Shown: positions 1-64,000 of the stretch, one piece after another
How the letters are laid out: every line of letters begins with the position of its first letter
Numbering within the stretch: position 1 is the stretch's first letter
Notes under the pieces: model-generated
Seen by the model: the letters and a program-made list of their open reading frames with translations, nothing else
The model's database searches: none
Told to the model about the DNA's origin: nothing
Made by a program: the position numbers and the translations under genes
Assembly (NCBI GenBank): GCA_015345905.1
Contig: JADDTR010000001.1
Location: 1,240,001-1,304,000 of the forward strand
Origin: Aotearoamyces nothofagi
Lineage: Eukaryota > Ascomycota > Leotiomycetes > Leotiales > Tympanidaceae
Length of the DNA: 64,000 nucleotides
Direction of reading: 5' to 3'

Positions 1-2196
1 ATCGGAATTAATTGTTCCCCCAGAGGTCGAGTGATTGATGCCATTAGAATTTCTACAGTAATCTTGATCCCAATCCTCGTTTTCCCAAGGGTTGCTTGCG
101 CTGCTGTAGTTCACCTCTGGAGCCACGTGAGAATCGGGAGGAAATCGGGCTGCTAGATTAGGTGAAGGCGCTCGGTATAATGAAGAATCGCCGCTATCAG
201 ATCTCAGGTGTTGTCGCACCAAACCACTAAGTCCATTTACTGGACCTAAAGTCGGTGAATCTTCAGGAGGTTCTATATTGTCCTGCTCACGTCTATCGTT
301 CTCTGATGCTCCATCAGAGACGGATATTGATAGGGGGTTGGTCTTAGTCACGCCCCCAGTATTACCAGACCAAGGTTGTAGTCGTGGTTGTCTATTTGCT
401 GGATGTTCCGACTCAGGGGGTCTCTCGCCTCTAGCAAGAGGAGCAGACCGATTTGAACTAGTCACCTGGAGAGGCACAGAGTGGCCCCACGGTGTTCCAT
501 TCATGGTGTCAAACTCTCTTGGCGAGCTCACTGAACTTCCATTAGGAGAATCAAGAAAGACACCTGAAGCAATAAGTTGACTGTCAGGAGTTGGGGGCTC
601 TTTCTTAGAGGAATTAGTCGGGAAAGGCCGAGCTTGCGACACGAATTGGCCTTGTGCAGATGATGAGCGTGATCTGTCAGGTGCATAGGTAGAGTTCGAT
701 TCGCCGCGGTTGCGTGCAGATAAATGCTGGTCCTGTTGAGGTACACGTGACGGCGAGTGTTTCCGTAACGGCGGCGTCTCCCGGCCTTGTTGCATTTGTA
801 GTTGCCGCTGTGTATATTTGTTCTCGTCATACGGCTGTACAGGCTTGTAGAAGGCGCCTAGGGCCGTAGCCTTTCCTTTATCGTTTGGTTGGATTAGAAG
901 ATTGGATTGTTCATCCCCTTCGCTCATTGGTGGACTTAGAGGTGGGGACATAGGGCCATATGATGATTTCGGCGTCTCGGTCAACGTGGATGTTTTGATG
1001 CCGAAATCAAACTTTCCCCGATTCCGAGCTAAAGAAGATGGACTCGAAGGTCCAGAATTTCCTTGGAGCACAGGACTAGTGACTTGAGGGCTGTCCGAGG
1101 CACCTGCCGGTGATGAGCTCAGGCTTGGTGAGGGTGGCCGGGCTCCCAAAGTTCGCTGTCGCGATAAGTTTTCAAGCCTACTCGTTGAAGTGTACTGCTG
1201 GCTATGCAAATGTTGATCCAGACCTGTCTCGTACAACCGTTTACCTTTGGTCATTGTTCGCTCTAATCCAGGCATGTTCGCCTGGTTCGGAATGGCGGGC
1301 GTAGATGGTGAGCTATACCCAGTGACTGAAGGTGCCCGTTGAGAGGTGACAGAAGTTGCAGCAGTAGAAGTTCGGGTCAGAGATGGGTTAGATGATGTTG
1401 TTGAGGATGTTTCCCGGTTTCGGTTGTAGCCCGATATTGGAGGCGATTCGGATCTACGTGGCAGCGAAGACAGCTGGCCATCTTCGATATCGTGTTGCTC
1501 GCGGTCACGTTGCGCTCTTTCCCGCTCCTTGAGCTTCTGGAAGGCGGATTGGCTAACATCATCGTCATAGAGAGCGCGACCTGACATTGCTGCAGCTTCA
1601 CCCCTACCAGTCAGGTTCTTCATGGAAGTAGATCCACTCATTGGGATCTTATAAATCTTTTGACGACCTCCGAACAGGTTATTGCTTTCTCCATTTTTTG
1701 GACGGCTCATGATGCTACCCCCACGCGTTATATCCTCATCAGTGCCATAGCCATCTATGGAATAAGAAGAATCCGCCCTGTCTAAGGCGAATGGCCGCCG
1801 TGCGGAACTTTTGATAGATGACACTTCGGCAATGTCAGCTAGGCCAGTTGATTGAAACCCAAAATCACCAAGCCTTGACTGCCGTTTTGGGAAAAGAACA
1901 CTATCATCACTCGCTTTTCCAATCTTTGATTTTGGGTCGTCCTGTTCTCGGAGCATAGAAAACCGAGCAGACAAGCCACTCATCAGCAGGCTGGTTCTAA
2001 AATCGTCAGATGAGGGCAGCGCGTTAGTCAGATCTAGTTCAAGCCTCTGTTCCGGCTCAGTGACAGGTTTCTTGCCCAGTCGGAATGTCTTGCTGGCCTT
2101 CAGACCTGGCAAGTATGGGGTATCGGAGTCATTTGATGGGCGTTCGGCAGTTTCTGTCGTCTCCTTCGCCCTCTTCTTCGTTCGAAAGCGGTTCAT
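1..2196 (-). CDS. Conserved fungal protein of unknown function, N-terminal part (runs off window)
   Basis: On the minus strand one frame stays open from an ATG at 2196 to the first base of the window (732 codons, no stop), so the gene continues to the left. The start region reads MNRFRTKKRAKET and is followed by a block with the motifs FRTSLLMSGLSARFSMLREQ, DDSVLFPKRQSRL and NNLFGGRQKIYKIP. From memory this N-terminal block recurs in many Pezizomycotina proteins without a named function. The rest is rich in Ser, Pro, Gln and Arg and looks intrinsically disordered, with no catalytic motif, signal peptide or membrane segment. A short charged stretch near residues 220-240 (FQKLKERERAQRDREQ) could form a coiled coil. 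The start is supported by codon quality beginning at this ATG. Reading frame is very likely real; function unknown. Confidence 0.8.
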   Translation of the reverse strand, partial: MNRFRTKKRAKETTETAERPSNDSDTPYLPGLKASKTFRLGKKPVTEPEQRLELDLTNALPSSDDFRTSLLMSGLSARFSMLREQDDPKSKIGKASDDSVLFPKRQSRLGDFGFQSTGLADIAEVSSIKSSARRPFALDRADSSYSIDGYGTDEDITRGGSIMSRPKNGESNNLFGGRQKIYKIPMSGSTSMKNLTGRGEAAAMSGRALYDDDVSQSAFQKLKERERAQRDREQHDIEDGQLSSLPRRSESPPISGYNRNRETSSTTSSNPSLTRTSTAATSVTSQRAPSVTGYSSPSTPAIPNQANMPGLERTMTKGKRLYETGLDQHLHSQQYTSTSRLENLSRQRTLGARPPSPSLSSSPAGASDSPQVTSPVLQGNSGPSSPSSLARNRGKFDFGIKTSTLTETPKSSYGPMSPPLSPPMSEGDEQSNLLIQPNDKGKATALGAFYKPVQPYDENKYTQRQLQMQQGRETPPLRKHSPSRVPQQDQHLSARNRGESNSTYAPDRSRSSSAQGQFVSQARPFPTNSSKKEPPTPDSQLIASGVFLDSPNGSSVSSPREFDTMNGTPWGHSVPLQVTSSNRSAPLARGERPPESEHPANRQPRLQPWSGNTGGVTKTNPLSISVSDGASENDRREQDNIEPPEDSPTLGPVNGLSGLVRQHLRSDSGDSSLYRAPSPNLAARFPPDSHVAPEVNYSSASNPWENEDWDQDYCRNSNGINHSTSGGTINSD

Positions 2197-3798
2197 GTTT
2201 GCGGCGTCGACGGATTAAGATCCGGACCTATAGCAGAGTAAGCATTGCCGTCAAAAGAACTAGCCAGGGCTGTGGTGCTGACTGTAATATGGTTGCTTGA
2301 GCAAGCTTTGAGACTCGGTCGCGAATCCTCCACGACTAAATTTGCCCAGGGATAACTATCTGTCGAGAATCGATATCGCAGACATGTAGATGAGGTAACG
2401 ATCCGAGTTTCTGTACCCGTAAGACAAAGAGGAATTTGCAGATCTGCGGCAGAGTAAGCATAAGCATTTGAGGACAGTACAGACGATATTACAGGCAAAG
2501 GCCACATACGGGTGTCTAGTAGAGTGAAAGCTGGTGATGATCGACGCAACTTCTTAGAGCGCCCAGATCAGAAGGGTATTCTACCCGTAGACGATATCAA
2601 ATAACGGTTCTGATATTCGTGAAAATCAAACGGAGCAGATGTCTATACAACTGCGCGAACGGCTAAATGAATGTAGAGAACTTGATGCAATATATTGGTA
2701 TCTCGAGGGTTAGAAACTGCTTTGCTGCGAAGTTCGATATTTACGTCGTGCTCAAGGAGTGAGCAGCCCTGAAAGCCCGGCGGTGTCCCAGCCCTGGATG
2801 TCTCAGTCCAGATAGATGGAGTTCTTTTGGGGTGCGGAGGCGTCGAAAATGAGTGGTTCGTGCTCCGTTTGCTGTAGTTGTTTGAGATTCTCCTCAGACC
2901 TTGCGCCCCGGCGGTCGAAGATTCCAAGACGAGAAACGGCCGAACGGTCGGTATTATGCTTTATGCTTTGTCCTGGCGACGAAAGACCCGGGCACTCTCG
3001 AGTGTACCGGAGGAAAAGAGCGTTGGTGAAGGAGTGTGTAGACGGTGCTGGGAGGCAATCGATTGGAGATGGTTATGGGCAGAGCAGTCCAAGATCGCGT
3101 TCTCGGTGCTGGAGGATCCCTGCCGGCTATGTTATGCACTACAAGAATTAAGGTGCCAGGCACGGTTCGCCGGTCGTGTGTTGTGTTGTGGATAAGAGGG
3201 CACAAATAGCAAAACGAGGGCAGAGAGGGCAAAGAGCGTAGAGGGCGTAGGGAGGAGGGAGGAGAGAGGAGAGGACAGAGGGCAGAGAGCAGAGAGCATC
3301 CGCAGGGCACTGGGTAAAGAATCGGGTACAGGCTGTATGCGTCTCGCGAGACGGCATTGCTGCTGGCTGTGGTTGCAGGCCGCCAGAGCATGCGAACCGC
3401 CCACGCGCGTGGGAAAGAGGCTTCGCCCTTCTGCGCCTGACTCCCCGTCGGCGTCCCTGCTAGCCCGGCGGCAGCCTAGTGCGGCCTGGTGGGAGGATTA
3501 AAGCGACAAATGATCGATCTATTATTACAGTAGCGAGCGAGAGTCGAGGTCGCGGGCATTTAGACTTCAACGTCCAGCGCCCAGCGCCCAGCGCCATCGA
3601 CAGGGAAAGGCGACACAACACGGGAGGCATGCAGTCCGCCAGCCATCTTGCCTGCAGCATGCCTGGTCCCCGCAGATTGTATGCTGCGAAGATGGCCAAG
3701 ATGGCCGAGATGGCCAAGGTTGCGAAGATTGCGGCCTCCTACAAGATGACGCATTAATTACAACGAAGCTTTGCGTGCCGCGGTTCGGGCTATGCAGT

Positions 3799-3830
3799 CA
3801 GTGCCAGCCAGTGCCAGCCAGTGCCGGTCA
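3799..3830. repeat. 10-bp tandem repeat, about 3 copies
   Basis: The unit CAGTGCCAGC is repeated about three times, the last copy diverged. It lies in the GC-rich spacer. Confidence 0.8.
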
Positions 3831-4089
3831 GCATCGTGTCGCGACTCCATGGTATGATTGATGGTGGCTAAATTGATGATATCTCCAGTACCGTGCGTAG
3901 CCGACCATCGGGTGCATGTTGCTCTGGCCTGCATGCACTCCCTCCAGTTCCGTACGGTTCATGGCATCGGATGGCCTGGCATGGCACGGCATGGCATGGC
4001 CGAGTCGACTCGCTCCTCCAGAGTTCCGTCCTGTGCATCCTGACGGGCCTTTGCTGATACAGTAAGGTTCTGCAAGTCCAATGCGTGTC

Positions 4090-4154
4090 CACTATACACT
4101 ACACACTCACTATACGCCCACTATACTCCCACTATACGCTATACACTATACGCT
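4090..4154. repeat. CACTATAC-type degenerate repeat
   Basis: About seven imperfect copies of CACTATAC or CACTATACGC follow one another with irregular spacing. Nothing suggests a gene. Confidence 0.75.
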
Positions 4155-5270
4155 GAACTTACGTATGGATCCTCCCAGCTTAGTACCTCATGTGGCATAA
4201 GGCAATGTGGCCCTTCGGGCAATGAAGTGCGTCTCGACTGTAGAATGGATGCTTCGATTGTTTTTTTTTTCTCTCTCCGGTGCTAATGCAGCTTCATCTC
4301 ATCGCCGCATCCTTTGCCCATCAATAATGAGCGTCGGTAACTTGTTAGTCCGAGAGAGGAATCGCCCATTCCTAATCGTTCAGCGCAGGTCCAAGCTTCG
4401 GTTCCTAGGCTTGTGGGAATCGTGGCCCGCGACTCTCTGGCGGGGTTGCGGATGTTTCTTGCTCCCTGCATCCTGATGCTTCCAATTGTACAGGTGCACC
4501 CCAGGGCAGGATGAGAAGGACCTTACCGCACGCTATCTGAGATGGCCACTCTACAGTACTATATCTCTGGGTCCTCGGAGCCGCCAGCAATCCAGCTGCA
4601 CTCGGGTTCCATCCGCCGTTTTCCAGTGGGCTTGTACTTGTACGAGTCGGGATATCCATAAGGCTGTTCTCCTGTACGTACAGTACAAGTCCATCGACCG
4701 CACTTCGCAGTACCGTGCTGTATATTCTTCAGGGTCTCTCTTTTCCCTGTTCTCGAGCAAGACCCTCGGGCAGAGTCGCGTCGAGCTCGTGTCCAGCTAT
4801 GATACAAATCTAACACTGTGCGCATTCTGCTGCATCTACATATCAGAACGCAGTGATCTGCTCGCAAAGGCATGTTCAATAATCTGGTACATGCGATTTG
4901 AAATTGACATTGCTCTGCGGAATATGCTCTTGGCTGCAACAGGCAATTTAATCTCACGAGCGAGCATGCCCGTTTCGATGGTGTCGCGCGTAGCCGGATA
5001 GGGGCTGGCGGCATGGGTAACGACATGGATTGGCCAGTCCATCCACAGCGACGGGTCCGCCGCCCTTCCGCGGGCCACTCATCGCGGCCAGGTACCTGGC
5101 GCTTGTCCGCTTTTGCACCTAGCACAGCCAATCAAGCGAAATTTGCACTCAAATTCTCGGGAACAAGCGACGAGCGGGCGCCCATGGCATCCCTGTCCGG
5201 ACGCAGGGCGGGCGGGGCCTTCAGGTCGGCGGGCAAAGAGAGCGTCAGTGGCCCCCAGCTCGGTGGCCTT

Positions 5271-5330
5271 CAGCGGTCCTCAGCGGTCCTCAGCGGTCCT
5301 CAGCGGCCCTCAGCGGCCCTCAACGGCCCC
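5271..5330. repeat. 10-bp tandem repeat, 6 copies
   Basis: CAGCGGTCCT occurs three times, then CAGCGGCCCT twice, then CAACGGCCCC, all in exact 10-bp register. The copies change stepwise from left to right. Confidence 0.9.
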
Positions 5331-7659
5331 TAACAAGCCCTGAAGAGCTGTCCAGCAGGCATTTGTCTGAGACGCTCGGGACTCGTGGGAGCAGGAATGT
5401 TCCAGGGTGGCCCACGCTGCTAGCATAGCACTGCATCCTCCTCCGGCTGCACAGGTGCTGTACGGTGCTGTACAGTGTACAGCTACAGCACTTGCCGTAC
5501 TGCTGTAGGGGATCTGCTGTAGGGGATGTCCGTCCCGCCGTCGCATCCTGCACAATCACCGAACTTCCCACGACGGGTACCCGAGAGGCCCGCCGTCCGA
5601 CGAGAAAACTCTGGAGGCTATGGAGACAAGACAAATCAAATAGACCCCTTGCAGCAGTTCATGTTGGCGAGACAACAGCGCTCTGTGCCGTGCGCCGTGC
5701 GCCGTGCGAAGCCTTCTAACAGCAGACATCTCCTGTCCCAGAAGCCGTGGGTTCTTGTATGCACGGCAGGAACCGTACTGTACGTAGAGAGCGCTGCACC
5801 CGAGACTACAGGAGAGATTCTTCAGGAGGGGGAGCACATCGCTGCGCTATACATGCGACCGCTGACTCAATGCATGTCGGATCATATCATATCATTACAA
5901 TCTCATTCCTCTTCCCCTCATCGATCCTCGTCATCAATCAATCCCCCATTCCACCTGCTAGCTCTCGGGGTGCTATAAAAGGCGTGTTTTGTCAGCGGCA
6001 GGCCGGCAGCTACCTTCACACTAAAGAACGCCTCGTCACGACTCCCACACGCGACGAGCCCTCTACCTCGTGATTCAGCAACGACTTCAGCTAGGAGGTC
6101 ACGGGGTTTGGAAATCGTCTGGCTCCTCAATGAAGAAGTAGAGCGACGGCTTGTGGAGCCGCACAGATATGGGGTCCCACGTCAAGTGTGCAAATAAAAC
6201 ACTCATCAACTTGCCACTTTGAAATGAACGCGGGCCCAACAGTATATCCTCTCCCACATCTACTCGCAACAGCTAGCTATACAGGATGATCCTAGCCCTC
6301 ATGTACTCCTTTGAATCCATGTCACACCGGTCTGTCTCATCCAAAAAGATCCCGCATCACCATCCCGTCGCTCAGCCGCGTCGCGGGAGGCGGAGATTAA
6401 TCCAAGATAACAAGTATCAAAAGCTGCTATTTCGTGTCATGTATGGCATACCAAGGAACGCGATCCTAGCACGTCGCGACCGGTAGCAGGATTAGGATTA
6501 GCAGCTCATTGTTGTATTGCTACGGCATTTGCTTGACCTGGATCTCGGGATTTTGAGGGGGGTGGTTCGTGTTGGGCTGCTGGCCTCAGGCCTTAAGGCC
6601 TTGTGTATAGGAGTAGCGTCAGGGAATACTCGCTTTACGAGTATCAGTACATGTCTCACACTTCAGCTCTTCTCTCTCTTCCTTAGACGCTAGCATATAT
6701 GCGAGAGTCTACCCTGGGTCTGTCAGCTCAGTATCCCTTGAGGTCTTTCGTGTACTCTACGATTTCTAGATCAAGGAATAGGAATTCGCGCTGATCTGAA
6801 ATGGTGCAACGAGTGGATGTCAAGTAGCCAGATATACTTACTATTCAGGCTCTTGATGCGAAATCACCCCGTGCAGAGTCTAGCTGGGTAGCGATTGATC
6901 CTCATGCATGGGTGGCATGTACTTTATCTTCGCTGGCCATCCCCTCATCATGTCTCGGAGAGCCCTCGAGCACTGGCCTAAAGCTGTCGAAGATACCACG
7001 TGGAACTCTGAAACGAGCAGTACCACATTCTTTCGGTTCAAAACATACACAAAACTTTCGATATCATACATCATACCCCGAGTGCTGTCACCGTTGCTCC
7101 CGGTCGGCATTTACTCTTCTCGGGGCTGTGAGATCGGAAACATCCAACGTGAATCATTTGAAAAAAGGATTCTCGGAAGGGATTGTTAGGTAATCGAATC
7201 GGCCAACGCTGCAGTACAAGCTTTCTGAGACTTCTATATGCAGATCCTTCTATGCTTTTCATCTTAACCTAAGACTTCCCACCTGTGGTGATCTAATCTA
7301 ATCATGTTAGGAGAGGCATTCCTGAACACTTTTCTGCTCCTTTTCGGTAAAGAGGGGGGTATAGGCAAAAGACAGAGGTGATGAGGCGCTTCAGAGGGTA
7401 GGTTATAACTAAATGGGCCTCTCTCGCCGATAACTGATAGGAGCTTTTTTAGGATGGTTAGGCTATATTTTATACCATCATTAACCTATTGTTTTCAGAT
7501 AAAAAGTGCCTACGTAAGGAGCTTTGCTTCATTTGGTCTTATACTCTATACCCTATCTCCTAGGAGTTCTTAACGGAGGTGCACAGTAACTGCGAACGTT
7601 TGATGATGGCTAAGCCCAGCATCACCAGTATACGCACTGCAGAGGACAAGGCCATGAAC

Positions 7660-7900
7660 AATGATGATGGCTTTAATGATTAGTAAAAATAATTTATAAA
7701 ATTCTTTGTCCTGTTTCAATCATTCCTAGGATTTTTCAGTTTGTTCAATTATTCTATGACGACATTCTGTATTTAGATTATTTGTCGAGAACAAAAGGTT
7801 AAGTTAGTTGATAATCATTAATCAAATATTTTAAAGACGATTAACAGATATTCTATGGCCCACAGACCATTTCCTTTCACTGATTATCTAAATATTGAAA
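7660..7900. other. Strongly AT-rich segment
   Basis: Counting bases in 7681-7860 gives 46 G or C in 180 (about 25 percent), against near 50 percent in the coding neighbourhood. All frames carry stops. Such islands in filamentous ascomycetes often derive from repeats mutated by repeat-induced point mutation, but no element family is recognisable here. Confidence 0.6.
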
Positions 7901-8582
7901 CGTATCACGGGATACAACGCCTAGAATATTAACTGACATGATTGAATCTGAGAATTAGCAGGTAGGTTCGATCAGATAGCGCTTGTCGAACCGCTGTTAT
8001 ACGAAATCTTAAAGGTTAAAAGCTAATAATAACTTTGCTCCATGCGATTGCACTGTAGGAATCATTATACACTACAAACCCCTAGTACCCTAACGTCCTA
8101 CAAGGCCTTGAAACGAGAAAATTGCTATGAATACTTCGTGAAGCTTGAAAGCTGTAGAATAATTACAAATCCAGTCGAATTAATCTCGAACGTTGTGCTG
8201 GTGTCATTGTAAGACTCCTGGGTTTAGCAGTCTTTAGTACAGCCAACGAACCTGCTCAAGCCAAATAAGAAGCTATAATCTATCACCATCTTACTGCTCT
8301 ATCAACCATTGCCAATAATTCTGTTGAAGAGGTCCCATGGCAGGTGCGTGGTGCTTCGTAAGCCTCACTCGTCAGGCAGCAATACAAAATTGCGGGGAGT
8401 TGCAGTTTTGAAATCGTAGTGAGAGACAACCGCCAAAGTTCCAAGCTGGCTGTTGCAACCCCATTGTCTACCTATAACTTACGGTAGACTCCCCAAGTCC
8501 TACATGACTGACCTCGTGGTCATCGTCGAACCTTGGGGACGTCAATCGGTCAGATAAGCAGTTGACTTGTCCGACTGCCAAC

Positions 8583-10885
8583 ATGGCACCTCAAGACTCA
8601 GCCAAAGCTCCACAGAGCCGGCCACGTCCTACCAATAGATCGATTGTTCCGGCAATTCCACTTCCTTATATCCAGAAGCGCCAGAAACAAGCGCCACCGG
8701 CAAAGAAAGTCGAGATAGAGCCCGCTTCTGCACCGAAAGCGGAAGCTGCAACTTCATCTTCGCCAGCGGCTGTCGACAGATCACCTGCGGTTGGGAATGG
8801 TTCCTTAGAGGCGGATGTTGGCATAGAGACTATAGAATCTACCACACCTGCTACTCCGGTCACTCAGGCGGTGGATGATGATGCAAACGGTCCGCTTAAT
8901 AAGGATATTCCAGAGACGTCCCCGCAAACCTCACTTGAAGGTAAGCCGCAGCCTTCTTTTCTTTTCGGCTGTCCACAGTGAGATATCGTTTGAGCATCGC
9001 TAATATACAAGTAGATAATGTCGAACAGACACCTCCTTTAGCTTCCTCTGATAACCAGTCGTCGACTTCCCGATCTACCTACAATATGCCGCCTGCATTT
9101 GTCCCTGCGAATCAAAGCTACTCCGTCCTGCAAACCGAACCTGTAAAGCTCCCAAGACAGCCTTCCTTCGGCAGCCAGTACCCAATGCATCATACACATC
9201 CAAGTGCTGGTAGTTTGGTCTTTGGTGGCTATTCAGAATCAACCAACTCATCTCCAGCACCACCTGTCTCTGTACAATATCCGCTTCACTATCCAGATAA
9301 CGGACGTGGACAGGCTCATCAGTATATGAACGGAGGTCATATGCATGGCTTTTCCAACGGATTCACACCCGTTGGACCCGCGGGCCCTGCTGGCTACTAT
9401 CCTCGTCAAGACGGTAACTTGAACCAAAACCATAGCGGAGATGCACGTGGGCAGATGGCCTCTTTCAACCCTCCTGATAATTACAATATGTCAAGTCCGT
9501 CCGCAGGTGCCGACAATCAACGTTTCCCCACGTATGATCCACCAACCCCGCATAGTTTCCAGGGCTCACAGTCATCGGCTCCAAATGACCAGGAGAACAA
9601 CGGCCCGCCATTCTTCAACCAGTATGCTACTGCAGTCATTTCTAATGGCAGCAACGGCAATGTTGAGGATGTGCGTCTTTACCATCAACCTCGCCCGAAA
9701 GGTCGCACTGGCTCGCAGTCATTTGCTATTGGCCAAGGCAATTATCCACAAACTGGCTTGGCTCAGCCTCCAATGCCGCCAGCCATGGATACACTTGATG
9801 GGCTCCTGGGATATCTCCAAAGCCAGTTTTCTGACCCGAAATTTGCGGATTCGACACTGGAACTGCGATATTCGGATGATAGGGCCACTCCAGTTCGCAT
9901 TCCTGGCCATAACCTGCTCTTTGCCCGCAGTCCTACGCTTGAGAATCTCATCACAGATCAAGCTCGTGAATCTAACATACTATTCATTGAGTCTGATGAC
10001 CGGTTCTTGCGCTCGGATGGATTCTGGCTGGCCGTTCAGAGATTGTATGGGGGTCCACTTCTTGACTGGGGTGCATCTGCAGCTGCAGCTGTATCTGTCT
10101 CGTCTCAAATTTCGTCTGCTACACCAGGCACTCCCGCCGATCGATTTGATCTTGCCCTTGGATACGCTGCTGCTGGCCATGTCCTTCAGATACCACCTGT
10201 CGTCAATCGAGGCATTGACATTGCTAGCCATTTCATCAGCTGGTTGTCACTGGAAAAGGCGCTTGACTTCGCACTCGAGGGGGGTTTAGACTCGCAGTGG
10301 ACGCTGGAAGACAACCAAGTTGCTCCTTTTCAGAGTACATATGGCCCTGCTGTCAACATGCTCATTAACAGTGCACTTAACTTCATAACTACAACTTTCC
10401 CTCCCAACTTTGAACTAGATATCACAGCTCCCGAGCCAGCACATAACCGTCGTTTGCCTCTCGTCAAAGATACCCGTCCAGCACCATCCAACCCTCGTCT
10501 CAGCTCGATCAAATTCGGCGACCATCCTAGCGAAGATACTATTCGTTCCTCAAGCAACCCAACTACCTACACCCTTTCAAAGGTCCTTCTCAACCTGCCC
10601 TTCCAGCTGCTGAAATACGTGCTGGAGTCTTCCCGTCTTGGTAACGTTCACGGCTGGGCAACTACAACACTGCGACAAAACGTCATGTACGCCGTCGTTG
10701 AAGAACGCGAGAAGAGACGCACCAAGGCTCGCGAAAGCAGGAGCATTTCCAATGCCGAGCGCAGTACAAATCGCAAGCAGTGGGAGGCTGTCGGATGGCA
10801 GGAGAGCCTTATTCCACCTTATGGCCATGGCGAAGCCTCCACATTATGTCGGACGTGGGTCGATTTCGTACTCCAAGACAGCTAG
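8583..10885 (+). CDS. BTB/POZ-like domain protein with long disordered N-terminus
   Basis: Two exons (8583-8940 and 9012-10885) give 743 residues. The 71-nt intron has a GTAAGC donor, a GCTAAT branch site and a CAAG acceptor, and joins ...TSLE to VDNV... in frame. The start MAPQDSAKAP was chosen over a weaker upstream codon. Residues 1-370 are Pro, Ser and Gln rich and probably disordered. From about residue 378 a folded part begins (DGLLGYLQSQFSDPKFAD...) with a BTB-like pattern: a helix, then 'DSTLEL', 'VRIPGHNLLFARSPTL'. The C-terminal part is helical with a basic stretch (EEREKRRTKARESR). This type of protein is widespread in Pezizomycotina without an assigned role. The BTB call is inference from pattern, not a search result. 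Confidence 0.85.
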
Positions 10886-11579
10886 AACCAACCATACCAC
10901 TTTATCAAACGCGAAGATGGAAAAGGTGAATTCAGACAAGATGATATCTCGGAGCACGACCAATACACGCGGTGCATTATGGCGTTTAGTAATTTCGAGT
11001 TTCTGAAACGTATCAACGGGGCCACTGTCTTTGCATAGAGGGACGATTAATGCTCTGGCCTCCCTTGGCTTGCCTACTTGCACGGCTTTAATGCATGATT
11101 ATGACATGGTAAGGGAAACCTGGAATGGGATTTTCAGAAGCAAAATGAAGGGATTGTGGAAATCAAAAAGCCTGTGTTAATGGAGAGGAGAAGGAAAAGA
11201 GGGGCATCGATAGGTAGTTAGAGGGCTTAATATGAACGTCTTTGAGCGTAGTCGCTGAATCTTTGGTTCGGAAATGCGATGATACTCGTACAGATGCTAA
11301 ACCTAAGGATTCAGTAGCCAATTTACATTAATGGTAATGCAATATTTGATTATTTCACGTTGTGCCGACTTGAACGATTCGGATATCTTGGATAATAGTA
11401 TAGAGCACACACACGCCAATTTAATTCTTATGGAGTATCTGACATGTCACCGATCATCAGCCTTTGCCCGGCGCGAGGCACGTCTTCTAAAGGGATGTCC
11501 CGAGGTTGCAATATAGTACAGTATGGGGGGTACAACACAATGGCCTGGTTCCAGGTATTATTACCTCTTCTGCTCCCGA
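10886..11579. other. Convergent 3' intergenic spacer
   Basis: This spacer lies between the 3' ends of the BTB-like gene and the THOC1-kinase gene. It is moderately AT-rich, and no open frame or repeat of note was seen. Confidence 0.6.
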
Positions 11580-14343
11580 CTATTCCGTCACTGTTTCACC
11601 GGCAGCTGCAGCCTCGGTGTCATTCTCCGCCATTTGAACATCAGCCGTCTCAACGGCAGGGACGTCCGCTTTGCTTTCCGGTTCTTCTACAGTAACCTCC
11701 ATGGACGAATCTTGGTTATCGCTGGCTTCGTCATCCGAGACGGGCTCATCCTTCGGTCCTTTCCCAAACACATACTCCTCCAGCTCTGCGAAAGCCTTGT
11801 TCAGGTCATCGTTGACGATGACCCGGTCGTAGAAGCCTTCCATCTCGGCGTTTTGGACCTCCTCCTTGGCTGCCAGTAACCTTTCCTGGATTTCATTATT
11901 GGGCTCTGCCCCTTTACCTCGTAACCGCCTCTCGAGCTCCTCCATGCTCGGTGCGGATAGCAGTATAAACTTTGCAGAATAGCTTTGATCTTTAAGCTGT
12001 TGAATACCTTGATAGTCCATCTCCATGATAGGTAGTTTCCCTGCAGCAACTATGCCTTCCACAGTCTTTCGACTCGTTCCATAACCACTACTATTGTAGT
12101 TGCTGACTTCCAAGAACTGGTCTCCATCCCGCATCATGTTGTACGTCTCTGAATTCACGAAATAATGGTGCTGGCCATCAACCTCTCCTTGGCGAGGCGG
12201 GCGAGTCGTATGAGAGACCTTCTTGCCAAAAACCTTTGGATACTTTTCAATGAGCATATGCATAAGGGTGCTTTTGCCGGCTCCACTGGGCCCTGAAATA
12301 ACTATCGGCCGTCGGTCTAAAGGAGGAGCCGTATCCTCGACATCCATCCCGTCTTCGCTATTCTCCTTAAGTGGCTCCACTGGATCATCTTCAAAGATGA
12401 TGTGGATTTTCTCAGAATCATCAATTTTGTCAAAGCTGGCTAGCTTGGTCTTGCTCGCAATTCTAAGTGCACGCCAGCTTTTAGTGGCTTTACTGTAAAT
12501 CGCAGCATCCTTAGCCTCATCGCTGGCTGACAATTCGATGTCCATGTCGTCAAGTTCAATTTTATTCTTGAAGCTGTCCAATGTTGGAACCTGGTACTTC
12601 GCCGGATTCTTCAACTTTTCCATACCTCCAGGCCCATCAGCTTCTGTAAGAAAGTTCAGATCCAAAGAGCCCAAAGGCTTAGCACGTAATCGCTTATTTG
12701 TCGTCGCTTTGCGTGCCGCAGCTTTCGCTGTAATGTATTCCTCGGATGATATCGCTGGTCGCTCGATAGAGGGACAGTTTTCAATCTTCCAGCGAACCCA
12801 GTTTTTGTCTCGTGATAAGACTGTCTCAACCATTCTATAGAAAAATGGCCCTTCGTAGCCTTGTTTCAAGTATTCGGCAATTGATTTTTTGGTATCATTT
12901 GCCCATTTTGCCTATGCGATCATGAGTATTGATGAATATACAAATTTAAATTTACAACTCACATCGTCGTCGCTGAGCAACTGGTCCTGGTACATGACCG
13001 ACTTATTTTGAGCTGTGAGTGCGACGAGCTTCTCTTTTGCCTTAGCACTAAGTGAGAGGAGAAAATCCATAATTATAAGAGCTTGCACAAGTATATGCCG
13101 TCTAAATGAGAGGTCACTAATCTTTGAATGCACGTATTAGCAATCTCCAAAGATGGGGCTGGCGGATAACGGTTACCTCTAACTCAAAAAGGTCTCTGCT
13201 AGTCAGGTATTTTGGATTAAATGCGTTCGCCAAATCATCATCACCTTGTCCACGCTTTCGCTTTGTACCTCTTTTACCATCCTCGACGGACTTAGGTGCC
13301 CCCCGTCCAGTTTGATCGTTCCGAACCGACTTGAACATCACTATTGTGGCCTCTAGGCCTCTTTTGAACTCTGCGAATTTCTCTTGGTCAAACAACTTCT
13401 TCGGTTGGCTGAAGCTCTGCTGCAGAGACCAGAATATAGGGTATAAGGTATCTGGATCAAGTGGCTTCTCCGGAGGCGCAGCGTTATTTGCATTGAATGT
13501 GACAGACTTTGTCGCGCCTCTAGATTCGTCCGCAGTTTTGGTAGAATTTGAAGGACCAGTAGGTGTTGGTCTGGTTTCCGCAGCTGGTGCTGTAGGGGTA
13601 GGTTTAATTTCAACGTCCACTTCCATCTGTTCCGGCGAGCTTTCTGCTTTTGCAGGGATTTCATCGAAGGCTGTGACGTTTTCAACGTGGTACTCGCCAC
13701 GTAGATTTACAGAGCTCTTATCCCCCAAGGGAAAGCTCTGAAACATAAATATAAAGACCCGACCGCAAAACGCTGTGTCTTCGGCTCGGGAAAGTCGTCG
13801 CAGGAGCTCGTTACCGCTTCTTAGGATGACTAAATTCTTTTGCTTGAAGTGCTTTGCAGTAATGCGTTCTCTACGAGCTTCTAGGTAATCGAAGACCTGA
13901 CGACAGCCAGCAATCGTCTGGCTGTCTAAAAGCTCCTCGACTAGCCAAAATAGCAGGGCTGGATCGCATTGTTCATCATCCGAGAGAATGGATACAATAT
14001 CCAGCAAGTTCCATACTTGTACGAATTCGGGTTGATCGATCGCCGCGGAGGCCTAAGTCTGGTCAGATTGGTCCCTTCTCGAGGTTGGTGAACTGCTCAC
14101 CAAAAGCGTGTTGAAGACATCTCGGACAGCTGTCTCGATGACAGCATATTGGACTGACTTCTTTGATTCCTGCAAGTTTGAAAACCCCTCAATAGATTGT
14201 AGTTGCGGCAGAAACTCTGCGAAATCAGACTTGAGTAGTGGAGGTTCTATCGTATGTGTTTGCTTTGTTGCACCAGCCTTGACAAGCATATTCCTCAGAA
14301 GCCTTCCAAATACCTCTACGGCCTCCACATTGTAAGTCACCAT
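11580..14343 (-). CDS. THOC1: THO complex subunit 1 fused to a guanylate kinase domain
   Basis: Four exons on the minus strand (14343-14101, 14052-13177, 13121-12963, 12911-11580) give 869 residues. All introns are 43-51 nt with good donors, and each join keeps frame. Residues 1 to about 600 match the Hpr1/THOC1 family (TREX complex, co-transcriptional mRNP assembly and export), notably LLRRLSRAEDTAFCGRVFIF and FQSFPLGDKSSVNLRGE. After a linker of acidic residues the same exon runs without a stop into a full guanylate kinase domain (about 625-815): P-loop GPSGAGKS, GMP-binding stretch SHTTRPPRQGE, YGTS, EMDYQG and the lid-region Arg residues. The C-terminal 60 residues are acidic. Metazoan THOC1 has a C-terminal death domain where this protein has the kinase. 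Two adjacent genes merged by eye is excluded by the continuous exon, but a second internal start (Met in EDGMDVED) could also yield a free kinase. Confidence 0.88.
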
Positions 14344-14630
14344 GCTGATCGCATGCACTGAGATAGTGACTATAGCAGGGTCGTTATGCGCGCATTCGTC
14401 GCCTCTTGTCGTTTGTGAGGATAGCTGGCTTGTTGGCTGTACTGCTCTATGTAGTGAGGCTTCGCGATCTGAACATGCTGAAGTTCTGAAAACTGCACTA
14501 AGGCGACGGGAGCTAAACTTTAATTCACCCAATAACGAGTGTCATGCATCAACGCGTTGAAATTGTTTCCGATTCTCTAAACGGTCTACTGAAGTTCAGG
14601 CGCAACAACAGCGCACCATTCACATTAACA
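14344..14630. promoter_or_regulatory. Shared divergent promoter, THOC1-kinase and Aquarius
   Basis: The start codons of the two genes face away from each other and are 287 bp apart, so both promoters and 5' leaders must fit in this interval. No clear TATA box is seen. The minus-strand frame upstream of 14343 stays open to 14532, so an N-terminal extension of the THOC1 protein cannot be excluded. Confidence 0.6.
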
Positions 14631-17600
14631 ATGGCGCCTAGGACGAGGGGCAATGTCGATGTTCAGAGGGAGGTTTTAAAGGAAGTCGACGATGGCCGAC
14701 CGACAGTGGCAGACTTACAAGGCGATAACCCGTTCGCGCAACTTGCGAAGAAATACTGGCTGAAGACTTCCAAAAAGCCAACGAAGGTCAAGGTGAAGCC
14801 AGAAGTACTGAAGAAGGAGATATGGGATGTACTTGAGAAGGACGATTTTGCATACAGAGCACTGCTGGTATTAGAGAATTTGCAGCTCCTTGAAAGGTAC
14901 GCAGACGACGGCTTTGCCCTTGGAATCATGCTAATTTCTTTCACAGTTACCTTTGGCCTGGATACTCTGAGGATTCATCTAATTATCATGTGTTGCTGAT
15001 CGTTTTGATTACGAACGTTAGGAGCCGGGAGCATCTGCCAACATGGAGTAAGTTTGGGCTAAATTCATCAAGATGCGCCCCGAATAGTACTGATTGAAGT
15101 AGACATATACTTGGATAATCCATCCGATTTCTCATCCCTTTTCCGTCGAATCCTTTCGATGACACTAGATTCCACTTTATCCCTAACGATTCGCACACAT
15201 CTGCTTTCTTTCATCATAAGCGCCTTCCAATCTTTGGATAGCGGCATTGTCCGTAAAGAATGCGCACCTCTGGTATCGATTTCCACATGGCACAATTTAT
15301 CGACTGAGAGAAAACGAGAGACCAAGTTGGATCAAACTATACAATTGAGAAAAGCTTGGAGAGCAGCAGCAAAGCGATACGATGCTGCCGACGAAACAGT
15401 TAAATCTCGGCTCCGTTTTGAGCGCTCGTGGCTCTATACACTGCTACTTGACTTCCTCAATCAACTGTACGGTGCAAAAAGTAAAACAGGTATGTTCAGA
15501 CACAGAAAACTGGGGCTGCACAGATTATTGACATCTCACCTACAGAAAATTTGCGCTACTGTGAGCGCTTCATCGAGTTCTTATCAGACTTGCAAAGCCA
15601 ATTGCCCACGCGCCGCTACGTGAACACACTATTGCAAGATTTACATATTCTTCCAGCTATAAGACTTTCGCCCCTATTTAACGTAGAGGAGAATGGCCTC
15701 CTTAGGGATCTTTACGCTCTTTTAAAGCATTACACCTACTTCTCAATAGATGATCATACCGGAATCCAACACTCTCGAACCGAAGCATACGAGCAACACT
15801 GTGCTAGGTTGGCAAATTTGCAGCGTATAGCCCTGAAGAACTTCAAATCGAAGCTCACAATTCTAGCCCTTTCTAATTATGGCTCAATTGACAAACGCGA
15901 CCTGCTTGGAAGTCATTTGGAAACATTGACTGATGAAGAAATTGTTCAGCTATGCGATTTGCTTGATTTTCGAACTTCATACCCGGACACTACCGACGTT
16001 ACTGCAGACCGCGCCTTCTTACTGGAGGTTCTGTTTTCTGCCTTTGAGAAGCGCAAAACATTCCAAGAGACGGCACGGGATCTCAGCATACTGCCAACAG
16101 AGGAAACCTTGTTTGAGCCAACGTTATTGAGGAATGAGACATATAATGGTTCTCAACCATTAGCATTACCTAAGCTCAATCTGCAATATCTCACTGTTGG
16201 TGATTTCTTATGGCGGTCATTCATCCTTCACCGATGCGAATCCTTCTTTGCAATTCGGAAAGATATTGAGGATACCGTCAAACGTCTTCGCCCACAGACT
16301 GGTAGAAATGGGGAGACAAGGTTCGAAGGCTTCTCAAAAATGGCACTACCGATTTCAAAGCCTGCTATCTTAGAGACAGTTCCACCACTTGTTGGCGAGG
16401 ACAAACCTGCGGTGGTACGAGCAGAGATCACGCTGGACGTTAATCGCCTTGCTGATAACATACGCCGGGATTGGGATTCATTACGACCGGATGATGTAAT
16501 ATTTTTGTTGTCCGTTGTAGCTGTTGATGACACAAAAATGATAACCAACGGTGGTGCAGGGCAATCGGACTCTGACAAGCTAGGCTTAAGATTTGTTCGG
16601 GCAGCCGAAGTTACCCAAGTGCTAGATGAAAATGGCAAGCCAGTCAGAGAATCAAATGGACAAATGAACGGTCGTGGAAGACCACATTTGCGGCGACTCC
16701 ATATCAAACTTGACGCAGCTATGTATAAGCAGGACATGGAAAGAGTTGCAAACGGAAAGCCTGACATCTATGAGACTATTAATGTTGTTGTACGAAGACA
16801 AGGGCGCGAGAACAACTTCAAGTCGATTCTAGAATCAATTCAGAGTTTGACTCTATCGGACGTTCCTCTGGCTCCATGGCTCCACGAAGTATTCCTGGGC
16901 TACGGCAACCCTGCCGGGGCAACGTATACCCATCTTTCCAATAGGATCAAGGAGGTAGATTTCCGAGACACCTTTTTGGATTGGCAGCATCTGGTGGAAA
17001 GTTTACCTGGAACGACAGTTGAACCAAGCGAGGAAGCCGAAAGCACTCCTGGCCCACCTTATGTTTTGCAGACGGTGGAAAAGGCTGCTGAAGTTGTGCC
17101 CGCAAAGCCGTCAAAGAAGCGTCGGCGGGATCAAGTTGAGCCTGCACAAGCTGTCGCCCCACCCGGCTTCAAAATATCTACCTACAAGCCTCCAAACACT
17201 GGACCTTATCCATTTGATGCACCCAAGCTCAATCATGTTCGCTTCACGCCTGCTCAGATAGACGCAATTATTTCAGGCACGCAGCCAGGATTGACCGTGA
17301 TTGTTGGTCCTCCTGGAACGGGCAAGACAGATGTTGCGACACAAATCATTAATAATATATATCACAACTTTCCAAAGCAGAGGACACTACTTATTGCTCA
17401 TAGCAATCAAGCACTTAATCAGCTGTTTCAAAAAATTGTCGCCCTGGACATAGATGAAAGGCATCTCCTACGACTTGGGCACGGCGAAGAGGACCTAGAT
17501 ACCGAAAGTAACTTTAGCAAACACGGTCGTGTAGAGTCTTTCCTTGAAAATAGGGACCGCTATCTACTAGAAGTAGATCGCTTGGCCGCGAACCTTGGAG

Positions 17601-19150
17601 CACCAGGTGCTCATGGCAGTTCTGCGGAGACGGCAGGGTATTTCAATTCTGTTTACGTCGAACCTGCATGGACAAGGTTCCAAGAGATTCTGAAGTCGCC
17701 TGAAGCATCTCCCGAGGCTCTTGTGAAAGCCTTTCCCTTTCACTACTACTTTTCGAATGCGCCTCAGCCACTTTTCCCACCTGGAGCAGACAAGGAGATG
17801 TTAATAGATATTGCAAATGGATGCTACCATCACATCTCAAAGATCTTCACTGAGCTGGCTGATGTAAGGCCATTCGAAATTCTTAGACGAGACCGTGATA
17901 AGGCCAACTACCTTTTAACGAACGAAGCGCGCATTATAGCGATGACATCTACTCATGCAGCGATGCGAAGACGTGAGATTGCCTCCCTTGGCTTCCACTA
18001 TGACAATGTCATTATGGAGGAAGCCGCTCAGATCACAGAAATCGAGAACTTTATACCCCTGGCCTTGCAAAACGCCAAGGAAGGCTTGACGCCGCTACAG
18101 CGGGTTGTCTTGTGTGGAGACCATCTTCAGAACTCGCCAGTCGTGCAGAATCTCGCTTTCCGACAATACGCTAATCTCGAGCAATCCCTCTTCTCTCGTC
18201 TGGTCCGTCTAGGTGTCCCGACAATCAATCTAGATCGTCAGGGCCGTGCCCGTCCTTCAATTGCTGAGCTGTATCAGTGGAGATACCCACATCTTGGTAA
18301 TTTACCGCTCGTTGAGACTTCCTCTGAGTTTCAGATTGCAAATGCTGGGTTCAAGTATGAATATCAATTCATCAACGTGCCCGACTACAAGGGGCGAGGA
18401 GAATCAGAACCAACACCCCATTTCATCCAAAACTTGGGTGAAGCAGAATATGCGGTAGCCATATTCCAGTATATGCGATTGCTTGGATACCCCGCAGAGA
18501 AAATTAGTATATTGACTACTTATGCTGGTCAGCGTGCATTAATAAAGGATGTTCTGGCACATCGTTGCGCGAAGAACCCTTTGTTTGGGTTGCCCAAGAT
18601 TGTCGTTACAGTGGATAAGTACCAAGGCGAGCAAAACGATTGTAAGTTTTTTATATCTACTTAGAAGGCACCACTAACGACCCACAACTTAGATGTTATC
18701 CTGTCATTAACGCGCACTTCACGAGTTGGGTACTTGCGTGATGTTAGGCGTCTGACTGTAGCCCTGTCTCGTGCCCGTCTTGGTCTTTATATCCTCGGGC
18801 GTCGCGAGGTATTTGAATCATGCTTTGAACTTCGACAAGCCTTCGATATCTTGCTCCGAAGGCCGGACAAGCTGATGTTGGCTACCGGTGAACTGTGGCC
18901 TTCGAAGAGGATCATTTCAAAGGAAGAAGGAAAGAAAGAGATTCCCGGTGAATCTGTTATGGAAGGAGTTGAGCATCTCGGGCAATATGTGTATGATATG
19001 ACGAATGCGAAGGTAAATCAGTTGCGTGCTGAACAGGGTCTGCCAGAAGCTGCAGAGCCTCTACCTGTGCTTGAAGAGACAGATCAGGAGGATACAGTTT
19101 ATGAGGATGAGAATAAGGACCTGGCTAATAAGTTTGAAGCTGAGGAATAA
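14631..19150 (+). CDS. cwf11: Intron-binding spliceosomal helicase Aquarius (Cwf11 family)
   Basis: Five exons (14631-14896, 14947-15047, 15103-15489, 15546-18641, 18693-19150) give 1435 residues, the usual size of the family. The N-terminal half has the Aquarius armadillo-type region, including ENLRYCERFIEFLSDLQSQL and LPTRRYVNTLLQDLHILPAI. The SF1 helicase core follows: Walker A GPPGTGKTD near residue 838, Walker B-like MEEAAQ near 1074, LCGDHLQNSPVV, LDRQGRARPS, TVDKYQGEQND and the arginine-finger motif VALSRARLGLYILGR. Aquarius binds the intron upstream of the branch point as part of the intron-binding complex. The acidic C-terminal tail is typical. The last intron splits the motif V region and is supported by the restored reading Y-V-I-L-S-L-T-R. 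Confidence is high. Confidence 0.96.
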
Positions 19151-19746
19151 GGCGTCATGTGTAAAAAATGGTCTGGTGGCACCTTTGGCATCGCATAGGG
19201 AGGCGTAATATATCCCTAGTTTATTTGGGCGGTATCTAACCTCTCCATATACTCTCGTGATATCTTGATAATTTGTAGATATCTGAATGTTTCGAGCATG
19301 GCGATCAAGTTGTGATTTATTTTCGTTCCGAGATGGGGTACAGTGGAAACTCAATTCTGTAGACTACCGAGTCTTCAGGAGACTTTAGCAGGCTTGTTCT
19401 TTCCCCTCAAGACTTCTGAAGATGCAGTGCTTAAATCAAATTCTATTTCAAGTGACTGACAATGAAAATGCGATAAGTTTTATATTTGTCCTAAAGTCAC
19501 CTAAACTTGTGTACCGACCGGTCGGTATACCCGCGGCCGAGTTTTGAACATCCACTATTTCGGATCTCCGTTTATCTGTCGCAACAAACAATCTAACATC
19601 ACTCTAACATTAAGGTACCGCTATAAATGTCCTCCCCAGATATCCTATAAAACTTAAGTTTTTAGATGTATCATATATCACTCTGTTGATAAATTAAAAC
19701 CGACACTGACCTTTCACTCCCACGCTGAATCTATTAAAGCCTCAAA
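19151..19746. promoter_or_regulatory. Promoter region of the MDR dehydrogenase gene
   Basis: This spacer separates the Aquarius stop from the dehydrogenase start. It contains a perfect 16-bp palindrome (19512-19527) and TATA-like sequences CTATAAAT (about 19620) and CTATAAAA (about 19645), then an AT-rich leader. Tandem orientation of the flanking genes means it holds the terminator of one and the promoter of the next. Confidence 0.5.
19512..19527. promoter_or_regulatory. 16-bp perfect palindrome with CCG/CGG half-sites
   Basis: The sequence TACCGACCGGTCGGTA equals its own reverse complement. It contains CCG-N6-CGG, the arrangement of half-sites bound by dimeric Zn2Cys6 regulators. It sits about 220 bp upstream of the dehydrogenase start and about 100 bp upstream of TATA-like boxes. 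Binding is inferred only. Confidence 0.5.
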
Positions 19747-20869
19747 ATGTCTCTTCCATCCACGATCAAGCAATGGGAAACCTCTCAAGATGGCCTCGAA
19801 AACCTCAAAGAGACTACATCTCCCTTGCCTATAGCTGGTCCCGGCGAGGTGCTAGTCAAGATCAAAGCCATTTCAATCAATTATCGAGATACAGAGGTGA
19901 TAATGGGGCTCTATAACCACCACAAAACAACGGGCGGCCCATCTCCCATACTTGTCCCATGCTCAGACATGTGCGGGACTATCGTCTCTGCTCCTGATTC
20001 CTCTTACTGGAAAGTTGGGGACCGTGTTCTCAGTATTTTCAATCAGACACATCTGAAAGGACAAGTTAAAGCAGCGGATATGAAAAGCGGCCTAGGACTC
20101 CCGCTTCCTGGCGTCCTGTGTGAATATCGGGCCTTTGATGAGAAAGCATTGGTCAAGGCACCAGAGTATTTGACTGATGAGGAGGCGTGTACACTACCAA
20201 TTGCAGGTGTTACGGCGTGGATGGCGATTAACGGAATGAGGCCGCTGGGACAGCCTGGCGGGAAGGGCGAAGTTGTCCTAATTCAAGGAACGGGAGGTGT
20301 GGCGATTAACGGACTGTTGATTGCTAAGGCTAGTGGAGCTGAAGGTATGTTATATGGGTTCTACTTGGAAGAGGCACTGATTTCTATCTACAGTTATCAT
20401 TACTTCATCTTCTGATGAGAAGCTCCGGAAAGCTGAAGCTCTCGGCGCTGACCATCTTATCAACTACCGGACTACACCAAAGTGGGAAGATGCCGTGCTA
20501 TCGCTCACCAATAATGAGGGTGCAGATATAATATTTGAAAACGGCGGTGCAAAGACACTGCGGCAGTCATTCGAGTGTGTAGCTTTTGGAGGATTAATCA
20601 ACTGTATTGGTTACCTCTCTGGAAAGACAGATGACCCCGAAGACCGGACCAACACAAATGTTCTTGCATTGAAGAGAAATGTTACGTTAAAAGGATTGTT
20701 GAATGGCCCCAAAGAGAGGTTTGAAGAAATGTTAGGATTGTTTGAGGAGAAGAAGATCAAACCGGTGATTGATAAAGTTTTTACCTTTGACGAGGCAAAG
20801 GACGCCCTTCAGTATCTGTTCAAGGGAGGGCATTTTGGAAAGGTTGTCATCAAAGTGTCCCATAATTGA
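19747..20869 (+). CDS. Medium-chain dehydrogenase/reductase (zinc-free alcohol dehydrogenase-like)
   Basis: Two exons (19747-20344, 20394-20869) joined by a 49-nt intron encode 357 residues. The GroES-like N-terminal domain shows ISINYRDTEVIMG, PCSDMCGTI and KVGDRVLS. The Rossmann domain shows LIQGTGGVAINGLLIAKASG and continues across the splice as AEVIITSSSDEK. The catalytic zinc Cys expected near the start of classical alcohol dehydrogenases is replaced by the NYRD motif, as in the zinc-independent quinone-oxidoreductase-like and MDR7-type groups. It probably reduces a small aldehyde, ketone or enone with NAD(P)H, but the substrate is unknown. No signal peptide is seen. The promoter carries a palindrome suggesting inducible control. 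Family call is firm; substrate is not. Confidence 0.92.
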
Positions 20870-22136
20870 ATACAATAAGACTTAGATAAGATAGTTTTAC
20901 CTAACTAATATAGAGTCGTTACAGTCTGAAACTAATCTACATCATTGAGATAAGACCTTTTCTAACAATTTTACCACAGCTCGTTTGTGAACCTCCTTGT
21001 TCTTTTTCCTCACACAAATAGCCGCCGGCGAGCGCAGATGGGTTTCCTGCATACAATATATATGCAGATAGTTGATGCAGCTATCTCAAAAAAGCACATT
21101 TGTTAGTTATCGGCAATAGCCTCTTATGAGAACCATCACGGGAGTCTCTTGCACTTTCCCTAACTGCATGCATATAATTACCTCTGTGTCATAAATAATA
21201 ATATTTCGTAGATTGAGCTCTTAGTAAATATGTGCGGAAGGAGATTGCATGGCCAACTTGGTTTGATTTTGGATATCAGGTATTTCCATATGCCTATGGA
21301 GTTGATGACCTTGTAGCCTGTACGCCTCGAATCACAATGCAGCCTTTTCCTACGTGCAAATCCCCTGGAAGACTTTTGACATAATCTATAGCCCTCTTTC
21401 CACCATTATTCAATCTCTGTTTTGCTGCTGCCTGTCTCCTCCACCTATTCTCTCCAACGCTTCGAGCATAACAACGGAGTTTCCTCGAATGACCTAGTTT
21501 CTCGATCAGCGATTACATTAATGTATGAATAGATTCTAACATACCACCATGCCTAGTCTTACTTTCTCCCCTCCGTCCTTCTCCTCGACTGCATCATCCA
21601 ACACAATATTAAGGAAGACCTATATTTGCCATCAGTTACAGGCCTAGCATGTTGCATTGCGTTGGGGGAACTAACATCGTAACCTCTCAGAACACCGATG
21701 ACTTTGCGGCTCCCGTTGAGTTGTACAAAGAGCCTCTTGTCGAGGTACTATATACACAGTTAGTTTTGCGCTTTAGGTCTCAAGGAGTCTTGCGCCGCAT
21801 TTTGTTGCGCGCAGTGAGGATAGATCAAGGAGTTCTGAGGCGTGAAGTAAGGTCTAGGTAAGTCGCACTCACTTTCTTAAGCTCTGGCTGAGCTTGAGGC
21901 ATGTTGATGGTTGAAGTTGGGTTTACTTCGAGGTGGGATGAACTTGAGGTCAGGGCTGTAAATCGCGATGCAGGTCGACGTTGATTCTTTTAGTGTCACG
22001 TGCTGATAAGAGTCCCAACCTCTTCTATCGCGCGAAGAATCAGTAACATTCAATATCGGGCCGCGCGCAAAGAATACCTGTCAAAATTACAATACAGGGA
22101 GTGTAGATGTTACTATTTCTGGAGTAGGAGGCTGCA
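20870..22136. other. Intergenic spacer, 1.27 kb
   Basis: The left half is AT-rich, and the right half serves as promoter of the Ntr2 gene. Only short frames below 75 codons are present, and none shows recognisable features. Confidence 0.55.
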
Positions 22137-23653
22137 ATGAAGTCGACCTTTGGATCTAAGCGGAAGGCGCGTAAAATCCAGGTGGATGAGGATGAAGAAG
22201 GTGGCGAGCCGGCTTCTACAGAGCCTATAAGCACAGGTACGCAGACATCCCCCGCAGTGCATCTCCTGGCTGATGAAAGAAATTTCGCTGACAGGAAAAC
22301 ATAGGTAACTTAGGCGTAACATCGAATATAACAGGGCGCAAGGCGTTCAAAAAGTCTTCTTTGCGACAAACTATCGCATTTGATGACGACGCTGAAGAAC
22401 CCAACATCGGTTTGACCGAACCTAAACGACAAAGGCCTGCTGAAGGAACAAACGGTAGTGGTAGTATATCATTATCAAGACCCTCATTGGGACGTTCAGG
22501 TTCTACAAATAAGAAAAAGAAGGCACTGTCTTCGAGGTTATCCTTTGGGCCAGGGGAGATTATATCTGGAGATGCGGCAGAAGCATTAGAGGACAATGAA
22601 TTATTCACGCCGAAAAAATCTGGCTTAGGCCGCCGCGCAATCGAGTCGAATACCCTACGGAAGAGCCTCCCAGCTTACCAGATCCCAATTCGAGGAGTGG
22701 AAGATGATGAGGAACGTCCGACATATAGCAAAGACTATCTGAATGAGCTCAAAAGCTCAACTCCAAGCACGCCAAAAGATCTACGTGACTTTTCCGTGAT
22801 CGTGGATGACGACGAAGGCCTAGATGAGTCAGAGTTGGATGGAGCCATGATCGTAGATATGCCTGACAAGTCCGTCACATCATCAGCACCTATTATACCT
22901 ACAGAAGCGGAGATCAGAGAGAAGAAAGAACGTAGGGCCCGATTGGCACATGAGAAGGATTTCATATCATTGAATGACGATGATAGCGACCGTGGGCAGC
23001 AAATTTCACTACTGCCACGCAAGAAGAAGGCGGAGACACGATTAGTGCGAGAGGATGAGGATCTAGGAGAAGGGTTCGATGAATTTGTTGACGATGGAAG
23101 AATATCACTTGGTAAAAAGGCTGAGAGGGAAGCAAAGCGTCGCCAGCGTGCTCAAATGGCAGATATGATCCACGAAGCCGAGGGCAGTTCCTCTGACGAG
23201 TCCGACGACTCCGAGGCAGAACGACATGCAGCATACGAAGCAGCTCAGACTCGCGCGGGCATGGATGGCTTGTCAAAGCCCGACGCACAGGCACCGCTGC
23301 CGCAAATTCCTCCAAAGATCACACCGCTGCCAAACTTATCGGAATGCTTGTCGAGACTACAAATGACTTTAAGTGGAATGGAGCAGGAATTGGCAAAGAG
23401 ATCCAAGAGAATGGCAGAGCTGCAGCAGGAGAAGAGAGAGATACTCTCAAGAGAACAAGAAGTTCAGCGTCTGCTGAAGGAGGCTGGGGATCGCTATTCG
23501 GCGATGAGGGCGGATACTGGTTTGCCTGCTGTTGATCCGAGGACAATGGCCGAAGGCCAAAACGGACTTGCTAATCCACTGGCTATGGATAGGGGATTGG
23601 AGAGTTTTGGAAATACACCAGTCGGCCGCCCTGAAGTGGAAGATGTCGGATGA
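22137..23653 (+). CDS. NTR2: Ntr2-like spliceosome disassembly factor
   Basis: Two exons (22137-22236, 22305-23653) encode 482 residues. The 68-nt intron has a GTACGC donor, GCTGAC branch and CATAG acceptor; a second acceptor 30 nt downstream (AACAG before GGCGC) would keep frame and drop ten residues. The N-terminus is basic (MKSTFGSKRKARKIQVDEDE) and the middle acidic. The region with KDFISLNDDDSD, EDLGEGFDEFVDDGRISLG and AEREAKRRQRAQMADMI matches the Ntr2 family, which with Ntr1 recruits the helicase Prp43 to take apart the intron-lariat spliceosome. A coiled coil follows near residues 390-450 (LSRLQMTLSGMEQELAKRSK). The gene is the third RNA-processing gene within 12 kb. A nuclear location is expected. 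Confidence 0.88.
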
Positions 23654-23902
23654 TAGAAAATTAGATTCAATGATACCATAATATATAATTTGTGCCCAGG
23701 TACAACCCACGAATTCATTGTTTTCTGAATTCAAAAGCAAAAGTCCAAGCGTGAGAATTTGTGGTTAATTGCACGATATACTGGACTAGCTATTTCCCGA
23801 TAGTACACGATATCCATAGTGATACGTGTGCAGTTTCTACTAGACGCCAGTCATAAGTTTAGGACACTCAATAAGCAAAACTTAATCCGGACACTGATAC
23901 CC
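23654..23902. other. Short convergent 3' spacer
   Basis: This 249-bp spacer lies between the 3' ends of the Ntr2 and DUF3844 genes. It is AT-rich and shows no other feature. Confidence 0.5.
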
Positions 23903-25138
23903 TTATCTCGCCTTCGGTCCTGATACACCAGCACCAATCACACCAGGTAGCTTCTCCTGGCCGATACTGAACATCATGCCGATTGCCCAAGTGACGAGTC
24001 CCATAAGCAAGACGGAGAAACCTGCCAAAAGCCAGAATTGTGGACTGATATCCTTTTTCGAGCAAGCCGAGCCACCCCAGTGGGTAGTAAGCGTACTGCC
24101 TGTCTCTAGTTCAACCACAGTTGGCTGGCACTGGCAAGTAAAGCACGCTGAGCCTGTTGCACCATCTTTACCAACCGAGCCATATTTAAGGAAGCACGAA
24201 CCGTGGCCGGAACAGCCATTCGTTGCTGCAGTACATGACTCCTCGGATGAGTGGCAAAGTGGAATTATACCTCTCGGAGTAGAGGAGGAATTCTGTGCTG
24301 CAATAGGGCTGGAAGGCCTAGAGGATGACGAAACCGCTGGAGATTCTGTCATAGGCTCTTCAACTGGTTGTTGGCGAGCTTTGAGTGATTGGGATGGCAT
24401 GTCATAAGTTCCGTATGGTTTTGATCCATGCTTTACACTTCGGCTTGATTCGGGCATCATGATAATAATAACATCCAGAACTTCCCTCGCTATAAACCGA
24501 AGCATGGTGGCTTGTTCTTGGGCAAGTTCATCTACTGCTCCGTTCTAATTCTCCATTAGCATGGTTTGATACAACAAAGACTGCAGGTTATGACTTGCCT
24601 CTTTTGTGTCTATGTGCAACACCTTATTTCTACCAGCCCAGCAGTCCTCCATGAATGGATTGATGTTATCATGCATCGTACATCCTTTGGACGAAGTTGT
24701 CGACCCCTGGGTATTGAGATCGCGGACAAGTTGAAGAGTCGCAGTGCTCGATGGTGGATTGACTATCTCGAATGCTGGCTCGGCTTTGCCCCACGCATTT
24801 ATCAATGACTGTGTATTTTTTGATGTGACGCCGTTTACCACGATCACAAGCTGAGAGGGCTGATCATCACGGGCGTCGTTGGCGAATAGCTCGTGCCGCC
24901 GGCCACCAAAATCGTTGATGTATGCAAGTGTTTCGTGGCTGGCATCGCTCACTTTGTGGTATTGCGAGACATCAAGTCGTTGAGCAAGGACAAGTCGGGC
25001 TTGTTCTGGGGTAAGAATTGGGTGTTCCGCTGTGATCTGTTGGTCTGACCCTTGAAATATATAGACTTTCGCCGACTCAGAAGCAGCGCGAGCTGAGCCT
25101 ACGATAGCAGGTAATAACAAGCATATCGATAGCCTCAT
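23903..25138 (-). CDS. DUF3844 (Vps3844-like) type I membrane protein
   Basis: The protein starts with a signal peptide (MRLSICLLLPAIVGSARAAS) and has a luminal region of about 300 residues. A cysteine-rich EGF-like module follows (CSGHGSCFLKYGS, ACFTCQCQP, HWGGSACSKKDISP), then one transmembrane helix (FWLLAGFSVLLMGLVTWAIG) and a short tail ending GVIGAGVSGPKAR. This is the C-terminal signature of the fungal DUF3844 family, linked to the secretory or vacuolar pathway. The two halves lie in one frame separated by a TAG at 24547-24545. An intron of 60 nt (24594-24535) or 63 nt (to 24532), with a weak GTCATA donor and a GCTAAT branch, removes the stop and keeps frame. A 78-nt intron from an upstream GTGTTG is another option. 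The model with an intron is preferred, but the exact donor is uncertain. Confidence 0.82.
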
Positions 25139-25523
25139 TGTTGCTAGTGAAGCTGCGATAGAGTCGTGAAGCTTGGATGCCCTGTACGAGGCTTGTCCTT
25201 GATGGCGTAGATACGGAGCTCTACGAAATGGATCCGAATTGCACTAGGCCCCTTCTGATTCTGCCGTCTCTGCATACCTGAACAATTCACCGCCCCTACG
25301 CTTGCACCACGGCAGCTGCTTCACATGAAATAAACTTCGAGACGGCAAAAAAAAAGTAATTCCTGTTAGGCATCTTCCTCTAGAAGCTTTTATCGGCATT
25401 GTATAAAGCGCATCGTTGCAGTGCTAGTACTAGATACTGCGCGCTTACATTACTGCCCACCCGATCTCTAAATATTATCCTGCAAGGCTCGCCAGCCTTG
25501 AAGGCGGGCCTTGGCCTGTCCCG
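25139..25523. promoter_or_regulatory. Divergent promoter between DUF3844 and mitochondrial protein genes
   Basis: These 385 bp lie between two divergent start codons. There is an A-tract near 25350. No recognised operator was seen. Confidence 0.45.
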
Positions 25524-26978
25524 ATGTTCAAGATATTGCGGGCTCGAGGCGGCATACTCTCCTTGAGTCGGCTGCCTTTGCGTGTGCACTCGCATGTGCA
25601 TCAGGATGCTATTACTATCCAGCCAGTACGATTCAGGCGACGTCTTCGTCCAAAGTATGCGCTTCCCACGTCTCAGACGTCTTCTCAATAGCTGACATTG
25701 CAAATCCAGGGTCATCGTGACAACGGCTATTACTAGCATAATCTTGTACCAAATTTTCACACACACTGTTATTGGACCGCTAGACAAGGCCGCCGATGAG
25801 ATGGAAAATAGGATGGACGAGCAGACAAAGAGGGAACTAATGGAAGTGGATCAACCTCTTTTTATACCATTTCCTGGAACCACGAAGCAGATCAAGCCCC
25901 GTCCATACCGTGGCAGTGATCCGGAGTGGCAGGAGTTTGTCAAGTTCAGCAAGAACCCCGCGCTTGGAAAAAGTATCCGAGGTTTGTACAGTGGGATTCG
26001 CAAAGTCAGGGACGAAAGTACTAACAGATAGCAGATGAACTGGCGCATTATATCAGGGGAGTGTGCGAAAAATCTCCAGTATTGGCTATACGTTGTGGTA
26101 AAGATATCAAGCTGAGGAGATATTGGCTCGATGTCGATTTTCCGACTAGCCCACCCCCTGAATTTGAGAGATCAGGGTATGTTAAAGATATATGTATATA
26201 TGCTCCAGGACGATGTTGACAAGTACCTAGGATTGAAATCGCAGATGATTACATCGCGTGGACGACCATGCCTGTAGATTCTCTGACAGTTTTCCGTATT
26301 CGGCAAGCACTATGGCCTTCAGCTCTGACACAATCTTTGTGGAGCTGGTCCAAAGTTCTCCTCACAACACAAGACAACAATAGGACGTTGACCGGAAGCT
26401 TCCCCACTGAGAGCAATGGGCAACCCTCTTTAGACGAAATACTTGCCAAACACTCCAAGAGGCCACCAACTGAGTCTCCAAAAGCAGAAGAACCCCTTGA
26501 AGGTAATTCACCTACGAGGCGTCTGACCCATGATGAGGTTGAGCAAGTAAAAGAGCTGAAGCAAAAACTTGATGAGACGACCCAGAAAATAGAGGATGCT
26601 AAGCGGAGGCTTGAAGATATGCAGCGGAAGGGCTCGAAGGATGGAATTGCCGGTGCTCCATCCCTGACTGGAGACAAACCTTTTGATCCAACAGTAAAAG
26701 GGAATACATATCTATTAGGCTTGAAGATGCACACCCTTCATGCATACGCTGCCTTCAGAAGTAAACTGGCGCAGACATGGAAGCCTGCTCCTAATTATCC
26801 CCCACGGGGAAGTATTCTCGTTTCCGGTCTCATAGAACTTGACGCCCCAAGGGCGTGGCTCGTAATCGACGTCAAGGCCGCATGGGATCCAAAGACCAGA
26901 ACATATGACGCGCGGAGCATGCAGCTGGTGCTTCGCCGGCTGCAAATGAAGAAGCAGGGTCCTATTGGGGGCCGATGA
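25524..26978 (+). CDS. Probable mitochondrial membrane protein of unknown function
   Basis: Four exons (25524-25654, 25710-25981, 26035-26176, 26231-26978) give 430 residues. Introns are 53-55 nt with GCTGAC, TACTAAC and TTGAC branch sites, and all joins keep frame. The N-terminus (MFKILRARGGILSLSRLPLR) is basic, without acid residues, as in a mitochondrial presequence. A hydrophobic helix VIVTTAITSIILYQIFTHTV follows near residues 45-65. The middle has FIPFPGTTKQIKPRPYRGSD and the sequence YWLDVDFPTSPPPEFERSG. A coiled coil lies at about 275-320 (VEQVKELKQKLDETTQKIED). The C-terminal block (GSILVSGLIELDAPRAWLVI) is likely a beta-rich domain. From memory similar proteins occur across Pezizomycotina without a named role. 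Localisation is inferred. Confidence 0.82.
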
Positions 26979-27538
26979 TTTGGTAGCGTCGACCGGCGTT
27001 TGTAGCGATGTGCATTACAGGCGTACTGGATCCCCATCTATAGGGCGTCACTGGGCTTTGTTGTAGGCTAGTTACCCGGCGTTAGTCCCATAGACAAAGA
27101 ATTCTATTTCTGTGTCGGTGCACTATAAGTTCTGTATTGGTGACGATTGACCTGTGACTTGGTTTCTTAAGGCAGTACTCACCAAATGACATAACTCTGT
27201 CTTTTACCCCTTATCCTTAGTGTTTGATTGACGGCTTATGATCTTGGGGGGGGGATAGGTGTGCTAGGTGTGCTAGGTGTGATTGTGGCTGGAAATTTTT
27301 CAGAACGTTGCGCTGTGACCGTTGTGGGATTCGGTATAGTATCTACTGACGCACTATGCGACCCGTTTAGGATCTCTTATAACTCAATCATCTGTCAATG
27401 TTGCAGAGCGTGGAAAGGTGACTAGGGAGAAAGGTGTATATTATTGCACATTATAATCATCGAGCTATAATCCACTCATTTAATGGTCCAAACCCCCCTT
27501 TCAAAGAACACCTTTAATCCAACCTTTTTCATATATCA
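26979..27538. other. Convergent 3' spacer, 560 bp
   Basis: The spacer contains a G10-type run near 27246 followed by three GTGCTAG-like 9-bp copies (GTGCTAGGT). No gene is seen. Confidence 0.5.
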
Positions 27539-28177
27539 CTATTTAGAGCTCGAGCCAACCTTGCTCTCCAAGAATTCCTTCCACTGCTCCTTTGTCCACC
27601 CGCTGCTGACGTTGTTTTCCACAATGCCATCGACGATGACCGTGGGACTAACATGCACACCAACCAACCTCGCCGCCTTGACCAGCAACTTGAGATCATT
27701 TGTCACCTCGTTCCCAATGTTTAGACTTCCATCTTTGCCCGGCTTGTCGCTGATCTTCAAGAGATCCAGCACACTCGACTCATCCACACCAACCGATGCT
27801 GCAAGCTTCGCAAGGCGAGCGTAGGTGCTGTTGCGTGTCTCGTTCACGACATTGACATCGAAGTACGCTTGCTGGTCGTTGAAAAGAGCAGCAGAGAATG
27901 GCCAGAACTTCGAAGGGTCGACCTTGAGCACAGCGAGAGCTGCTTCGTGCACCAGGGTGCTGGATGGGTGCCACGGCTGGATTTGTTGACGGAAGATGAA
28001 TTCAACTTGGTCGGGATAGTTCTTCTCGACTAGCGGGAACACGCTGCTGTAGACTGTCTTGAATAGCTTCGCGCTGAAGGGGCAGACATAGTCGAGATAG
28101 AGCTCGACAGTATGGACGGTGCGAGGCGGGGATAATGCAGACAGCTTCTGTCCGGCGAATTTGGGTGCGAGGGCCAT
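27539..28177 (-). CDS. DsbA-like thioredoxin-fold protein
   Basis: A single exon encodes 212 residues starting MALAPKFAGQKL; an upstream in-frame start at 28252 would add 25 residues but reads less like this family. The motif ELYLDYVCPFSAKLFKTVY marks a thioredoxin fold of the DSBA type, and HVSPTVIVDGIVEN near the C-terminus supplies the conserved cis-proline. The active site reads CPFS, so only one cysteine of the usual CxxC pair is present, which points to a monothiol, glutathione-transferase-like or non-redox role rather than disulphide formation. No signal peptide is seen from the chosen start, so the protein is probably cytosolic. Its promoter is shared with the divergent short-chain dehydrogenase. 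Confidence 0.85.
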   Translation of the reverse strand: MALAPKFAGQKLSALSPPRTVHTVELYLDYVCPFSAKLFKTVYSSVFPLVEKNYPDQVEFIFRQQIQPWHPSSTLVHEAALAVLKVDPSKFWPFSAALFNDQQAYFDVNVVNETRNSTYARLAKLAASVGVDESSVLDLLKISDKPGKDGSLNIGNEVTNDLKLLVKAARLVGVHVSPTVIVDGIVENNVSSGWTKEQWKEFLESKVGSSSK

Positions 28178-29056
28178 TGTGAGTAAAAGAGCTGTTGTTT
28201 CTGAAAAATGGCTGGCTGTTAATGGGAGGGAAAAACGGTTATGGGCGTTCAATTTATATCTGCTGCGTGCTATAAGGGTAGAATGGTCTCATAAGCACAC
28301 ACGCCTCGACCCCGCGAGATATGACGTGCGATTCTCCTTAGCTGCACTGCTTAGTTACCTAGGTCCAAGTACATCGGCATTATCATATCAAGAATCTCAG
28401 GTACAGGTACGTCAAAATCACGTGTGAGAGGACTTGGCAGAAGGGAGACCAAAACCGAAGCAAGCCTGAATCATATCTTGCAACGCCCGCTGATGGATCG
28501 ATTCGTCGCATCAGAAATGTTGCGCACGAGTTTCTGGGAGGGAGCAGCGACGATCCTGAGGGGCAGCGAGGAGGGCGCCGAGGCCGAAAAGTAAGGCCAC
28601 CGCGCCCCCAGGCCACGAGGCCACAAGGCCACAAGGCCACAAGGCCACAAGGCTCCCAGGCCAGCGGCAGACCAGATTACAAAGCCTCGGCCGTTCGGGC
28701 TTCGGCGTTTAAACGCCAAATGCCCGTCCAACGGCCTGTGGCCAATCGCAGGAACGACACCGCCAGCTATGGCCCCATGAGGCAAGTCGATGTATATAAT
28801 AAAGTTAAAAGGGCATGAGCAGTTACCTTGTTTGGTCAAAATGCCAAAGACACGCTGCACTGTGCTGCCTGCGTCCAGAACCAAGGATGGCGTCCATGGA
28901 TCATGGGCAAGCATATATAGAGGGTGTGCTGTCCCTCGACAGACCTGGAGCCGTGTTGATTTCCGTTCCCTCTGCTTGCCATCAAGTTGTCTCCCACAGT
29001 TTAAAGAACAATTCCACACGTAGTCTCCTCTTCTCATCATACGGTCAAGTCCAGCA
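28178..29056. promoter_or_regulatory. Divergent promoter, DsbA-like and short-chain dehydrogenase genes
   Basis: This 879-bp region separates two divergent starts. It holds a 9-bp tandem repeat (28611-28654), a 14-bp perfect palindrome GGCGTTTAAACGCC (28704-28717) and a TATA-like stretch GTATATAATAAA near 28790. Confidence 0.5.
28611..28654. repeat. 9-bp tandem repeat, about 5 copies
   Basis: The unit AGGCCACAA is repeated about five times in register; the first copy reads AGGCCACGA. It lies in the divergent promoter. Confidence 0.85.
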
Positions 29057-30025
29057 ATGGTTGCCATCAAGGACATCCGTGCCGCCAACGCCGGCCTCAA
29101 GGCCAGTTCACCAAGCATTACCGCCCTCTTCGTCGGCGGCACAAGTGGCATTGGCTTGGGCACGCTCCTGGCTCTAGCAGCCAACTTGAATGCACCTAAA
29201 GTCTACATCGTAACGCGCTCTCTAGAATCCTCAACGCCTCTGAAGAACCAGCTTGAGAGCATCAACCCTAAAGGGACCTTCATCTTCATCCAGGCGCAAG
29301 TATCACTTCTCAAAGACGTCGACAGAGTCTCGGAGGAGATCAAATCAAAAGAATCCCACCTAGATCTTTTGTTCTTATCTGCTGGTGCTCTCTCAGTATC
29401 AGGCCGGAGCGAGACACCGGAAGGGCTCGACGTCGTGCTTGCAGTCTCATATTACTCCCGGGCTCGCTTTATGTCCAACCTCCTTCCCTTGCTGTCCAAC
29501 GCCCCATCTCCACGGATAGTCAGCGTTCTCGCAGCCGGCCTAGAGGGCAAACTCAAACTCGAAGATTTGGAACTGAGGGTCAAAGGCAACTATTCGTTGA
29601 CGACGGAAGCTGTACACCACGCTACAATGATGTCTCTCTACATGTTCGAGCTGGCAAAGTCTCATCCAAATGTCAGTTTTGTATACGTGTATCCTGGCGT
29701 GGTGAACACGGGTATTCTCAACTCCGCGTTTGGGAAGATGAAGGGGTTGTGGGTAATCTTAGGCACTCTGGCGACGTGGGTCGTGCTGCCGATCGTGAGG
29801 CTCTTCAGCATGTCGCTTGCGGAGGCCGGCGAGAGGTTTCTATATGCTGCAACGACTGAGAAGCTTGCAGTCCACGAGGGAGGGACGAACTTTTACAGGC
29901 TTAACGAGAAGGAGGACCCGGTGGGTGTTAATGCGGTATATGACCAGTATACCACGGACGGAACAGATAAAAAGGTTTGGGTACATACTCTGGATGTGTT
30001 CGACAGAGTAACTTCTACAGCATAA
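29057..30025 (+). CDS. Short-chain dehydrogenase/reductase
   Basis: An intronless frame of 322 residues starts MVAIKDIRAANAGLK. The cofactor motif FVGGTSGIGLGTLLALAANL (TGxxxGIG type) lies near residues 27-46, followed by VYIVTRS, then the LSAGALS stretch in the place of the usual NNAG and RIVSVLAAGLEGKL for the catalytic-Ser strand. The canonical YxxxK pair is not visible where it is expected; the region reads TTEAVHHATMMSLYMFELAK. From memory related fungal proteins of this subgroup also lack it, so the enzyme may use other residues or be weak. YVYPGVVNTGI is the usual PG motif after it. A hydrophobic stretch near 235-258 (GLWVILGTLATWVVLPIVRL) could associate with membrane. Substrate is unknown. 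Confidence 0.9.
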   Translation: MVAIKDIRAANAGLKASSPSITALFVGGTSGIGLGTLLALAANLNAPKVYIVTRSLESSTPLKNQLESINPKGTFIFIQAQVSLLKDVDRVSEEIKSKESHLDLLFLSAGALSVSGRSETPEGLDVVLAVSYYSRARFMSNLLPLLSNAPSPRIVSVLAAGLEGKLKLEDLELRVKGNYSLTTEAVHHATMMSLYMFELAKSHPNVSFVYVYPGVVNTGILNSAFGKMKGLWVILGTLATWVVLPIVRLFSMSLAEAGERFLYAATTEKLAVHEGGTNFYRLNEKEDPVGVNAVYDQYTTDGTDKKVWVHTLDVFDRVTSTA

Positions 30026-32739
30026 TAAAATAATCGTTGAATAGCCCTCGCGAGCATCTATGCAAGGCTGCTTTCAAACTTGAACATATACCTGTGAACA
30101 CCAAAGATAGACATGTTTCTGATGGGAAAGTAGCACCACGACACAGGGAATTTTTAGAAACTTTTAGGAGAAGTAGTTCTATCTCTGTACCGATTTGGGG
30201 AAGCTCAACCGTGCCGTGCTCTGCGAAAAGTTACCAAGTTGTACATCCAATTCCGAACTTAAACCTCGGTCAATGAGATAACAAAAGTCGTCTCTCTCAC
30301 AAATATCTCCTTCAATATCATGATTGGACAAGTTTCCGAGCTGTACAAGGCACGCACATAAGGATACCGCACATGGCAGCCGCTACGCGCTTGCCGTGCA
30401 CCTGTCATGGTTAAATAGACGTTTATATCCAAGTGCATCGTACCCATGCAGCGGCATCCTTCAAGAATGACCTGCATTAGCTCGTAGCAGTTGACTATCC
30501 ATGGCCTCGACAGACACAAATTCGACCAAGCCCCCCCTCGAGACTCCTGTCTATTCAAGTCCACCTCCGCAGACTGCCCCGGTCATCGTCTGCATGGGCT
30601 CTCAAACAGACGCGGCACACTTGGAGAACCGCGCGGCCGAATCACGACCGCAGCCCCGTCACAATAGCCGCTGCACTGCCCCTGCTTGTGCTGCAATCAC
30701 ATTATCCCTACGTATGACTAAGATACATGCAGTGCTTTGGCGATAAGCACATACGCAGATGGAACATTGAGTGGAATGCGATATCAGATGTACCGGTTAT
30801 AAATAGCAACGCATGCATGAACCTTGTGGAGAGCCGCGATTCCGAGAAATGCTTGTGCTTGCAAGCTGTTCTACCGTATGACACTGACTCGATGTCGCAT
30901 CGCTGGAGATGCCGTACTTTGTTACACCTTAATCTGTGTGACTTTCCTGTTGGCTTTTTTCTGGGAGGTTTTGCGCAGCTGCTGATGGGATCCCGGATTT
31001 GTCGCACTGCTATGCTATGGATTTCGCGGGATGGCGAAGCGATGGAAATGCCATGGAAGTGTCAGAGAAACATTAGTACAAGAACATTAAAGCTTGATTC
31101 ATGGCCCTGGTATCTTTGCTGATAATTGACAGCCTCGTGGCTTGGATGGCCAAGAGATGGAGACCTCGTGCCTTGCATTGCCAAGCCGTAAGATGTATTC
31201 ATACCTGATGGCACAGGAAGTGGGCGAAGTTTCTTTGTAATCTCCGGACTCCAGCACAAATCAAGCAGGTGTTGGGGATATCTATTTCTTAAAGAGTACC
31301 TGCGCCATGCTAGATGCGTGTCAGCGTATATATCCGTAGAAGTGTCCGATTAGACGCATTCTTCTGCATTGCATGGCCGAGCGCATAGCAATCTCGGCGG
31401 ACTGTAGAACCAACACTGTAGGTATCACTGTGCGCGAGGAGTCGAATCCTGGCAAGGTCGAGCAGGTACTTTGGCTTTCAGCCTCAGCCTCCGCACCAGC
31501 CTCGTGGAGACTTGATGACTTCACCAAAGGTAATCTGGATAATCTGGATAAATTAGCTGTTGATGTCATCGGTAAGCGTGCTCAGAGTAGATAAACGTGC
31601 GGGAAGGAGTTATTTTAAGGAGCATTTCCCGCATGAAACGGGGACGGTACGTACAGATAGCTGCAGCCAATTGCGGGAACAAAGGGCATTAACGCCCTTG
31701 TTAACGGGGCACCCCTTCTAGAAAGAAGCTGTGCCGAGCAGGGCGAGCAGGGACACCGGCGCTTAGAGAAAGAAGGAGAGGGAGAGAGAAGAAGCTGCTA
31801 GCAGTAGGGACTCGGCAGGCACAGTACGCATGCTCCCGCCCCTACATACAGCCCGTCAGCACGCCAGCACGCATGGCCGTATGAGCGACTGTAGCATCTC
31901 TACAGCAGTGCTCTGGGATAGTACTCTGTAGACGACAAGACAAGGAAGTCTGGAGGGCGAGTGCTCAAGGACGAGCTCATAAAAGTGCGAGGATGCGACA
32001 GTCGAGACAAATGAGGTCGTCGGTAAAGTACGTGTCCTTGTGCTGTATCTCCAGTATCGATGTCTGTATTGCCAGGTTGGGTATTTCTGTTTCTGTGTTC
32101 TACTGTATTATCCGTCGACCTCCCTCCCCCTACGTAGTGCCAGCAGCCCCAACGGCGAGCGAGCAAGCGCGCCAGCGCCTTTCTATCGCCCGTCCTCCGG
32201 CCTCCGTCCGCCGAGCAAACAACCTCTCCACACCCTCCCATCCTCCGTCCGCCACAGACCTTCTCTATTATTAGCATCACCATCCTTCTATCAGACTACC
32301 TTCCTTACCTCCAGGTACGGATACACCACAGCATCAGGCAATCCAGGTCTCTTGCATCGCGGCAAGCCCTATCGCCAGATCCCTATATCACAACCTCGTC
32401 GCCTGCGATTCCTGCTCGGCAATACCCGCCGCAGCTTCGTATTTGTTTCATGAGACGTGGTGGAGCTGTGATTCCCGCCGTCGCAATCTCTGCTTTGTCT
32501 CCCAGTCCACCCCGTCGTTTTTAACCACGACATCGTCACTAATCATTATACCGTCGGCCGTGTCCGTTGCACCGGTCAAGACCTACGTACCTTGCCTGCC
32601 TATGATTTACGACGATACGAGTCTATCGGTTGATTGAATTCAATCCTACACGTCAATTGATCTGCATCTAGCAAAGGAGGGCCGTCCGGTCGAGAAAACG
32701 GGCCCGCAAAGGACTCGGTACATTCGGGTCGCATTCGCT
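30026..32739. other. Intergenic region upstream of the MADS gene, 2.7 kb
   Basis: The left part holds short open frames of doubtful value. The right part (about 32.0-32.7 kb) is pyrimidine-rich and probably contains the promoter and a long 5' leader of the MADS gene. A tRNA-like stretch at about 31371-31470 was examined and not accepted. Confidence 0.55.
30501..30746 (+). CDS. Possible small proline-rich protein (weak)
   Basis: An ATG-started frame of 81 codons begins MASTDTNSTKPPLETPVYSS, which reads like a fungal disordered N-terminus, and then loses this character. A GTATGA donor and a downstream CGCAG acceptor could add a short second exon. No domain is visible and there is no other support, so it may be chance. 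Confidence 0.2.
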   Translation: MASTDTNSTKPPLETPVYSSPPPQTAPVIVCMGSQTDAAHLENRAAESRPQPRHNSRCTAPACAAITLSLRMTKIHAVLWR

Positions 32740-34701
32740 ATGGGCAGACGGAAAATCGAGATCAAGGCTATCAAGGATGATAGGAATCGCTCAGTGTATG
32801 TATTCCTTCGCTCGAGGTCTTGGGACCTATACTGATGCGACTGCTGTTGCAGAACGTTTCTGAAGCGCAAAGGAGGTCTTTTCAAGAAGGCGCATGAGCT
32901 TTCCGTCCTCTGTTCCGTCGACGTCGCTGTTATAATTTTCGGAAACAACAAGAAGCTTTATGAGTACTCCTCCGGTGATATCGGAGAGATCTTGCAACGA
33001 TACCACTTCGTTAGTGGTCCTCATAATAATCAATTATTTCAAGCTAATATCATCTAGTATGGCGGTGCAAACGAGCATAAAGGCCCTGCGGACTTCAACG
33101 GAAAGAAAGATCTCGACGATGATGACGATGACGATGATATAGGAGGATCTCCTCCCATCTCTCATCATTCTCAAGAACCGCCAATGATGCCTCCTCAATT
33201 TCAGAACCAGCCGGCTTTCCAACATGTTCGACATCATACACCTTCAGCATCTCCACCAATACCGAATGGAGTCCCATTCAACCATGTACAACAGCGCCAA
33301 CATACACCGCAACCACAGATTGGATCTCGTCCATCATCTAGGAACGCAGCACGCAGAACGAGTTCTAATCTTGTGCAACAGCATATGGGCCAACCTCCTC
33401 AAACTCAGCAACCCCCTAATGGGTATGTTACTTACATACCTCAACCTCAATTATATAATCCTCATAACGGTCCTATTATGCCTCCACATGGCCATCCACA
33501 ACAAATCCCGCAGCAACATCAGCAACCTCCGCCGTTTCAATATCCAGGTCCCACACCTCAACAACACCAACTTCAACAGGTCTATATAGAAGAGCAGCGG
33601 AGAGCATCTATGCCACCAGCATTTCCCCAGCAGGAGCGCCCTGCTTCCCAAACAGGGGCCACACCACCGCGGCCCCATAACCAGCAATTACCACAGCAGC
33701 ACCAACAACATCAACATCAACAGCCAATGCCACCGTTACCACCACTGCCACAACAACAACTAGACCAGCACCAACAACAGCAACAGCAACAGCAACATCA
33801 TCATCAACCGCCTCCACAACAATCGCAACAACAACAACAACAACAGCAACCGCAGCAGCAACAAATGGCTGAACCCGTCAAGCGAGCGTCTGTTAAATCC
33901 CGAAGTATCTTTACACCAATAGATGAGAGCAGGTCTATACTTTCACAGCACTGGGCAAGCTCTACATCTGCTGCAGAGATGACCAGAATTGAGGTTGCCA
34001 CAACAAACAGATCTCAGTCAGTAGATGTTGGAAGTATGTCACGGAAGAATGGCGCAGCACCGTCACCACCACCACTACCTCGTGCGCAGTCACACGTTAG
34101 AGATCGGAACACATCAATGTCATCTGTTCCAGATAGCTTCACGCCTCCATCCCGGACAAACAGTGCCCAACTAGGTGCCAAACGTCCAAGATTAAAAGTC
34201 CAGATTCCCGATGAGCCTTCTGATGGTGGTAGTGGAACCGGAGGGTCTTCGCCACGGGAATCAGACATAACAGGCAGTCATACCTCTCGGAAAGCTGGAA
34301 CAGATGGCTCTCACTCTTCTGGCGTTGTCTTACCACCTCCTTCTCCGAGTGCGAGTGCATTGCTTAGTGCTGGTGCTTCAGGGCCACCTAATCCTTTCGC
34401 GCGTCCACACCCTCCATCTCAACCATCTCAATCTAACAGCAACACTATCGACACACCAGTATCTGCTCTCCCTAGCAGATTCATGACAAATGAATTTCTG
34501 CCTTCACCTTCCAGCTTCTATCCAGAGTGGAACTTTCGTGGTTCCGACTCAAACACGTTGCCTAGCCCGTTGAACTTTGCAACGCCGATCATAGGGTCAG
34601 GACCTAGCTTCTTGCGAGAAGATAACACACCGGTGAAAAGGAAATCACCAGAGAGCGATGAAACGGGCGGAGATGCCAAAAGGCCAAAAATCGAAGGGTA
34701 G
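32740..34701 (+). CDS. rlmA: MADS-box (SRF/MEF2-type) transcription factor RlmA/Rlm1
   Basis: Three exons (32740-32795, 32853-33009, 33058-34701) encode 618 residues. The first two encode a complete MADS domain: [19 protein letters not shown] joined to [20 protein letters not shown], then [20 protein letters not shown]. Its wording fits the MEF2-like Rlm1 group, the transcription factor at the end of the cell-wall-integrity MAP kinase pathway. An Asp run follows (residues 85-95), then a Pro/Gln-rich region with long glutamine runs encoded at about 33,680-33,870. Several Ser-Pro sites in the tail could be MAP kinase targets, and the C-terminus has [18 protein letters not shown]. The protein is nuclear. 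The early introns in the MADS-coding part are typical of fungal orthologues. Confidence 0.95.
33680..33870 (+). repeat. CAA/CAG-rich polyglutamine-coding tract
   Basis: Mixed CAA, CAG and CAT codons encode Gln-rich runs with His inside the RlmA activation region. The codon mixture limits slippage, but the tract is a likely length polymorphism. Confidence 0.85.
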
Positions 34702-35478
34702 TAAAGTAATCAGAATAGGAAATTTAAGAAGCGGAGCTCGGCAGTAATAAAATAGCAAAGTGTAGGATCTTGGGGTCATTTCTCGGGGACGGAATAGTGC
34801 GCGAACGGCGTTTAATGGCATTTTAAGTAGCTCTTGTAGCTCGCTAGCCCTGGTTCTTTTGTGTTCTTTTATCATACCCCCTGAGGCATGTGGCGTTATA
34901 TTATACAAAGCATATATACAGCGTTCATCTCTTTAATACTATCTATCTCATGTGTCCTGTCTGTCTATTCTGTGCTTACTAACTGATAAAATAGCTTCGG
35001 TATTTAGTATAGTACCTTCATGGCCCGTGAACACAGTTTGAGTGAACAAATAGACCACCGGACCGTCAGAAGGGGAATGAATATACTCTTGAAAGTAAAG
35101 CGCCTAGAATAGAAACCATACCGCGAGCAATCACGCAGTGTAATCAGAGGCAATCTGTCAAAAGTACGAAAACGCAACAGCCGTCTGTCTTTAGTCCTCT
35201 CATTTCAGAACCGCCTTCATTCTCAACTCTCTATCTAATCATCTACCACAAAAGAGAGAAACGAGACCGAACTAGCGGTCCCCCATCTCCGTCTGATCCG
35301 ATCCGATCCGATCCGATCCACCGGCCCGTTTCATGCTCATGCTCATGAGACGACGACGCTGACGCTGACTCGTCGCTACCATGGACGTAACCGCAACCAT
35401 CAATATCAAAGTATAGGGGCGATCGTCCCAGACGGACGCTCGACATAGCTTTTGCCGCCAGAAAAGAAAAATCATCAT
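34702..35478. other. Convergent 3' spacer between RlmA and myosin-I genes
   Basis: This AT-rich spacer contains a (GATCC)5 microsatellite at 35295-35319 just past the myosin stop. No gene is seen. Confidence 0.55.
35295..35319. repeat. (GATCC)5 microsatellite
   Basis: There are five exact copies of GATCC in the 3' flank of the myosin gene. Confidence 0.9.
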
Positions 35479-38400
35479 TCACCAATCGTCCTCATCGTCT
35501 TTACCCTTCTGCATCGCGCTCTGCCTAGCCTTCAGCGCCTCTGCCAGCCCACCTGCCAGACTTGGTGTGTTTCTGCCGCTGTCTGTACCGCTGCCGCTCC
35601 CGTTTAGGCTCATTCCCGAATCCCTGGGTGCTGGCGGTTGTGCTGGTTTCCTTCCTGCTGCTGGGCGCTTCGCTGGTGGCGCTGGTGGGGTTGGCTTGGA
35701 ACGTATAGCTGCGCCATTCACGCCATTTGTATGCGATGCCTTTACCTGTACTGGAGGAGGTGGAGGTGCGTGGTGGCGAATGACGGGCGGAGGAGCAGGA
35801 GGTGCTTCTTCTTTAAGATATGCTGAGGGAGCCCATCCTTGTACGGAACCGTTCTTGGCAAGCCACCATCCTATAAAGATGTTAGTAAGCAGACGTGAGG
35901 AACGGGAAAGCCGTTTTAATGCATGGAAAGTCTTACCATTGCCTTCCTTCTGCAAAATAATCACGAGGTCGTCTTTCTTCAAGGTCAGTTCGTTAGCACT
36001 TTGTCCTTCGAAATCGTAGATAGCACGGAACAACGGCTCCTTCGCTTTTGCTGGAGGTGCCGCTGGTGGTGCCGGAGGAGGCACAGAGCGAGCTGACGAG
36101 ACAGAAGACTGGTTGCGGGTATGGGTTGGAATAGCCATAGCAATTGGTTGCTGAGGAATATTTTGGGAGTGTGTCGCAGCAGGCGTATGGGAGCGAATGG
36201 GCTTTGTCTGACGCGCATTATTCGCGAGCTTTGAAGGACGCCCACCTGGACCACCAGGCCGAATGAGTCGGCCTTTCGTGAATGGCTTTGCGGGAATGGG
36301 CTTGCCTTTGGGCAGTGGCCTTGAAACCGAGTTTGGCGGCTCTCCTTGGCTTGTGTGGATAGCACTACTCTTATAGAAGTCTTCGCGTTGAGTTGAGTCC
36401 TTGATTACCTTGATTATACTCGTCTTGCCAGGTTTCTTGGCGTACTCGATGGAATCAGAGATTTTGAGATTGAATCCTCCGCTAGGCATATAACGCTGTA
36501 AGTGAGTAAATAGTTCTGTTTTGAAGACACAGTTGAGCAAGGGATCGGCTTCTTGATGTGAGCCAACACCAAATGAGAACCAATCGTCACGGCAAGTCGA
36601 AGTACCAATGAACTTGATAGCACCAAGCGGAATAGCCCTTTCAGCAGTGATTGTTGGCTGCCTGTTAACCATAGACTGTAAAACGATGTAGAACTTGTTT
36701 TTTGTCAAGACGAATATCCGTGGGCTAGGCTTGCTGGACCGGCCAAATTTAGATTCTAGAAGTTCCCCGCGACATGAGAAGATAACCATCTCGTTACCAG
36801 CATTAATTGAGCTGCGAATGTGTGCACCTGGTCCCGCACTAGCTCCACAGCCGAGATAGTCGCCCATAAAACGTCGTGACCCCAACAGACTCATGCGTCG
36901 TCTCTCTTTCCGGCCTTGCAATAACTTGTGTCCTCTTTCCCTCATCTCCAAGAATTCTGCTCCTACACGCTTCTTCCGCCACATCCTTTGGATGCGGGTC
37001 GCTGCTTCAGAACGGATTCTGAGATAAGCTCGCCATACTCTCTGAATACGGATGGCCATGTTATGCCAATATCTATCTCGCATGTGCTCAAGCGCGAAAA
37101 GAGTTTCCGGAGCCTTGATGAATGCCTTTGTCACACCCATCTGATATTCTTCAGGAGGGATACTAGTATCTTTTAAGATTTGCTTTGCTCCTGACTTGTA
37201 ATCCCCAGTCCATGTGAATTCACCAGCATAAGAACACTGTGGCGAGAGGAGATAGAACCGCTCAACGAATCTTTCAAAAGTCTGACGGTACGCGAAACCA
37301 GCACGTCGAATACGAACGTTCTCCTGTAGACCAAGATACTTGATTTGATGCAGGACATTGTGAACATTGTATTCGCTAGCTGACTTGTTCTCATTCGGCT
37401 TGATTGTACGAATGTACGACGGCGTAGCCTTCATTAATGTGGCTACCAAGTCGTTTGCTGAAGCCTTGATCTTATCACCCGCAGAAGGAGGCTGTCGCCT
37501 ATCATCTTGATTGACCTCGTTGGGAAACAGCGTGTGTACGAACTGGTTTGAGCTCTGGCTGAAGAGGTTCAGTAATCCCTTTAATAACAGGTCTTTGTTC
37601 TTATCTGTAATTCCTTCCACACTGTACGTAACATCTCCAGCGTAGTGCTTCACGATGAAATTACCTTGCCGAGGAGTCAAATGAGGGTTCGACATTCCGT
37701 TGATACTTTGCATGAAGGTTCTGTCACAAGCAGCTGGATCTGCATGGGCCGTCTTCGTGGCATCTTTCATGGCAGAAAAGATTCCGGGTGGTTTTGTTGC
37801 CTCAATCAAATCACAGACAATTTTATTATCGAAGTAAGTGATGGGCGTCCACTTAATTTGCTCGCGAGCATACTCTTCCTGCTCTGTTTTCAACGTCAAC
37901 TGAATGAAGATCTGCTGGAGCTTCTCGTTGACATAATTGATACAAAGCTGCTCGAAACTATTCTTCTCGAAAATTTCAAACCCGTAGATATCTAATATTC
38001 CGATGGAGTTCGCAGTGGTGCCGCGTGCTTTCAGAGACACGTTCACTCGTTCCACAATCCAATCGAAGAGGTTGTTGTAGAGTGCCTTGGCGAGAGCATC
38101 TCGTGTAGCTGTTGCTTGGGCCGGATTCGCGGGAGACTCGATAACCTCTCCATTCCTCGGTGTTAGGATTCGAATTGTGATGGCTTGAACGACGTGGGCT
38201 GGGTCGACCTCGAGAAGGTATGCTAGGAAATCGACAACCGACTGATCGGCAACAGCCGCATATCCATCTTTATCTTCGACGAACTGAATGTTCCCGGTCC
38301 ATAGAATTGCTGCTAATATCCGGAAAATTTCATCCTGTTCCCCTTGAGTGAGTCCAATAATCTTCATCGCATTCAAGGTTTCCTGCCATTCCGCAAGATC

Positions 38401-39465
38401 ATCAATACCATCAACATTGAAGCATTTTGACCGGCTCGTGTAAACATAGGATTCAGGCTTCTGAACGCCATATATCTCCCTGTATTTCTGGGAGGCACCT
38501 TTCGTGAATTGGTAGAAGATGTGGAAGTTTCGTTCGTTGACGATTTGGCCAACCACTCTTGACTTTTCAAGTAGATAATTTGTGATGTCCGCGCCAACGG
38601 GTTCGCCCGCAGAATTGAATTGAAGCTGAAGGTATTTTCCGAATCGTGATGAATTGTTGTTTCGGAGCGTCTTTGCATTCCCAAAAGATTCCAGGAGAGG
38701 GTTAGTCGCCAGGACCATGTCCTTCACCTGCTGGATGGAAGAATCCTTGCCACCAGAAACGTTCGCGATGTATTGCATGATACGCTTTGCTGCCTCCGTC
38801 TTTCCAGCCCCTGATTCTCCGGATATAATGACACATTGGTTGTCCTTATAGGCATTCATGTTGTAATATGAGGACTCTGCAACTGCAAAAACATGAGGAG
38901 ACATCTAGAACATTTAGTATTCATAAACAGAAACTAATTTTAGAAACATACCTCTAATCTGTTCTTTCCCTTGTAGCTGTCAAGGACCTCCTCGGTATAG
39001 ATGCCCACTACTTCAGTCAATACCGACCGGAATCAACCATGGAAAGGGGACTTACAATCTCTGAAAGGATTGACGGATACCAGCACATGGCCGATGTATG
39101 TCTGTTGGCGCGTTATCAGTGATTTGTCCAGTTGGGTAAACACAAGGCTTTGCGACGCCTGACACATACGTAGATTTCTCCATTCTCGAATCGTTTCTTC
39201 AAGTTATCATTGATAGCCTCATTGGATACTTTGCTAATCAGAGTCAGATCGGAAACTCCAACCTCCTTCTTCTTCGTCGTGTCGAATGCCGCCTTCTTGA
39301 CGTTTGCCTTAGCCCCGCCAGATGCAGCGCCCCGCCCGCCAGAGTGCGCATTGCTGGTGGACTTATCCCCCTTAGGTCGTCGACTGATACCCTAAGTTTC
39401 AGAACAAGTCAGTCAAGAGTATTCTTGTGTGAAGCGCAGAGTAACCGCGGAGCCGCTCATACCAT
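35479..39465 (-). CDS. myoA: Class I myosin (MyoA/Myo1/Myo5 family)
   Basis: Six exons on the minus strand (39465-39463, 39391-39170, 39101-39056, 39007-38952, 38904-35937, 35870-35479) encode 1228 residues. The first exon is only the start codon. Domains in order: motor head with P-loop [16 protein letters not shown] near residue 135, switch regions and [20 protein letters not shown]; two IQ motifs near 730-765 ([25 protein letters not shown]); a basic TH1 membrane-binding tail; a Pro/Ala-rich TH2 part; an SH3 domain ([20 protein letters not shown]...[18 protein letters not shown]); and an acidic end KGKDDEDDW that recruits Arp2/3. The TEDS position appears to be Glu ([11 protein letters not shown]), a phosphomimic. 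The protein drives actin assembly and endocytosis at hyphal tips. A 66-nt intron inside the SH3 domain is itself free of stops. Confidence 0.96.
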
Positions 39466-40385
39466 GTTGCCGCTGTCCGGTCAACTTTCGCACTGGGTGA
39501 TAAGATGCGCCGGCGTCCAACGTGACAACCAGACGATTCCAGTACTGCAATAGACAAGAGCAATCAGCCAATACAAGAAAGCATGCGCGATGCGTGGTTG
39601 TCAAATCCAGAGATCACAATGTGAGGTTTCGAAGCAAGATGTCTATTAATTTGAGGGCGACATTCGTCATGGTCCATAGATCGCCTACAGCGGCATGTTC
39701 CGGTGATAGCAAGGCGTGGCAAGAAGGCGTGAAGGCTCCGCCACAGCGGGAACGCGCATTCACGAACGCCGCCGTCAACAGCCTAACTGGGCTATGATAC
39801 AGAAACTTGGGGGAGTAAAAGGCTTTCGATCAAACGGTGCTGAGTCCAAATATACTAGAACAAGGGAAAAGAACACAGATCCCTAATATATGGGTGAATG
39901 GCCTCTGGCCGCTGGTCACTTGAATACACGTTGTATGCGCTGTCTTTCTTTACTCGACGCGAATGCGAGAAGGCCAAGTCATATGAGTGATGAAGTACCA
40001 CTATGCCGCCGTACCAGATATATTGGGTACATATTAGATATATTGTCATATTGGAAAGTCGATCAATAGACAGCTGGGCAGGCAACCTCCGGGATGATTA
40101 CTCCAGATTAAACGTCTTTATGTTATCTTGATAAGTACTTGAAGTTACTCTTTAGCATGACCAAATAAAGCACTCCTGTACTTCTCGCCCTGCCTCGGGA
40201 ACCTCCAAAGAGTCTGAGTTGAAGTCATTCAGCCTTGTCACATGCGAACCAGCAGTTGGAGATCGCCGTTCAAAGGCAGATGTTAAAAGGTTGAGTCGCA
40301 GGTAAGCAGGAGGAAGTCGTCCATATAAAAGTACGAAACAAATCAAACAGCCGAGCACGGAACGAGGACTGCCGACTCCAGCCGC

Positions 40386-40430
40386 AAGGAAAGGGAAAGG
40401 GAAAGGGAAATGAAAATGAAAAAGGGAAAG
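40386..40430. repeat. AAAGGG-type hexamer repeat
   Basis: About three to four exact AAAGGG units are followed by AAATGA and AAAGGG variants. It is a purine-strand asymmetric tract. Confidence 0.8.
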
Positions 40431-41044
40431 ATAGCATAGCCAAGATTGATCAAGACTGAACTCCTCGCCATCCCATCCAACCCATCACTCCATCACTCAG
40501 GCCCTAAAGCCCTATACCCAGAAGCCAATGGCAGGAGATAGCGCCCGGATGACAGATCTCAGGGACCAACAGGCCAAGGATCCTAGATGCCGAAAATAAA
40601 CTCCGTCTATACTTGTAGGCAGATACGAAGATAGTGGGCGAGTAGTCACTCGATGGGTACTTGCTTCAACCATCCAGTGCCAACATAAACAAACATGAAG
40701 TATTCTGCAAACCCCGAGCTGATATTGAGGTTCAAATAGGATATTGCAGTACTTGTGGGTACCCTATGGCCGTTGCTGTAATTAGGCCTGTTCCTGCGTC
40801 CGAGGTTCGTAGTTCGGCGTTCCAGAAGCACGGAGTGACGGAGCCCCCTCGGCTATGATTTCGCAAAGGACAGACGGCATCAAATACACTTCAGTTCGTA
40901 CATCAGTTCGGATGAGATTGTCGTCTTTCCCTCCAAAGGCTCCTAGGTTGCAATAGCATCAATGCTCGGTGAGAAGCACATGTCGGTCATAGTGGGGAAT
41001 ATCACTACAGGTTCGTGATAAACCTCCATCGGCCATCGACTCTC

Positions 41045-41079
41045 GACCGTCAGCCGTCAACCGTCGACCGTCGATTCTC
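41045..41079. repeat. 7-bp tandem repeat, 5 diverged copies
   Basis: The units GACCGTC, AGCCGTC, AACCGTC, GACCGTC and GATTCTC follow each other in 7-bp register. Confidence 0.75.
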
Positions 41080-42215
41080 GTCACAGAGGCGAGGTGTATT
41101 GTATAGGACGAGAATGAAGCTTTTGATTGATCCCTCCGTCCTTCACCTGCATAAGTGGTAGCCACGCGAGTGCTGTCGCACCCGTCTCAGCGAATCGTCG
41201 CAGGGGCGAAGCGCCGGACCCCTGGTATGTCTGGCGAGGCGTCGCATTGACCTGCAGCATCAAAACCGCCAGAACACCACATAATCCAAGGCGATAGCCA
41301 CCGCCCTCCAAGATGTCTTTTGAGCCCTTTCCTCTCAGTTTCCTACATAACAGTCCTTGTATCTCGCCGTCGGATGTTGCATCTTACGATCTCAGTCGCC
41401 GTTCCCATATATCTCGAGCACCGACTACTCCAGGAAAACATAAAGCATCATTTCTGCGACTTGGCACGGCTCGGCTGGGTGTCAGCCCGGAAGCTCATAC
41501 ACGAAGTGTCGCAGCATTGTCCTCGAGAACATTGATCTCCCCGTCGGCCCTCTCCACCTCTGTCTGGTTACCTCGATACCAGATAGATCTGACACACAGC
41601 CTGCCCACCACAAAACTCTGGGACGTCTGATCTCCAAAATAGACACCACCGCTGGTTTTCAGTGACATTTACCGCTCCAGTCCTAGTAATATGACATAAC
41701 GTGCCAGTTTTGGAAAGCTCTGTACCTCTGGCGGAAGATCCAAGGCTGGTTCTTTAAGCTTAGTACGGACGATTATCGAGTTTCATGGACCCTTCAGCAT
41801 CCAACGGTAATCAGCTAACCCGCATATCACGGTAGTCTGTAGCCTGAGCCACTACGATAAAGCCCCTGTCGTTAGGCCAAAGCCTCGAGAGCGAACCTTT
41901 ATTACCTCCACTCATCCTCGACATCCCCTGGTCACCTTTATTTGTGTGAAGTTGGCGTGGCCGAGATTTAGATTTTCTCTTCTTAACCAAATCACTTGGT
42001 CCTGCTGGTTCAGATTTTCTCTCTTTCTCTGGTGGACGTCTTGCTCTTGTGCAGAGAAGACACTTACAACATAGCCGCTGTTCTTTGTCCAACCGGCATC
42101 TCACTCGTTCATCGGTTGCCATTTATCACGACTCTCGACATCGATCGTCGGAAACGTCGCAGGCCGACATTAATACGAAGGGAACTCGAAGTTATTGGGG
42201 ATCATCAGTATCATC

Positions 42216-44090
42216 ATGGGGTTCGTAGCCGAGATGAAGAACCAGCTATGGGGTTCGAAATTGTTGTTCAACTTGATTTTCCATGGAGGTCATGTTGGGC
42301 TTTTTGCTCTAGGATGGTATGGCAACTTTGCTGGGCAGCAAGTAATGTAATCATCCGTACTGACTATAGATATAGGAAAAAGCAGGAAGATGATACAAGG
42401 CTAGCTGGTCTCAACACTTTGACATTTTCGGTTTGGATATCGCGAGGTGCTGGTCTCGCCTTGTCAGTCGATGGGGCAATGATCCTCCTACCAATGTGTA
42501 GGAACATCTTGAGATGGGTCAGACCAAAGATGAAATTTCTGCCGCTGGATGAATCACAATGGTTCCATCGCCAAGTAGCATACGCAATGTTGTTCTGGAC
42601 TATTGTACACGTGTGTGGACATTACGTGAAGTAAGTCTCTTATATAGCTGTATTGGAAATCTTGCTAACAGCTTTAGTTTCTTCAATGTCGAGAAGACAC
42701 AGATCCGGGCAGTTACCGCTATCCAGATCCACTATACCGAAGCTGGTGGCGTTACAGGCCATATCATGCTTTTATGTATGCTCCTCATGTACACCACTGC
42801 GCATGCCAAAATTCGCCAACAGTCATTCGAGACCTTCTGGTATACCCACCACCTATTCGTCCCGTTCATGCTCGGATTATACACACACGCGACTGGATGC
42901 TTTGTTCGGGATACCACGGACCCCGTTTCTCCTTTTGCTGGTGCCGACTTTTGGGATCACTGCCTTGGTTATGAAGGCTGGAGATGGGAGTTGTGGGGTG
43001 GTGGACTGTACCTGATTGAGCGCTTGTATCGTGAGATTCGCTCTCGAAGAGAAACAGAGATTGTCCGTGTCGTCAGACATCCATATGGTAAGTTCCTTCT
43101 CATGTCTGTAACCAGACATTATGCTGATACAGAAACAGATGCCATGGAAATCCAGTTCAAGAAGCCATCGATGAAATACAAGGCAGGACAATGGCTATTC
43201 CTCAACGTTCCCTCAGTCTCCAGGGAACAATGGCACCCATTTACTATCACATCTTGTCCATTTGATCCTTATATCTCAGTCCACGTCCGCCAAGTTGGTG
43301 ACTTCACCAGAGCTCTTGGAGATGCGCTCGGTGCAGGACCTGCACAAGCAAAGTTCTACGATGGCGTTGATCAAAGTGGCATGTACGAAGTGGCACTCCA
43401 AAACGGCCAAACAATGCCTGCCCTGAGAATTGACGGCCCATACGGAGCACCTGCCGAGGATGTTTTCGACAACGAAATCGCAGTCCTCATCGGTACCGGT
43501 ATCGGTGTCACTCCCTGGGCTTCTATCCTCAAGAACATCTGGCACATGCGCAACGGACCCAACCCTCCCACTCGTCTACGCCGTGTAGAGTTCATCTGGG
43601 TCTGCAAGGACACTACATCCTTCGAATGGTTCCAAACTCTTCTCTCGTCTCTCGAAGCTCAGAGCTTCCAGGCTGCAGGCCGTCCCGGCGACGGCAATTC
43701 CGAGTTCTTGCGTATCCATACTTACCTTACTCAGAAGCTTGACGCAGACACAGCACAAAATATTGTGCTGAATAGTGTCGGCGCTGCTGTAGATCCCCTT
43801 ACCGAACTCAAGTCGCGCACGAATTTCGGAAGACCGGATTTCACGAGACTGCTCACGGGGATGCGTGACGGGATCATGGATAGGACGTACCTGAGCGGAC
43901 TAGAGGGTAACATCAAGACAAACGTCGGAGTATATTTCTGCGGTATGTGTCCCTGCGAGTTCTTTTGACCATCGAAGCACTTACTGATAGTCGTCCAGGT
44001 CCTAACGCTGCTGCTAGAAGCATCAAGGTTGCTTGCAAACAAGCCACGGTGCCCGAGGTCAACTTTTCGTTCTGGAAGGAGCATTTTTGA
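42216..44090 (+). CDS. noxA: NADPH oxidase NoxA (NOX1)
   Basis: Five exons (42216-42316, 42376-42630, 42678-43087, 43139-43942, 43999-44090) encode 553 residues, normal for fungal NoxA. The N-terminal half is the six-helix haem domain, with paired histidines in FWTIVHVCGHYVN and in WYTHHLFVPFMLGLYTHATG. The FAD site HPFTITSCPFDP is near residue 287, and the NADPH-binding loop GTGIGVTPWASIL is near 374. The C-terminus VYFCGPNAAARSIK...FSFWKEHF is the family ending and requires the last intron. In the first intron two nested acceptors occur; only the second (GATATAG) avoids a stop and restores GWKKQEDDTRLAGLNT. NoxA makes superoxide at membranes and controls hyphal fusion, fruiting and host penetration in other fungi. 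There are no EF-hands, which separates it from NoxC. Confidence 0.96.
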
Positions 44091-44925
44091 GAGAATTTGG
44101 GTTGTTTGCTTGTTTGAACGGTCGTTTAACAGATATCCCTGGGTATTGTACAGTACAATCGAACCAAATAAGATCAGATCCACTATTACTGCCATTTGAG
44201 TTTTTGGTATATTGTATTGCATGACTTACGTCTAATATGAGAATATATATATATTTTTTATCCTTACGCCGACGGCAAGTCTTTGGCTGCTTCTTCAGGT
44301 TTAATTGATCGCTGAACCAATTAATATGGCCATCCTCGCTGGTCTGAGCTTCTGTTCTCCAGTTCTCTCTAAACGACGGTTCGATGCTCCCTTGATATAC
44401 TCCAGAAACCTAACTAGACTGCAGCTATCTAATTGGTGAGAGTATTGCCTCGACCGGCAACCAGCCAGAGCCGTTTCAGCGGCACTGAGTATAACAAGCC
44501 GACGAGAGGATGTTATAAGAAAACATTTATGGATTGAGCAGCTATAGATGTTCATTGACACTATTATATAGGGGTTTAGCATGTTATCTCCGTTAAACAT
44601 GATGCAGAATGAAGCTTTTAAGAGCGTTTGCTTTGCTTGTGTATTAGGAGGTTTGTGAATCATCAACAAGACTACTAGAGGGACGAAGGTCCTTATATGC
44701 GAATGGTCTGCCTGCCATGATACTACGCATGGCTTTTTGTGTCGGACTACTTTAGATTCGTTTAGAGATTTCCGATTGATACTAAACAGCCTTGTCTCAC
44801 GTTTTCTTCTGCAAGGGTGCCGGCAGCACATGGGTAATAAGGCAGTTTTGGTGAGCTGGCAACCAAGTAGATTTAAGTGCCAGCTTGCAGACAGCAATCG
44901 TTCCGCCACTAATCGGGAGCAGTTT
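44091..44925. other. Intergenic spacer downstream of noxA
   Basis: AT-rich near 44,240 with an (AT)n stretch. A minus-strand frame without ATG start (44301-44990) was judged chance. No gene is supported. Confidence 0.5.
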
Positions 44926-45400
44926 ATGCTTTCCGTTGATTCGGTAATGTGCTCTCTCTCAACAAACGATTCTACGTCCGAGGCACGCAAGGCTGCCTTA
45001 TCTAATCTATTTCTATCTCATCTGACAACTAAGTAAATACGGATGCTGCTCACTTGGCTCATGACGGGTACGAAGCAGCTCTTTCTCAGCCTTGTATCAA
45101 CTTACACTAACCAGTCTGCATTGTAGCTCCATCGTCGTTTCTCCAGCTGTTTTCAGACACAAAGCCAACGGCCCAGCATTTCCATCGTCGAACTCTCCGG
45201 AGAATACTATCAACATAAGTTTCGGTATACTCGCCTGTATCATTGGTGCTTTGTCCATTATAGTCGCCATAGCTACTTGGCACACTGCAAGGAGCAGTTA
45301 CCACCACCCAGGTGAAATTTCTATATGCTGCTTGGAATTATGCAACGCGGACATATTTCAGAAAAGGAACAGACAGAAAAATGGTTTGGCACCTAGCTAG
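44926..45400 (+). CDS. Possible small single-span membrane protein (weak model)
   Basis: Two exons (44926-45032, 45127-45400) would give 126 residues. The proposed 94-nt intron has a GTAAAT donor, CACTAAC branch and TGTAG acceptor, and joins ...SHLTT to NSIVVSPAVF in frame. The only clear feature is one hydrophobic helix (ISFGILACIIGALSIIVAIA) preceded by a Ser/Pro/Asn-rich segment and followed by a TWHTAR basic stop-transfer end. Small proteins of this build are seen in many Leotiomycetes, but no family can be named. The start and the last 30 residues are uncertain. The frame could be chance. Confidence 0.35.
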
Positions 45401-45905
45401 ATGAAATAACCTAATATTATTCAGCTTCATTCTAATACCTCGGTTGATAATTGAGAGATGGAGTTTCGCGCTAACTCTTGCCCTTTGATAACACCTTGAG
45501 TCCTAAAACATTATGACACCACACCCATATACAAAGGTAAGGATGCAGGACGTCATGCTTTCTGCTTCAATTACACATAAGTAGTGACAGCTACCTTAGT
45601 TTTCTCATATCACCTGTGATTATAAGAGCGATAAATGATACCCATTTCACATCGGTCAAGCTTCTGTACTTGCAGACTTGCTTGGTCTAATCTCTGTGTC
45701 AGCTATCACTATAATGCTACAAGTTCATAAAAAACTCACTTATTGCATAGACGAATAATGCATAGCCATCGCCAACCCAAAAGTACCATATCTTGGCATA
45801 TGGACGTGCTTAAAAGAACTCAATGATTCCGGCTTGTTCATGTATATTGCAGCCTCTTGGGCGACGGGATTAGATATCATCTCGATAAGAATTGAAAGGA
45901 TACCC
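45401..45905. other. Intergenic spacer, about 500 bp
   Basis: AT-rich, no feature seen. It is the 3' flank of the following minus-strand gene. Confidence 0.5.
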
Positions 45906-46665
45906 TCACGCTCCTCCGAGAAGAGCAAGCGCATTCTTGAACGCTTCTACGACTTGTATATCTAGAAAAAAGTCTGTGAGTAAGTGTGGAGACGTTGGGT
46001 TTGGACTCGACTTACAATGCTGCTTCTTTTTCTCTAATGAATTCTCCGCAAGCTGTATGTACACCTCACGGGTCTTCAGTCTATGGTGAGTTAGTCACCA
46101 TATCAGGTTGAGGGAGGCTTCTAGAACGGACCGCTTCAAAGACCTCTCATCATCATATTGAATGGATGCTGTTGCCCAAGATCCAAAATACTGCAGGCAT
46201 TAGAAAACAAAGACAACCCGATTCGAACATTCTTACCTGGGACAAAGCCTCAAAGCTTTGGAGAATTGCATCTTCTTCCGCACTAGCCTCAGCCATAGCG
46301 GCAACATATCGTGCCTCAAAGTCATGCCAATCAAATGGAGCAAGATCATGTGGATTTTCCAGTTCATGTTCATCATGTGGATTTTCCAGTTCATGTTCAT
46401 CATCATCTTTTTCAAGTTGATCCACGGTATCCGATCCGGCTTTCTGATCATCAACGGATAGGGGTGGATGCGTCGCAGGCACTTGAGTTTCTCCTACGTC
46501 CCCACGAAGAGGGAGTTTCTTTGGAGGAGACATTGCACCACTTCTACTCACACCTAGTAACCCGTGCTGAGACTGTTTTAGTGATCCTAGGGTATCGTTC
46601 CGCACAGCGACATTAACAGGTGTAGACGGAGGTTCAGGCGTAGTGGACCTAGTAGTTGGAGACAT
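45906..46665 (-). CDS. Uncharacterised fungal protein, 202 residues
   Basis: Four minus-strand exons (46665-46237, 46190-46132, 46080-46016, 45961-45906) encode 202 residues, with total length an exact multiple of three. The first 100 residues are Ser/Pro rich (MSPTTRSTTPEPPSTP) and include a perfect 8-residue duplication HELENPHD. From about residue 115 a helical domain begins: FDWHDFEARYVAAMAEASAE, then ...LSQYFGSWATASIQYDDERS, LKRLKTREVYIQLAENSLEK and HYIQVVEAFKNALALLGGA. This C-terminal pattern feels conserved in ascomycetes, but no function is known to me. The second intron uses a weak GTCCGT donor but a good GACTAAC branch and ATAG acceptor. The start at 46665 is the first ATG with coding character; frame is open further upstream. 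Divergent from atg14. Confidence 0.72.
46352..46408 (-). repeat. Direct duplication of about 24-27 bp inside coding sequence
   Basis: Two near-identical neighbouring copies of TCATGTGGATTTTCCAGT plus flank encode HELENPHD twice. The duplication length keeps frame. Confidence 0.85.
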
Positions 46666-47099
46666 AGCCAGCTTGGGTAACTTTAATATGATCTGGATTT
46701 GAGTTGATCCGGGCGTGACCGTCACGTAGCAAAGTGTAGAGTCCCTCAAGATTTTATTAGGTGATGGAAGCTGTGTAGGGCGCGATCGTATCAATCGTCG
46801 CAGAGGCACGTGATGATAAGACATGGATAAGGCTAAGATTGTGACCAACGGCTGGCTGCCTCGATCTCGATACCACCCTTTGCTCTAGCTTCTCTACACA
46901 GTAACCTTAGACCTCATAGAAAACTACGATGTATCTCATGAGCATACAGCACTATCCATAGTCCAAACTGCCTGATACACGATGCCTGCAGCTCTCATCT
47001 CAGGTACCGCCTCAGCCTTATGGTATCCTCCCTTCCTTCAGCTCTACACGACACCTCACCGCCACATTATCCTATTGCTCCCGCCGTCTCCGATCCAGG
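46666..47099. promoter_or_regulatory. Divergent promoter, 202-residue protein and atg14
   Basis: These 434 bp lie between the two start codons. A palindromic stretch near 46718 (GTGACCGTCAC) contains GTGAC inverted copies. Nothing else is distinct. Confidence 0.4.
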
Positions 47100-48758
47100 A
47101 TGCAATGTGATATTTGCTTCCGTACGGGCGGCTATAAGCTGCCTTTCCTCTGCCCTACTGACGCGCGGAACCAACTCTACGAACCCCGGCTTTCCCATGC
47201 TCAAGTCCTCCTCGAGAAAGACGCACTCGATAAAGAAATCACTGCTATAACCGCAGCACATAGTTCGGTCAATTCTGACGTGTCGCAAGATGATGCTGAA
47301 AAGAACATAACACGCTGGGATGTTGATAGAACCCTCGCAGAAAAAGACTTGACCCTCGACAGGACGGAGCAAATCATAGCTCATGCGGACGAGTTGCGCT
47401 TTAAAATTGAAGGCGCGAGAGCAGAAATAGCCCGCAGGAAAACCATTCTCGGACGCCGGAAGTCCGAACTTGCATCTGCACAGAATGGACTCGAGGCCCG
47501 GAGGATTAGACAAGTCGAAGATATCGAGAAGAAGACCAAGATGATTAAATACAAGTGGAACCAGTTACACGCGATGACAGCACAATCACGAGCTATTCTC
47601 TGTGGAGAAGCTGCAAAACTTTATGGACTCCAGCGTCTCAGAGACAGTGATACTGGGTTAGACGAGTATAGTATCGCGGGGACAAATATAATCGACCTGC
47701 GGCTTATGAACAGCGCCAGTGCCGTACAAGTCACCACTTCTCTTTCCCATGTCACGCATCTCCTCGTTCTTGCATCCCATTACCTTGGCCTCCGACTACC
47801 TGCCGAAGTGATACTCCCGCATCGTGACTATCCGCTGCCAACGATTCTAAAACCTTCAGATTCACATAAGTTCAGCAATCTGCCATTTCCAGGAAGCACA
47901 CCACCACAGTCGTCATCCAACAGCCCTACAGAGTCGCGACATGAGACCTCCCATCTCCCTCGTCCCCGGACGCTCTTTATCACAAAGCCGCTTCCAATAC
48001 TCGCTAAAGAGGACCCAAGCACGTACGCATTATTCATTGAAGGTGCTACGCTGCTTGCGTATAACATTGCGTGGGTGTGCAAATCGCAAGGAATTCCTGT
48101 TGGTACGGTTAGCTCCTCTACGACGAGCTTCGAAGATATTTGCGCTCTAGGGCGGAATCTCTTCAACCTCTTAATTGGCGCACAACCACGGTCCAGCCCG
48201 ATGAGCCGCGTCTCCTCTGCACAATCTACCCCTACCAAAGCCAAGCCAGCCTCCAGAAATATACCAGAGTCGGAAGTAGCCGAATCCGAAATTGTGGGAA
48301 AGGATAAAGGCGCCGTTGAGTCTGGGGCGTTAGTTGGCCAGTTTTCCCACGGCACGGCTCACACATCTCTCAACAGCTTAGAGGGCCATGAGTTTCTTCG
48401 TACATTCAAGCTTCTCTCGCCTGCCAAACTCTCTGACCAGTTAAAGGGACAATTACTTTCGGAAGTTGCGAGTGCCGAGTGGGAAGTCGTAGATCAGGAA
48501 GCTTGGGCGGATGATGCCGCGGGAGAAGGTGATGCAGAAGATGATGGAGTGATGGTTGGCGCGCGGAGAGGTAGTAATCTGCCGGGAAGGAGGGGTGGGA
48601 ATGGCGGAGAAAGATGGGGCGGAGGAATAGCACAGAGCTTCATGAGCATGCGGACTGTAATGGACGCAGTTGAGGTCGTCAGTGAAGGGCTAGGCGGCGA
48701 TTGGATTGGGGAGAGGAAGCCGGGTACCAGTGGGTGGACAAAGTTGAAGTCTCGGTAG
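47100..48758 (+). CDS. atg14: Autophagy protein Atg14 (UVRAG/Vps38 superfamily)
   Basis: A single exon encodes 552 residues starting MQCDICFRTGGYKLPFLCPT. The N-terminus shows the Atg14 cysteine pattern CDIC...LC, here with three cysteines; the fourth position of yeast Atg14 is Asp (CPTDARNQLYEPR), as I recall for other filamentous fungi. A coiled coil spans about residues 65-155 (EKDLTLDRTEQIIAHADELR, EIARRKTILGRRKSELASAQ). The middle part (HVTHLLVLASHYLGLRLPAE, YALFIEGATLLAYNIAWVCK) is the conserved UVRAG/Atg14 domain. A low-complexity Gly/Asp segment near 485-515 precedes the last helices. Atg14 targets the Vps34-Vps15-Vps30 lipid kinase complex to autophagosome assembly sites. The start could extend by an unseen upstream exon, but the Cys motif so close to the Met argues against it. 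Confidence 0.9.
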   Translation: MQCDICFRTGGYKLPFLCPTDARNQLYEPRLSHAQVLLEKDALDKEITAITAAHSSVNSDVSQDDAEKNITRWDVDRTLAEKDLTLDRTEQIIAHADELRFKIEGARAEIARRKTILGRRKSELASAQNGLEARRIRQVEDIEKKTKMIKYKWNQLHAMTAQSRAILCGEAAKLYGLQRLRDSDTGLDEYSIAGTNIIDLRLMNSASAVQVTTSLSHVTHLLVLASHYLGLRLPAEVILPHRDYPLPTILKPSDSHKFSNLPFPGSTPPQSSSNSPTESRHETSHLPRPRTLFITKPLPILAKEDPSTYALFIEGATLLAYNIAWVCKSQGIPVGTVSSSTTSFEDICALGRNLFNLLIGAQPRSSPMSRVSSAQSTPTKAKPASRNIPESEVAESEIVGKDKGAVESGALVGQFSHGTAHTSLNSLEGHEFLRTFKLLSPAKLSDQLKGQLLSEVASAEWEVVDQEAWADDAAGEGDAEDDGVMVGARRGSNLPGRRGGNGGERWGGGIAQSFMSMRTVMDAVEVVSEGLGGDWIGERKPGTSGWTKLKSR

Positions 48759-51268
48759 ATAGCGAAAGCCATGCATGCTCTGTTACATATGGAGCATTTG
48801 AGTCACCAGGGGACAGGAGCTAATAGGTGTATATTTCTGGTAGATCAAAGATATAGTGAAGAATAGAGCAAAGATTTATACAATTTACCAAGTTGTCCCT
48901 CTTACGGCTGCTACCATCTCTACCCTCAACAATCGACAACCACAACATTGTATCTACAAAGCAACGATAAGTAAGATCCAAGATCAGTGTTACATGTTGT
49001 CATACCTCCCCGAGGCTGCGAGGCTGCGAGGCTGTTGATATCAAGCATCGCTTCCCGGAAACACGGAAGCACGACAGATCGAGCTGCGTGAGACTTCACG
49101 ATATCGACGCCGCACACACTATCATATCGATGACGGATTCAGCAAGCATGGACCGAGCACCTCCTTGCGCGCACAGCAAAACTGACGTGCGGTATCGATA
49201 AGAGAGGCAGGCCAGGCCAGGCCGGTTCACGGTTCCCGATAGCATCGGGACGCCGTTATCTACGCTGCGTCTTGAAAAGCTCCCGTTCCTGCAAACTCTT
49301 CACGTCCTGTCGACATGCAGCCACGTTGCCGCCCTATGCAGTCGATCCGCAGGTCCACAGCGCGGACATGCACGTATTCTGTAGGGCAATCTTCTTGTCC
49401 CAGGCAGCCTCTGCAGCTGTCGGGGTTTCCATAACTCCGGTTCTGGCTGTGGGGCTTGTCGGGTGTGTACACCGTCTCTTGCGAAGGTCATTTTACCGTC
49501 TGCGTGGTTTCTGATGTCTGCAGATAATGTTACTTTCTACACACTCAAATCATACGCATTATCTTGGGTTTCGTCAAAGGGTCTTTGAGGTATTTGTCAT
49601 AGCCAGGAATTGCCAGATGGAGGACCCCGTCCTCCTCTTGTGGCATCCCTCAGTGAGCCCTTGAACATATGGCTAGCATGTGTGGATGCACGATCTGGAA
49701 TGAAGATTTTCAAGATCTCCAGTGCGGTATTGCCGCGCAGGACGATGTTTTCTTCTGTCGCCTTGTACTCATCTACGTCTTGCAAACACAAGGAAAGGTA
49801 CGCATCATCTCGTCTCTGCTGAATGAAATCCGACGTCGCCGTCTGCGGAGGCTGTGGTTGTACTGGAGATGCGATGGCAGTTACGGGCCAGCAGGAGGAA
49901 TGTGTGGCTGTGGGCACTAGATTACCGTTGCGCTGGAATGAACGGGCTAGCGTACCGCTTTTACCAGTGGTTCGAGCCGATTAGGTTGTCGTCGCAACGA
50001 CACTTGCTGGCTATGCTCTCTTCGGCCATCCTGATCTCACTCGCACACGAACACTCGCTCCGTCCGTGGTCGAAAACAGCTGTTCCAGGGAATGCAGAGG
50101 CACAAAGAATTGTCATTGTCGTCCGTGGTGGGAGGTGATTGGGGTGCCTGGGTGCTTCCTTGGAGGAGTGCCCAGCCCAAATGCCATGACTGAAAACGAA
50201 ATCCCGCCTCCACCAATGCGACTTCTGGGCTCATCTGGCCGCTGCCTCTGCCGCCCAGCTTCAGCCTGGCCACAGCGCCGCGACTTGCTACGTGCTGTCT
50301 CTGAGCCTTCGGCAGCACTTGTACGCAGCCCTCATTACGCAAGCTGGCAAGCTCGTTCTTTGCCAGCAGGTCCGCCGGTGCGTCCGTCCGGCGGATGCAT
50401 TCGTCAACAGCCACCGGCGTTTCTTTGACCACGAATACTCGGCGAGCGCGCACTCAATCAATGACATACATGCCTTCCAGGATCCCGAAGCGTGGCCTTT
50501 CATCTGTTCTCATCGCCAGCAATGGGCGGGGCTGGCCTGACGGCGGTTCAGCATCCAGCTGGCTGGAGGGTCTCGCATCTTTTCTTTTTCTTCTTTCTTT
50601 GTTCCCTTTTCCCACGCTCGTGGTCCCGGCATGGACAGTTGACACTGGCATCGACCCTGGCATCGACACTGGCATCGACCCTGGCCGGCGGAGTGTTGCT
50701 CCACCTTCCAGCATGGCAACCACTAGCGTCGCGGGAACGCACCAGCATACGTGTGTCTAGCCATTTGCGGCAGCCGCCCCCCAAGTTTATTTCAGCCACT
50801 GTGCGGAATGCGCGATCTGATTGGCCAGGCATCTGCCTGGCTCCCTGCCGTCGGCCTCGTCTCTCGGTCGCTGGCCCTCGTGCTTCTCGTGCTTCTCCTG
50901 CTTCTTCTGCTTTATATCCTCATTTCTCCACAACGTCTTCTTTTGCATTCCTTATACCAACCCCGAAGTAGCTGCTGTCGTTAGCCCTCCTTTAGACACT
51001 CATTTTCGTACCTGCTTCCACTAGACGGTTCAACGTCCACCACGTTCCTTAATAACGCATCAGCGGCGTCTTCGAATCACTGCATGCATACTACAGCGAC
51101 TCATTCACCGAAAAATCTAAGTTTCCTCCAGATTGCCTACAGAGACCTTACCTTGCAGACGTAATCTCTCGAACTACGATACTTTGCTCTTATCTGAATA
51201 ATATAGAAATACTCGACAGTACCTAGGAAAAAGCATCAGCCTGCCATCGTTGATCGATATCAGACACA
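48759..51268. other. Intergenic region upstream of tos1, 2.5 kb
   Basis: No gene is supported. The right third (about 50.8-51.2 kb) is pyrimidine-rich, includes TTTATATCC near 50912 and is likely the tos1 promoter and 5' leader. A 12-bp tandem repeat lies at 50641-50688. Overlapping frames on both strands at 50.0-50.8 kb have no protein-like content. Confidence 0.5.
50641..50688. repeat. 12-bp tandem repeat with 24-bp higher order
   Basis: GACACTGGCATC and GACCCTGGCATC alternate, giving four 12-bp units or two 24-bp units; the last unit ends in CCGG. Confidence 0.9.
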
Positions 51269-52971
51269 ATGCAACTCACAATGAGATTGGCTGCGGCCAT
51301 TCTCACGCTCGGTATTGGCGTCGTCGCTGACCAGTGCTCTCTGGGAACAGAAGAAGTTGGTGGCAACTGGTATTGCCAGCCAGTCGACGCAATTCAATAT
51401 CAGAATGTTGGAACTGCTGGGACGTATAACAGGGTCACCAATATGGCCACCGATGGAACATGTACTTCCAATGCTACAGCCTTCAGTGGGCCTATGTCTC
51501 CGTTGGACGAAGAGGTAAGTCACTCACCCGAGATCTGATTCTCAATCACTTAATCACCATTGACTTTACATAGGTCTCGTTGCATTTCCGCGGTCCTATC
51601 AATATAAAGCAATTCGCGGCCTATACGCTCTCATCCTCGTCCAAGAAGAAGCGAGAATTTTCTGTACCACAGAACCATCGCCGCCAACACGGGCATCAGT
51701 ATTTCCACGATCGTGATATCCAAATCCAGAGCAGAGCTGCGATTGGGGGACACGTTGAAAACGTGGGGCAGCGGGATATGGTCATTGCCACAATCGACGG
51801 AAAGGTAGTGTCATGGGAGAACGACTATTTTGGAGACGCGGTGACAACCTACACAGATGGTGCTTCATCTGCTGTTGCAACTTCTGCGGCTGCAACTAGT
51901 GCGGTTGGCACTACTGATACCTCTGCTGCTCCTGTCGAGTCGTCCGCTGCTCCTGTCGAGCTTTCTTCTACAACCGAAGAGACTACTCCTGTAGCTTCAT
52001 TAGCTTCCTCGGCGGTTGAACAGTCTTCTCCTCTAGCTGTGGCGTCCTCCTCTACTGCCATACAACCATCTCCTGCAGCTTCTGTGTCTACTACTACGGC
52101 AGCAGAGTCTTCTTCTACATCAGGAACTGTCAGCAGTGGAACTTATTCTAGAATTGGGTACTATGACTCTGCGTCTCAAACTGTTGACGGTTTAACGTTT
52201 CTCGGTAACTATGGTGGAATAGGATCTGGAGTCTGGGATAGGTAAGCTATACTTTAATGGGAGCATCAGGCAGATACTGACAACACAATAGCACATACGG
52301 AAACTCTCTCGCCTATGTTGATTCTAGCGGAACGACAGGTGCAGCATCCGCGCAGATTTTAGCAGATGTCACAATACCGTCTGATAGTGAGGTCATTATT
52401 ATGACTGATACTGCATGTGCCGATGGCGACTCTTGTGGATATTATAGACCTGGAACAGTCGCTTATCGTAAGTCCTTCGAAAGTATACATATATATATAT
52501 ATATTATAACTAACCCCCACAACAGACGGCTTCGATGGCGCTGACAAGGTCTTCCTTTTCGAATTTGAAATGCCCCTAGACGGCGATACCGGCACCAACG
52601 GTGACATGCCCGCAATCTGGTTATTAAATGCACAGATTCCCCGCACTCTGCAATACGGAAATGCGCTCTGCTCATGCTGGGACACTGGATGCGGCGAGTT
52701 TGACATTGCCGAGGTGCTTACTTCTGGCTTGACGTACTGCAAGTCTACTCTGCATACCAACACTCCTGGAGGTGACTCGGATTACATTGTGCGCCCAACG
52801 ACGGAGACGATAAAGATTGCTGTAATCTTCAGTTCCAGTTCGTCGATTCTGCAAATCCAGGTTCTGGATAGTAGCACAACCTTCCCAACAAGCCTGACGA
52901 GCGCGGAAGTTGAAGCGTTCATGACCGAGTCTTCAGGAACCGAATTATCTGTCTTCGTCGTCTCATCTTAG
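51269..52971 (+). CDS. tos1: Tos1-family cell wall protein
   Basis: Four exons (51269-51514, 51574-52241, 52292-52467, 52526-52971) encode 511 residues. The N-terminus is a signal peptide (MQLTMRLAAAILTLGIGVVA). The Tos1 N-terminal domain follows (DQCSLGTEEVGGNWYCQPVD, VSLHFRGPINIKQFAAYTL). A basic KKKR stretch (residues about 103-106) may be a Kex2-type cleavage site. A Ser/Thr/Ala-rich linker spans about 177-271 and is probably heavily O-mannosylated. The C-terminal domain has the family signature AIWLLNAQIPRTLQYG and CSCWDTGCGEFDIAEVL. Tos1 relatives are abundant wall proteins with a glucanase-like fold. No GPI signal is evident (ends LSVFVVSS), so attachment is probably by other means. 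All introns keep frame. Confidence 0.93.
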
Positions 52972-54569
52972 CTGAAAAGTTTCTTTTGTTCTCTTCTTTT
53001 CCGACTATTGCCTACCGCCAAGCTCGATAGTCGGACGTCGTTACACGTCATGTTGCCATGAATTCACATATCACTCGTTATGACTATTCGATCCATTTTA
53101 CAGAATGGCACGGATTTCATATGAGACTCGGGATAATGGAATCGGCAGTATAGAGCTGTAGCGGCTTAATTCTGTGCATAGTTTCTCTCCTGTTATTAGA
53201 CAGCGTTGTTATCGAGGTGCATTTTAGATGAGGATGACGAATCATGGAGTAAAGTGCAGGCGAATGGGCTTATGAGAAAATGTCGTCGGGCATCATCTGA
53301 TGGCTTGCTACTTTCTGCTTTCAATTGGGTAACTAGCAGTTCTTGTTCTGGAGACTTGGGTAGGTTTGTGCTACAAATTTAATAGATAGATAGATAGATT
53401 GAAAATCCTAAGAATTCCTCTCATGATCCTTGCCATCTATGCTGAAGAAACAGTTGCACTCAAGGAGCGAGAAGCCACATACATCTAGATGTATGCACGT
53501 TGCTTCACTCTTACAGCTGCGTGATATAATTAATCCGGCGCAAACAATACCAAAAGCTGGGATAGCGGTATAGCGATCGTTCTTCGCCGTGCGCCATTGA
53601 GCGACTCTATTGAACGAGGTCTCGTGGGAACGTTATTCCGGTCCCGTGCTGTCGGGGGTTGATCCGGAGAGGAGGATGCTGCCGACGCGGGTGCCGACGC
53701 GCTGTCAGACTGGCTGCGCCGGCGCGGCGAGGAGGACGGGGCGGCGTGCTCTGATCCGGTGCAGCAGAGGGCTATCGAGAGCAGCTTATTGAACCGGGGG
53801 GGGCGGTCGCGGGATTTGTCTTTCCGGCGCTGCGATAGACGGAGGTGAGATTGCGGAGCTGATACGGAGGCGGATGTTGGTCCGGCTGGTAGATATATAC
53901 CTTGCTTGGTTTGTTTCGGGACCACGGTGTTGATCCGCTGGATAATGGTAGATGGCGGAGGGGAGGAGCAGCTTGCTGCGGCTATTGAGAAGCGGTGTTG
54001 AGCAGGGGGGGAGGGGGGATGTTAGTCCGGCGCTGAGGCTGCTCCGATACTTAGGTTGTTCCGGGACTGTGGTGTTAATCCGGTGGATAATGTGAGATGG
54101 CAGAGGAGGCCTGCGTCTTGCTGTAGCTATTGAGAAGTGGTGTTGAGCAGGGGGGAGGGGGGATGTTATTCCGGTACCGCTGGATGGATTACTCCGTTGG
54201 AGTTGAGTTAGAGTTGTTCCGGCCGGTGTTACTAAGAAGCTACCCTGGTACTATCGGTGTTGTTAATCCGGTGGACAATGTTAGACGGCAGGGGAGAGTA
54301 GGCTCTTGCTGTGGCTATTGAGAAGTGGCATTGAACGGAGGGTCGCGGAAATGTTTTTCCGGTGCTGTCATCAGATCTACTGCAACTCGGACATCTTCAC
54401 CATTTAAAACATCCACACTTGTATTCTACATTGGAAATCACTTTTCATGGGACTCGTTGACTCGATGAATGTGAGTGTCTTTATTGAGCAGTCACTACTA
54501 TACGCTGGCAACAACCAAATCTGGTGCGTTCCTCAAAGGCTGTGAAACTGCACGTTGAAGCCATCCCCT
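52972..54569. other. Convergent 3' spacer with a degenerate repeat array
   Basis: This 1.6 kb region lies between the 3' ends of tos1 and the next minus-strand gene. Left of 53.4 kb it is unremarkable apart from a (GATA)n run at about 53383-53400. From 53530 to 54362 it is GC- and G-rich and built of diverged repeats, described separately. Confidence 0.6.
53530..54362. repeat. Degenerate tandem array, about 5 units of 150-190 bp, rich in TTNNTCCGG
   Basis: Five diverged units can be aligned by a block reading CTATTGAGAAG(T/C)GG...GAGCAGGGGGG...TTNNTCCGG. The blocks start at about 53607, 53786, 53976, 54127 and 54316. Within 53530-54362 the short element TTNNTCCGG (or one mismatch) occurs about 14 times, all on the plus strand, for example at 53530, 53633, 53659, 53877, 54022, 54057, 54075, 54166, 54214, 54263 and 54354. 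Second shared blocks read AATCCGGTGGA(T/C)AATG. No open frame or terminal repeats are recognisable. Confidence 0.75.
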
Positions 54570-55829
54570 CTAAAGCTTTTGCTCGATCTCATATACCAGA
54601 GTATATGGCTTCTCGCCCATCAGCTTGATTGGAGAGATGATCGGGTGAGCTGTCTTCCAAGTGGCGGGATGCATCTTGGTGACAACTTCAAGGCGGGTTC
54701 CATTCGGCAAGCCGAGCTGCGCAGGACGTGTTAGCAACGCGAAGTTTCCAGCAAGGATGCAATCCCGGGATATTTGGGCATTTCGGGAGTGCTACTTACG
54801 CTGGAGGGCGTGTCAGAAGGAAGAAGAAACTTCCCCTCGTAGCGGAGTTCCAATCCCGACGGCTGCAACAATGCCAACATCTTCATGCCTTTCTCGACCG
54901 TGGAGATGAGGGAGCTATCGATCTTGATGGCAAACACCAAGATGCGGCCTGTTGTCTCGACGATGATCTCGAAGATGAACATCTTGTCAGGAGGGAATCG
55001 CTCTGCAGAGAGGTACTTGTCACGCTCCTCGCGAGTGATGAAGGTCTCCTGCAAAAGGGAAGGCTGCTCAAGATTCTTGTAGTCCAAGTACTCGGGCCCC
55101 TCTAGGATATCCTGAGTGTCGGCGTCAGTTGGTATCTTGCCTCTGTTTGATTTACGGGATGTCTCCTGGCTTTCGTCTGGCAACCACCGGGAAAGGTGTT
55201 GGCTTGCTCTAGCCAAGGTTGACACAGCCTCGCGAGTGAGAGCGCTCCAGTTCCAAGCATAATCGGGTGCGCCACTTGGCTGGCCCGATTTCTTGGAGAG
55301 CGTCTGGTCATTAAAGGTGAGTATGTTTGATCTCTTAGAGTCAAGAGACCAGATAGGGTCAAAATATGGAAGGACTGATGACAATGAAGAAAGCTCTTTG
55401 ACTTACCGACTTGAGATTGACTCCAGTGGAAGAAGAAGGGACACCCTCTGTAAGTGACAACGTTAACTCGTCAACTCTTTACTTGTATCTCTTTCAAAGG
55501 ACAGTTGGATGACCTACCTGCTGGCATGTCTGACTTCGAGGGGACCTCAAAGATCTAAAATATCAGCATAATCTAGGGACAGATAGGATAAGGAATACAA
55601 CTTACTGGCTTGGTCTTGTCAGCTACAGGGCCTTTCTTGATGACCTTGGACCACTTGTTGAGACACTGGCAGGTTAGCATACTATGGAAGTGACTAATAG
55701 AAGTTTACTTACCTTTTGCAAGATGGCTTTAATGGCGGTGGAAGACATCTTCTTGGTAACCTTCACTGCAACTTTACTGTTGGCATCCTCTTTGGAGCAA
55801 GAGCCATCTGGAGGGTTGGGTTCCGACAT
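54570..55829 (-). CDS. Uncharacterised protein, about 311 residues
   Basis: Six minus-strand exons (55829-55713, 55665-55606, 55554-55518, 55447-55407, 55333-54800, 54716-54570) encode 311 residues. The protein starts MSEPNPPDGSCSKEDANSK; residues 20-60 are basic and may form a helix (KMSSTAIKAILQKCLNKWSK). The main exon has DYAWNWSALTREAVSTLARA, FITREERDKYLSAERF, KMFIFEIIVETTGRILVFAI and ELRYEGKFLLPSD; the C-terminal exon has KLMGEKPYTLVYEIEQKL. The beta-rich second half may be a small folded domain. No signal peptide, membrane segment or known motif is visible. The fourth intron is uncertain: a 73-nt version ending CTCTAAG keeps frame, and skipping exon four with an acceptor at GGTAAG is an alternative that also keeps frame. 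Function unknown. Confidence 0.7.
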
Positions 55830-56822
55830 GGCTGTGTGGAGCCTACACGTCAGACTCCATAAACGACGGACGCAGTGAGGAAAGGCAATCTACTTACTGA
55901 TGTTTAGCTTGTGATGCTTGTTAGGTATCTGTTTGGGAACTAATGAGCTGTTGAAGGGATGCTAGTAAAGCTTAGAGTGGTGATGTCTTCCCGACATCGA
56001 CGAGCGAGGAGTGATGTTGGAGGGAGGGGAACAGTCACGGCAGTGCGAATAAATATTCAAAATAAATTGTTTGTGGGCCGACGACTAAGCATCTCGACGA
56101 CTAAGCAACGTCGAGGGTTGCTGCACGGGACTTCCGCTGGATAGGAGCGAACTGACGCTTTTATATCACGTCTCAAGTTACTGCCGAAGCACATGCTGGC
56201 ATTACTCTTCTAGGATTGTCTTTGTTGCAATGCCATAGTATTACCTGACATGAGATTGCTCTTTTATAACGAGCAGAGTCTCTGCTATACCTCCCTTCTG
56301 GTCCAGTACTGTTATAGCAAGTCGAAGCTCTAACTCGTCGGTGCCCCTATACTCCAAATATTATACGAGAAGCATAGAATGCGTCATTGGTCTCGATACC
56401 GAGATGTAGATATATAGCTAGTAGTTAGCAGCCAGCAAACAGCTCTGCTTCGAAAGCTTCGAGAGAGAGAAAATGAAAATTTCAAGTACGAGATGGTCAC
56501 CGGTTCGGGATCGAGAGGTGCGATATCCAGAAATATATATATATAGAAACTATAACAATAATACCTCAAAAAACCACCATCTACACCCCCTTTCCAGGCC
56601 TGCCGAAACCTCCTACCGTGAGAATAACTAGCCCTCCCCCTCCCCCCCCTCTTCCCCTTCCATCGACGAAAAATAAGCCAGGATCTCCGGACGTAGCCGT
56701 CAATTACCCGTTCGGTGCCTCCCGTCCGCGCTCGGGTGCTATGTCCTCTACGGCTACATTCAAAGGCCCGACGACGACAGGAAAACGTCCTCGCCGCCGT
56801 CGGCACAGCTGTCGCCGAGGGG

Positions 56823-56993
56823 ACCTGTCGCGGCCGGGAACTCTCCTGCCGACCTGGCTTCTGTCGCGGGTAGGATCTGTCGCGGCTGAGAACTCTCCTG
56901 CCGACCAGGCTTCTGTCGCGGGTAGGGACCTGTCGCGGCTGGGAACTCTCCTGCCGACCAGGCTTCTGTCGCGGGTAGGGATCTGTCGCGGCG
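56823..56993. repeat. 52-53 bp minisatellite, about 3.3 copies
   Basis: Copies start at 56823, 56875, 56928 and 56981 with RYCTGTCGCGG at each start. Copies two and three differ at a few positions and by one G. Each unit itself contains CTGTCGCGGG twice. Confidence 0.92.
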
Positions 56994-57162
56994 CGGCGCG
57001 GCGTGTCGTGTCGTTGTCTCGGCATGCTACGCTACGCTGGGACAGGGGATGCGGGACTCCTGGCAGGTCGTGGATGTGGAGAGGTGGATGCAGGCAGTCT
57101 GGCCTGCATGGTTTTCCTTGGTCAGGAGGGAGGGATCATGATGGGGAGAAATAAAAAGTAAG

Positions 57163-57186
57163 TATATATATATATATATATATATA
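57163..57186. repeat. (TA)n microsatellite, about 12 units
   Basis: An uninterrupted TA run lies just downstream of the pex13 stop. Confidence 0.95.
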
Positions 57187-57319
57187 CGCTATCGCTCGAG
57201 GCCTTGGACCCGTGTTTAAAAAAGCACCGAGACGCCAATGCTCCGGTTCTAACCTGACTGACCCAACCAGCAACCCCCTCCCCCGCCGCCTTAGATACAA
57301 GCTTTGAAATACGTGAGGC

Positions 57320-58828
57320 CTATGAATAGAACTGGCTCTTTTGAAAACTCTCCGCGCTGATGTCGCCTGCCTTCCCTTCGACAACTGGAGCGATTGTGCT
57401 TTGGCTGGTCAAGCTGCTCGTGCGACTTCCGCTTTGGCTTGCGCTCTTGATCTGGGCCACGGTTTGGCCTGGTTTTCTCGCTTCGGTGAGATAGACACCT
57501 GGTAGATATCCTACCCTTCCATCTCGCGCTCTACATCGCCACCACTCACTGGGGCTTCCCATGGGATCACTCTTGCTGAGCACAGCTACTAAGTCGCCCT
57601 TCTTTACCTCTAGATCTACACCCTGGACTGCTGCTCCACTCTCTGGTGTGAAGTCATAAAGGACTCTGCAAAAGTCGAGTTTGCTTGGGTCTAAAGGATT
57701 CTGGAGAATTGGTTGACCGTCTGGTCCGAACTGGATACCAGATGCAGCCATACGCTCCCTCTCAGCTGCTTCTTGGGAGGCAGCTAAGGCCTTAATCAGC
57801 TTGCCCATCAAGTATGGGAGACCAAAGGCGGCGGCGAGGAATACAAGGAATGGCTTCTTTGATAGTCGGGCTGGTGCAGTTGGAGTGCCGTCAGGCAGAG
57901 TAGTACGGCCTTCAAAGCGAGCAAAGGCCGTTGGTGTCAGTGCAGTTGCGTCGGCTGGTGGTGGACGACCTGTGACTTTCGCAAAGAGTGTACGCAGCCA
58001 TCGGAGGATGGTAAAGATCCCCAATATTGACCCGAGGGTATTTCGAAGGTTGCCGAACTGTTCAGCCACCGATACCATAGCTATTGATGTTAGTTTTTAA
58101 TCCAGGATCATCGCCATCTTGATATCAAGACTTGTCTGAACATACCAAAGAAACTTGAATGCGTGGCCATATATGTGCTTTCCAGCATCTGGGCAAATCC
58201 ACCGAATGCACCGACGATACTTTCGATGATTTGGAACGTAGCTTGTGTGCTATTGCTGAAGCTGTTCGTCAAGCTATTCGGGTCATTTGGATCACCAGGC
58301 ATCCCACCCATGCCACCCATTCCTCCATACATCCCACCACCCATACCACCATATCCACCTCCCATGCTGCCATACATCCCACCCATGCCTCCCATCCCTC
58401 CGTACATGCTTGAGCCGTATCCACCGTAGCCGCCCATGCCTCCCATCCTAGAGTACGGTGAAGAGTAGGAGGAGCCAATTCCACCGTAAGGGGAAGTTCC
58501 TAGTCGATTCGCACCATATGGAGAGTATGCTGACGCGTTTCGGTTTACGGCGGCTGTGAGTGTTGATGGTCGTTCCGGGATGGCCGGTGCACCTGGTGAT
58601 GTTGTCGCGAGGGTAGAAGAGGTGGCAGAATTGCCTATGCCTAGAGGAGAGCTACCAGATGTGATGGAGCTGGAAGTTGGGAGTGCTATCCACCAATATG
58701 AGATGTAAGTAGATTGTCCGACCGTATTGGATAATGCGCAATCGGGTAACTGAGGCCCACTTACCACTGCTTGCGCCTACTGCGCCGTTCTGCCGTTCCC
58801 ATGGTTTCGGCGGGCTCACTGTAGCCAT
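57320..58828 (-). CDS. pex13: Peroxisomal import docking protein Pex13
   Basis: Three minus-strand exons (58828-58765, 58685-58146, 58080-57320) encode 454 residues. The start MATVSPPKPWERQNGAVGAS has the KPWE motif typical of Pex13. A Tyr/Gly/Met-rich segment follows at about residues 95-165 (repeats of MYGGMGGMGG), the low-complexity YG region now known in Pex13 as a possible selective import phase. Hydrophobic segments follow (FTILRWLRTLFAK, KPFLVFLAAAFGLPYLMGKL). The SH3 domain is near 335-400 (CRVLYDFTPESG, LEVKKGDLVAVLSKSD, EWWRCRARDGRVGYLPGVYL) and binds Pex14 and Pex5. The C-terminal tail is Ser-rich. It sits in the peroxisome membrane. The intron joins restore SSA-LPTSS and FFA-MVSVAEQ. 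Confidence 0.95.
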
Positions 58829-59583
58829 CTCGACAACCTTCCTGTATGTATGTGGCGTACCTCGCTCAAGATGATCTTATCGTTGATGAGGATGGGTTGA
58901 TGAGGAGTGGAGATCTCATGAGTGCGGCAAAAGCTAGTTTTGCGGGGTTTAGCGTCGTGATTGCATTTGACCGATGTTCGACGTAAGCACAAGAGACATA
59001 GGCTATTCTAAAATGATTTTGTCTGTGCATATAAAGAATATGATCACGTCAATGGGAGCAGAATTTTTGCCAAATTGTCTCGATAGATTCCTAGCAGAGG
59101 TGGTTGGTCATTGACATTTCGGTCGGCTCATGAGCCGAGGCTTCGTTATCCGGCGACTCTGACCTACGAACAAACATGAAGGGGTGAGTCACAAGTTGGC
59201 ATATATTCCATGTGAATTTTTACGGAAGGGATATATTGTACGGTTCCTTATGATTTCTGTTTGTTTTTGAATAATACGGCTTTTGATAAAAATGAAGCTA
59301 CATTCAGAGAAATACAAAAGCGCATGATTCTTGATCCTCACACACCCGGAGTGCGCATAATATATATATTGTCTGTCACCTGTAGGCGGCGCCAGTCAAG
59401 TTATAGAGTTACATCCGCACCAGTTAAATACTAGTACCACACTATTATTCCATCCTACCAATTGAAGACTTTTAAGTTTAAAGTTGGACATAAAAGCTTA
59501 AGCCCTTAATAAACACGTGTAGAACTAGATTTCAATCCAAAAAATACTTTTAATCTATTAATTGTACCTTTCATAACTCCAAA
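58829..59583. other. Intergenic spacer between pex13 and the 983-residue gene
   Basis: This is the pex13 promoter region on the left and an AT-rich 3' flank on the right. No repeat or gene was seen. Confidence 0.5.
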
Positions 59584-62500
59584 TTAAGAAACAGTGCCTA
59601 ACCCAAAAATCTTAGACATCAAACGCCCAAATCTAGTAGTACGTGGCCCCGCCTTAGTGACCTTGCATACCTCCCTTCGTTCGGCTATGAGGATATTTGA
59701 TGTAATCCTTCCCTCTGCAAGCAGCTTTCTTCGAAGCTGATCAAACTCCTCTGAGTCTTCATGTGTAAGACCAGCATCAATACTATCCTGAATCTGCTGA
59801 CACATGCGTCGGTCCCATTCCGCGACACGTGGATCATCCACTCCTCCAGGGACCCAGGTTCCATTTAAATTGACCCAGCTTTTAATAAACCGTTTCTTGC
59901 GGTTGATCAAAAGTCTGCCATCGAAGCCGAGCATGAATTTCTTTTTGCCGATCTGAACCATTGGCCCCTCGGAGAATTCTTCTGCCTGCAATCCATTTGT
60001 GAGTGTTGGGTTGACGACTGGCCATGCCGAGGATACCTGCTCCTGTACAGTAGGAAATCCAGCTCTAACTTGAGATGGGTGCATGACCTTTGGAACCAGC
60101 TTTCTACCCGAGGGGAATGGTAATGGCTGGACATGTGCTGGGACAGTTGTTGGAATAGGGTACAAGTTATCTGGAGGGCCGTTGCGGTATGGATGGCCTA
60201 AATAAGCACCAGATCGCTGAAGGGAATTGCAATCGCGCCGTGAAATTTCTCTGAGTACTTCGCCCGTTTTCTGCTTTTTGGAACTGGCATTGCTTCGTTC
60301 ATTTGTTCTCTTTCGTTTCCTGTAATTGGTATCGTTATCATCCTCGGTAGATTTATCTTCAGCCACTTCCATACATGCGGTGGTAGGAATAGGCGTAGGA
60401 TCGCGAATACCTGCCGCATTCAAAGATTGTTTCTGGGCAGCCAAGAACGTGTCATAGTTCTTCACCGGAGATGAAATTATGCTTGAATAATGCGTCTGCT
60501 GGACTTGAAGTTGGAGTGGTACCTCATTTCCCTCCTGTGCACGTGCTGCTTGAGCTTTCGAAATGGCATAAATATGATGGCTATCATGGCCACCAATCTC
60601 AATGGCATCTGCATAGTACGAAAAAGAAAACAGAGGCACCCCCTCAGCAATAGCTACCTGGGCTGCGCGTAAAGCTTGAAGGAAACTGTTCTCCTGAGCG
60701 ATAGAGTTATCTGTGCTTGGCCCGACTGCCCCATTACGAACTATCGACAGAGAAAAGGGGTTATGGCGGTCTTTGAAAGCTGGTAAGGCACGCTCGAGAG
60801 ACCACTGTTGTAAAAAAAAAAAAAGTTAGTACATATTCATTGAAAGAAGTGATAAATGATTTGAAATGTGCATGAAAATACTGACGCCAAGGCCCTGGTT
60901 GTCTTCCTTTGTAACTTCGTCTCCTCCCATTGTATGAGAACTGATAACAAGCTGGGAAAGGTTTTCCGCATCTTTACCAATCTCCACAAGCTCTTCGTAT
61001 CTGAAGTCAATCCCGGTATTCAATACCTGCAGTCGTACCAGAGACTCCATTTGCGCTTGGATCGCCATGAAGAGCTCAGAGCTAAGGAGGGAGAGGTGTC
61101 TCGGTGCTCGTGTATCATCGTTGACACACCCCTCAATCTCAATTACCTCTAATTCAAAGAGTCCGCGCCGTAGGAAGTCGAGGGTATATCGCTGGTCTTG
61201 AACATAAGCGTCCCAATACGCTGACCCACGAAGCTTTGCTTTGCTCAGATCGCCGAATTTGACTTTGAACCACCTCAGCCTATGAGCCTCACGCACAAGT
61301 GCTCCATAAACAGCGAGTAGATGCTCGCATTTATTGACTTCCAGGCTGACTAGGTACGATTTATCAATGGCCGACACAATGTGCTTTGAAAGGCTACCAA
61401 CAGCTAAAAGGGCGAGATGCCGAACTCGAAGAATAGGCTCATTACCGAGAAGCGGTTCTACCTGGTCTGCTTGCCCACCTAGAATGTAATTGGGCCCTTG
61501 CGAAAGAAGGCTCTCTCTCGGATCAGATTTAGTTCTGTCGATAGTTAACGAAAGCAACTCGGTGTATCCGGATTTTGAGATTATAGAGAGGGCCTTGATG
61601 ACGTCCTGATCGTTCTTCAAATTTAATACGATTTGGACTTGGCATCGTTCGTTGACCTTTAATTTCTCACACTCTTTCTGTGTCCTTTCCAGTAAGGACA
61701 GCTTTTCGGTTTGCCGCACTGCATCGTTTAATGCCATTATTGGTGCATATTCGACCATGCGCCCGTTGATATTAAGATATAGGGAGCTTAATTTTGGACA
61801 ATTCAATGCGAGTACTCCAAATAACGGTTCGCTGATTGGCACATTAGATCCCCAGCTGTTATTTAATCAGTATTTCATTAAGCCTTATTCCACATGTTGT
61901 GACTTACTTGAAAGCTTCTAAGTTCTGCAGAGACTGAACCACCTTTAGGATACCCAACCATCGACGTCGTACCTTGTCTACATTTAGGCGCAAGTCCCAT
62001 TCCAACTTACTATTTTCGGTGTGGTCGCTCCAATCTGAGAGCTGTTCTCTGTCGGGATATGCATAGTTACCATTGGCCGATATGTGCTCAATCACCTGTA
62101 GCTCAACCTCTCCGTGAATTTGCTGACGAAATCGACCGTCAACAAGCGGATCTTGCGTAAAGGCCACCTCTTTGATAGAATTCGGGTTTAAACCCCAACT
62201 AGTTTGTGGGGTTAATCGAGATCGACGGACATGTCTTGTAAAGCCATCAATAAACCTTTCGAGCTTTGAAGATGTGTTTCTGTCATCCTCGTAGCATGAA
62301 TCAACACAAATGCTGATCTTGTCACAAAAAGCTTTATTGAAGGCCGATCCGACGAGCCTACCCAGTACGTAACGACATTTCCAAGGCCTGAGTTTGGCGG
62401 TCCATGCTGCGTTAGGCTCGAGATCGTATTGGGTGCGCAGGATGTCCAGGACCTTGTCGAGGACTGAAGGGCCCCGTCCGTAATTGGTGTATACGTGACC

Positions 62501-62668
62501 GAGATGACTAAGCAGGTTTGAGCTGTGGGGATGCCGTCCACCATCTGGTGCTGGAGACTCATCCCATCTGACATATTCATCTAGAGCCGTGTACGAAGGA
62601 TGAAACAGGAGTTTAGTTCGCATATCATGTGGTGTCCGAGGAGCCATTTCGATTGCTAAGGAGAGCAT
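59584..62668 (-). CDS. Large uncharacterised protein, 983 residues
   Basis: Three minus-strand exons (62668-61908, 61855-60886, 60804-59584) encode 983 residues in one frame. The introns have GTAAGT and GTCAGT donors; the second has a textbook TACTAAC branch followed by 15 T residues. The start at 62668 has an alternative Met seven codons later (MAPRTPHDMRT). Residues 1-580 look like an irregular leucine-rich or F-box-type superhelix, with phrases such as LNCPKLSSLYLNINGRM, LRVRHLALLAVGSLSKHIVS, LVSLEVNKCEHLLAVYGALV and FELEVIEIEGC, but no F-box is recognisable. Residues 640-800 are polar and probably disordered with a basic nuclear-signal-like stretch RKRKRTNERSNASSKKQK. A C-terminal block (KKFMLGFDGRLLINRKKRFI, WVNLNGTWVPGGVDDPRVAE) looks folded. 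Function unknown. Confidence 0.78.
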
Positions 62669-63482
62669 AGAACAGGCAGGTTGAGAATGGTATCTTGCGA
62701 TAGAAGGAATAAATTCAGATATGGGGTAGGCATATTTTTGAGAAGGTGGAAACTGATTATCATTGTTGTATCAAGACAAAGAGTGTTGTCTTCAACACTC
62801 GCACATGCCGGATGCGGCAGACAAACAAAGGAATCGAAGGAACTGGATTTATGATATTCAGAAACGAGCAAGAGCATTAGAGCAGAACAATGCGAGGAGA
62901 GCCGCGAACGGAAACGAGAGCAGCGATGGCCGAAAGGATCTCAACATCTTTCGGGACGAATAGTGACCTGGGCGTGTGCGTCCACGCAAGACACCAGGCA
63001 TGCTTTGTTGCAGCTCGGATCGCAGCACATTATTTCTTCCCATGCCACAACCGCATGTAGCTCTGAAGCCAGACAACAAAAAAGAGCTCCACCAACAGTG
63101 ATATTGGCCGCAGCGGACAGTCCAGGGCAGCTTCTGCTCCGGCCGCCACGCATCGGACCTTTACTTCAAGAGCAGCTCGAGGCTGGCAGGATAGACACAG
63201 ATCATGGCATCCTCACAAGATATACGCCGGCAACAAGGCGAGCGCTGCCTGCACTTTAGATCTGCAAAGAACCGAAGTCCCGTCCCAGCCGTAGGCACTC
63301 CGGTATTCCGGTGCATGGCACAGATATGGCTGATGGATGGAATGGAGACTCGCGACATGGAGGTGGCGGGCGGCGGGACAAGACACGCTGGCTGTGGGTG
63401 CCTGATATCGGAGGCGGCGACAATAGGCGAGACGGAAGGGTGAGAATTGGATTGTCTGGGGAAAACGGCGCCGTCAAAAAGC

Positions 63483-63524
63483 GGGCGGTGGGCAGTGGGC
63501 AGCGGGCAGCGGGCAGCGGGCAGC
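63483..63524. repeat. 7-bp tandem repeat (GGGCAGC), 6 copies
   Basis: GGGCGGT, GGGCAGT, then four exact GGGCAGC units. Confidence 0.92.
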
Positions 63525-63600
63525 GGCACGTGAGCAAACGGGTGACGGACGGTATGCGACGCAAATCTACGGCGGACACGACACGCAATACTGCAGAGCA

Positions 63601-63649
63601 CGCCGCACGCCGCACGCCGCACACCGCACACCGCACGCCGCACTCTGCA
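63601..63649. repeat. 7-bp tandem repeat (CGCCGCA), 7 copies
   Basis: Units are CGCCGCA x3, CACCGCA x2, CGCCGCA and CTCTGCA in strict register. Confidence 0.9.
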
Positions 63650-63975
63650 CCCGCCACAACCCTCCCACGCCTGCCAGCATCTCGCATCTCGCAGGTTGCA
63701 TGTTGCATCCCGGATCACACGTTACAGTCTGTCCCCATCACATCGCACCCGTCGACCGCATCACCCAGCTCCGCCTGCGCTCCTCGGTCCAGTCGGATGT
63801 GACCGGTTCCCGGTACTATAGCGCCTCTTCCTGCGCCCCCCGGCGTAGCCAACCACCCAACCACAGAGCCACGGCGGCCTCGCACGGCCTCCAGCTCCTC
63901 TCGCTGTGAGGGACCACCGCCCTCCTGCCCTTCCCTGGCCCACGTCCTCCCCACACTCTCGTCGCCCTCTCCCTC

Positions 63976-63996
63976 CCTCCAACCTCCAACCTCCAA
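63976..63996. repeat. 7-bp tandem repeat (CCTCCAA), 3 copies, near window end
   Basis: Three exact CCTCCAA units are seen before the window ends with CCTT. Confidence 0.85.
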
Positions 63997-64000
63997 CCTT

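Follow-up and report, generated by a model that had tools for sequence, protein, structure and literature searches.

Locus and gene structure

The window, i.e., the whole stretch of 64,000 nucleotides of Aotearoamyces nothofagi DNA analyzed here, contains on its reverse strand a gene of four exons (14343-11580) with a predicted product of 869 residues. The spliced model has no internal stop. The encoded protein consists of a THOC1/Hpr1 part, a short linker, a complete guanylate kinase (GUK) domain and an acidic tail, in that order. Exon 1 (14101..14343) starts with the ATG at 14343. Exon 2 (13177..14052) encodes the N-terminal half of THOC1 and matches both human THOC1 and the efThoc1 family (PF11957, profile positions 1-243 of 490, E 7.3e-81). 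The central part of THOC1 is encoded by exon 3 (12963..13121), again with an alignment to human THOC1; here the PF11957 match starts at 13124 and continues into exon 4. In the six-frame genome search, this match covers profile positions 242-479 over exons 3 and 4, with intron 3 read through. Exon 4 (11580..12911) encodes the C-terminal part of THOC1, the linker, the GUK domain, the acidic tail and the stop, and is matched by both Pfam families.

All three introns are short and of the GT-AG type, with lengths of 48, 55 and 51 nt. The sites of intron 1 (14053..14100, GTGAGC...TTAG) and intron 3 (12912..12962, GTGAGT...CATAG) were read from the sequence. For intron 2 (13122..13176, GTAACC...CAAAG), the acceptor was set at 13122 because this position preserves the frame, while an acceptor at 13117 disrupts it.

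According to the original prediction, the stretch 12911-11580 on the reverse strand is a single stop-free frame that begins with C-terminal THOC1 sequence and ends with a guanylate kinase, and both statements were borne out. Exon 4 has 1,332 bases and 443 codons. None of 2000 first-order Markov shuffles kept this length open in any of the three same-strand frames. In all 16 sub-windows, including the one at the junction, the exon 4 frame scores best for codons among the three same-strand frames. The efThoc1 match spans exon residues 1-186 (profile 292-479 of 490, E 4.8e-51), followed after a gap of 13 residues by Guanylate_kin (PF00625) at residues 200-381 (profile 2-179 of 182, E 1.3e-50). 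The end of the THOC1 homology and the linker occupy 12321..12458 (exon residues 152-197, with the efThoc1 match stopping at residue 186), the GUK domain 11769..12314, and the acidic C-terminal tail 11583..11750. Human THOC1, for which a solved structure is available, aligns with the first 627 residues of the fusion (E 3.6e-43), the last match being residue 582 (human residue 504). A scan of 11500-12911 gave two sigma-70-like sites (1.6 expected) and no terminators (1.4 expected), which tells nothing because these patterns are bacterial and the host is a fungus. The THOC1-GUK fusion is real, and it is probably functional.

An apparent gene for Aquarius, a spliceosomal protein that binds introns, on the forward strand (likely start around 14631; Aquarius domains at 15485-18664) lies head to head with the THOC1-GUK gene, with about 290 bases (window 14344-14630) between the likely start codons. 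This layout suggests a promoter common to two mRNA-processing factors. The gene content (Aquarius, NTR2, ATG14 and class-I myosin genes) and the short introns suit an ascomycete. Two tandem repeats are located further on, at 53911-54174 (145-base unit, 1.8 copies) and at 56820-56992 (53-base unit, 3.3 copies).

THO subunits and guanylate kinases in the genome

The assembly of 25.5 Mb (55 contigs, possibly incomplete) was subjected to a six-frame profile search. PF11957 gave two matches, both of which are parts of the THOC1-GUK gene; a second THOC1 was not found with this profile in the possibly incomplete assembly. No candidate for the THOC1 subunit other than the fusion protein was thus found. 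Tho2 and THOC7 each have one match in the genome. There is also a single, partial match to the THOC5 family (PF09766, 86 bits, the first 141 of 362 positions, contig C4:65844-66305), which suggests that the fungus has a THOC5 relative. As to the assembly itself, the sole 5.8S rRNA match reported (contig C3:475762-475911) scores 44.7 bits against a threshold of 42; since it lies barely above this threshold, true rDNA is probably absent from the assembly.

PF00625 matches the fused locus and one further gene, located on contig C18. The latter is the separate, free guanylate kinase that was sought in the same genome: as read from the sequence, it encodes a Guk1 of 206 residues (L004:3346-4098) with two likely introns of 75 and 57 nt, one of them within the kinase domain. 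This free Guk1 shares 55% identity with yeast Guk1 and keeps all tested ligand residues. The fused GUK domain has no introns, compared to two in free Guk1. This would be in line with a reverse-transcribed or otherwise intronless source, or with introns having been lost later.

Fold, active site and ancestry of the kinase domain

The motifs of the GUK domain had been described in the original prediction as all looking intact. This holds for the P-loop (GPSGAGKST) and most ligands, with the usual letters at K14, S34, R38, R41, E69, Y78, T80, R131 and R146 (yeast numbering, as throughout), but not for Tyr50, a GMP ligand, and Arg135 of the lid, which are replaced by His and Lys, respectively. The invariant set of GMP ligands is consequently incomplete (Y50H), as is the three-arginine set of the lid, in which arginines 131 and 146 are present and 135 is replaced (R135K). 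Both positions are invariant in the enzymes compared: all 80 bacterial sequences (the best 80 of 311) have Tyr at position 50 and Arg at position 135, and so do the yeast and mouse enzymes and the free Guk1 of this fungus. A third replacement, D98E, is ordinary, with Glu also being found in 33 of the same 80 bacterial enzymes (again the best 80 of 311). At 10 of the 12 nucleotide-site positions that were tallied, the letter also occurs in the other enzymes.

The bacterial set consists of the best 80 of 311 relatives, collected with patterns derived by aligning the fused GUK with the free Guk1 of the fungus. The loci were picked by the patterns E..xIQE and IVNDxLxK, which favours enzymes similar to the query. 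Position N168 is uninformative given this selection, and positions 50 and 135 fall outside both patterns. Tyr50 contacts the GMP phosphate, and Arg135 is one of the lid arginines touching the ATP phosphates. Our literature search found no paper on Tyr50. Y50H and R135K should each lower activity, though not necessarily to zero. With two invariant active-site residues altered, full catalytic competence is therefore not to be assumed.

AlphaFold2 was run on exon 4 with an alignment of 53 of the 80 bacterial relatives, covering the GUK domain only. With this alignment of guanylate kinases, the GUK domain is predicted confidently, its pLDDT being 87-98 when taken in blocks of ten (residues 201-380). 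The pLDDT is below 50 over exon residues 152-192 (linker) and also low in the acidic tail; low values in the THOC1 part, linker and tail say little because the aligned rows cover GUK only. The best solved match of the GUK model is yeast guanylate kinase with GMP (1gky; rmsd 1.2 A, 43% identity). At the sequence level, the fused domain is 42% identical to the fungus's own Guk1 (82/195), 43% to yeast Guk1 (79/183) and 39% to the mouse enzyme.

A tree of 84 sequences was built from the 80 bacterial enzymes (best 80 of 311), yeast, mouse, the fungus's own Guk1 and the fused GUK. The fused domain groups with the three other eukaryotic enzymes (100/99), with no firm order among the four (33/17). Its end branch of 1.12 is the third longest of 84, compared to 0.51 for the fungus's own Guk1 and 0.47 for yeast. 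A bacterial origin of the domain was rejected, as it joins yeast, mouse and own Guk1 against the 80 bacterial enzymes with the support given above. A recent copy of the free Guk1 was likewise rejected, since at 42% identity the two are no nearer to each other than the fused domain is to yeast Guk1 (43%). Two scans of viral contigs found no relatives (7 and 42 pattern matches, none related).

MoGuk2 of Magnaporthe oryzae

The architecture is already known in another fungus. MoGuk2 (MGG_06394) of Magnaporthe oryzae is a protein of 810 aa with an N-terminal efThoc1 and a C-terminal GuKc domain, encoded by a gene with three introns; Cai et al. (2017, PMC5732230) assigned it to a ‘novel family of fungal GKs’. 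Its orthologues were found in few species only and form a separate group of their own, and M. oryzae also has an ordinary MoGuk1, which is possibly essential; the full-length MoGuk2 cDNA was cloned (PMC5732230). The authors take MoGuk2 as a GTP-synthesis enzyme, while mentioning the elongation/export role of efThoc1 (PMC5732230). In the available parts of that paper, we found no discussion of MoGuk2 as the THO subunit of the fungus. The enzyme reading is repeated in a 2024 review and two further papers, as far as their accessible text goes (PMC10879430, PMC8708221, PMC7987659), and no treatment of MoGuk2 as a THO subunit was found in the accessible portions of this literature. In the library searched, a guanylate kinase joined to THOC1, THO or Hpr1 yielded no paper on the fusion.

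The published experiments concern both the activity and the domains of MoGuk2. Yeast with MoGuk2 reached a GDP value of 6.72 compared to 2.92 with the empty vector, the host being a heterozygote retaining GUK1 (PMC5732230). Deletion of MoGuk2 changed GDP by -60.1%, GTP by -63.7% and GMP by +34.0%; growth was slower, conidiation and infection were reduced, and perithecia were abolished (PMC5732230). When GDP or ATP was supplied to the deletion mutant, germination, appressorium formation and infectious growth recovered in part, but vegetative growth and conidiation did not (PMC5732230). MoGuk2 without efThoc1, without the kinase part or without the P-loop gave null-like vegetative growth in all three cases; conidiation, germination and infection suffered least when only the P-loop was removed (PMC5732230). 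At 12 h, germination was 94.7% for the P-loop deletion, 73.0% for the kinase-domain deletion and 62.0% for the null mutant, with the wild type at 100% (PMC5732230, Table 2). Part of the role of the MoGuk2 kinase domain is thus P-loop-independent, since the P-loop deletion germinates better than the kinase-domain deletion. The MoGuk2 data suggest GMP-kinase activity, indirectly, and the results of deleting the P-loop in M. oryzae speak both for and against catalysis.

Proposed role and alternative explanations

We propose that the fusion tethers a catalytically weakened guanylate kinase to THO, where it would supply or report guanine nucleotide locally beside a housekeeping Guk1. We hold this proposal at roughly even confidence. 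The N-terminal 600 residues or so should join Tho2 in THO/TREX, given their homology and single copy. The GUK domain would still bind GMP and ATP and would phosphorylate GMP more slowly than free Guk1, because the GMP-phosphate ligand Tyr50 and the lid Arg135 are changed; free Guk1 would handle housekeeping GMP phosphorylation. Sitting on a linker at the end of THOC1, the domain would be placed near the transcript under packaging, and could there supply or report guanine nucleotide at sites of transcription and export. The available text of two sources describes export-factor binding and UAP56 proximity for the C-terminus of THOC1 (PMC7744094), and an extended segment of yeast Hpr1 (501-605) that follows the body of Tho2, to which Sub2 binds too (PMC7744097). 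The original prediction held that the fusion may place GMP phosphorylation at the transcription-export machinery; the placement agrees with our data, but full catalysis cannot be assumed with Y50H and R135K.

The tethered kinase is most likely in view of the fused frame, the similarity to human THOC1, the absence of a second THOC1 among the matches found, the matches to Tho2, THOC7 and the THOC5 family, the separate Guk1, the predicted fold, the retained ligands and the grouping with eukaryotic enzymes in the tree. By analogy, the GDP rise in yeast, the nucleotide shifts, the partial rescue by GDP of germination and infectious growth and the null-like vegetative growth of the P-loop deletion of MoGuk2 would point the same way. 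Against it speak the changes at two invariant positions and a branch that is the third longest of 84, and, if MoGuk2 is a fair guide, P-loop-independent germination, the failure of GDP or ATP to rescue growth or conidiation and the use of a GUK1-bearing yeast heterozygote. Several of these points would also suit a near-inactive pseudo-enzyme acting as a guanine-nucleotide sensor or protein-binding scaffold on THO, an explanation that we consider the main and a serious rival, though the less likely of the two. Such a domain would bind GMP, ADP/ATP or a partner (e.g., an export factor) without useful turnover. Y50H and R135K, the long branch, a separate Guk1 being available and the mild effect of the MoGuk2 P-loop deletion on conidiation, germination and infection (PMC5732230) are in line with it, but the P-loop, most ligand residues and the hinge serine are retained, the MoGuk2 data suggest activity, and MoGuk2 lacking its P-loop does not rescue vegetative growth. 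As a more specific version, which we deem unlikely, the domain may have exchanged turnover for regulated binding of GMP and ATP through Y50H and R135K, such that THO-dependent elongation or the loading of export factors would follow the nuclear guanine-nucleotide state.

The other explanations question whether the domain acts as part of one protein, or at all. It is improbable that the locus gives two products, THOC1 and a separate GUK, via an internal start, an alternative transcript or cleavage: there is an in-frame Met in the linker, 11 residues ahead of the GUK Pfam match, and the linker has a low pLDDT (though without any aligned row there), but no stop lies between the domains, the Pfam matches are 13 residues apart, the coding signal is unbroken across the junction, and the MoGuk2 gene is equally joined, with a full-length cDNA cloned. 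The idea of an old passenger, with a guanylate kinase copy having ended up behind THOC1 and being tolerated without a role, would agree with the 42% identity to the fungus's own Guk1 and the long branch. We give this even less credence, given that about 180 codons stayed open despite the divergence, that 10 of 12 nucleotide-site positions carry the letters of other enzymes and that deleting the kinase domain of MoGuk2 gives phenotypes. An artefact of the assembly or gene model is the least probable of all; the fusion is known here from genome sequence alone, but it occupies a single exon and a single frame, more than 11 kb from the nearer end of the window and deep within contig C1, and its domain order and intron number match those of MoGuk2.

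Significance

The THOC1-GUK architecture was published in 2017, where it was presented as a purine-metabolism enzyme. If MoGuk2 is also the sole THOC1 of M. oryzae, the published deletion removed Hpr1 together with the kinase, and the published phenotypes would therefore need re-reading. With a GTP-synthesis enzyme on an elongation/export factor, a connection of THO to guanine nucleotide could be tested directly. Mycophenolic acid, an inhibitor of IMP dehydrogenase, serves as a transcription-elongation inhibitor, and one screen of this type lists a tho2 deletion of yeast as a candidate elongation mutant, according to the available part of the source (PMC2629578).

Comparison with known systems

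Human THOC1 carries a death domain at its C-terminal end. The fusion resembles human and yeast THOC1/Hpr1 in matching nearly the full PF11957 profile and in its similarity up to human residue 504, but differs from the human protein in having a GUK domain at the end where the latter has its death domain. With Guk1 (yeast 1gky and the fungus's own free copy), it shares the predicted fold, the P-loop and most GMP and ATP ligands; it differs by an identity of 42-43%, by Y50H and R135K, by the lack of introns in the domain and by the tethering to THOC1.

A GUK fold within a larger protein is also found in the MAGUK proteins (PSD-95, Dlg, CASK, MPP5). The fused domain matches MAGUK domains with E-values of 4e-23 to 1.8e-13, compared to about 1e-44 for yeast Guk1. 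A Ser to Pro change at the hinge of an ancestral guanylate kinase virtually abolished catalysis and conferred protein binding, as stated in the accessible part of PMC4718807. Unlike in MAGUKs, the hinge Ser (S34, its position taken from the 4f4j alignment) has not become Pro in the fusion. Since the P-loop and S34 are both kept, the analogy is weak, and the MAGUK-like binding module suggested by the original prediction as an alternative use of the fold finds no support.

The closest known system is MoGuk2, with which the fusion shares an N-terminal efThoc1 and a C-terminal Guanylate_kin joined in one protein, three introns, a similar length (869 aa here, 810 aa in MoGuk2) and a separate Guk1 within the same genome. 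It differs from the MoGuk2 record in its locus and assembly; in the present protein, two invariant active-site residues are changed. The fusion is a Guk2-type THOC1, assigned by its architecture and compared with MoGuk2 by published description. The new points are the active-site substitutions and the status of the protein as the only THOC1 found.
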